Positions 1 through 33,661 of a stretch of 33,661 bases of DNA are shown here, piece by piece. The DNA lies in NCBI GenBank assembly GCA_903847405.1, contig CAINDP010000107.1:1-33661 (forward strand). The letters run 5' to 3'. A model generated the notes under the pieces. It was given only the letters and a program-made list of their open reading frames with translations. It was not told the DNA's origin and did not search any database. Numbering within the stretch: position 1 is the stretch's first letter; each line of letters begins with the position of its first letter. Position numbers and translations under genes: made by a program. This DNA comes from an uncultured Myxococcales bacterium. GTDB taxonomy: Bacteria; Myxococcota_A; UBA9042; DTJE01.

Positions 1-651
1 CTGGTCCGGGCGGGCCTGTCCGGCGCCACGATCACGATGGCCGCCCACCAGGGCCGAAACGCCCCGCGGCCCGAGGCGGCCATCGCGGCCCTGCAGCACC
101 TGGCGGACGCCGGGCGGACCGTCGGCCGCCGCCTGTCCCTGACCACGACCACCGTGCTGTCCCCCGGCCGGCTGCCCCAGGCGACGGCCGTGGTGCGACG
201 CCTGCTGGACCTGGGATTCGAACAGGTAGGCGTGATGCCCGAACTGGACCTGTCGGCGCCCCCGGGGCGGCCGGGCCTGGACGAGGCGGCGTTGCGGACC
301 CTGGCGGCGGACCTGCTCGCCTGGAAGCGCAGCACGGGCCGGATCGACAACTCGGTCGGATACCTCCGGGCGCTGCCGCGATGCGCCGGGCCCGCGCCGC
401 TGCCCGTCCCCTGCGTCGCGCCCTACTCCAGCGTCATCGTGGACGCGACGGGGTCCGTCCACGCCTGCGCGCCGGCCTGGATGCGGGGCGTGTCGATCGG
501 GAACGTCCGGGAAACCCCCGTCGAGGCCCTGTGGCGGTCGCCGGCCTACGCCGCCGAGCGCCGTCGCCTGCGGGACTGCCGCGACTGCCTGTGGAACTGC
601 CACGCGGAAATGAGCCTGGCCGTGGCAAGACCGTGGAACGCGCTGCGGTAG
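1..651 (+). CDS. Radical SAM protein with SPASM domain (5' part missing)
   Basis: The frame is open from the first base of the window, so the start and the CX3CX2C cluster motif lie to the left. What remains is the second half of a radical SAM barrel followed by a SPASM-type auxiliary cluster domain. The cysteine pattern runs from CVAPYSSVIVDATG through VHACAP to RDCRDCLWNCHAEMSL near the end. SPASM domains bind one or two extra 4Fe-4S clusters and are typical of enzymes that modify peptides, proteins or small molecules. The ending resembles that of the convergent radical SAM gene at 3813-4880 (RDCRSCWC...EIEMNLL), so the two may be distant paralogues. The substrate cannot be read from this fragment. 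Confidence 0.82.
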   Translation: MVRAGLSGATITMAAHQGRNAPRPEAAIAALQHLADAGRTVGRRLSLTTTTVLSPGRLPQATAVVRRLLDLGFEQVGVMPELDLSAPPGRPGLDEAALRTLAADLLAWKRSTGRIDNSVGYLRALPRCAGPAPLPVPCVAPYSSVIVDATGSVHACAPAWMRGVSIGNVRETPVEALWRSPAYAAERRRLRDCRDCLWNCHAEMSLAVARPWNALR

Positions 652-662
652 CGGCCGGCCGC

Positions 663-691
663 TTGAAAGCGGACGTTTCCCCGTCTAGGAT
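663..691 (+). promoter_or_regulatory. Sigma-70-type promoter
   Basis: TTGAAA (663-668) and TAGGAT (686-691) are separated by exactly 17 bp, just after the stop codon of the partial radical SAM gene and upstream of the membrane/propeller gene. The -35 matches consensus at 5 of 6 positions and the -10 at 4 of 6. The expected transcription start is near 698. Confidence 0.5.
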
Positions 692-720
692 TCCTCCGGC
701 CTCAGACGGCGGCGAGGAAC

Positions 721-2307
721 GTGCCGGGTCGCTGGATCGCCGCGCTGGACGTCCTCCGGAAACGGATGCCCGTCCGCCCACCTGCAACGGGTCTCCGGCG
801 GGCCGCCCTCCACCTGACCCTCCACTTCCACGCGCTCCTCTTCCTGGGGACCCTCGGGACGGCACCGATGGCCTGGCTGGGTCTTCCGATCCTGGTCGTC
901 ACGGACGTCCTGGCGTCCCGGCCCTCGCGGATCAACGGCCGTCCGCTGGCGATCCTGCAGGCCTGCGTGCGCCTGGCTTACGCGCTGATGCTGTTGCTGG
1001 GTTCGCTGCTGGTGTTTCCCTGGAGCATGGCCGACGGCCCCTTCCTGGCGGGCGTCCTGGGCCTGGGCGGCGGCATCTACCTGTCGGGGCGGCTGGAACA
1101 CGTCCGGGTGCGGAACGGGCTGGTGGGGATCGCCTGGGTCGTCGCCGCCGTGTACGGGCTGCAGACGGGCCACCTCGTGTTCCTGGTGGTGACGGTCGCG
1201 GGGTCGGCCTGGCTGCTCTGGTGCGGCCTTCCCGGCCGACAGCGCACCCACGCGTTCCACCTGGCCCTCAGCGCGATGGCGGTGGTGGCCGGCGCGCAGG
1301 CCGTCTGGGGCATCAACGCGTTCGACGGCGCCCCCCCGGCGGAAATCCTGGAGCAGCCTGGCGTGACCAGCGTATTCCAGTACCGCGGGGACGACCCCCT
1401 GGCTCCCGCGCTGGACCTGGGCTCCCCGGTCGGCCCCCGTCGGATCCGCTCGATTTCGGAAGGGTGTTCCACGGACGTCCTGTTCCTGACGGCCATGCAT
1501 CCGGACTCGCTGATCGAAGTCCACCCGGGCGCCAAGGCGTTCGTGGATCACCTGGACCTGACGCCCCATGACAACGTCGAGGTGGACTGCGCGAAGGGCG
1601 AACTGTACGCGGCGTCGTTTTCCAGCACACCCCCGGGCCTGACGGTCCTGGACCTTTCGGGCGCCTGGGCGCAGGTCCTTGCCGCCATCCCGGTGTCCAC
1701 CCGCAGCGCGATGCGGGTACTGCTGGATCGGGCCCGGGGACGCCTTCTATGGAGCGACGAGGACGACAGACTGATGGTGCTGGACCTGGGCAATCGCAGG
1801 GAAATCACCACGTACGACGGCGATGGGGCCAACCGGCTGGCGTGCTGGGCGGGGCGGACCGTGGCGACGCGGGGCATCAACGGGGCCGTTTCCGTGCTGT
1901 CGTGGACCCAGGAGGGCGATCGGATCGTCCACCGGGCGGACATCCCCCTGTCGGCATTCGACCGCCTGGGCCAGGGCAACATCGCCTGCCACCCCACCCT
2001 GCCGCTGCTGTACGTGAACGCCTACTGGACGGGCCGGTTGCTGGTCTACGACCTGGATCGCCTGGAGCAGGTGGGCGACATCCCGCTGGCCCCGGGCGTG
2101 CGGTACATCAACATGACCCAGGACGGCAGCCGCCTGGTGTCCGTCGGGCACCGGAACGGCGAGGTGTTCGTCGTCGATACCGCAACCCTGTCGGTGCTGC
2201 AGACCGTCCGGGTCGGCCGGGGGGCGCGATGGGCGGCATTTTCGCAGGACGAGCGGTTCGTGTACGTGGCATCCACCCTGGGCGGATTCCGGATCCGCAT
2301 GCCCTGA
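721..2307 (+). CDS. Membrane protein with C-terminal beta-propeller
   Basis: This 528-residue protein starts at GTG. Residues about 30-200 hold several hydrophobic stretches (roughly six membrane segments), and the rest looks like a soluble beta-propeller. The propeller part repeats strand patterns such as LMVLDLGNRREI, LLVYDLDRLEQVGDI and VFVVDTATLSVLQTVRVG, which resemble YVTN/SMP-30-type blades. The likely arrangement is a membrane anchor displaying a sensing or scaffolding propeller. I do not recognise a named family for the whole architecture. The GTG has a Shine-Dalgarno-like GAGGA placed rather close, so the ATG at 766 is a possible alternative start (513 residues). It sits between two radical SAM genes on the same strand, which suggests a shared role, but that is inference. 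Confidence 0.75.
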   Translation: MPGRWIAALDVLRKRMPVRPPATGLRRAALHLTLHFHALLFLGTLGTAPMAWLGLPILVVTDVLASRPSRINGRPLAILQACVRLAYALMLLLGSLLVFPWSMADGPFLAGVLGLGGGIYLSGRLEHVRVRNGLVGIAWVVAAVYGLQTGHLVFLVVTVAGSAWLLWCGLPGRQRTHAFHLALSAMAVVAGAQAVWGINAFDGAPPAEILEQPGVTSVFQYRGDDPLAPALDLGSPVGPRRIRSISEGCSTDVLFLTAMHPDSLIEVHPGAKAFVDHLDLTPHDNVEVDCAKGELYAASFSSTPPGLTVLDLSGAWAQVLAAIPVSTRSAMRVLLDRARGRLLWSDEDDRLMVLDLGNRREITTYDGDGANRLACWAGRTVATRGINGAVSVLSWTQEGDRIVHRADIPLSAFDRLGQGNIACHPTLPLLYVNAYWTGRLLVYDLDRLEQVGDIPLAPGVRYINMTQDGSRLVSVGHRNGEVFVVDTATLSVLQTVRVGRGARWAAFSQDERFVYVASTLGGFRIRMP

Positions 2308-2328
2308 ACGGGGCTGCGAAACCTCGGC

Positions 2329-2357
2329 TTGCGATCCCGCGCATGGGCCCGTAGACT
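2329..2357 (+). promoter_or_regulatory. Putative promoter of the cobalamin-type radical SAM gene
   Basis: TTGCGA (2329-2334) and TAGACT (2352-2357) are separated by 17 bp and end 29 bp before the ATG at 2387. Each hexamer matches consensus at 4 of 6 positions. The placement in the short gap between two genes supports it. Confidence 0.4.
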
Positions 2358-2386
2358 CGTCCGGCCTGCAGGACGCCACCGCGACG

Positions 2387-3859
2387 ATGGCACGCATCGC
2401 GTTCATCTATCCCCCATTGATGCACGAAACGTTCGAGGAAAATCTGAAGGTCGTGGACGAGGACTTCGGCTGCCTGCCGCCCCTCAGCCTGGCCTACGCC
2501 GCCGCCCTGGCCGAACAGGCCGGCCACGAGGCCCGGATCATCGACACGAACGTGCTGCGCCTGGGCCTCCCCGAGGTCGAGCGGCAGTTGCGGGAGTTCC
2601 GGCCCCACGCCCTGGCGTTCACGCTGTCCACGTACATGTTCCACCGGACGACCGCATGGATGAAGGCCCTCCGGGCTTCCCTGGGGGTCCCGACGATCGC
2701 GGGCGGCATCAACGTCCAGTTGTACCCCGAGGAAACGATCCGCACCGAGGGCGTGGACTACGGCATCCTGCATTTCGGCATTGCGGGCTTTCCCGCCCTG
2801 CTGAAGGCGATCGAAGAAGGACGCGACCCGGTGGGCCTGCCGGAGGTCGTCGCGCTGGATCCCCGGGGCCGAATGGTCATCGGGCCCGTCGATCCCCAGC
2901 CGAACCCGTACCTCGCCCTGCCCCTCCCGGCCCGGCACCTTCTGCCCAACCACCGGTACTACTCGATCATTTCGCAGCGACGGAACTTCACGGTGATGGT
3001 CACCTCGACCGGCTGCCCGGCGCGGTGCCGCTATTGCGCCATCCCGTCGCGACCGCGGTACCTGAATCCGGTCGATCGCGTGATCGCCGAAATCCGCCAG
3101 TGCCACGACGTCCACGGCATCCGGGAAATCGACTTCTTCGACGCCGATTTCTTCGCGGACCGCCGCCGGGCCCGACTGATCTGCCAGCGCCTCATCGACG
3201 AGAAGCTCGACATCGAATGGTCCTGCCGGGCCTCGATCGGGCGGTTCAACGAGGACCTCCTCCGGCTGGCGCAGCAGTCCGGCTGCCGGGCCGTCTACCT
3301 GGGCATCGAAACGCCCGAAAAGGAGGCGCTGGTCCTTTTGAAGAAGAACGTGTCCCCCGACCAGGTCCGCGAACAACTGCAGATGATGCGCAGGGTGGGC
3401 GTGAGGGCCCTGGGGTTCTTCATGCTGGGCGTTCCCGGCGAAACGCACGCGTCAGCCGCCCGGACCATCCGCTATGCCCTCGGCCTGCCGATCGACTACG
3501 CCCAGTTTTCGCGCATGATCCCGAAGCCGGGGTCGGACATCCACCGGGAACACGTGGAACAGACGGGCAGCGACTACTGGCGGGACCTGGTCGGCGGGCG
3601 CCCCGTCCCGCCCCGGGCGCCGAACCCGTGGAGCCGCATCTCGGAAGAGGCCCTGGAGAACTGGACCAAGCTGGCCTACCTGGCCTTCTACTACCGGCCT
3701 TCCTACATCCTGAAGGCCCTGGCCCGCCTGCGCAGCACGGACGAAGCCTGGCGCAGCTTCCGGACCATGGGACGGATGCTGAAGGCCTTTGCCGCCCCCG
3801 ACCGGCGATCCGTCATCGACCCGGGCCCCGATACGCCCCAGGACGCGCGGACACCGTGA
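2387..3859 (+). CDS. B12-binding-domain radical SAM protein
   Basis: The 490-residue product has an N-terminal Rossmann-like cobalamin-binding-type domain (about 1-140, starting with MARIAFIYPPL and including FGCLPPLSLAYAAALAE). A radical SAM core follows, with the cluster motif CPARCRYC at C210, C214 and C217. Later core features include the DFFDADF strand and LGIETPEK. I see no DxHxxG motif, so if cobalamin binds it is probably base-on or loosely held. Family members act as methyltransferases or carry out ring and chain rearrangements in lipid and natural-product pathways. The C-terminal region (about 400-490) resembles the helical tail of this class. The 3' end overlaps the convergent radical SAM gene by 47 bp. 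The substrate is unknown. Confidence 0.87.
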   Translation: MARIAFIYPPLMHETFEENLKVVDEDFGCLPPLSLAYAAALAEQAGHEARIIDTNVLRLGLPEVERQLREFRPHALAFTLSTYMFHRTTAWMKALRASLGVPTIAGGINVQLYPEETIRTEGVDYGILHFGIAGFPALLKAIEEGRDPVGLPEVVALDPRGRMVIGPVDPQPNPYLALPLPARHLLPNHRYYSIISQRRNFTVMVTSTGCPARCRYCAIPSRPRYLNPVDRVIAEIRQCHDVHGIREIDFFDADFFADRRRARLICQRLIDEKLDIEWSCRASIGRFNEDLLRLAQQSGCRAVYLGIETPEKEALVLLKKNVSPDQVREQLQMMRRVGVRALGFFMLGVPGETHASAARTIRYALGLPIDYAQFSRMIPKPGSDIHREHVEQTGSDYWRDLVGGRPVPPRAPNPWSRISEEALENWTKLAYLAFYYRPSYILKALARLRSTDEAWRSFRTMGRMLKAFAAPDRRSVIDPGPDTPQDARTP

Positions 3860-4880
3860 ACCGGGCGACCGACCGGACCGCGTGAAGCAGCGCCGACGGG
3901 TCCAGCCCGTACAGCAGGTTCATTTCGATTTCGCTGTCGCACCAGCACGACCGGCAGTCCCGGGCCACCAGCCGGTCGAACGCCGCCTGGAACCCGCCGG
4001 ACGTCGGCTGGGGCGGGACGACGCCGATGTGCGCCCCGCACCCGTACAGCGAACCGTCGGGCTCGATGCGCGCGAAGATCCTCCCGGCGCAGCACCCCTG
4101 CGCCAGTCGGTACCGCGGCCAGTTGCGCAGGGTGCGAAGGCACGGCACGGAATCCAGGAGGCGCGGATCCCCCTGCCGTTTCGCCTCGATGGCCCGGTCC
4201 ATGAACGCGCGCAGGCGCCCGGGGTCGGGCCGAAGATCCAGCGCCCCCGGTGCGGCCAGGGGAAGGGCGTCCACCGGGGCGAACCCGAACGGGGCCCCGA
4301 GGTCCGCAGACAGCCGCAGGAAGTCGTCGAACCGGTCCACGTTCCGATCGGTCAGGACCGCGTGCAACTGGACGCGCATCCCGCGCCGGACCGCGCACCG
4401 GATGCCTTCCACCGCGGCCCGGTGGCTGCCGGTCCCGCGAATCGCGTCGTGGACGTCCCGGGGCCCGTCCAGGCTGACGGTGACCACGCTGGCGCCGGCC
4501 ACCTCGTCGATGCGTTCGGGCAGCAACCGCCCGTTCGTATTCAGCCCCACCAGCATCCCGGATTTCCGGAGCACCCGGATGATCTGTCCGATGTCGCGGC
4601 GCAGCAGCGGTTCGCCGCCGGTCAGGGAGCACTGGATCGCCCCGCTGCGGGCGATGCCCTCCGCCAGGGCCAGGGCCGCAGTCGTGTCCAGATCCGAACG
4701 GCCGTCGTCCGGGCGGGCGCAGTAGGCACACCGCAGGTCGCAGCGGCCCGTCACGGCCCACCCGACCAGCAGCGGGGCCCGCCTGCCCAGGAACCGGGCC
4801 CCCAGCACCGACGCGGCCCCGATCGCCAACCGCGCGGCCAGAAGCCCCGACGGCGGCTTCGCATCGACCCGGTCGTCCAT
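3813..4880 (-). CDS. Radical SAM/SPASM protein
   Basis: I chose the ATG at 4880 (355 residues) because the upstream in-frame extension is an antisense shadow of the lipoprotein gene. The radical SAM motif is CDLRCAYC (CX3CX2C), followed by SLTGGEPLL (GGEP motif), LNTNGRLLPERI and VSLDGPRDVHDAIRG, all standard for the superfamily. The C-terminal SPASM-like part has CCAGRIF, LYGCGAHIG and RDCRSCWC. A hydrophobic stretch precedes the core (GLLAARLAIGAASVLGARFL), so membrane association is possible. The gene lies 26 bp downstream of a lipoprotein gene on the same strand and they are probably co-transcribed. Its stop codon lies inside the converging radical SAM gene. The function is unassigned; peptide, protein or lipid modification are all possible. 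Confidence 0.85.
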   Translation of the reverse strand: MDDRVDAKPPSGLLAARLAIGAASVLGARFLGRRAPLLVGWAVTGRCDLRCAYCARPDDGRSDLDTTAALALAEGIARSGAIQCSLTGGEPLLRRDIGQIIRVLRKSGMLVGLNTNGRLLPERIDEVAGASVVTVSLDGPRDVHDAIRGTGSHRAAVEGIRCAVRRGMRVQLHAVLTDRNVDRFDDFLRLSADLGAPFGFAPVDALPLAAPGALDLRPDPGRLRAFMDRAIEAKRQGDPRLLDSVPCLRTLRNWPRYRLAQGCCAGRIFARIEPDGSLYGCGAHIGVVPPQPTSGGFQAAFDRLVARDCRSCWCDSEIEMNLLYGLDPSALLHAVRSVARFTVSARPGAYRGPGR

Positions 4881-4906
4881 GGTCAACTGGCCCCCGGGGA
4901 GCGGTC

Positions 4907-6715
4907 CTACAGGTCCGCCCCGATGTACCCGAAGTAGCGCCCCATCCAGTAGGGCAGCAGGTAGCTGGCCGGGGGTTCCGCGGCCTTCAGGTTCTGGCCG
5001 CAGGCCACGCGCGCGTTGGGGTCGCCCCACCACACGAAGACCGAGGCGCAGCGCTCGTCCACGGGGACCGGTTCCGCGGCCAGGCTGCCGTGCCGGGCCG
5101 ACTGGCACCATTCCGCGTAGCCCGTGGCGTCCTTCGCCCGCAGGATGTTGTCCGTCGGGAAGCGCTTCAGCGAGCAGACCGCGCCGGCGATCATCGGCTT
5201 GACCTCGGCCGCGTCGTAGGCGCCCGGCTCCATCGTGCTGACCAGGATCAGGTTCTTGAAGGGGTCGCTTTCGCCCCACAGGTCGCGGCCGGCCGAGTCG
5301 GGGCCCTTCGTGTTCGCCCGGAACTTGTCGCGGTAGAAGGCCCGCAGGGCCGGGTCAGCCTCGTACCAGATCAGGTTGAAGTAGTTCAGCATCGCGATCG
5401 AAATGGTGTCGTAGTTGGAATCGCAGCCCTGGGCCAGGCCCATGCTGTCCAGGTATTCGCGGTAGTCCAGCGGGCTTTCCATGGGCTGGTCGATACAGGC
5501 CAGTTCCCCCGACAACTGCAGGAGGCAGTCGTTGTAGGTCGCCGTCAGTCCCGCGTCGCCGGTGGCCACGGCCGCTTCCTTGATCCACGCCAGGGCCATC
5601 AGGGCGTTCGAGCCCGGCATCTCGTCCAGGGACATGGCGTGGGCCGATCCGTAGCGGGTCTTGCGGCCGTCGTAGTCGTTGATCCAGAAGGCGTTGTCCA
5701 CCAGGTGACGGCCGACGGCGCCCAGGATCCCGACGGCCAGGGCCCGGACCTCGGGATCGTCCACCAGCTTCGCGGCGATCCCGGCGGCGAACATGTGGCC
5801 GGCGTACTCGTCCTTGCTGGCGTTCCGCTGCCAGCAGTAGCCCGCGAAGCGCGTGTCGGTGCAGTGGGCGGTGTCCTTCAGCCACCCGCCGTTCCCGCCG
5901 TTCAGGGTGACGTCCCAGGTCAGGAAGCACCCGTCCGTGTCCACCCGGACGAACTGGTTGCCCACCATGCCCTCGCCCGGGGGGATGTAGCGGGCGTACT
6001 TCTCGTTGTCGGTCGCGGCGCTGGCGTAGGGTTCCTCGGCCTCGATGCAGTACTGCTGCGGCGCCAGTTTCGGGTCCCGGAGGTCCCGGGTGTACAGGCC
6101 GGCCTTGCCGGTGATCTGCAGCATCTGGTAGGTGCCGTTCAGCGTGCGCCGCAACTGGTTCAGCGACTCGGCGTCGCGTGTCGTCGCGTACCGGAAGGCC
6201 TGGGAGGCGACGTACAGGCTGGTCCACAGGCCGGTGTTTTCCGACAGGGGGTGCCGGCAGGCGGGAAGGTCGGCGTCGGGAACGACCGTCGCCGGGACGT
6301 CGCCGTCGCATTCGATGGCGAACACGCCGGACCAGGTCTCGTGCCCGGGGGCCGTGGCGGGAACCTGGTGCAGGCGCGGCACGATCCAGTCGTAGTAGGC
6401 GGCCTTGTCGTGCAGGGTCACCCCGCCGACGTAGTCCTTTTCGGTGCAGGTCGACCAGGCTTCCACCGGCGGGGTCCAGGGCTCCAGGAAGTCCCAGGGG
6501 GTGTCGGAGGCGTCCAGGACGTCGCCGGGGACCTCGGGGACGTCCGGAAGGTCGTCGGCGTCCGGAGCAGCGTCCGCGACGTCCAGGAGCACGTCGAGGT
6601 CCGACGTCCCGTCCGGGCCGGGATCGCCCAGGTCCGTCGCCGTGGAACCGGTGGAGGAACACCCGGCCAGTCCAAGCACCAGCAGGCCGGTTCCGAGCAG
6701 GATCCACGTCCGCAT
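4907..6715 (-). CDS. Large exported lipoprotein, function unknown
   Basis: The 602-residue product begins with a classic lipoprotein signal ending in LAGC (Cys19). An acidic Asp/Pro/Val-rich linker follows to about residue 75, and then a large Trp/Tyr/Asp-rich globular domain. The domain contains helical-looking repeats and aromatic motifs such as YDWIVPRLHQVP, SENTGLWTSLYVASQAFRYA, AGYCWQRNASKDEYAGHM and AMSLDEMPGSNALMALAWI. These recall alpha/alpha-barrel glycan-active proteins, but I cannot name a family or catalytic residues. It contains many cysteines, consistent with disulfides outside the cytoplasm. The ATG at 6715 is supported by the signal peptide. A candidate promoter lies about 90 bp upstream. 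The neighbour downstream is a radical SAM/SPASM gene. Confidence 0.8.
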   Translation of the reverse strand: MRTWILLGTGLLVLGLAGCSSTGSTATDLGDPGPDGTSDLDVLLDVADAAPDADDLPDVPEVPGDVLDASDTPWDFLEPWTPPVEAWSTCTEKDYVGGVTLHDKAAYYDWIVPRLHQVPATAPGHETWSGVFAIECDGDVPATVVPDADLPACRHPLSENTGLWTSLYVASQAFRYATTRDAESLNQLRRTLNGTYQMLQITGKAGLYTRDLRDPKLAPQQYCIEAEEPYASAATDNEKYARYIPPGEGMVGNQFVRVDTDGCFLTWDVTLNGGNGGWLKDTAHCTDTRFAGYCWQRNASKDEYAGHMFAAGIAAKLVDDPEVRALAVGILGAVGRHLVDNAFWINDYDGRKTRYGSAHAMSLDEMPGSNALMALAWIKEAAVATGDAGLTATYNDCLLQLSGELACIDQPMESPLDYREYLDSMGLAQGCDSNYDTISIAMLNYFNLIWYEADPALRAFYRDKFRANTKGPDSAGRDLWGESDPFKNLILVSTMEPGAYDAAEVKPMIAGAVCSLKRFPTDNILRAKDATGYAEWCQSARHGSLAAEPVPVDERCASVFVWWGDPNARVACGQNLKAAEPPASYLLPYWMGRYFGYIGADL

Positions 6716-6802
6716 GCGAACACCTCGCTTTCGATCCAGGGGGGACGGCCGGCCAGGGGCCGCCGCGGATTCCCGGTGCCAGTGCGACCGGGCGAAGGCG
6801 GG

Positions 6803-6830
6803 ACAATAGCACGAGGCGAAGGCGAGGCAA
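6803..6830 (-). promoter_or_regulatory. Possible promoter of the lipoprotein gene
   Basis: On the minus strand TTGCCT (6830-6825) and TATTGT (6808-6803) are 16 bp apart, with 4 of 6 consensus matches each. It would give a leader of about 80 nt before the ATG at 6715. The similarity is modest. Confidence 0.28.
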
Positions 6831-6865
6831 GGGATTCACCTCCGGACGGATTGCAGCCTTGTCGA

Positions 6866-6912
6866 GGGGCGGGGGACGGGGAAGCGGGAGGGAGGGCGGG
6901 CACGGGTACGGG
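6866..6912 (+). other. G-tract cluster, potential G-quadruplex
   Basis: Nine runs of three to five G separated by 1-4 bases lie on the plus strand, just beyond the amidase stop codon. This is the template strand for the minus-strand operon, so a folded structure could hinder RNA polymerase at the operon end. No conventional hairpin plus T-tract terminator is visible here. Confidence 0.5.
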
Positions 6913-6921
6913 TACGAAAGG

Positions 6922-8364
6922 CTAGCCGCGCGGGTCCGGGGGCACCCAGCCGCCCATGGCCTGTTCCAGGGCCATTGCGACCGCGATCGTGCGGTGGTCG
7001 TTGCCGTGGATCGAGGCGACCTGGCAGCCCAGGGGGAGGCCCCGGTCGTTCAGGCCCAAGGGGACCTGGGTGACGGGCATTTCCAGAACGTTGAAGATGC
7101 CGGTGTAGATCCAGTTGATGGGCCGCAGCAGCGGCTTGTTGTGCCGCGGCGCGGGCTCGGGGTAGGACGGGTACAGCAGCACGCCCCCGGGACCCAGGCG
7201 GCGGGCCAGGTCGGCGCCCAGGGCCGCCGTTTCCTCCAGGAGGGGGCCGAACCGGGGCGGGAACCGGGCGGACACGGCCTCGATCAGGCCCAGCCCCAGG
7301 GCGGGCAGCGTGTGGCGGCCCCGGCCCGCGGCCCACAGCAGGAATTCCAGGCCGAGGTGGAACGGCTTGCCGTTGCCCAGCAGCGAAAGGTAGGTCGACT
7401 CGCCGCCGGTGGCGACCGTCGCTGTCCACATCAGGATGGCGCGGGCCAGGGCCGGGACGCGCTCCACCCGGACCCGGGCGCCCCGGGCCGCCAGGCAGGA
7501 CGCGGCACGGCGCTGGGCGTCGCGCAGATCGTCGGACACCGACAGCAGGCCGTCGTCCTCGACCGACACCACGTCCAGGCCCTCCAGGGACACGGTCGCG
7601 GGATCGCCCAGGGGCAGGACGGTGCAGCCCGTGTCCACGCCGTCGGGGCCCGCCAGCAGGCGCAGCAGCGGGTACAGATCCTCGGCTCGACGGCAGATCG
7701 GCCCCGTCGTCAGGACCCGCACCAGGCCGTGCTCCGCGCACGGGAACTGGCCGGTGTTGGGGACCAGGCCGCCCGAGGGCTTGTGGCCGAAGACGCCGTT
7801 GAAGAAGGCCGGCATGCGGATGGACCCGCCGATGTCCGAGCCGACGCCGAAGGGCGACGCGGCCGACCCGATCAGCGCGCCTTCGCCGCCGGAACTGCCG
7901 CCCGAGGTCCGGCCCGGGTCGTAGGCGCAGTTCGTGCGGCCGTAGTTCGGGTTGCTGGCTTCCATCCACAGGCACAGTTCCGAGACGTTGGTCACGCCCA
8001 GGGGAATGGCGCCGGCAGCCCGGTATCGGGCCACCGCGGTGGCATCCTTGGTGGCGGGGTGGCCGACGCGCGAGGGCAGGCCCCCGGTGTTGGGCATCCC
8101 GGTCAGGGCGAAGCACTCCTTCACCGTGCAGGGCACGCCCAGGAACGGCGGCAAGGTGGCCGGGTCCTCGCGGGCCACCCGGAGGTCGGCGGCGCGGGCC
8201 TCGGCACGGGCCAGGTCGAAGCGATCCGCGACCATCGCGTTGACGCGGGGATTGACCTCGCGGACGCGGCGGGCGTGGGCCTCGACAACATCGACGGACT
8301 GGGTGCCGCGCTCGCGGATCAAGCGGGCCAGCGCGGTCCCGGACAGTGTCAGCAACGGATCCAT
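6922..8364 (-). CDS. Amidase signature family hydrolase
   Basis: This 480-residue cytoplasmic amidase has the complete Ser-cisSer-Lys triad of the family. Lys82 lies in VPCTVKECF, Ser157 in GRTSGGSSGGE and the nucleophile Ser181 in GSDIGGSIRMPA. The spacings (75 and 24 residues) equal those of fatty acid amide hydrolase. The family hydrolyses carboxamides, including fatty amides, aryl amides and amino-acid amides, and the sequence does not fix the substrate. The start at 8364 is chosen for the GGAGG five bases upstream. It is the last gene of the six-gene minus-strand operon, 17 bp after the metallo-hydrolase gene. There is no signal peptide. A glutamyl-tRNA amidotransferase GatA role is unlikely because no gatB or gatC is nearby. 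Confidence 0.92.
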   Translation of the reverse strand: MDPLLTLSGTALARLIRERGTQSVDVVEAHARRVREVNPRVNAMVADRFDLARAEARAADLRVAREDPATLPPFLGVPCTVKECFALTGMPNTGGLPSRVGHPATKDATAVARYRAAGAIPLGVTNVSELCLWMEASNPNYGRTNCAYDPGRTSGGSSGGEGALIGSAASPFGVGSDIGGSIRMPAFFNGVFGHKPSGGLVPNTGQFPCAEHGLVRVLTTGPICRRAEDLYPLLRLLAGPDGVDTGCTVLPLGDPATVSLEGLDVVSVEDDGLLSVSDDLRDAQRRAASCLAARGARVRVERVPALARAILMWTATVATGGESTYLSLLGNGKPFHLGLEFLLWAAGRGRHTLPALGLGLIEAVSARFPPRFGPLLEETAALGADLARRLGPGGVLLYPSYPEPAPRHNKPLLRPINWIYTGIFNVLEMPVTQVPLGLNDRGLPLGCQVASIHGNDHRTIAVAMALEQAMGGWVPPDPRG

Positions 8365-8381
8365 GGTTTCCTCCAGGGCAG

Positions 8382-9212
8382 TCAAGGCTCCCAGGGACCG
8401 ACGACCTTCAGGCCCCGCAGGACCCCCTTGCCCTCCAGCACCGGCCCGTGGCCCGGGAACACGGTGTGGACCGGCAGTTCCTGCAGCGTCGCGATCGTCG
8501 CTTGCATCGACGCACGATCGACCTGGAGGGGGTTCCATTCCCCGCCCAGGAAGTTCCGGACCGTGTCCCCCGTCACCAGGAACCCCGCCCGGCGGTGGAA
8601 CAGCGCGATGGCGTCGTCCGCGTGGCCCGGCGTTTCCAGGACCGTCCAGCCCGGCAGGCCGTCGATACGCGCGCCGTCCTTCAAGGACCGCAATTCGGCC
8701 TGGAAGGGGTTCGGTGCGTTGGGAAAGCCGAACCGGGGGCCGTCGGGCCAGTCCGACCGCGACGGGGACGGAAGACCCTGATACACCCACCCTCCGACCA
8801 GATGCAAGGCGTCCCGATGGTCGGGGAAGCGGAGCGGCGGTCCCCCGCGAATCGCGTCAAATGCCGCGCGACCTACGGCGACGGGCGTTTCCAGTTCCCG
8901 GGCCAGGGCATCGATCCCCATCACGTGGTCGCAGTGCAGATGGGAGGCGACGACGACGCGGACCTCCGACGGGGACCGCCCCAGCCACCGCAGGGCCTCC
9001 AGCACCCGGGGCACGTCCGCATTGGAGCCCACGTCCACCACGGCCACCGCCCGGGGGGCCAGCAGCAGGTAGGTGACGGAGTACCGGTTCGGGAGGGCGA
9101 CCACCGTCGCGCCGGCGCGGGACACGACCCGGACGTCCGGAGCGCCGGCAGGAGACAGGCGCGCGGCCCAGGGACGCGCCGTCGGGAAGGGGGCCGGGGG
9201 AAACAGGTCCAT
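8382..9212 (-). CDS. Metallo-beta-lactamase-fold hydrolase
   Basis: The 276-residue protein has the zinc-binding signature SHLHCDHVMG (HxHxDH). Later ligands are visible in LETPGHADD (His), VTGDTVRNF (Asp) and VFPGHGPVL (His), so both metal sites appear intact. The fold covers thioesterases, lactonases, glyoxalase II and phosphodiesterases. The layout is close to glyoxalase II or lactonase-type enzymes, but the substrate is unknown. The start at 9212 is supported by GAGGTG just upstream; longer frames run into the antisense of the kinase gene. It lies 44 bp after the FGGY kinase gene and 17 bp before the amidase gene, so it should be co-transcribed with both. An activated thioester, lactone or phosphodiester made by the upstream enzymes is a reasonable guess. 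Confidence 0.9.
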   Translation of the reverse strand: MDLFPPAPFPTARPWAARLSPAGAPDVRVVSRAGATVVALPNRYSVTYLLLAPRAVAVVDVGSNADVPRVLEALRWLGRSPSEVRVVVASHLHCDHVMGIDALARELETPVAVGRAAFDAIRGGPPLRFPDHRDALHLVGGWVYQGLPSPSRSDWPDGPRFGFPNAPNPFQAELRSLKDGARIDGLPGWTVLETPGHADDAIALFHRRAGFLVTGDTVRNFLGGEWNPLQVDRASMQATIATLQELPVHTVFPGHGPVLEGKGVLRGLKVVGPWEP

Positions 9213-9256
9213 CGCGCACCTCGCAAGACACGGCTGGGTCGCCCGCCAGGGCCGAC

Positions 9257-10819
9257 CTACGGAAGCGGGGGATACCCGGTGATTTCCCGAATGGACCGGT
9301 ACAGCGGCTGCAACCGCGCGTACAGGGGCCGGTAGACCGACCGGTACAACTGGTCGTACCGCTGCACGTTCGCCGCCACGGGTTCGAACACCCGCCCCAC
9401 GCCGGTCATCGCCGCCACGGCCGTGCGCAGGTCCGGATGCAGCCCGGCTCCGACGGCGCCCAGGATCGCGGCGCCCAGCCCGGAAGCCTCGTCGCAGGAC
9501 GGACGCCGGGCCGGCATCCCGAAGACGTCGGCCGTGATCTGCAGGACCAGGTCGCTGCGGGAACCGCCGCCGCACAGGGTCAGTTCCGTCAGGGGCGTGC
9601 CGGTCCGGGCCACCACCAGGTCCCGGCCGCTGCGCATCTCGTAGGCCAGGCCCTCCAGGATCGCCCGGTACAGGTGCGGCTTCCGGTGCGCCGCCCCGAA
9701 GCCGATGATGGCGCCCTTCCCTTCCGGCCCCGGATGCCGCAGCCCGGGGGTCCAGTAGGGCTGCAGCGTCAGGCCCAGGGAGCCCGGGGGCACCTCGGCG
9801 GCCAGGGCCTCCAGCAGCACTTCGGGCTCCAGGCCCTGCTCCGTGGCGCGCTGGCGTTCCAGATGGGCGAACTGCTCCTTGAACCAGGTCACCATCCAGA
9901 AGCCCCGGAAGACCTGGTACTCGATGTTGTAGCGGCCGGGGCGGGCGCTGGGGTACGGCGGGACCAGGCGGACGGGCTCGACGTACTTCGCCGAATCCAC
10001 GTTGAAGGTCGCGGTGGTGCCGTACCCGATGCACCCCTGGTGCGGCTCCAGGCACCCCGACCCGAGCACTTCACAAGCCTTGTCGGATGCGCCGGATATC
10101 ACAGGCAATCCAACCGGGAGTCCGGTGTGGGCGGCGGCGGCGGCCGTGACGGTTCCCAGGGGCTCCCCGGGCGCGACCAGCACCGGGAGGGTGCCGGGTT
10201 CCACGGCCAGGGCGCTCCACTTCCAGTCGGACGCGCCGCTCCAGGCCAGCTTCTTGAAGTCGAACGGGACGTAGCCGACGGTGCAGGCGACCGAATCCCG
10301 CGCCTGGCCGGTCATCCGCAGCGTCACGAAACCCGACAGCAGCAGGAAGCGGGCCGTCTGCCGGTGGATGTCGGGCTGGTGCTCGGCGACCCAGTTGCAC
10401 TCGGCCTCGGCCTGGAAGCGGGCGACGACACCCCGGGCGCCCGCCAGGGTCAGGGCGGCGTTCCAGGCCCGCGGCAGCCGGGGCGGGCGAGCCGACCGGC
10501 GCTGGTCCAGCCAGATGATTGCCGGGCGCAGGGGGCGATCGGCGGCGTCCAGGTGAACGACCGTCCCGCGCTGGAAGGTCATGACCACGGCGGCCACGCG
10601 GTCCACCGACACGCGCCCCTGCTCCCACAGCAGCCGGCACGCGGTGCCGACGCGCTCCCAGAAATAGTCGGGGTCCATCTCGGCCCAGCCGGGTTCCGGG
10701 GACAGGTACGGGGGGTCGTAGGGGGCACGCGCCTTGTCCAGCATGCGGCCGCGGGCGTCGAACACCAGGGCACGGGTGCTCTGGGTGCCCACGTCGATGG
10801 CCAGGATGGCGTCCTTCAT
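9257..10819 (-). CDS. FGGY-family carbohydrate/polyol kinase
   Basis: The 520-residue product begins with the ATP phosphate-binding motif AIDVGTQSTRALVFD. It also has WLDQRR (substrate region), GYGTTATFN (second phosphate loop) and LTLCGGGSRSDL with DEASGLGAAILG (adenosine/FGGY C-terminal motif). The family phosphorylates sugars and polyols such as glycerol, erythritol, xylulose and ribulose. It is not a typical GlpK by motif and looks closer to the YgcE/xylulokinase-like branch. E. coli ygcE lies next to ygcU, an AGPS-like flavoprotein, so the pairing here has a precedent. Its ATG shares four bases with the stop of glpD (ATGA), which implies translational coupling. GAGGTG lies upstream of the start. 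Confidence 0.9.
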   Translation of the reverse strand: MKDAILAIDVGTQSTRALVFDARGRMLDKARAPYDPPYLSPEPGWAEMDPDYFWERVGTACRLLWEQGRVSVDRVAAVVMTFQRGTVVHLDAADRPLRPAIIWLDQRRSARPPRLPRAWNAALTLAGARGVVARFQAEAECNWVAEHQPDIHRQTARFLLLSGFVTLRMTGQARDSVACTVGYVPFDFKKLAWSGASDWKWSALAVEPGTLPVLVAPGEPLGTVTAAAAAHTGLPVGLPVISGASDKACEVLGSGCLEPHQGCIGYGTTATFNVDSAKYVEPVRLVPPYPSARPGRYNIEYQVFRGFWMVTWFKEQFAHLERQRATEQGLEPEVLLEALAAEVPPGSLGLTLQPYWTPGLRHPGPEGKGAIIGFGAAHRKPHLYRAILEGLAYEMRSGRDLVVARTGTPLTELTLCGGGSRSDLVLQITADVFGMPARRPSCDEASGLGAAILGAVGAGLHPDLRTAVAAMTGVGRVFEPVAANVQRYDQLYRSVYRPLYARLQPLYRSIREITGYPPLP

Positions 10820-12387
10820 CGTGCACCTCGTGTCAGAGATTTCCCGTCCGCCAGCAGGGCGGGACTGTAGAACCGCCGCCACAGGTCGTTGTAGCGGATT
10901 GCCTCCAGGTCCCACCGGGCCTCGTCCCAGCCCAGGGCGGGGCGGACGCGCGGCCCCAGGGCCGGCAGCAGCGACGCGCCGCCGTCCGGCAGCAGCAGGC
11001 CCACCCGCGTCCGGCGCAGCAGCAGGTCGTCCAGGTGCACCACCTGCTCGTGCCGGACCGCCCAGTCCAGTTCGGCCCACAGGAACCGGGTGTCCTCGAT
11101 GGTTTCGAGCCCGCCGGGAAGAGCCCCTGCCAGGACCGCCGGGGCGTCGGGACCGAACCGGCCGGCCAGGCGAGCCGGCAGGTCCACGGCATCCGGATCC
11201 ACCGGGGAGCCCGCCACGGGGGGCTGCCCCGGGGCGCCCAGGTCGCGGACGGCCAGGTCCAGCGCCCTGCGGGCCATCCGGCGGAAGGTGGTCAGCTTGC
11301 CGCCCGCGATCGTGACCAGGCCGTCGTCCACCCACAGCGCCTCGTCGCGGGATTCGCGGGAGGGGTCCTTCTTCCCGGTGCCGATGACCGGCCGCACGCC
11401 GGCGATGGTCGAAAGGACGTCCCCGGGGACCAGGTTCGCCTGGGGAAAGAAGGCGTTGGCGGCCTCCAGAAGGTAGAGCCCTTCCTCCGGCGCGATGGCC
11501 GGCTCCACGGACAGGGACGCGGGATGGTCCAGGTCCGTGGTCCCCAGCAGGATCCGGCCCTCCCAGGGCAGGATGTACAGGTTCCGGCCGTCCGCCGGGC
11601 TGCGCAGGGCCACCGCACGGTCCAGGGGCAGGCGATGGAAGGGCAGGACCAGGTGGCTTCCCCGCAGGGGCCGCAGGCGGGGTTTGCCGCCCTGGCCGCA
11701 CCGCAGGCCGTCGGCCCAGGCGCCCGTCGCGTTGACCACGGCCCGCGCCTGGATCTCGCGGCTGCGACCCGTGACGACGTCCACGGCCGCCACGCCCGCG
11801 ACGCGCCCCTCGCCGTCCCGCAGCACGCGGGCGACCGAAACGTAGTTCAGCGCCGTGCCGCCCAGGGCCCGGCCCTCGGCCAGGACCCGCAGGACCAGTC
11901 GGGCATCGTCCGTCGTGCCGTCCAGGAAGGACCAGGCGCCGCGCTCCAGGCCGGCCAGGCCCGGGACGTGGGCGGACAGTTCCTCGCCCCGCCGGAACTT
12001 CCGGCTGGGCCGACCGGCCATGCGGTCGTACATCGCCAGCAGGACCGCCAGGCCCCCCTTCATGACGCACCCGCCCCGCCGGGGCATCGGGATCACGAAT
12101 TCCAGCGGCGTGACCAGGCCGGCGTACCGGCGCAGCATGTCCTCCCGCTCGCGGACGCTGTGGAACGACGTCCGGATCTGGCCCTGGGCGATGTAGCGCA
12201 GCCCGCCGTGGACCAGCTTCCCGGATCGGCTGGACGTGCCCCAGGCGAAATCGCGCTGCTCCAGCAGCAGGCAGCGGTAGCCGGCCGCGGCTGCCTGCGC
12301 GAACACGCCGGCCCCCGTGATCCCGCCCCCCACCACCACCAGGTCCCAGGGCGCATCCAGTGCGTCCCATGCCTCGTCGCGCGTCAT
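10816..12387 (-). CDS. glpD: Glycerol-3-phosphate dehydrogenase-like flavoenzyme
   Basis: The 523-residue protein has the GlpD hallmarks: an N-terminal FAD dinucleotide-binding motif (VVVGGGITGAGV), then FAWGTSSRSGKLVHGGLRY, a substrate-binding stretch near IGTGKKDPSRES and the C-terminal VTIAGGKLTTFRRMA. It would oxidise sn-glycerol-3-phosphate or another polyol phosphate to the keto phosphate, passing electrons to quinone. Erythritol-phosphate dehydrogenase EryB belongs to the same family, so an alternative polyol phosphate is possible next to an FGGY kinase. Both ends overlap neighbours by ATGA: its start overlaps the stop of the AGPS-like gene, and its stop overlaps the start of the kinase gene. 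Confidence 0.92.
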   Translation of the reverse strand: MTRDEAWDALDAPWDLVVVGGGITGAGVFAQAAAAGYRCLLLEQRDFAWGTSSRSGKLVHGGLRYIAQGQIRTSFHSVREREDMLRRYAGLVTPLEFVIPMPRRGGCVMKGGLAVLLAMYDRMAGRPSRKFRRGEELSAHVPGLAGLERGAWSFLDGTTDDARLVLRVLAEGRALGGTALNYVSVARVLRDGEGRVAGVAAVDVVTGRSREIQARAVVNATGAWADGLRCGQGGKPRLRPLRGSHLVLPFHRLPLDRAVALRSPADGRNLYILPWEGRILLGTTDLDHPASLSVEPAIAPEEGLYLLEAANAFFPQANLVPGDVLSTIAGVRPVIGTGKKDPSRESRDEALWVDDGLVTIAGGKLTTFRRMARRALDLAVRDLGAPGQPPVAGSPVDPDAVDLPARLAGRFGPDAPAVLAGALPGGLETIEDTRFLWAELDWAVRHEQVVHLDDLLLRRTRVGLLLPDGGASLLPALGPRVRPALGWDEARWDLEAIRYNDLWRRFYSPALLADGKSLTRGAR

Positions 12388-14003
12388 GTTCCAACCTCCT
12401 CCCCGTCGCCGTGCAGCAGGTTGCCGGTGTCGAACAGGCCCTCGGGATCCACGGCCCGGACGGCCGATCGCAACAGGGACATGCCGACCGGGCCCTTTTC
12501 CGCGGGCAGCCAGGCCCGGTGGTCGCGGCCGACGCCGTGCTGGTGGCTGATGGTCCCGCCGAAGCGGCCGATCGTTTCACAGGCCGCGGCCTTGGCACGG
12601 CCCCAGCGTTCCAGCAGGGCCTCCGGGTCGGCGCCCAGGCGGAACAGGTACGTCGTGTAGGCGCTGGTCCCGTGGGGATACACGTGGGACAGGTGCGTGA
12701 AGATGTGGATTTTTTCGCTTTCGGTTTCGAATTCGGCCCGGATCGCCGACTCCACGGCAGCGATGTACTGGGGGACCTGGGCCCAGGGCAGCGCCGTTTC
12801 CAGCGTGTCGATCCCGTATCCCCGCTCCCAGAGGCTGTTCCGCAGGTACGGGAACTCGAAGCGGGTCCGGAACCACTTGTTGCCCGCGATCCCGCCGATG
12901 ACCACGCCGCCGTGCTTGCGGACCAGGGCATGGGTTTCGGCCAGGGCCGTCCGCACGCGACGGGGGCTGCCGGCGGCGCCCACCAGCATCAGGCACGCGT
13001 CCTCGCGCACGCCGTGCAACCCCAGCCAGCCGTCCAGGACCCGGGCCTTGAACCCCCCGTGCCCACTGAGGGCCAGACCCGTGCGGGTTTCTTCGGTCAG
13101 GCTCAGGCGGGCCATGATCAGGTCCACGCCCGACTGGACGATTTCCCGGACGCAGGCCATGCCGGCCTCCGGGTTCGGCAGGAAGCACCCCGAAAAGGCC
13201 TGGCGGGCGGGCTGGCGCATGACCTTCATCGTGCACGACGTGATCACGCCCAGGCGCCCCTCGGACCCCAGCACGACCTGGCGCAGGTCCGGACCTGCGG
13301 CCGACGCCGGCACCGGGGCGATGCGGAGGGTGTCCCGGGCGTTCACGACCTCGCCCCCGGCGAACAGGCCCTCGATCCGGCCGTAGCCCTTGGAGAAGTG
13401 GCCGGCGCTGCGGGTCGCGACCCAGCCGCCCAGCGTCGACAGTTCGAAGGACTGGGGATAGTGTCCCAGCGTGAAGCCCCGGGCGTTCAGGGCGGCTTCC
13501 AGGTCCGGTCCCACGACGCCCGCCTGGAACGTGGCCAGGCAGCCGGCGGCATCCAGGTCCAGCAGCGCCGTCATCCGCTCCATCGACAGGCCCAGGACGG
13601 GCCGGTCCACGCCGGCCACGGACAGGTGGCCCGCGACGCTGGTTCCGCCGCCCCAGGGCAGGACCACGGCCCCGACGTCCCGGGCATGCGCCAGGAAGCC
13701 GCGGACCTCGTCCGTCGTCGTGGGGAACGCCACGCCGTCCAGGATCGCCGGCAGCCGCCCCGTGCGGATCGCGACCCAGTCGGGGAAGCTCTGGCCCACG
13801 CCGTGGCGCAGACGGGCTTCCCCGCCGGTGTCGATGCCCGGGGCCGCCTGCAGGCGGGAGGCCGGCAGCCCCGCGATCGCGGCCGCCATCGTGGCGTCCT
13901 TCGGCGGCGAGGCGGTTCCCAGGCGGGCCTCCAGGAAGGCCCGGGCCCCCTCGTTCACGTCGTGGTGGTTGCCGTCGTCGCCCCAGCCGTTCCAGCGTCG
14001 CAT
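12384..14003 (-). CDS. AGPS-like FAD-linked oxidase
   Basis: The 539-residue product is a VAO/PCMH-type flavoprotein. The FAD-binding region includes VAFPTTTDEVRGFLAHAR and VLPWGGGTSVAGHLS, then STLGGWVATRSAGHFSKGYG. The C-terminal part has SHQHGVGRDHRAWL, aligning with the HHHGVGK active-site segment of alkyldihydroxyacetonephosphate synthase (AGPS), here with Gln as the middle residue. AGPS swaps the acyl chain of acyl-DHAP for a fatty alcohol to make ether lipids; bacterial relatives include YgcU and many lactate- or glycolate-oxidase-like enzymes. With GlpD and a kinase in the same operon, glycerolipid or ether-glycerol chemistry is plausible but unproven. The gene starts 36 bp after the regulator gene and is coupled to glpD by a 4-bp overlap. 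Confidence 0.85.
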   Translation of the reverse strand: MRRWNGWGDDGNHHDVNEGARAFLEARLGTASPPKDATMAAAIAGLPASRLQAAPGIDTGGEARLRHGVGQSFPDWVAIRTGRLPAILDGVAFPTTTDEVRGFLAHARDVGAVVLPWGGGTSVAGHLSVAGVDRPVLGLSMERMTALLDLDAAGCLATFQAGVVGPDLEAALNARGFTLGHYPQSFELSTLGGWVATRSAGHFSKGYGRIEGLFAGGEVVNARDTLRIAPVPASAAGPDLRQVVLGSEGRLGVITSCTMKVMRQPARQAFSGCFLPNPEAGMACVREIVQSGVDLIMARLSLTEETRTGLALSGHGGFKARVLDGWLGLHGVREDACLMLVGAAGSPRRVRTALAETHALVRKHGGVVIGGIAGNKWFRTRFEFPYLRNSLWERGYGIDTLETALPWAQVPQYIAAVESAIRAEFETESEKIHIFTHLSHVYPHGTSAYTTYLFRLGADPEALLERWGRAKAAACETIGRFGGTISHQHGVGRDHRAWLPAEKGPVGMSLLRSAVRAVDPEGLFDTGNLLHGDGEEVGT

Positions 14004-14017
14004 CGTTGCTCCTTCCG

Positions 14018-14032
14018 GTCGCCTTTGGCGAC
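14018..14032 (-). other. Intercistronic stem-loop
   Basis: In the 36-bp gap between the regulator stop and the AGPS-like start, GTCGCC-AAA-GGCGAC forms a perfect six-pair stem with a three-base loop, ending a few bases before the GGAAGGAGC ribosome-binding site. It might stabilise or tune the downstream part of the mRNA. Confidence 0.4.
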
Positions 14033-14039
14033 GTCGTCC

Positions 14040-14729
14040 CTAGGCCGTCCGGTTCCAGGCCTCGCCGGCTGCCGCCAGGGCCCGCACGGCCACTTCCCGC
14101 GCGCGCCCGCCGTCCCGGTCCATGGCCGCCGCCAGCAGGTCCTGGTAGTACTGCAGGGAGGACTGGCGGTTTTCCGCGGCCGCGAAGTACCGGGCCGCCA
14201 GCGTTTCGTAGAACGGGTCGAAACTGTTGAGGATCAGCAGGAACACCGGGTTCGGGTCCAGGCGGGCCAGGGCCCGGTGCAGTTCCCAGTCGAACCGGGC
14301 GAAGGCCCGGGGGTCGTCGGACAGCGCAGCGGCTTCCGCCAGCGTCGCCACCACGCGGGCCGGGTCCCGGGCCACGGCATCCCCGATGAAGACCGGCGCC
14401 AGGGCCGTGCGGATATCCAGCATGTGCGCGACGAACGCCGCTCCGACCGGCGACGGATGGCCGATGATGGCCGGGATCACGTTCAGGGTGCCCGTGGACA
14501 GGTAGTCGTTGACCACCGTGGCAGACCCCTTCCGCACCGTGATCCAGCCGTCCCGCTCCAGGCGGGAAATCGCCTCGCGCAGCGTGGGCCGTCCCACGCC
14601 CAGTTCCACCGCCATCTCCCGCTCCAGCGGCAGCGTGGTCCCCGGCCCGAACCGGCCGTCGACGATCCAGCCGACGATCCGCCGTTCCACCTGGTCCGAC
14701 AGTCTCTGCTTCCCCGGGGTCACACTCAA
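14040..14729 (-). CDS. FadR/GntR-family transcriptional regulator
   Basis: The 229-residue protein has an N-terminal winged helix typical of GntR regulators (PLEREMAVELGVGRPTLREAI, then LERDGWITVRKGSATVV). An all-helical FadR-type (FCD) ligand domain follows, with the metal/ligand-site pattern D..R.ALAP (about residue 109), FDWELHRALARL and a later helix. Such regulators usually repress the adjacent operon and respond to an organic acid or acyl compound. The start is uncommon: TTG at 14729 with AGGT upstream, or GTG at 14723 two codons later. It is the first gene of the operon, and two palindromes at its start suggest autoregulation. Confidence 0.9.
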   Translation of the reverse strand: MSVTPGKQRLSDQVERRIVGWIVDGRFGPGTTLPLEREMAVELGVGRPTLREAISRLERDGWITVRKGSATVVNDYLSTGTLNVIPAIIGHPSPVGAAFVAHMLDIRTALAPVFIGDAVARDPARVVATLAEAAALSDDPRAFARFDWELHRALARLDPNPVFLLILNSFDPFYETLAARYFAAAENRQSSLQYYQDLLAAAMDRDGGRAREVAVRALAAAGEAWNRTA

Positions 14730-14760
14730 GGTCTTACCTGTTCCGTTTCAGGTCTGACCT
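14729..14760 (-). promoter_or_regulatory. Twin FadR-type operator palindromes
   Basis: AGGTCTTACCT (14729-14739) and AGGTCTGACCT (14750-14760) are two palindromes with AGGT/ACCT arms and three-base centres, 21 bp apart, which is two helical turns. FadR-subfamily operators commonly have the form NGTNNNACN. They lie between the -10 box and the start codon of the regulator, a good position for repression. Confidence 0.6.
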
Positions 14761-14761
14761 G

Positions 14762-14790
14762 CTTCTACCCCCGCGGGTCCCGGGTGTCAA
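14762..14790 (-). promoter_or_regulatory. Promoter of the regulator-AGPS-glpD-kinase operon
   Basis: On the minus strand a perfect TTGACA (14790-14785) is followed after 17 bp by TAGAAG (14767-14762). Transcription would start near 14755, inside the distal operator palindrome. Confidence 0.6.
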
Positions 14791-14797
14791 GCGACCG

Positions 14798-14960
14798 AAA
14801 TGGGGACAGACACCATTTCTCGCAAGCACTGGTTTTCACAGTCAACCGCTGGCACACGGAAAATCGGAGGCTCAACCCCCTTTCTGCCACACGATCATCA
14901 CAAGTCCCCGTCCTCACGATCAAAGGCTGGCGCCAGAGAAATCGGTGTCTGTCCCCATTT
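14798..14960. mobile_element. MITE/REP-like element with terminal inverted repeats
   Basis: The left end (14798-14820) begins AAATGGGGACAGACACC and the right end (14937-14960) is its reverse complement with a single extra base, giving 23/24-nt terminal inverted repeats around a 163-bp element with no ORF of its own. Inside, 14823-14882 and 14901-14960 align without gaps at roughly 38 of 60 positions by hand, so the element contains a diverged tandem duplication with a 78-bp period. The terminal sequence is one I recall flanking IS200-like REP-associated tyrosine transposases in many bacteria, which suggests a non-autonomous copy. Another GTCCCCATTT copy follows at 14966-14975. Confidence 0.6.
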
Positions 14961-15023
14961 CCGCTGTCCCCATTTCCGGGGAGCGCCGGGCCGCGGTGGG
15001 AAGGGGCCGGGCGCCCGGGGACC

Positions 15024-15052
15024 TTGCGCGCGCGGCGTGCCTACGGGACAAT
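15024..15052 (+). promoter_or_regulatory. Putative promoter of the DsrE-like gene
   Basis: TTGCGC (15024-15029) and GACAAT (15047-15052) are spaced by 17 bp, 60 bp before the ATG at 15113. The match is moderate, but the spacing and position fit. Confidence 0.4.
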
Positions 15053-15112
15053 CGCCACCACCCCGTTTCGGGACTGGCCGACGACGAGGGCCGCCACCAG
15101 GAGAGGAATCCC

Positions 15113-15484
15113 ATGACGCGCAAGATCCTGTTCGTGCTGTTCGCCGACGACGAGTGCCGCCAGTCCCATGCGTTGTGGTACACGCTGGACCTCCACCGCC
15201 AGGGCCACGAGGTCCGGCTGCTCCTGGAAGGGGCGGGGGCCCAACTGGTGCAGCAACTGGAGGTCCCGGGATCCGGGCGGGGCGACCTGCTGCGCAAGGT
15301 GCAGTCCGCCGGCCTGCTGGTGGGCGCATGCCACGCGGCCTCCATCGGCTGCGGCCAACCGGGGCTCGACAGCCCGGCCGTGCGGACGGCGACGGCCTAT
15401 GGCATCCCGCTGCGGGAAGACATGGACGGCCACGCCGGGTTATCGACCTTCGTCCAGCAGGGATACGAACTGGTCGTGATCTGA
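15113..15484 (+). CDS. DsrE-like small protein
   Basis: This 123-residue cytoplasmic protein looks like the DsrE/DsrF-like fold: a first strand (KILFVLFADDE), an amphipathic helix (ALWYTLDLHRQG), a second strand (HEVRLLLEGAGAQL), and a Cys-containing loop (LLVGACHAASIGCG) where family members that transfer sulfur carry a reactive cysteine. The 124-codon length is normal for the family. The start is set by AGGAGAGGA 5-6 bases upstream. No dsr, tus or sox partners are nearby, so a role in sulfur relay is not supported by context. It stands alone downstream of the inverted-repeat element. Confidence 0.65.
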   Translation: MTRKILFVLFADDECRQSHALWYTLDLHRQGHEVRLLLEGAGAQLVQQLEVPGSGRGDLLRKVQSAGLLVGACHAASIGCGQPGLDSPAVRTATAYGIPLREDMDGHAGLSTFVQQGYELVVI

Positions 15485-15511
15485 TGCTCCTCCCGAGCGC
15501 GCAGGCGACCG

Positions 15512-15599
15512 GTTTCCTCAGGAAACTCTCGCCGGAGCCGTAGCCGACTCGGGACGATCCAACGAGGCAACGGGGGCCGGCGAGCGGGGATCGGCCCCC
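15512..15599 (+). promoter_or_regulatory. Structured leader with three hairpins
   Basis: The 127-bp gap before the gene at 15612 contains three successive stem-loops: GTTTCC-tca-GGAAAC (15512-15526), a nested CTCG/CGAG with GGA/TCC (15548-15566), and an eight-pair perfect stem GGGGGCCG/CGGCCCCC (15572-15579 with 15592-15599). The last stem ends right beside the ribosome-binding site GGGAGG. I match it to no riboswitch class that I know. The first hairpin might also serve the upstream gene's 3' end. Confidence 0.35.
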
Positions 15600-15611
15600 C
15601 GGGAGGATGGC

Positions 15612-16163
15612 ATGCGCAAGTCGGTACGGTTCGCGATCCTGTTCGGTGCGGCCCTGGTGGCCTGCGATCCCGCCAATGCGATGGACGACCTTCCGATCAC
15701 GGGGGACGTTCCGGTCGATGCCGTCGACGCGGTGGACGCGCCGGACCTCGCCGACGTCCCCCTGGCGCACGGGTGCTGCCGGGTCGACGGGGACTGCATC
15801 GCGGACGGCGGGGGAGCACGGACCTGCGCCTTCCGGGCCTGGGCCGACCCGGGCGAGCCGGGAGCCTGCAAGACCACCCCGCCGACGGGTCAGTGCTGGG
15901 ACGACGGCGACTGCCTGGTCGGACAGGGCTGCAAGGGCAGTTCCTTCTGCCCCTGCGATCAGGCCTGCGGCGCGCCCGAGGCGCTGGGCACCTGCAAGCC
16001 CCTGGCCGGTGTCGGCGAGTCCTGCGGAAGCGAGGGAGCCAACTGCCAGCCGGGCCTGGCCTGCTGCTATCCCTGCGGCCAGGGCGGCTGCGACTACCAG
16101 TGCGCGGAGCCCTGCGACGCCGCGCAGCCCAGTTGCACGGACGGGTGCATGGCGTACCCGTGA
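15612..16163 (+). CDS. Small Cys-rich exported lipoprotein
   Basis: The 183-residue product starts with a signal peptide and lipobox-like LVAC (Cys18). A short Asp/Val/Ala linker (about 32-50) leads into a cysteine-rich domain with about 24 cysteines. The spacing recalls Dickkopf-like or metallothionein-like disulfide modules common in myxobacterial exported proteins: HGCCRVDGDC, GQCWDDGDCLVGQGCKG, FCPCDQACG and LACCYPCGQGGCDYQC. No enzymatic motif is visible. The ATG is supported by GGGAGG about 6 bases upstream. It is followed after 43 bp by a secreted phosphatase-fold gene on the same strand. Confidence 0.72.
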   Translation: MRKSVRFAILFGAALVACDPANAMDDLPITGDVPVDAVDAVDAPDLADVPLAHGCCRVDGDCIADGGGARTCAFRAWADPGEPGACKTTPPTGQCWDDGDCLVGQGCKGSSFCPCDQACGAPEALGTCKPLAGVGESCGSEGANCQPGLACCYPCGQGGCDYQCAEPCDAAQPSCTDGCMAYP

Positions 16164-16206
16164 GGCGCCGACCGCGAAGCACCCGCGTCGGATGAGGAAG
16201 GAAGAC

Positions 16207-17166
16207 ATGCGGACATTCCCGCGAGCGGCCGCCCGGGTCGCAGCGTGCTGCCTGGCCCTGTGCATCGCCTGCGCCGGGGGGGCATCCTCGCCCGTTGACG
16301 TCGTTGACGCCGTTGACGCCGTCGATGCCGTCGATGCCGCCGACGCCGCCGACCTTCCGTCCGCCGCCGTCTACCGGGTGATGACCTTCAACCTGCGGAC
16401 CCCCTTCGGGGACACGGACGGCAACGCCTGGGAGTTCCGGCGGGATCGGGCGACCGGCGCCCTGGCGGCGCAGGCACCCGACCTGATGGGGACCCAGGAG
16501 GGCTGGCTGTTCCAACTGGAGGACCTGATGACGGCCGTGCCGGGCTATGCCTGGGCGGGAACCTCCCGCAGCGACAGCGAAGTGGACGAGTACAGTGCGG
16601 TCTTCTGGCGCACCGATCGGTTCGACGCCGAGGCGTCGGGCACCTTCTGGCTGGGGACCGATCCGTCCGATCCCCTGTCCACCTTCGGCCCCGCCCAGGC
16701 CTTTCCCCGCATCGCGACCTGGGTGCGCCTGCGCCCCCGGGACGGGTCGGGTCCCTTCCTGTTCCTGAACACCCACGTGGACTACGAAACCGCGGACGAC
16801 ATCCAGCAGAAGTCGGCGGCCCTGCTGGTCCGGAAGGCGGCCGAGCTGGGCGCGGGCATCCCGGTGGTCGTGACGGGCGACTTCAACGCCCCGCCGGCCA
16901 GCGCCCCCTGGAACATCCTGACGGGGGCCGCGGCGTGGGAAGGCGCCCGGGGGGAGTTCTCCGACGCCTGGGTCGAACTGGACCGGCCCGAGGAGGGGAC
17001 CTTCCACGGCTTCACGGGAACGTCGTCGACCGGGCGCATCGACTGGATCCTGCACCGGGGCGGCTTCGCGGCACGAAACGTCCGGCGGGTCACCGACGCC
17101 GCCCCCGACGGAGGGTATCCTTCCGACCACTTCCCGGTGTGGGCCGACCTGGAGCGGGTTCCCTGA
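16207..17166 (+). CDS. Exported endonuclease/exonuclease/phosphatase-family protein
   Basis: I place the start at the ATG 16207 (319 residues), with AGGAAGGAAG just upstream; ATG 16192 is the alternative. The signal region ends CIACAGG, a loose lipobox. A low-complexity VDA/ADA linker follows, then a complete DNase I-like fold. The catalytic set is visible in order: VMTFNLR (Asn), GTQEGW (Glu), FLNTHVDYE (His), VTGDFNAPP (Asp, Asn) and SDHFPVWADL (Asp, His). Family members cleave phosphodiesters in nucleic acids, phosphoinositides or sphingomyelin. Without extra motifs the substrate is open. It shares family and linker style with the gene at 19333. Confidence 0.86.
   Translation: MRTFPRAAARVAACCLALCIACAGGASSPVDVVDAVDAVDAVDAADAADLPSAAVYRVMTFNLRTPFGDTDGNAWEFRRDRATGALAAQAPDLMGTQEGWLFQLEDLMTAVPGYAWAGTSRSDSEVDEYSAVFWRTDRFDAEASGTFWLGTDPSDPLSTFGPAQAFPRIATWVRLRPRDGSGPFLFLNTHVDYETADDIQQKSAALLVRKAAELGAGIPVVVTGDFNAPPASAPWNILTGAAAWEGARGEFSDAWVELDRPEEGTFHGFTGTSSTGRIDWILHRGGFAARNVRRVTDAAPDGGYPSDHFPVWADLERVP
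16294..16353 (+). repeat. 9-bp tandem repeat coding for VDA units
   Basis: Nearly seven copies of a 9-bp unit (GTTGACGTC, GTTGACGCC twice, GTCGATGCC twice, GCCGACGCC, then GCCGAC) encode VDV-VDA-VDA-VDA-VDA-ADA-AD. It forms the flexible acidic linker between the signal region and the catalytic domain, and probably varies in length by slippage. Confidence 0.85.
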
Positions 17167-17194
17167 CGACACATCCTCCAACGCGTGGAAGACG

Positions 17195-18325
17195 ATGAAC
17201 GACACGGCACGGTTCGGTGGCCTGATCGCGGCGATGGTCCTGGTGGTCGCCACGGGCTGCGGCGGAAAGGCTGCGAAGGGCACGGACGTGCCCGCACCGG
17301 GCGACATCGCCGGCGACGAACCGGCCCCGGCGGACGTCACGCACGACACCCCGAATCCCGAGGACGCCCGACCCGACGTCCCGACGGACGTTCCCGGGCC
17401 GGACGACGTCGTAACCGATCTCCCGACCGACACCCCCGCGGCCGACGAGGGGCCTGACGGGACGGACGTGCCCCCGCCCTGGACCTGCCCCGTATTTGGC
17501 GACACGGTGACGCTGGGCACGATCGTCAGCGACCAGATCCACGAGGCGTCCGGCCTGGCCGCCAGCCGGAAGCACGACGGGATCTTCTGGACCCACAACG
17601 ATTCGGGGAACACCGCGCGGGTGTTCGCGCTGAGGTCCGACGGATCCGTCGCGACGGAGGTGCACCTGAAGGACGCGGACCAGAAGGACATCGAGGCCAC
17701 CGACTGGGAGGACATCGCGATGGGCCCGTTCAACCTCGTCGGGAACGCCCTCTTCGTGGCCGACACCGGGGACAATCCCGGAACCCGCCAATCGGTCGTC
17801 ATCCAGGTGCTGGACGAGCCGGACCCGGCTGCGGGCGACCAGCAGGACGCCAAGGTACTGGCTTCGATCGCCCTGAAATATCCAGGGGCTCCGGTGGACT
17901 GCGAATCGTTCTTCGTGGACCCGCTGACCGGGGACTTCTACCTGGTCGCCAGGGAGACCATCGAACGCGACGACGTGCAGACCAGCCGCCTGTTCCGCAA
18001 GGCCGCTCCCCACGTATCGTCCACGGATCCGGTCACGCTGGAGGAGGTGGCCGTAGTCCCGGCGGCCTTGCCCACGGCGGCGGACATGTCGGCCGATGGT
18101 TCGCTGATGATGATCCGAACCTACTTCGTCGCGCTCCTGTTCCATCGGGCGCCGGGCACCACGATCGCGCAGGCCGTGGCCGGCGAGCCCTGTGAATTGC
18201 AGCCGTTCGGGAACGAACCCCAGGGCGAGGCCATCACGATCCTTCCCGACAACTCGGGTTTCGTGACGGTCAGCGAGGCCAACGGCAAGGTCCCTCAGGA
18301 TCTGCACTTCACGCCATTCCAATAA
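17195..18325 (+). CDS. Exported beta-propeller-like lipoprotein
   Basis: The 376-residue product has a signal peptide ending near VVATGC (Cys22) and a long Asp/Pro/Val-rich linker to about residue 95. The C-terminal domain has blade-like segments such as HEASGLAASRKHDGIFWTHN, VFALRSDGSVATEVHL, NALFVADTGDN and FYLVARETIE. This resembles the SdiA/PE-PGRS or NHL-type six-bladed propellers, but I do not assign a catalytic function. The tail motif GEAITILPDNSGFVTVSE recalls phytase-like (esterase-like) propeller proteins, an alternative worth testing. The start ATG has GGAAG about six bases upstream. It lies 28 bp downstream of the phosphatase-fold gene. Confidence 0.72.
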   Translation: MNDTARFGGLIAAMVLVVATGCGGKAAKGTDVPAPGDIAGDEPAPADVTHDTPNPEDARPDVPTDVPGPDDVVTDLPTDTPAADEGPDGTDVPPPWTCPVFGDTVTLGTIVSDQIHEASGLAASRKHDGIFWTHNDSGNTARVFALRSDGSVATEVHLKDADQKDIEATDWEDIAMGPFNLVGNALFVADTGDNPGTRQSVVIQVLDEPDPAAGDQQDAKVLASIALKYPGAPVDCESFFVDPLTGDFYLVARETIERDDVQTSRLFRKAAPHVSSTDPVTLEEVAVVPAALPTAADMSADGSLMMIRTYFVALLFHRAPGTTIAQAVAGEPCELQPFGNEPQGEAITILPDNSGFVTVSEANGKVPQDLHFTPFQ

Positions 18326-18419
18326 CCCCCGCGAGGCGCCACGGGCGATTGCGGTCCCCCGCACCCCCGATTCCCCGGCTGGTTCGCTATACTCGCTTCG
18401 CACATCACGGGACAATGCC

Positions 18420-19247
18420 ATGGACCGATCCCCTTCACGCACCGCACGCCTGCTGCTGATCGCCGCCGCCGCCGCGTCGCTGACCGGCTGTGAAGTCCTC
18501 AGCATCCTCACGGGGGACGTGATCGCCGGGGACACCGCCATCGCGCCGGTCGTGCAACTGGCCGACCAGGAAGCGCACCTGACGCAGTACCCCAGCCTGT
18601 CCGCACTGGCGAAGTACTCGTGCCAGAAGCTGCTGGGCACCCTCCCTTGCCTGGTCGCCGGCACGCCCCCGTCCCGGGAGGAGTTGGAGTTCCGGTTCCA
18701 GGTGGTCTTCCGCATCGAAAACCCGAACCGCGTCCCGGTTCCTGCGACGGAACTGCTGGTCGGCCTGCGCCTGTGGCCGGCGGAAACCTACGGCGACATC
18801 GGCGCCGTGTGCACCACCCTCTGCCAGCCCGGCGCGGTGGGCTGCCCGATTCCCGCGGGCGCCGAGTGCGTGGACAATCCGACCGACGTGCGCGACCTGG
18901 ACACGTTCCTGGAGGCCGCCCTGCGCGGCGCGATCGGGCTGGCCTGGGACCTCGCGAACGGCCAGGATCCCCTGGACCGCCTGGCGGCGTCGACCGTTGC
19001 GCCGGGCGCGACGCTGGACATCACCTTCACGTTCCGCATCGGCATCGACCCGATGCTGAACCTGATCCAGGAGGCGGGAAGCAGCGTCCTGATCCAGTAC
19101 CTGCAGAACGGGAACGGCGAACTGACCATCCCGTACGCCGTGGGCGGCAAGTTGTGGTTCCAGGTGCCCTACCTGGGGCGCGTCGCCGTGGGGATCGGGC
19201 CGTTCGGCGCACCTCCGGACGCCCCGCTGGTCTGGAAGGTCCTGTGA
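18420..19247 (+). CDS. LEA14/WHy-like lipoprotein
   Basis: The 275-residue product has a lipobox LTGC (Cys24). Unlike its neighbours it lacks the long Asp-rich linker. The middle part, VVFRIENPNRVPVPATELLVG, carries the ENPN signature of LEA14/WHy domains, immunoglobulin-like sandwich modules found in stress proteins and bacterial lipoproteins. The later strands DITFTFRIG and LTIPYAVGGKLWFQVPYLG fit the same fold. Members bind lipids or protect surfaces; no enzymatic role is expected. The TATACT box at 18388-18393 may be a -10 element, but I find no -35 at the right distance. Confidence 0.62.
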   Translation: MDRSPSRTARLLLIAAAAASLTGCEVLSILTGDVIAGDTAIAPVVQLADQEAHLTQYPSLSALAKYSCQKLLGTLPCLVAGTPPSREELEFRFQVVFRIENPNRVPVPATELLVGLRLWPAETYGDIGAVCTTLCQPGAVGCPIPAGAECVDNPTDVRDLDTFLEAALRGAIGLAWDLANGQDPLDRLAASTVAPGATLDITFTFRIGIDPMLNLIQEAGSSVLIQYLQNGNGELTIPYAVGGKLWFQVPYLGRVAVGIGPFGAPPDAPLVWKVL

Positions 19248-19332
19248 TTCCGTCGTGATCGCATCCAGCCCGCCCGGCCCGGCGATCCGGGTACAATGCC
19301 CCAGCCAATGTCCTGCGAACCGGAGGACCGGA

Positions 19333-20487
19333 ATGAACCGGGGTTGTGCATGGCTCCTGACGGCCCTCCTGATCGGGGCCGGAGGATGCGGTACCGACGC
19401 GGGCGGGGATGCCGATGCCTGGCCCGTCCTCGACGTTCCCCTGGACGCCGACGCGACCTCGGCGACCGACACCGCTTCGGACGCCGACGCCGCGCCGGGG
19501 AACGACCTCGCACCGGAGGCCGTTTCCCCGCGGACGTTCACGGTCATGACCTTCAATGTCGGGACCACGGAAAAACTGGTCCACGACGGGGACCCGGACG
19601 GGTACGGCGACGCCCTGGCCGACGTGGCAGCCGCGTTCTACGGGAACAACCTGGCCTGGGTGCCCGCCCGGGAAGGGCTGCGAACCTTCATCGACGCGCT
19701 GAAGCCCGACATCATCGGCTTCCAGGAACTGTACTGGGACGGGCACTGCGCCGCCGATTGCGCCGCGGCCCAGGCCACCGATCCGGCCCTGCACGCCGCC
19801 GCCTGCACGGGCGCCGACTTCGTGTGCGGGGCCCCGCTTCCCGACACCCAGATCACCGTCCGCCGCCTGGTGGGCCCGGACTACGCCGTCGCCTGCGCCC
19901 CGAACCACCCCGACAACTGCGTCGCGGTCCGGAAGGCGTTCGGCGCCCTGGCAGACTGTCCCGACGGGCCGTGCATCGGCGGCCTGGACGGCATGGCGCC
20001 GCCGAACGGGTGCACCGGGGGCGCTCGGGTGGCCACCGCCGTCGTCCAGGTCACCGACGGGCCCCAGGTCGCGGTCGTGGACGTCCACACGGTTTCCGGC
20101 AGCAACGTGGAGTGCCGGACGGCCCAGTTGCGGCAGGTGTTCGAGAACCGCGGGGACGACAAGCCCGCGGCCTTCGGCGCGCACAACATCGTGCTGGGGG
20201 ACATGAACATCGACCCCTTCCTGATCGACCCGCTGTACGACGCCAGCGTCGCCTACTGGAACGACCAGGTGGGCGCGGGCAGGAGGTTCCACTACCTGTC
20301 CTCGCCCGACAGCACCGGCCCCAACACGCATCCATCGACCTTCATGAAACTGGACCACGTGATTTCGGACAACCTGGACGGATCCTGCGTGGTCCTGGGC
20401 GTTTCCGAGGGCACCCTGCCCCCGGTGTCCGAGGGCAGCACGTTCTTCGACCACCGTCCGGTCTACTGCACGGTCACGGTTCCCTGA
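19333..20487 (+). CDS. Exported endonuclease/exonuclease/phosphatase-family protein
   Basis: Start ATG 19333 has GGAGGA eight bases upstream (384 residues). A signal peptide ends near IGAGGC (Cys19), then a D/A/T-rich linker to about residue 67. The DNase I-like domain shows VMTFNVG (Asn), IIGFQELYW (Glu), VVDVHTVSG (His), VLGDMNIDP (Asp, Asn), KLDHVIS and FFDHRPVYC (Asp, His). Many cysteines are added within an insertion (about 130-230) absent from the gene at 16207, suggesting disulfides outside the cell. Sphingomyelinase C-like and nuclease-like activities are both possible. It ends 10 bp before the -35 box of the thioredoxin operon promoter. Confidence 0.85.
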   Translation: MNRGCAWLLTALLIGAGGCGTDAGGDADAWPVLDVPLDADATSATDTASDADAAPGNDLAPEAVSPRTFTVMTFNVGTTEKLVHDGDPDGYGDALADVAAAFYGNNLAWVPAREGLRTFIDALKPDIIGFQELYWDGHCAADCAAAQATDPALHAAACTGADFVCGAPLPDTQITVRRLVGPDYAVACAPNHPDNCVAVRKAFGALADCPDGPCIGGLDGMAPPNGCTGGARVATAVVQVTDGPQVAVVDVHTVSGSNVECRTAQLRQVFENRGDDKPAAFGAHNIVLGDMNIDPFLIDPLYDASVAYWNDQVGAGRRFHYLSSPDSTGPNTHPSTFMKLDHVISDNLDGSCVVLGVSEGTLPPVSEGSTFFDHRPVYCTVTVP

Positions 20488-20496
20488 AGAAAGCCC

Positions 20497-20525
20497 TTGA
20501 CGACACCGCAGGCATGTCTTATATT
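20497..20525 (+). promoter_or_regulatory. Strong sigma-70-type promoter of the thiol operon
   Basis: TTGACG (20497-20502), 17 bp spacer, TATATT (20520-20525). The -35 and -10 match consensus at 5 of 6 positions each. It sits in an unusually AT-rich patch and gives a leader of about 60 nt before the thioredoxin ATG. It is the best promoter in the window. Confidence 0.7.
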
Positions 20526-20539
20526 TCTTTCGTGACATG
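20513..20539 (+). promoter_or_regulatory. Operator-like inverted repeat over the -10 box
   Basis: CATGTC (20513-20518) and its exact complement GACATG (20534-20539) flank a 15-bp centre that contains the -10 box. A repressor bound here would block transcription. TGACAT also recurs at 20533 and 20549. No regulator gene is adjacent, so the factor is unknown. Confidence 0.4.
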
Positions 20540-20591
20540 TGCCGTGTTTGACATTCATCGCCGCAGCAACAGGCCGCGGCCGGAGGATTCC

Positions 20592-21008
20592 ATGAAGAAG
20601 GATCGCCCCGCGTGGCTGGCCAACAGGCAGACGGCTCCCGCCCAGAAGTCCCGCGTCCGGATCGCGAACGACGCGAACTTCCAGCGCGAGGTCGTGGAAT
20701 CCGAGATCCCGGTGTTCGTGGATTTCTGGGCCCCCTGGTGCGGCCCGTGCAAGATGATCGCCCCGGTCGTCGAACGCCTGGCCGAGGAATACGAGGGCCG
20801 CGTCAAGTTCGTGAAACTGGACACCGAATCCAGCCCGGACGTGCCGGGGCAGATGGGCATCAAGTCGATCCCGACCCTGCTGATCTTCAAGGGCCGGGAC
20901 GTGGTAGAAACGAAAGTCGGCGCGGGCTCGATCGACGACCTCCGCCGGATGATCGACCGCTCGCTGGGCATCAAGAAGCCCGGCCTGATGGCCAAACTGT
21001 TCGGCTGA
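20592..21008 (+). CDS. Thioredoxin
   Basis: The 138-residue protein has the canonical active site WCGPC (Cys50, Cys53) with the flanking FVDFWAPWCGPCKM and the cis-Pro loop SIPTLLIFKG. It carries about 26 extra residues at the N terminus (MKKDRPAWLANRQ...) compared with standard thioredoxin, and no signal peptide, so it is cytoplasmic. GGAGG lies five bases before the ATG. It is the first gene after the strong promoter and 19 bp before the methyltransferase. Together with the Trx-TrxR fusion further along, the operon carries its own reducing chain, presumably keeping neighbouring cysteines reduced or accepting electrons from an enzyme of the unit. Confidence 0.93.
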   Translation: MKKDRPAWLANRQTAPAQKSRVRIANDANFQREVVESEIPVFVDFWAPWCGPCKMIAPVVERLAEEYEGRVKFVKLDTESSPDVPGQMGIKSIPTLLIFKGRDVVETKVGAGSIDDLRRMIDRSLGIKKPGLMAKLFG

Positions 21009-21027
21009 ACCGGGGGGGACGGCACCG

Positions 21028-21684
21028 ATGAACGACACCGAACGCACCCAGGCCATCGACCAGCGCTACGGCGAACTGGCCGAGTCCGCCTGCTGCCTGT
21101 CCTGCGGCGGCGCCATCAAGTACGCCCTGGCGCGCCCCGGGGAGGTCTGCCTGGACCTGGGCAGCGGGCGCGGGCAGGACGTGCTGCGCCTGGCGGAAAC
21201 CGTGGGTCCCGAGGGTCGCGCCTACGGCCTGGACGTGTCCGACGGGATGCTGGACAAGTCCCGGCGCAACGCGGCCAAGCTGGGGCTGACGAACGTCGAG
21301 TTCCTGAAGTCCCCCCTGGAGCGGATCCCCCTGCCCGACGCCAGCGTGGACCTGGTGGTGTCGAACTGCACGATCAACCACGCCGCAGACAAGGCGGCGG
21401 TCTGGTCGGAGATCCACCGGGTGCTGAAGGCGGGCGGGCGGTTCGTGGTCAGCGACATCTACGCCATCGAGGACGTTCCGGAAGCGTACCGCACGGATCC
21501 GGAAGCCATCGCCGAGTGCTGGGCCGGTGCGGTGCGCCGCGACACGTATATGTCTACCGTCGCGGGGGCGGGTCTGACAGGATTGCAGGTCATCGAGGAA
21601 AGCGCCCCTTACGACAAGGGGCGGATCCAGGTTGCGAGCATGACGCTCGCGGGCATCAAGGCAGGCAACTGCTGCTGTTGCTGA
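21028..21684 (+). CDS. ArsM-like SAM-dependent methyltransferase with CCCC tail
   Basis: The 218-residue protein has a class I SAM-binding core (VCLDLGSGRGQDVLRLAE, GLDVSDGML, NVEFLKSPLERIPLP). It also has VVSNCTINHAADKAAVWSEI and IAECWAGAV, which align with the two arsenite-coordinating cysteines of ArsM (Cys114, Cys164 here). An N-terminal ACCLSCGG (Cys22, 23, 26) may provide the third thiolate. The protein ends in four cysteines in a row (215-218), which is not typical of ArsM. It may methylate arsenite, another thiophilic element, or a thiol-bound substrate such as the neighbouring peptide. At 218 residues it is shorter than most ArsM proteins. Other small-molecule methyltransferase roles remain possible. 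Confidence 0.82.
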   Translation: MNDTERTQAIDQRYGELAESACCLSCGGAIKYALARPGEVCLDLGSGRGQDVLRLAETVGPEGRAYGLDVSDGMLDKSRRNAAKLGLTNVEFLKSPLERIPLPDASVDLVVSNCTINHAADKAAVWSEIHRVLKAGGRFVVSDIYAIEDVPEAYRTDPEAIAECWAGAVRRDTYMSTVAGAGLTGLQVIEESAPYDKGRIQVASMTLAGIKAGNCCCC

Positions 21685-21695
21685 AGGAGGTTCCC

Positions 21696-21857
21696 ATGAA
21701 GCCGATCACGCAGACGAAGACCGCGACCAAGGACACCACGAAGACGTCCGCCCTGCCCCGGGACAACGGCGAGGCGACGGCGCCGGTCCGTGCGAAGGCC
21801 CCCCAGGCCCAGTGCTGCGCCAAGACCTCCAAGGTCACCATGGGCTGCCACGACTGA
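21696..21857 (+). CDS. 53-residue Cys-tailed peptide, candidate precursor
   Basis: This small gene has a near-perfect ribosome-binding site (AAGGAGG, 5-base spacing) and encodes 53 residues. The N-terminal 35 are rich in Lys, Thr and Ala and look leader-like. The C-terminal part is QCCAKTSKVTMGCHD, with Cys40, Cys41 and Cys51. There are no other cysteines and no signal peptide. It sits 11 bp after the CCCC-tailed methyltransferase and one base before the radical SAM ATG, the usual position of a ribosomally made peptide substrate (RiPP precursor). A free metal- or metalloid-binding peptide is the main alternative. I recognise no named family. Confidence 0.75.
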   Translation: MKPITQTKTATKDTTKTSALPRDNGEATAPVRAKAPQAQCCAKTSKVTMGCHD

Positions 21858-21858
21858 C

Positions 21859-23198
21859 ATGGCGACAACACCGCTACAGCCGTCCCGGCACAACATCGTC
21901 GGGCCGATCCGGGGCACCGCGTCCTGGTTCGTCGTGAACCCGCTGTCGGGGATGGCCGACGTGGTGACCGCGGACGAGGCGACGGCGATCCGGGACGGGC
22001 GTGCCGATGCCGCGGGGCTCTACGCCCAGCGGGGCTACCTGGTGGACCCGGCGGAGGAGGAAGGCCGCTACCGGCGCGCGTACCTGGACTTCCTGGACGA
22101 TCGCGACGGGGACGAGGTCCAGTTGTTCTTCGCGCCCTGGTACGCCTGCAACTTCGGGTGCACCTACTGCTACCAGGGCGATTACGCACCGACCGGGGAT
22201 CTGCCCGGGCCCGAGGTGCTGGACGCGTTCTTCGCGTACGTCGACGGCGAGTTCCAGGACCGTCGCACCTACTGACGATTTTCGGGGGCGAGCCGCTGCT
22301 GCCCGGCGCCGGCCATCGGGCCGTCATCGAGGGGCTGGTGGACCGCGCCGCCGCCCGCGGGATGGAAGTCGCCATCGTGACCAACGGGCACCGGCTGGCC
22401 GAGTACCTGCCCATCCTGCGCCGTGCCAAGGTGCGCGAGATCCAGGTCACGCTGGACGGTCCCCGGGAGATCCACGACCGCCGTCGGCCCCTGCTGGGCG
22501 GCGGCAGCACCTTCGACGCGATCGTCGCAGGGGTGGACGCGACGCTGGCGGCGGGCATCCCGGTGAACCTGCGCGTGGTGATCGACCGGGACAACCTGGA
22601 GGCCCTGCCCGCCCTGGCGAACTTCGCCATCGAGCGCGGCTGGACGAAGGCCCCGTCCTTCAAGACGCAGTTGGGACGGAACTACGAACTGCACCACTGC
22701 CACACGGGACCCCAGGTGCTGTACTCGCGACTGGAAATGTACGAGGCCCTGTTCGACCTGGCGCAACGGCACCCCGAAGTGCTGGAATTCCACAGGCCTG
22801 CGTACTCGATTGCGAAGTACCTGTTCGACAACGGCAGCACGCCGCCGCCGCTGTTCGACGCCTGCTCGGGCTGCAAGACCGAGTGGGCCTTCGACCACAC
22901 GGGGCGCATCTACTCGTGCACCGCCACGGTGGGAAAGGTCGGCGAGGAGGTCGGGACCTTCTGGCCGGCCGTCACGCGCGACGACGCCGAAATCACGCGC
23001 TGGCAGGACCGGGACGTCCTGGCCATCGAGGCGTGCCGCGAATGCCCCGTGCGGCTGGCCTGCGGCGGCGGGTGCGCGTCCGTGGCACGCAACCGGACCG
23101 GGGATCTGCATTCGACCGACTGCCGGCCGATCCGGGAACTGCTGGAACTGGGCACTGCGGCGTACCTGCCTGGACTGGACGCCGGGGAGAAATCATGA
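21859..23198 (+). pseudogene. Radical SAM/SPASM maturase interrupted by one frameshift
   Basis: The first part (21859-22275) starts MATTPLQPSRHNIVGPIRGT and carries the cluster motif ACNFGCTYCYQ (Cys97, 101, 104), then stops at TGA 22273. The rest is intact in the -1 frame: LTIFGGEPLL (GGEP motif), VTNGHRLAEYLP, VTLDGPREIHDRR, and a SPASM end with DACSGCKTEW, IYSCTATVG and EACRECPVRLACGGGC. Joined, they give about 446 residues, the length and domain order of a complete peptide-modifying radical SAM enzyme. The N-terminal 90 residues could be a peptide-recognition domain. The reading resumes cleanly around 22270-22274, so a single missing base explains it. The stop overlaps the next gene's start (ATGA). 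Functional status is unknown. Confidence 0.85.
22270..22275 (+). other. Frameshift site in the radical SAM gene
   Basis: In frame 1 the text reads TAC-TGA; in the -1 frame it reads CTG-ACG-ATT, giving L-T-I before FGGEP. Adding one C (TAC-CTG-ACG) would restore a normal TYLTIFGGEPLL segment. No X-XXY-YYZ slippery heptamer is present. Confidence 0.85.
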
Positions 23199-24487
23199 TG
23201 TCCGATCGCATCCTGCACATCGACGCGGACCGGTACGACGAGGTGGTCCTGAAGGCGGAACAGCCCGTCGTGGTGGACTTCTACAGTTCCGAATGCCCGC
23301 CGTGCGAGGCCCTGGCAGCGAAGTTCGAAGCCCTGGCCGAGGTGTACGGCGAGGACGTGCGGTTCGTGAAGATCTTCCGGCAGGGGAATCGCGACCTGGC
23401 CCAGTCCCTGGGCGTGGCCTCGTCGCCCACGCTGATCTTCTACCGCAACGGCCAGCAGACCGGCGATCGCCTGATCGGCGGCATCAAGCGGGCGGACGTC
23501 GAACGGAACCTGGGGGCGATGCTGCCGGCCCCGCGGGCCAAGGCACTGGCTGCCGCCGTGCCGCACACCCGCACGGAATGCGACGTGCTGATCGTCGGCG
23601 CGGGCCCGGCCGGGCTGACGGCCGGGATCTACACGGCCCAGGCGCGCTTCAAGACCGTCACCATCGACCGGGCGCTGCCGGGCGGGAACCTGGCCATCAC
23701 CCACCAGGTGTCGAACTTCCCCGGGTTCATCGAGCCGCAGCCCGGCTACATGCTGGCCCACGCCATGTCCGAGCAGTCGGCGAAGGCCGGCGTCCATCAC
23801 CGGTCCGCCGTGGACCTGACGCGGGTGGACCTGGCCGCGAAGGAAGTCGAAATCGACGGCGTGGAAACGATCCACGCCCGGAAGATCATCGTCGCGACCG
23901 GCTCGTCCCCCCGGCCCATCGGCGTGAAGGGCGAAATGGAGTACCGCGGCCGCGGCCTGTCGTACTGCGCCACCTGCGACGCGAAGTACTACCAGGACAA
24001 GCACGTCGTGGTCATCGGCGGCGGCAACTCGGCCGTCGAGGAATCACTGTTCATCGCGAAGTTCGCGTCGCGCATCACCATCGTGCACCAGTTCGACACG
24101 TTCCAGGCCAACAAGGCCTCCCAGGAGGCGCTGCTGGCCAACCCGAAGGTCACCGTGCGGTTCGGGCACGAGCCCCGGGAATTCGTTGGTGTGGGCGACA
24201 CGGTCGGCGAGGTGGTGGTGGAGAACCTGGCCACCCACGAACGGGAACGGATCGCCTGCGACGGCGTGTTCATCTTTGCCGGGATGCGCCCGAACCTGGA
24301 AGCGTTCGAGGGCATCTTCCACCAGGACAAGTTCGGCTACGTGATGGTCCAGGAGGACATGCGGACGAACGTCCCCGACGTGTTCGCGGCAGGTGACGTG
24401 CGCAGCAAGACCTTCCGACAGATGACAACGGCCGTCTCCGATGGCACGATTGCGGCGATGGCCATTGCGCGGGAACTGGGGGACTGA
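23195..24487 (+). CDS. Thioredoxin-thioredoxin reductase fusion
   Basis: The 430-residue protein starts with a thioredoxin-like domain (1-110) whose active site is ECPPC (Cys34, Cys37) in place of the usual WCGPC. It continues into a full thioredoxin reductase (about 127-430) with the FAD motif VLIVGAGPAGLTAG, redox CATC (Cys258, Cys261), NADPH-site VVVIGGGNSAVEES and C-terminal FAD motif DVFAAGDVRSK. N-terminal fusion is the reverse of the C-terminal order of Mycobacterium leprae TrxB. NADPH electrons would pass through the reductase to the attached thioredoxin. The start at 23195 overlaps the radical SAM stop by ATGA, so translation is coupled. It likely serves the adjacent enzyme or peptide. 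Confidence 0.9.
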   Translation: MMSDRILHIDADRYDEVVLKAEQPVVVDFYSSECPPCEALAAKFEALAEVYGEDVRFVKIFRQGNRDLAQSLGVASSPTLIFYRNGQQTGDRLIGGIKRADVERNLGAMLPAPRAKALAAAVPHTRTECDVLIVGAGPAGLTAGIYTAQARFKTVTIDRALPGGNLAITHQVSNFPGFIEPQPGYMLAHAMSEQSAKAGVHHRSAVDLTRVDLAAKEVEIDGVETIHARKIIVATGSSPRPIGVKGEMEYRGRGLSYCATCDAKYYQDKHVVVIGGGNSAVEESLFIAKFASRITIVHQFDTFQANKASQEALLANPKVTVRFGHEPREFVGVGDTVGEVVVENLATHERERIACDGVFIFAGMRPNLEAFEGIFHQDKFGYVMVQEDMRTNVPDVFAAGDVRSKTFRQMTTAVSDGTIAAMAIARELGD

Positions 24488-24531
24488 AGCGGGTTCGGCG
24501 GTCCAGGCCGCCCTGCCCCGAAGGAGGAACC

Positions 24532-24702
24532 GTGAAGCGCGAGATCACGATCCGGGAATTCGTTGCCGACCTGCTGCGCCGCATCGACAACACCAAGACG
24601 ATCGACTGCTGCAAGGAAGAAATCAAGACGTTCGCCCGCCTGGCGCTGGAAAAGATGCCCGACGAGAAGATCGTCATCGACTGGAAGGAAGATCGCGCCT
24701 AG
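24532..24702 (+). CDS. 56-residue protein with a CC pair
   Basis: This small GTG-started gene has an excellent AAGGAGG ribosome-binding site four bases upstream. It encodes MKREITIREFVADLLRR, then a central IDCCKEEIKTFARLAL and an acidic/basic tail ending WKEDRA. It is predicted helical and soluble, with Cys26-Cys27 as its only cysteines. It follows the Trx-TrxR fusion by 44 bp on the same strand, so it is probably the last gene of the unit. I know no family for it. The repeated vicinal-cysteine theme links it with the CCCC-tailed methyltransferase and the 53-residue peptide. Confidence 0.7.
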   Translation: MKREITIREFVADLLRRIDNTKTIDCCKEEIKTFARLALEKMPDEKIVIDWKEDRA

Positions 24703-24766
24703 GAACCGTCCAGAATCCCGCCAGGAACAGGTTGAGTACCCGCTTTTTCGGCCAATCAACAAGCCG

Positions 24767-24793
24767 TTGAATCCTAGACAAGAAGGGTATAGT
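24767..24793 (+). promoter_or_regulatory. Possible promoter of the CheR-kinase genes
   Basis: TTGAAT (24767-24772) and TATAGT (24788-24793) have a 15-bp spacer, shorter than ideal, in an AT-rich gap before the ATG at 24824. Confidence 0.3.
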
Positions 24794-24823
24794 TTCAACC
24801 GACTCCCGACCGGAAGGCCGTAG

Positions 24824-25681
24824 ATGGCGGAAGACGGCACGGCGCCAGGCGGCACGCCGGAGATGGACAATCTCGTCGAGGTCATGCGCCGGGTTCACGG
24901 GCTTGGTGTCTCCCACTACGACCTGTCGTTTCTGACCAAGTCGGTGGAGAAACGCAGGTTGGCCGCGGCCTGCGCGACGCCCGCGGCCTATGTCGAACGT
25001 CTGACCCGGGATCGGGCCGAGGCCGAGACGCTTTTCGGGTCACTGGCGATCCACCACAGCGAGCTCTTCCGGGAAACGCTGACCTTCGCGCTGCTCGAAC
25101 AAAGGATCCTGCCCGGGCTGGTGGCGAGGAAGGAGGCTTCCGATCGCACCGAACTTCGGATCTGGTCGGCAGGCTGCGCTGCCGGGCAAGAGGCCTGCTC
25201 CCTCGCGATCCTGCTGCTCGAGCTTTCCGAGACGCGCGACAGCCCCGTCCCCTTCCGCATCTTCGCCACGGACAGTTCCGAGGCCCAGCTCGCTCTGGCG
25301 CGCGCCGGCAAGTACGACGAGGTCGCCATGCGCAAAGTACGCCTCGGGCACCTCGCGCGCTGGTTCTCCCGCCAGGGGCCGTCCTGGGTCACCGCCAACG
25401 CGGTCCGGGAACGGGTGCATTTCTCCGCCCACGACCTGCTCGACCCGCGCAGCACGACTCCGCCCGAGAGCATCTTCGGGGAGTTCGACCTGGTGCTGTG
25501 CTGCAACCTGCTTTTCTACTACCGGCCCGAAGGCCGGCAGCTCATCCTGGACAAGCTGCGGAGCAGCCTGGCTCCGGGCGGCTATCTGGTGACCGGTGAA
25601 GCGGAACGAGATCTGGTACTGCGGGCTGGCGGCTTCTACTCGACAGCGCTGCCGACGCCGGTCTTTCAGAGGGAGAGGTGA
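24824..25681 (+). CDS. cheR: CheR-type protein-glutamate methyltransferase
   Basis: The 285-residue protein shows the CheR pattern: an N-terminal helical domain, IHHSELFRE (compare TNHTSFFRE) near residue 77, the SAM-binding [17 protein letters not shown] (113-129), an [15 protein letters not shown] segment and [11 protein letters not shown], a variant of the RNVLIYF motif. CheR transfers methyl groups to glutamates of chemoreceptors, but no receptor, CheA or CheB is nearby, so it likely acts on one of the adjacent sensor kinases. RBS GGAAGG precedes the ATG. Its codon use (many CTC leucines) differs from the genes to its left. Confidence 0.9.
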
Positions 25682-25685
25682 GTCC

Positions 25686-28655
25686 ATGAGGCTCAAGGAC
25701 ATCCAGATCGTCACGCAACTGCGCCTCGGTCTGGGCGCCATCCTGCTGCTCGTGGTGGGCCTCGGCGTCGTGGCCTGGCTTCAGACGGACACGCTCGGGC
25801 TCTCGACGGCGGACCTCTACAACCATCCGCTCACGGTCCGCCGGGCGCTGGGCAGCCTGGAGGTCTCCGTCGAGCGCATGGCAGTGCACACCCGTGACCT
25901 GTTCATTCAACAGACCGAGCCGGACGTCGAGGCGTCTCTGCAGGACATCGAGACCGAGAAGGCCAACATCGAGCGGCAGCTCCTCGTCCTGTCCGACCGC
26001 TACCTCGGTCCGCGCCTCGACATCACCAGCCTGCAAGACGAGATCTTGAAGTGGAACGTCCTGCGCACGGAGACCATCCGGCTGTACAGGGAGGGGAAAC
26101 GAGCCGAAGCGGAGGCTCGCGTGACGCGCGGTGGTGTCCAGACCGCCCAGGGGGAGGTGCTCCGAAGCCAATTGCGGAAGATCGACGACTTCGCCCTCAA
26201 CAAGGGCGAACAATTCTACGCGGAGGCCATGGCGCAGAACCAGGCCATCCACCGGCAACTGGCGGTCATCGTCTCCGTCATCCTGCTCCTGGGCCTGGTC
26301 ATCTCCTGGTTCCTGCTCAAGGCGATCAAGACCCCTCTTGCGGAGTTGACGACGACGGCGGAGCAGTTCGGCCAGGGCAAGCTGGGCGCCCGCAGCGGGT
26401 CTGTCTCGACCACCGAGGTCGGACTCCTGGCCCAGGCGTTCAACACCATGGCCGAAACGATCCAGGGCGAGATGGCCTTCAGGGAGCAGGCCGTCGAGTG
26501 CAAGGCCGCCATGGTGGCCGACCTCGAGACCCGTACCTCCGGCTTGAAGGTCCTGGAGTCGCTGATGCGGCTGACCGGATCGCAGGTGGGGGCGATCTAC
26601 CTCTTGAACGCGCGGGGCACCGACTACGAGGCGCTGGAATCCATCGGGCTGGGCGCAGCCGGACGCGCGCCGTTCTCCGCCACGATGCGCGAGGGCGAGC
26701 TGGGGGCCGCCGTGGCGACCCGGAAGATCCTGCGCATCTCGGAGATCCCTGCGGATACGCCCTTTGCCTTCGCCGCGGTGAGCGGCGAGTTCACCCCGCG
26801 CGAGATCGTCACCATTCCGCTGGTGGCGGGGGCCGAGGTCGTGGCGGTGATTTCGCTGGCGAGCATCCAGAGCTTCACGCCGGCGGCCACGCGACTCGTG
26901 GCAGAGATGCAGCCGGGGCTCGCCACCTGGGTCGGCAGCCTGCTGGCCCACCGGCGCATCACGGCCTTGAGCGAGGGGCTCGAACACCAGAACCGCGAGC
27001 TGGAGTCCCAGAAGATGGAGCTTGGCAGGCAGGCGGACGAGCTTGGCGAGCAGAACGCCGAACTGGCGATGCAGAAGCAGCAGGTCGACGAGGCCAACCG
27101 GCTCAAGAGTGCGTTTCTGTCCAACATGAGCCACGAACTGCGCACGCCGCTCAACTCGGTCATCGCCCTGTCGGGCGTGCTGGGCCGCCGGCTGGCCCAG
27201 AGCATCCCCGAGCAGGAGCGGGGCTACCTCGATGTGATCGAGCGCAACGGCAAGCACCTCCTGGCGTTGATCAACGACGTGCTCGATCTGTCGCGGATCG
27301 AGGCCGGCAAGGCGGACATCAGGGTCGGCCGCTTCTCGGTCCGCGAACTGGTCAGCGAGATCGTGGCGGGCCTGGAGATCCAGGCACGAGACAAGGGCCT
27401 CGCCCTCGACAACCAGGTCGCCGCGAGCCTGCCGCTCCTGGAAAGCGACGCCGACAAGTGCCGCCACATCCTGCAGAACCTGGTCGGCAACGCGGTCAAG
27501 TTCACCGCCGTCGGCCAGGTGTCCATCGCGGCCGTCGTCGTGGGCGAGGCGATCGAGATCGCGGTGAGCGACACCGGGATCGGCATCGCGGCGGAGGCGC
27601 AGGCGTTCATCTTCGACGAGTTCCGCCAGGCCGACGACAGCACCTCCCGCAAGTACGGCGGCACCGGGCTGGGCCTCGCCATCGCCCGCCGGTACGCCCG
27701 CCTGCTCGGGGGCGATGTGACCGTGCAGAGCACCCCGGACAGGGGCTCCACCTTCACCCTCAGGCTGCCGCTCGTGGCGGGCGCCTCCGCGGGTGCCGCT
27801 GTTCCGCCGGCCCAATGGCACGCGGCGAAGCGCCCGGGGCCGGCGCCTGCCGGCCGTGGGCAACACATCCTGCTCGTCGAGGACAGCGAGCCGGCGGTGA
27901 TCCAGATGACCGATATCCTGCAGGCTCAGGGCTACCGTGTGGAAGTGGCTCGTGACGGCAAGGCGGCCCTGGAGCTGCTTTCGCACACCTCCCCCGCGGC
28001 GTTGATCCTCGACCTGATGATGCCCGAGGTGGACGGCTTCCAGGTGCTCAAGGCGCTCCGGGCGGTGCCGCGGACGGCCCCGCTGCCGGTCTTGATCCTG
28101 ACCGCCAGGCACGTGACCCCGCAGGAGTTGAGCTTCCTGGTAGGCAATCACATCCACCAGTTGATCCAGAAGGGCGACGTCGATCGGGCCGGTCTGCTCG
28201 CCGCGGTTTCCGAGATGGTCGAGCCACGCGTCGAGGCGCCAGCCGCACCGCCGCTGCCTTCGCGGCGAAGGCGCCGCCCCACGCGCGCCGGCAAACCCGT
28301 CGTGCTGGTGGTGGAGGACGATCCCGACAACCTGCACACCGCGAAGGCCCTGCTGGAGGAGCACTATCAGGTCGTCGCGGCCGAGGACGGCAGGCAGGGC
28401 CTCGACCAGGCTCGCCGGCACCGGCCGGACGTCATCCTGATGGATATCGCCATGCCGAGGCTCGACGGCATCCAGGCCCTGGCGGCGCTGCGCCAGGACG
28501 AAGCCCTGCGGGACATCCCGGTGATCGCGGTCACCGCCAGCGCCATGACCGGCGATCGGGAGTCGATCCTGGCGCACGGCTTCGACGGCTACCTTTCGAA
28601 GCCCATCGAACACGAATCGCTGATGAAGATCCTGCGCGATTGGCTCGACGAGTAG
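25686..28655 (+). CDS. Hybrid sensor histidine kinase with two receiver domains
   Basis: The 989-residue protein has, in order, a membrane helix (about 10-33), a periplasmic helical sensor region, a second membrane helix (about 192-212), HAMP, a GAF-type domain (about 285-420), a coiled coil, HisKA with SHELRTPLN (His483) and HATPase with the G boxes GTGLGLAIA. It ends with two receiver domains, with acceptor Asp776 (LILDLMMPE) and Asp920 (ILMDIAMPR). Both receivers retain the Asp and a conserved Lys. The start at 25686 follows the CheR stop by four bases with GAGAGGTGA upstream. It probably works with CheR and the next kinase in a non-chemotactic phosphorelay. Confidence 0.93.
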
Positions 28656-28659
28656 GGGC

Positions 28660-30669
28660 ATGAAACCCATGAACGCGAACCAACTGAGGATCCTGGCCAT
28701 CGATGATCAGCGCGACAACCTCACGACGCTGGAGGCCGTGCTGGCCGACGCCCTTCCCGGGTGCCAGCTGCTGACCGCATCGGACGGCCCTCGCGGAATC
28801 GCAATGGCCCGGGAAGCAGATCCCGACGCCATCCTCCTCGATATCGTCATGCCGGACATGGACGGCTTCGAGGTGTGCCGGCGTCTGAAGGCCGATGAGC
28901 GCTTGCGCGACATCCCGGTGGTCTTTCTGACCGCGCTGGGGACAGACCGCGAGACCCGCGTCAAGGCCCTCGAAGCCGGCGCCGAGGCGTTTGTCACCAA
29001 GCCACCCGACGAGCTGGAGCTTCTGGCGCAGATCCGGGCCATGGCCAAGCTGAAGACCGCCCACCGGATGCGGCGGCTGGAACGCGATGAGCTGGCCGCG
29101 CTGGTAGCGGAGCGCACCCACCACCTCGAACAGGAGCTGGCCGCACGCAAGCGGGCGGAGGATGCGCTGCGCGAGAGCGCAATCCAGTTGCAGAAGATCT
29201 TCGACATCCTGCCCATCGGCTTGTGGTTTGCCGACAAGACCGGCAAGCTCCTCAGGGGCAATCCCGCCGGCGTGAATATCTGGGGCGCGGAACCCTGCGT
29301 GGATCCCTCCCAGTATGGCGTGTTCAAGGCCCGGCGCCTGCCTTCCGGCGAGGAGATCGCCCCCGACGACTGGGCGCTCGCCCACACCATACGCGAAGGG
29401 ACGACCACCCTCGACGAATTGCTGGAGATCGACGCCTTCGACGGCCGGAAAAAGATCATTCTCAATTCCACCGCCCCGGTGCTGGACGACGACGGCGCGG
29501 TCCTGGGCGCCGTGATCGTCAATCAGGACATCACCTTGCGGAAGCGGTTCGAGGCGGCATTGAGCGCCAGCGAGGAGCGGTACCGCGTGAGCTTTGAGAT
29601 GGCGGCCGTCGGCAAGGCGTGGACCTCGTTGGAGGGGCGTTTGCTCCGCGTGAACAAGGCGTTTGCAGACATGCTCGGATACGCTCCCGATGAACTCCTG
29701 GGCAAGGCGTTCACGGAAATCACCCATCCCGAGGATCGGGAATCCAGCGCGGCAGCGGTGCGATCCATGATCGCGGGGGAGAAGTCGGTACTTTTCGAGA
29801 AACGCTATCTGCACAAGGACGGCAGCGCGGTCTGGGTGAATGTCGCCGCCGCCGCGGTGCGTAATGCCGGTGGCGAGTTGGACCACTTCATCGTGGATTT
29901 TCTGGACATCAGCATGCGCAGGCAGGCGGAAAGGGAGCAGCAGTTGATCTCCGAGGAACTTCGCCAGAGGAACGAGGAACTGGAACGCTTCCACTACACG
30001 GCGTCCCACGACCTGAGAAGCCCGGCCGTGACCTTCCAGACGTTCCTGGGATTCCTGGAACGGGACCTGAAGTCCGGCGACGCCGTTCGGATCCGGAACG
30101 ACCTGAATCATCTGGGCGCGGCATCCGGGAAGATGGTCGCGCGACTGGACGACCTGCTGCACCTGTCCCGTCTGGGGCGCATCGAAGACCCGCCCGGGAG
30201 GTTCACGCTGCACGAACTGGTCGGCGAGGTGCAGGAAACGCTGGCCGGGACGATCGCCCTGCGCGAGGTGCGGATCGACGTCAGGGGACCGGACCTTGCG
30301 CTGTCGGGAGACCGCCGCCGACTGTCCGAGATCTGGCAGAACCTGGTGGAGAACGCGATCAAGTTCATGGGCGACCAGCCGGACCCCCGCATCGAAATCG
30401 GGGTGGATGCGGAGTGCGCGCCCCCCGTGTTCTACGTGCGGGACAACGGCATCGGCATCGACCCGCGATTCCTGGGGAGGATCTTCGACGTGTTCGAGAA
30501 ACTCGACGCCCGCTCCGTGGGCTCGGGCATCGGCCTGGCCATCGTCAAGAGGCTCGTGGAGTCGAAGGGGGGTCAGATCCGGGTGGAATCGGCGGGTCCT
30601 GGACAGGGCACGTGTTTCCACTTCACCCTTCCCGGGGCGGTTGCCGGTCCCGAGGTCGATTCCGCGTAG
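28660..30669 (+). CDS. Receiver-PAS-PAS histidine kinase, mosaic codon use
   Basis: The 669-residue protein begins with a receiver domain (Asp61 in LLDIVMPDMDG), followed by a coiled segment, two PAS domains (about 185-300 and 305-425), HisKA with YTASHDLRSP (His450) and a HATPase with NLVENAIKF and GSGIGLAIVKRL. The start could be ATG 28660 or, with better spacing from GGGG, ATG 28669. The first part uses many CTC and TTG leucine codons, whereas the HisKA-HATPase part (from about 29,960) uses almost only CTG, like the surrounding genome. This points to a fusion of imported sensor domains with a local kinase. It follows the hybrid kinase by four bases. Confidence 0.92.
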   Translation: MKPMNANQLRILAIDDQRDNLTTLEAVLADALPGCQLLTASDGPRGIAMAREADPDAILLDIVMPDMDGFEVCRRLKADERLRDIPVVFLTALGTDRETRVKALEAGAEAFVTKPPDELELLAQIRAMAKLKTAHRMRRLERDELAALVAERTHHLEQELAARKRAEDALRESAIQLQKIFDILPIGLWFADKTGKLLRGNPAGVNIWGAEPCVDPSQYGVFKARRLPSGEEIAPDDWALAHTIREGTTTLDELLEIDAFDGRKKIILNSTAPVLDDDGAVLGAVIVNQDITLRKRFEAALSASEERYRVSFEMAAVGKAWTSLEGRLLRVNKAFADMLGYAPDELLGKAFTEITHPEDRESSAAAVRSMIAGEKSVLFEKRYLHKDGSAVWVNVAAAAVRNAGGELDHFIVDFLDISMRRQAEREQQLISEELRQRNEELERFHYTASHDLRSPAVTFQTFLGFLERDLKSGDAVRIRNDLNHLGAASGKMVARLDDLLHLSRLGRIEDPPGRFTLHELVGEVQETLAGTIALREVRIDVRGPDLALSGDRRRLSEIWQNLVENAIKFMGDQPDPRIEIGVDAECAPPVFYVRDNGIGIDPRFLGRIFDVFEKLDARSVGSGIGLAIVKRLVESKGGQIRVESAGPGQGTCFHFTLPGAVAGPEVDSA

Positions 30670-30684
30670 CGACTGGACCCGGTC

Positions 30685-32664
30685 CTATCGTTCCGCCGCC
30701 GCTGCCCGCAGGATCTTGTCGGCAGCCATCACGCCGCTGTTGATCACCGCCGACTGCCCGCACCCCGGGAACGTCCAGGCCCCCGCCAGGAACAGGTTCG
30801 ACACCCCCGGAACCTCCTGGGGAAGGCGTTCCAGCAGGCTCTGGTCCGGGGTCTGGTGCCAGCCGTAGATCGTGCCCTTCGGGTTCAGCGTGAACGCCTG
30901 GAGGGTCTGGGGGGCCGCGACCTCGTAGATTTCCACGTGATCGGCCAGCCCCGGCAGGATGCGCGAGGCCCGCTGGATGAACGTGTTCGCGACGAGGTCC
31001 TTGACGTCCTTGAAGGCCCCGCGGTCGCCCGATTTCCAGTGGTCCCAGCAGTCGTCCCCGATCGTGCCGGTGATGCTGATCACGTTCTTGCCCGCGGGCG
31101 CCGCCGTGGCGTCCAGGACCGAGGTGTTCGAGATCAGGAGGATCGACGTCGATGGGTCGCAGTCCCGGATGGAATCGAAGGCCGCGGTGGTGTCCCAGGT
31201 GTCCTGGACCAGGATCTCGTGGACCCCGGCGAACTGGGGGGTGTAGTCCCGATCCGTCCCCAGGTAGACGACCGTGATGGGCCAGCCCGGCACCATGGCA
31301 TCGACCCGCGCGACGTAGTCCGCCGGCAGGTTCGCGCGCCCCACCAGGTCGATCGTCTGGGGCGCGTTGGCGTTCGACACGAACCACGTCGCCCGCAGGC
31401 AGGGCCCGCCGTCGGTTCTGACCTCGGTCGCCCGCCCGTCCTTCGTGCCGATGGCCGTCGCACCAAGGCCCAGGAAGATGCGCCCACCGTTCGCCTGGAT
31501 TTCGTCCGCCAGCGCGTCGGAAATCGACTGGGACCCGCCGACGAAGTTGTAGAAGCCGCCCAGGTGGTAGCTGTTCCACATCATGAAGAAATACAGCGCC
31601 GACAGGTTGTCCGGCTGCACCCCGACGTAGGACGACAACTGCGTCAGGATCGCGAACAACTTCGGGTCCGACACGTAGGACCGCACCGCGTCGCCCAGGG
31701 TGCCGTAGGCCCACTCCAGGAACCGCCCCACGTCCTCGGGATGGGTGGCCATGTAGGCGTTGAACGTGTCGCTGCCGGCCAGGTACGCGTCCAGCACCGC
31801 GACCATCTGCGGCACGTCGGTGAACAGGCGCCCCAGGCCCTCCGCGGACGCCGGGAACTTCGCGATCAGCCGGTCGCGGTAGGCCTCCAGGCCGTCGGGG
31901 GTTTCGAAGGTCTCCCCGTCCGGATAGAGGGTCCGGTACATCGCGTCGGCCTTGACGGGCGTCAGGCGATCCAGGATGCCGAGGTGATCGAACATCGTCC
32001 GGGTCGAGGGATTGGCCGGGTCGAACCCGCCCATGGCGTGCAGCGAGATTTCGAACCGGAAGTCGCCGCGTTGGAAGTTGGTCATGTAGCCGCCGACCTT
32101 GTTGTGGCGCTCCACCAGGGCGACCTTCATGCCCTGCCGCGCCAGGTGCGCCGCCGCGCCCAGCCCGCCGCCGCCCGCGCCGATGACCACGGCGTCGAAC
32201 GTTTCGACGGCCGGACAGATCGGGGTCGCCTGGTACCGGTGGCACGCCCCGCAGTCCCCGGGCCCCTCGAACGGCGGCACCACGGCAGGGTGGGCGGTCG
32301 TGTGGCATCCCGCGCAGTCGCCGGTCGAGTGCAGGATCGGCTGGTTGACGGCGCCGTTCGACCCGTGGCAGACGGCGCATTCCTGGGGGCGGGACCCGCC
32401 GTGGGTCGGGACATGGCAGGTCCCGCAGTCGGGCCGGCGCCACCCCGGGTGGGTGTCGGTCAGGCGCGCCGAGTCCACCATCGGCGTCGCAGACGTGATC
32501 GTGTGCAGGCCGGAATCGTCCGCGACTTCGGGCACGTCGTACCCTTGCTGATCCTCGTACCCGTACCCGTCCCCGTCCCCGTTCTGATCCCCGTACCCGT
32601 CCCCGTGCCCGCCGCACCCGGCCCCCCACAGCACCAGCGAGAGGACCGCAAACGAACGCCTCAT
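30685..32664 (-). CDS. Tetrahaem cytochrome-FAD oxidoreductase fusion lipoprotein
   Basis: I choose ATG 32664 (659 residues) because a signal peptide ending WGAGC (Cys17) follows and GGAGGGTGC precedes it. After a G/D/Y-rich linker come four CxxCH haem sites: CGTCH (80-84), CAVCH (96-100), CAGCH (117-121) and CGACH (138-142). From about 155 the protein is a CrtI/RetSat-like flavoprotein with the FAD motif VVIGAGGGGLGAAAHLAR and VERHNKVGGY. The C-terminal FAD motif is near LFLAGAWTFPGCGQSAV. Periplasmic electrons could flow between the flavin and the haems. Known relatives desaturate carotenoids or saturate retinol. A haem-flavin fusion in this exported form is unusual to me, and the substrate is unknown. 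Confidence 0.85.
   Translation of the reverse strand: MRRSFAVLSLVLWGAGCGGHGDGYGDQNGDGDGYGYEDQQGYDVPEVADDSGLHTITSATPMVDSARLTDTHPGWRRPDCGTCHVPTHGGSRPQECAVCHGSNGAVNQPILHSTGDCAGCHTTAHPAVVPPFEGPGDCGACHRYQATPICPAVETFDAVVIGAGGGGLGAAAHLARQGMKVALVERHNKVGGYMTNFQRGDFRFEISLHAMGGFDPANPSTRTMFDHLGILDRLTPVKADAMYRTLYPDGETFETPDGLEAYRDRLIAKFPASAEGLGRLFTDVPQMVAVLDAYLAGSDTFNAYMATHPEDVGRFLEWAYGTLGDAVRSYVSDPKLFAILTQLSSYVGVQPDNLSALYFFMMWNSYHLGGFYNFVGGSQSISDALADEIQANGGRIFLGLGATAIGTKDGRATEVRTDGGPCLRATWFVSNANAPQTIDLVGRANLPADYVARVDAMVPGWPITVVYLGTDRDYTPQFAGVHEILVQDTWDTTAAFDSIRDCDPSTSILLISNTSVLDATAAPAGKNVISITGTIGDDCWDHWKSGDRGAFKDVKDLVANTFIQRASRILPGLADHVEIYEVAAPQTLQAFTLNPKGTIYGWHQTPDQSLLERLPQEVPGVSNLFLAGAWTFPGCGQSAVINSGVMAADKILRAAAAER
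32555..32610 (-). repeat. Hexamer repeats in the lipoprotein linker
   Basis: Units of GACGGG or TACGGG (minus strand) repeat in this stretch and encode the DGYG/NGDGDGYG linker. The 16-nt ACGGGTACGGGTACGA core also occurs at 6902-6917, in the G-tract cluster. Confidence 0.7.
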
Positions 32665-32726
32665 GCACCCTCCCCGGGGACGTGTCCCTTTCTTCGCAGC
32701 GGATCTGGAAGTCATCGTGGGGGCTA

Positions 32727-32756
32727 CCTTCGCACGAAGGAACTTGCGACGGCAAG
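32727..32756. other. Pair of adjacent stem-loops
   Basis: CCTTCG-ca-CGAAGG (32727-32740) is followed directly by CTTGC-gacg-GCAAG (32743-32756). They lie between the release factor stop and the cytochrome-flavoprotein start, both on the minus strand. They have no T-tract, so a terminator role is uncertain; an operator or mRNA element is possible. Confidence 0.35.
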
Positions 32757-32809
32757 AAGGAAAGGCATGGGTGGTGGGGGGGAAGAACGGCGTTGATCCG
32801 ATCAGGCCG

Positions 32810-33661
32810 TCAGTTCGAGCCCCGGACCCGGCGGCCGGGCTGGACCGCGGCGATGAAGCGCAGTTCCGGGAAGTCCTTCAGGGCCATCCGCAGATCCCAG
32901 TCCCCGGCGAACAGCACCAGGGGGCGCCCCTCGACGTCCATCAGGCAGGCGGTCCGGGGAGGCCGGTCCAGGCGGTCCAGGTTCAGGTCGGTGCCCTCCA
33001 CCCAGCGGGCGTGCTGGGCGGCGATGCGGTCGAAATCCACCGTGACCCCGTACTCCGACATCAACCGGTGCTTGGTCACCTCGAACTGCAACTGCCCGAC
33101 GGCGCCCAGGACCGGGTCCCGTTCCATCCGGCCCCGATCGAAGAACAACTGGACGGCGCCCTCCTCGGACAACTGCTCCAGCCCGGACTTCAACTGCTTG
33201 CGCCGGGACGGGTCCATCATCCGCACCCGGACGAACAGTTCGGGCGAGAAACGCGGAACGCCTTCGTACTCGATGGGATCCCCGTCGCACAGGGTGTCGC
33301 CGATGCGCAGCACGCCCGGGTCCCACAGGCCGATCACGTCCCCGGGGAAGGCCTCCTCGACCAGCGTCCGTTCCTGCCCCAGGAACTGCACCGACCGGCT
33401 GAGGGTCAGCGTGCGCCCGGTCCGGACGTGCTTCGCCTCCATGCCCCGCTCGAAGCGCCCCGAGCACACCCGCGCGAAGGCGATGCGGTCGCGGTGCCGC
33501 GGGTCCATGTTCGCCTGGATCTTGAACACCAGGGCCGAAAAACGCGGATCGTCGGCGGACACGGGGCCCGTCGTGGACGGCCGCGGCTGGGGCCCGGGCA
33601 GCAGTTCCACCAGGTGGTCCAGGAACGGCTCGATCCCGAAGTTGGTCATGGCGCTGCCGAA
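32810..33661 (-). CDS. prfC: Peptide chain release factor 3 (C-terminal part)
   Basis: The frame is open to the right edge. The visible part starts FGSAMTNFGIEPFLDHLVEL, the hallmark of RF3 just after its GTPase domain. Domains II and III follow, with MDPRHRDRIAFARVCSGRF, EEAFPGDVIGLWDPG, RFSPELFVRV, VGQLQFEV and HRLMSEYGV. RF3 is a GTPase that recycles RF1/RF2 from the ribosome. The N-terminal G domain and start codon lie outside the window. This housekeeping gene is a useful marker for taxonomy. Confidence 0.95.
   Translation of the reverse strand, partial: FGSAMTNFGIEPFLDHLVELLPGPQPRPSTTGPVSADDPRFSALVFKIQANMDPRHRDRIAFARVCSGRFERGMEAKHVRTGRTLTLSRSVQFLGQERTLVEEAFPGDVIGLWDPGVLRIGDTLCDGDPIEYEGVPRFSPELFVRVRMMDPSRRKQLKSGLEQLSEEGAVQLFFDRGRMERDPVLGAVGQLQFEVTKHRLMSEYGVTVDFDRIAAQHARWVEGTDLNLDRLDRPPRTACLMDVEGRPLVLFAGDWDLRMALKDFPELRFIAAVQPGRRVRGSN

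Follow-up and report, generated by a model that had tools for sequence, protein, structure and literature searches.

The closest described system to the locus in this work is the PA3026-PA3024 trio of Pseudomonas aeruginosa, which belongs to the GliR regulon and for which a role in ether-lipid synthesis has been proposed in silico (Kotecka 2021, PMC8151288). In P. aeruginosa, a phospholipase C is activated together with the trio. The deletion of this trio gave no growth phenotype on glycerol and no growth effect in a BIOLOG screen (PMC8151288). As far as the open-licence literature goes, no function of a trio of this type has been demonstrated. Two other papers describe animal AGMO as the sole enzyme known to split the alkyl ether linkage in alkylglycerols or ether lipids (PMC7911779, PMC9192799).

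The stretch of DNA that was analysed (the window, 33,661 nucleotides) is from an uncultured Myxococcales bacterium and carries six genes at 6922-14729, all on the minus strand, in the order and position that had been noted earlier. In the order of transcription, the genes encode a FadR-type GntR regulator (14040..14729, TTG start; PF07840 FadR_C, 1.4e-30), an AGPS-like FAD enzyme with HQH instead of HHH (12384..14003; Pfam FAD-oxidase_C, 3.6e-35), a GlpD-like FAD dehydrogenase (10816..12387; Pfam DAO, 6.5e-52), an FGGY kinase whose glycerol pocket is changed (9257..10819; Pfam FGGY_N, 2.9e-37), and two lineage add-ons, namely a metallo-beta-lactamase-fold (MBL) hydrolase (8382..9212; Pfam Lactamase_B, 6.3e-23) and an amidase-signature hydrolase (6922..8364; PF01425 Amidase, 1.4e-76). 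The intergenic gaps in the same order are 36, -4, -4, 44, and 17 bp. The operon and PA3026-PA3024 have three enzyme kinds, their identical order, and a proposed glycerolipid role in common. However, PA3026-PA3024 is accompanied by a YegS-like lipid kinase and has the AraC-type GliR as a divergent activator, whereas the operon here has a co-directional FadR-type regulator, the MBL, and the amidase. The likeness to PA3026-PA3024 is by description, and other Pseudomonas loci (e.g. L128) were compared by sequence. The operon is a variant with the PA3026-PA3024 enzymes that lies outside the GliR regulon.

One promoter-like site is readable ahead of the six genes. It consists of a -35 element TTGACA (14785..14790, minus strand) and a -10 element TAGAAG (14762..14767, minus strand) with a 17 bp spacer, and both elements, which were read from the sequence, are also present before the operon in a congener (G001). 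The stock promoter scanner requires T at position 6 in the second hexamer, a rule that TAGAAG fails, so the site is unlisted there. The block 6929-14793 has 83% DNA identity with the same congener and the flanks differ, which argues that the six genes have been kept together there; the MBL reading frame in that copy is broken across two frames. The layout suggests that the six genes are likely to form a single transcript. The claim of the earlier note that the six genes are one regulated operon is supported; the coordinates and gaps agree with it, and Pfam backs each gene assignment.

The conserved core across genomes consists of the AGPS-like, GlpD-like, and FGGY genes, which are three genes rather than six. 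Among the loci whose contigs leave enough room, GlpD is located downstream of AGPS in 67 of 69 (including L168, where both genes overlap by 14 bp), and the FGGY kinase is located alongside them in 48 of 60 and is not nearby in 12 of 60. The trio is spread over many phyla. The extra genes that recur at the core loci, as judged by eye, are regulators and an SDR (11 loci); most neighbour clusters are unannotated, and transporters or acyltransferases may be located nearby in some genomes.

The best PDB match of the AGPS-like enzyme is Dictyostelium ADPS (4.1e-66). The predicted model of the enzyme aligns with AGPS over its full length (Z 40.7, rmsd 2.0, 513 residues), and the next fold kind is D-LDH (Z 32.1). 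The nearest solved fold, as judged from this model, is clearly AGPS. The equivalents of AGPS Tyr578 (Y578) and Arg419 (R419) and two of the three histidines of the AGPS HHH motif are kept in all 87 family members. The enzyme shares with peroxisomal AGPS and Dictyostelium ADPS the fold, the N-terminal WNGWG, both of those residues, and the first and third histidine. It differs from them in its kinase and GlpD companions and in the middle histidine, which is Q in 84/87 family members and H in all 20 other AGPS paralogues; the operon enzyme, with HQH, does not carry the HHH motif of AGPS. HQH versus HHH is ruled out as a fully reliable trio marker by three of the 87 members (L125, L131, and L143), and the split is also broken by two HHH paralogues that adjoin GlpD and a FadR-like gene (L085 and L089). 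Q at the position of AGPS D303 is likewise ruled out as a marker, as it is common to the 14 near HHH paralogues. The loops of H126 and Q488 have low pLDDT in the model.

The GlpD-like enzyme matches 3da1 in the PDB (8.5e-68) and scores below the NCBIfam GlpD equivalog (238.9 vs 360). The residues R54, Y55, H233, R317, R332, and K354, which we take to be the GlpD site residues, are all present in the operon enzyme and in 73/73 relatives, and the enzyme is thus likely to act on a glycerol-3-phosphate backbone. The kinase scores under the NCBIfam GlpK cut-off (135.2 vs 590.35). Five GlpK residues are presumably the glycerol contacts in the pocket, of which R83, W103, and D245 are kept in the operon copy and in 56/56 relatives. 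The other two are replaced in the operon copy and in 56/56 relatives, with E84 changed to G, A, or S and Y135 changed to F, L, or V, so the pocket may have been opened to take a substituted glycerol. E84 is likewise lost in E. coli YgcE, and its loss is therefore not a specific pointer to alkylglycerol.

The best solved structure for the regulator is E. coli FadR (1hw1, 4.8e-36). The FadR_C domain of the regulator scores 106.7 bits against a Pfam cut-off of 23.6, and the whole protein is below the NCBIfam FadR equivalog cut-off (162.4 vs 189). The regulator shares with E. coli FadR the GntR and FadR_C domains and the operator core GGTCNGACC, and differs from it in the single exact site in the genome, the partly changed acyl-CoA residues, and that sub-cut-off score. 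We take W223, G216, and K228 to be the FadR residues for acyl-CoA. In the alignment with 1hw1, W223 is aligned, the equivalent of G216 is not, and the protein stops before K228, which suggests that the acyl-CoA residues are kept only partly. A predicted FadR-type operator, AGGTCAGACCT, is located at 14750..14760, immediately downstream of the -10 element, and its exact copy occurs only once in the 5.65 Mb genome. This site is the core of the FadR consensus AACTGGTCNGACCAGTT (PMC3626644). A second predicted copy with 1 mismatch, AGGTAAGACCT, is located at 14729..14739, 21 bp from the first, where it abuts the start codon; the congener that shares the block has AGGTATGACCT in this position. Operator equivalents with at most 1 mismatch are present upstream of 13 of the 21 other FadR-bearing trio loci, against a background of 0.55% for shuffled sequence and 1.6% for stretches taken at random. 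The FadR identity and the genome-unique, conserved predicted operator would tie the trio to lipid sensing. Among the 80 best core loci, the FadR gene is present at 22. Another upstream sequence cluster is present at 25/87 loci and is AraC-type in the single member scanned. The FadR identity of the regulator and the operator were absent from the earlier note.

The reading that we tentatively place first, at somewhat under an even chance, is that the FadR-type-regulated operon is built on a trio that feeds 1-O-alkylglycerols, the glycerol ethers derived from ether lipids, into central metabolism; that a glycerol lipid with an ether linkage is broken down had already been suggested for this DNA. 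We infer the substrate, direction, chemistry, repression, and regulator ligand of the trio operon as follows. The FGGY kinase would phosphorylate the free end of the alkylglycerol to alkyl-G3P, and the GlpD-like enzyme would oxidise carbon 2 of alkyl-G3P to alkyl-DHAP. The AGPS-like flavoenzyme would then free the alkyl group as a fatty alcohol via a flavin adduct like that of AGPS; the acceptor would be water or a fatty acid, so that DHAP or acyl-DHAP would be left. The trio would thus be ether-lipid synthesis in reverse. The fatty alcohol would be oxidised to acyl-CoA, which would release the FadR-type repressor from the tandem operators. The reverse direction is favoured because the three enzymes would then act in succession with no further enzyme required, whereas synthesis would also need a DHAP acyltransferase and a source of fatty alcohol. 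We know of no report of AGPS run backwards on alkyl-DHAP. Points against the breakdown of glycerol ethers include the only partly kept acyl-CoA residues of the FadR-type regulator, the presence of FadR at only 22/80 loci, the lack of a nearby kinase in 12/60, and the exceptions to the HQH and HHH split.

The broader proposal is a widespread, oxygen-independent bacterial pathway in which reversed AGPS chemistry splits the alkyl ether linkage in glycerol lipids, with its own alkylglycerol kinase, alkyl-G3P dehydrogenase, and FadR-type lipid-sensor switch, and this we regard as possible and rather doubtful. If true, the route of kinase, dehydrogenase, and flavin adduct would explain ether-lipid recycling by environmental bacteria and would assign a function to the trio that was left open by Kotecka et al. 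The FadR operator, the changes in the kinase pocket, and the separation of core and add-on genes make the reading open to direct tests.

Forward ether-lipid synthesis, where the kinase gives G3P, GlpD gives DHAP, a separate acyltransferase gives acyl-DHAP, and AGPS gives alkyl-DHAP, appears unlikely, even though the enzyme retains the fold of AGPS and the majority of its catalytic residues. The operon has no acyltransferase among its six genes, and two of the GlpK pocket residues are lost from the trio kinase throughout the 56 relatives. The same genome has a second AGPS at C78 that is of the standard HHH type and has no adjoining GlpD or FGGY relatives. It also has two further GlpD homologues and a GlpK match with a standard pocket (the match contains two stops); a route from glycerol to DHAP thus seemingly exists elsewhere, and ordinary glycerol use need not run through the trio. 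Many carriers of the trio, including Pseudomonas, Massilia, and Marinobacter, are not known to us as ether-lipid producers. Desulfatibacillum is a maker of glycerol ethers. The trio is present together with FadR in Desulfatibacillum alkenivorans (L119), which fits synthesis equally, and this organism appears by name in a publication about alkyl glycerol ethers in bacteria (PMC5552659). Synthesis has the in silico proposal in print in its favour (PMC8151288), and the co-activation with phospholipase C suits breakdown.

Polyol or sugar catabolism in the manner of YgcU/YgcE or EryA/EryB, with a polyol as the substrate of the kinase and with the GlpD-like and AGPS-like enzymes responsible for its oxidation, is improbable. 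The kinase scores 216 bits to E. coli YgcE and 119 bits to GlpK, it shares the R/W/D-K pocket residues of YgcE, and the AGPS-like fold class takes in D-2-hydroxyacid dehydrogenases (Z about 32). However, the AGPS fit is better than that of D-LDH, the GlpD site residues are kept without exception, the regulator is FadR-type with a conserved predicted operator, and the P. aeruginosa deletion had no growth effect in the published BIOLOG screen. YgcU/YgcE, once put forward as a partial precedent, holds as a distant one: the identities are 29% and 30% and an FAD enzyme is near an FGGY kinase, but the E. coli genes are on opposite strands, are separated by an SDR gene and a transporter gene, and lie in a stretch without GlpD.

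A pathway of all six genes that acts on glycerol lipids with amide or ether links, and whose steps include a phosphodiesterase of the NAPE type and an amidase like FAAH, is highly improbable, since the six genes form one block in two species but the MBL and amidase are found by tblastn at none of the 80 best core loci and occur as a pair without the trio in another congener (G002). On this distribution one pathway for all six genes is rejected, and the functional unit of six genes that the earlier note had envisaged is not supported; separate occurrence in most genomes, which was to refute it, holds for the MBL and amidase and does not hold for the trio. Judged by distribution, the MBL and amidase are a pair of lineage-specific hydrolases that is separate from the trio, and they would perhaps act upstream of it.

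The MBL carries HLHCDH at residue 91 together with H197, D216, and H255. It is closest to PqsE/GloB-type proteins in sequence and fold, with PqsE as the nearest fold among the matches listed, and NAPE-PLD is among neither its 29 PDB sequence matches (E 0.001) nor the 50 fold matches listed, so the suggested NAPE-type role is unsupported. The amidase has the motifs VKE, GGSSGG, and GSDIGGS, and the FAAH reading fails similarly, as the bacterial amidase 9je9 is nearer (1e-52) than FAAH (1.6e-32). Amidase relatives are present in 92/282 genomes of the phylum. A plasmid search returned four actinobacterial matches at 34-39%.

The six genes occupy positions 14729 to 6922 on the minus strand of the window, which is contig C107 of a 5.65 Mb source assembly with 273 contigs. 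The gene calls bear out the six genes and the intergenic gaps described in the earlier note. By domain, they encode, in order, a FadR-type GntR regulator, an AGPS-like FAD enzyme, a GlpD-like dehydrogenase, an FGGY kinase, a metallo-beta-lactamase (MBL)-fold hydrolase, and an amidase-signature hydrolase. None of the six proteins reached an NCBIfam cut-off among the matches listed, so all six are regarded as relatives rather than textbook members. The operon would function as an ether-lipid pathway, and it is a variant of the PA3026-PA3024 trio of Pseudomonas aeruginosa, from which it differs by another regulator and two extra genes. According to the P. aeruginosa study, GliR overproduction induced that trio 135- to 173-fold alongside a phospholipase C, and deletion of the trio left growth unaffected on glycerol, citrate, and BIOLOG plates (PMC8151288). 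YgcU and YgcE of E. coli are distant cousins.

The predicted model of the AGPS-like enzyme (mean pLDDT 82.5) matched mammalian AGPS best in the fold search (Z 40.7); D-lactate dehydrogenase scored 32.1. All 87 of 87 family members retain counterparts of Y578 and R419, the positions altered in 4bca and 4bc7. The middle histidine of the HHH active-site motif is Q in 84/87 family members, whereas it is H in 20/20 AGPS paralogues outside the family. H126 of the flavin loop varies along with this position (H in 85/87 family members, G in 14/14 near paralogues). This enzyme was not assigned as AGPS proper, as its motif is HQH. The window genome carries a second AGPS on contig C78 (L050:8452-10074) with standard HHH and no GlpD or FGGY relatives alongside, which is a candidate for true ether-lipid synthesis.

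The GlpK residues R83, E84, W103, Y135, D245, and Q246 act in glycerol binding. Among 56 relatives of the trio kinase, R83, W103, and D245 are kept in all 56, the E84 position is G in 43, A in 10, and S in 3, the Y135 position is F in 39, L in 16, and V in 1, and the Q246 position is K in 55. With this altered pocket, the kinase was not assigned as GlpK. The GlpD-like enzyme keeps six residues of the E. coli GlpD site in 73/73 sequences. Of the FGGY paralogues found, only the genome's own GlpK-like gene on contig C11 has the standard pocket set; its match has two in-frame stops, reflecting either a broken gene or an assembly error.

The trio probably degrades 1-O-alkylglycerol to DHAP plus fatty alcohol. 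The kinase would convert 1-O-alkylglycerol to alkyl-G3P, the GlpD-like enzyme would oxidise this to alkyl-DHAP, and the AGPS-like enzyme would release DHAP and fatty alcohol. Three enzymes would suffice for this route, the reverse of peroxisomal ether-lipid synthesis. The route would account for the kinase pocket unlike GlpK, for the presence of further GlpD and GlpK relatives in this genome, and for control by a lipid-type sensor. The authors of the P. aeruginosa study proposed the synthetic direction for their trio (PMC8151288); degradation is ranked here as the more likely direction.

The regulator has a FadR_C domain, and its closest solved structure is E. coli FadR. The palindrome AGGTCAGACCT, a predicted FadR-type operator, immediately follows the -10 at 14760-14750. 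A further copy carrying one mismatch is found 21 bp beyond the first, at the start codon. This placement on the promoter suggests repression. The same tandem arrangement is present in the congener G001. The genome has exact AGGTCAGACCT at a single site and the reversed control pattern 11 times; with one mismatch allowed, the window has 4 matches (1.2 expected). At 21 other FadR-bearing loci, the stretch between 200 bp upstream and 30 bp inside was searched for its best match to TGGTCNGACCA; L162, which lacks upstream sequence, was left out. Thirteen loci match with no more than one mismatch, 4 with two, 3 with three, and 1 with four; no more than one mismatch was obtained in 0.55% of shuffles and 1.6% of random stretches. 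The window's own site has two mismatches, owing to a symmetrical exchange of its two outer bases. The FadR consensus is quoted as AACTGGTCNGACCAGTT in PMC3626644. Just upstream of the promoter, at 14797-14961, is the inverted pair GAAATGGGGACAGACACC / GGTGTCTGTCCCCATTTC. Its 17-mer core has 92 plus 108 genome copies (control 0), which are often arranged as inverted pairs close together. A repeat family spread across the genome thus ends beside the operon promoter, beyond the block that G001 shares.

A six-sequence AGPS alignment was used as query against bacterial and archaeal genomes and gave at least 588 encoding stretches. In the best 80 loci of these, a sample biased towards close relatives of the query, tblastn identified AGPS in 80, GlpD in 75, FGGY in 55, FadR in 22, and MBL and amidase in 0/80 each. 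Among those with enough contig room, GlpD lies downstream of AGPS in 67/69 and FGGY downstream in 48/60; GlpD and AGPS overlap in L168. Hand-sorted by labelled taxon, the 80 loci comprise 28 gammaproteobacterial, 21 Chloroflexota, 16 betaproteobacterial, and 15 other loci. In the window's phylum, AGPS matches of 1e-90 or better were obtained in 34 of 377 sampled genomes; HHH paralogues are among them, so the trio itself is less frequent. A sister arrangement, in which an HHH-type AGPS adjoins GlpD (37-40%) and a FadR-like gene (28%), is present in L085 and L089. In a MAG labelled Bacillota, the FadR-trio operon is followed by an acyl-CoA dehydrogenase gene (L118:13666-14880).

Among the compared draft assemblies, the full six-gene order recurs only in G001, as a single block with 83% DNA identity and other flanks. 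In the congener G002, the MBL-amidase block (6916-9229) is flanked by a carbamoyltransferase gene on one side and an AHSA1-domain gene on the other, and the top AGPS match of that genome is 41%. The G002-shared DNA breaks off inside the 44 bp gap that separates kinase and MBL, 17 bp before the MBL start, which makes this the probable junction of the trio unit and the MBL-amidase unit. The MBL gene of G001 (L043:5509-6335) is split over two frames; it may be dispensable there, or the split may be an assembly error. Amidase relatives at 1e-90 are present in 92/282 phylum genomes, and MBL relatives at 1e-35 in 7/282.
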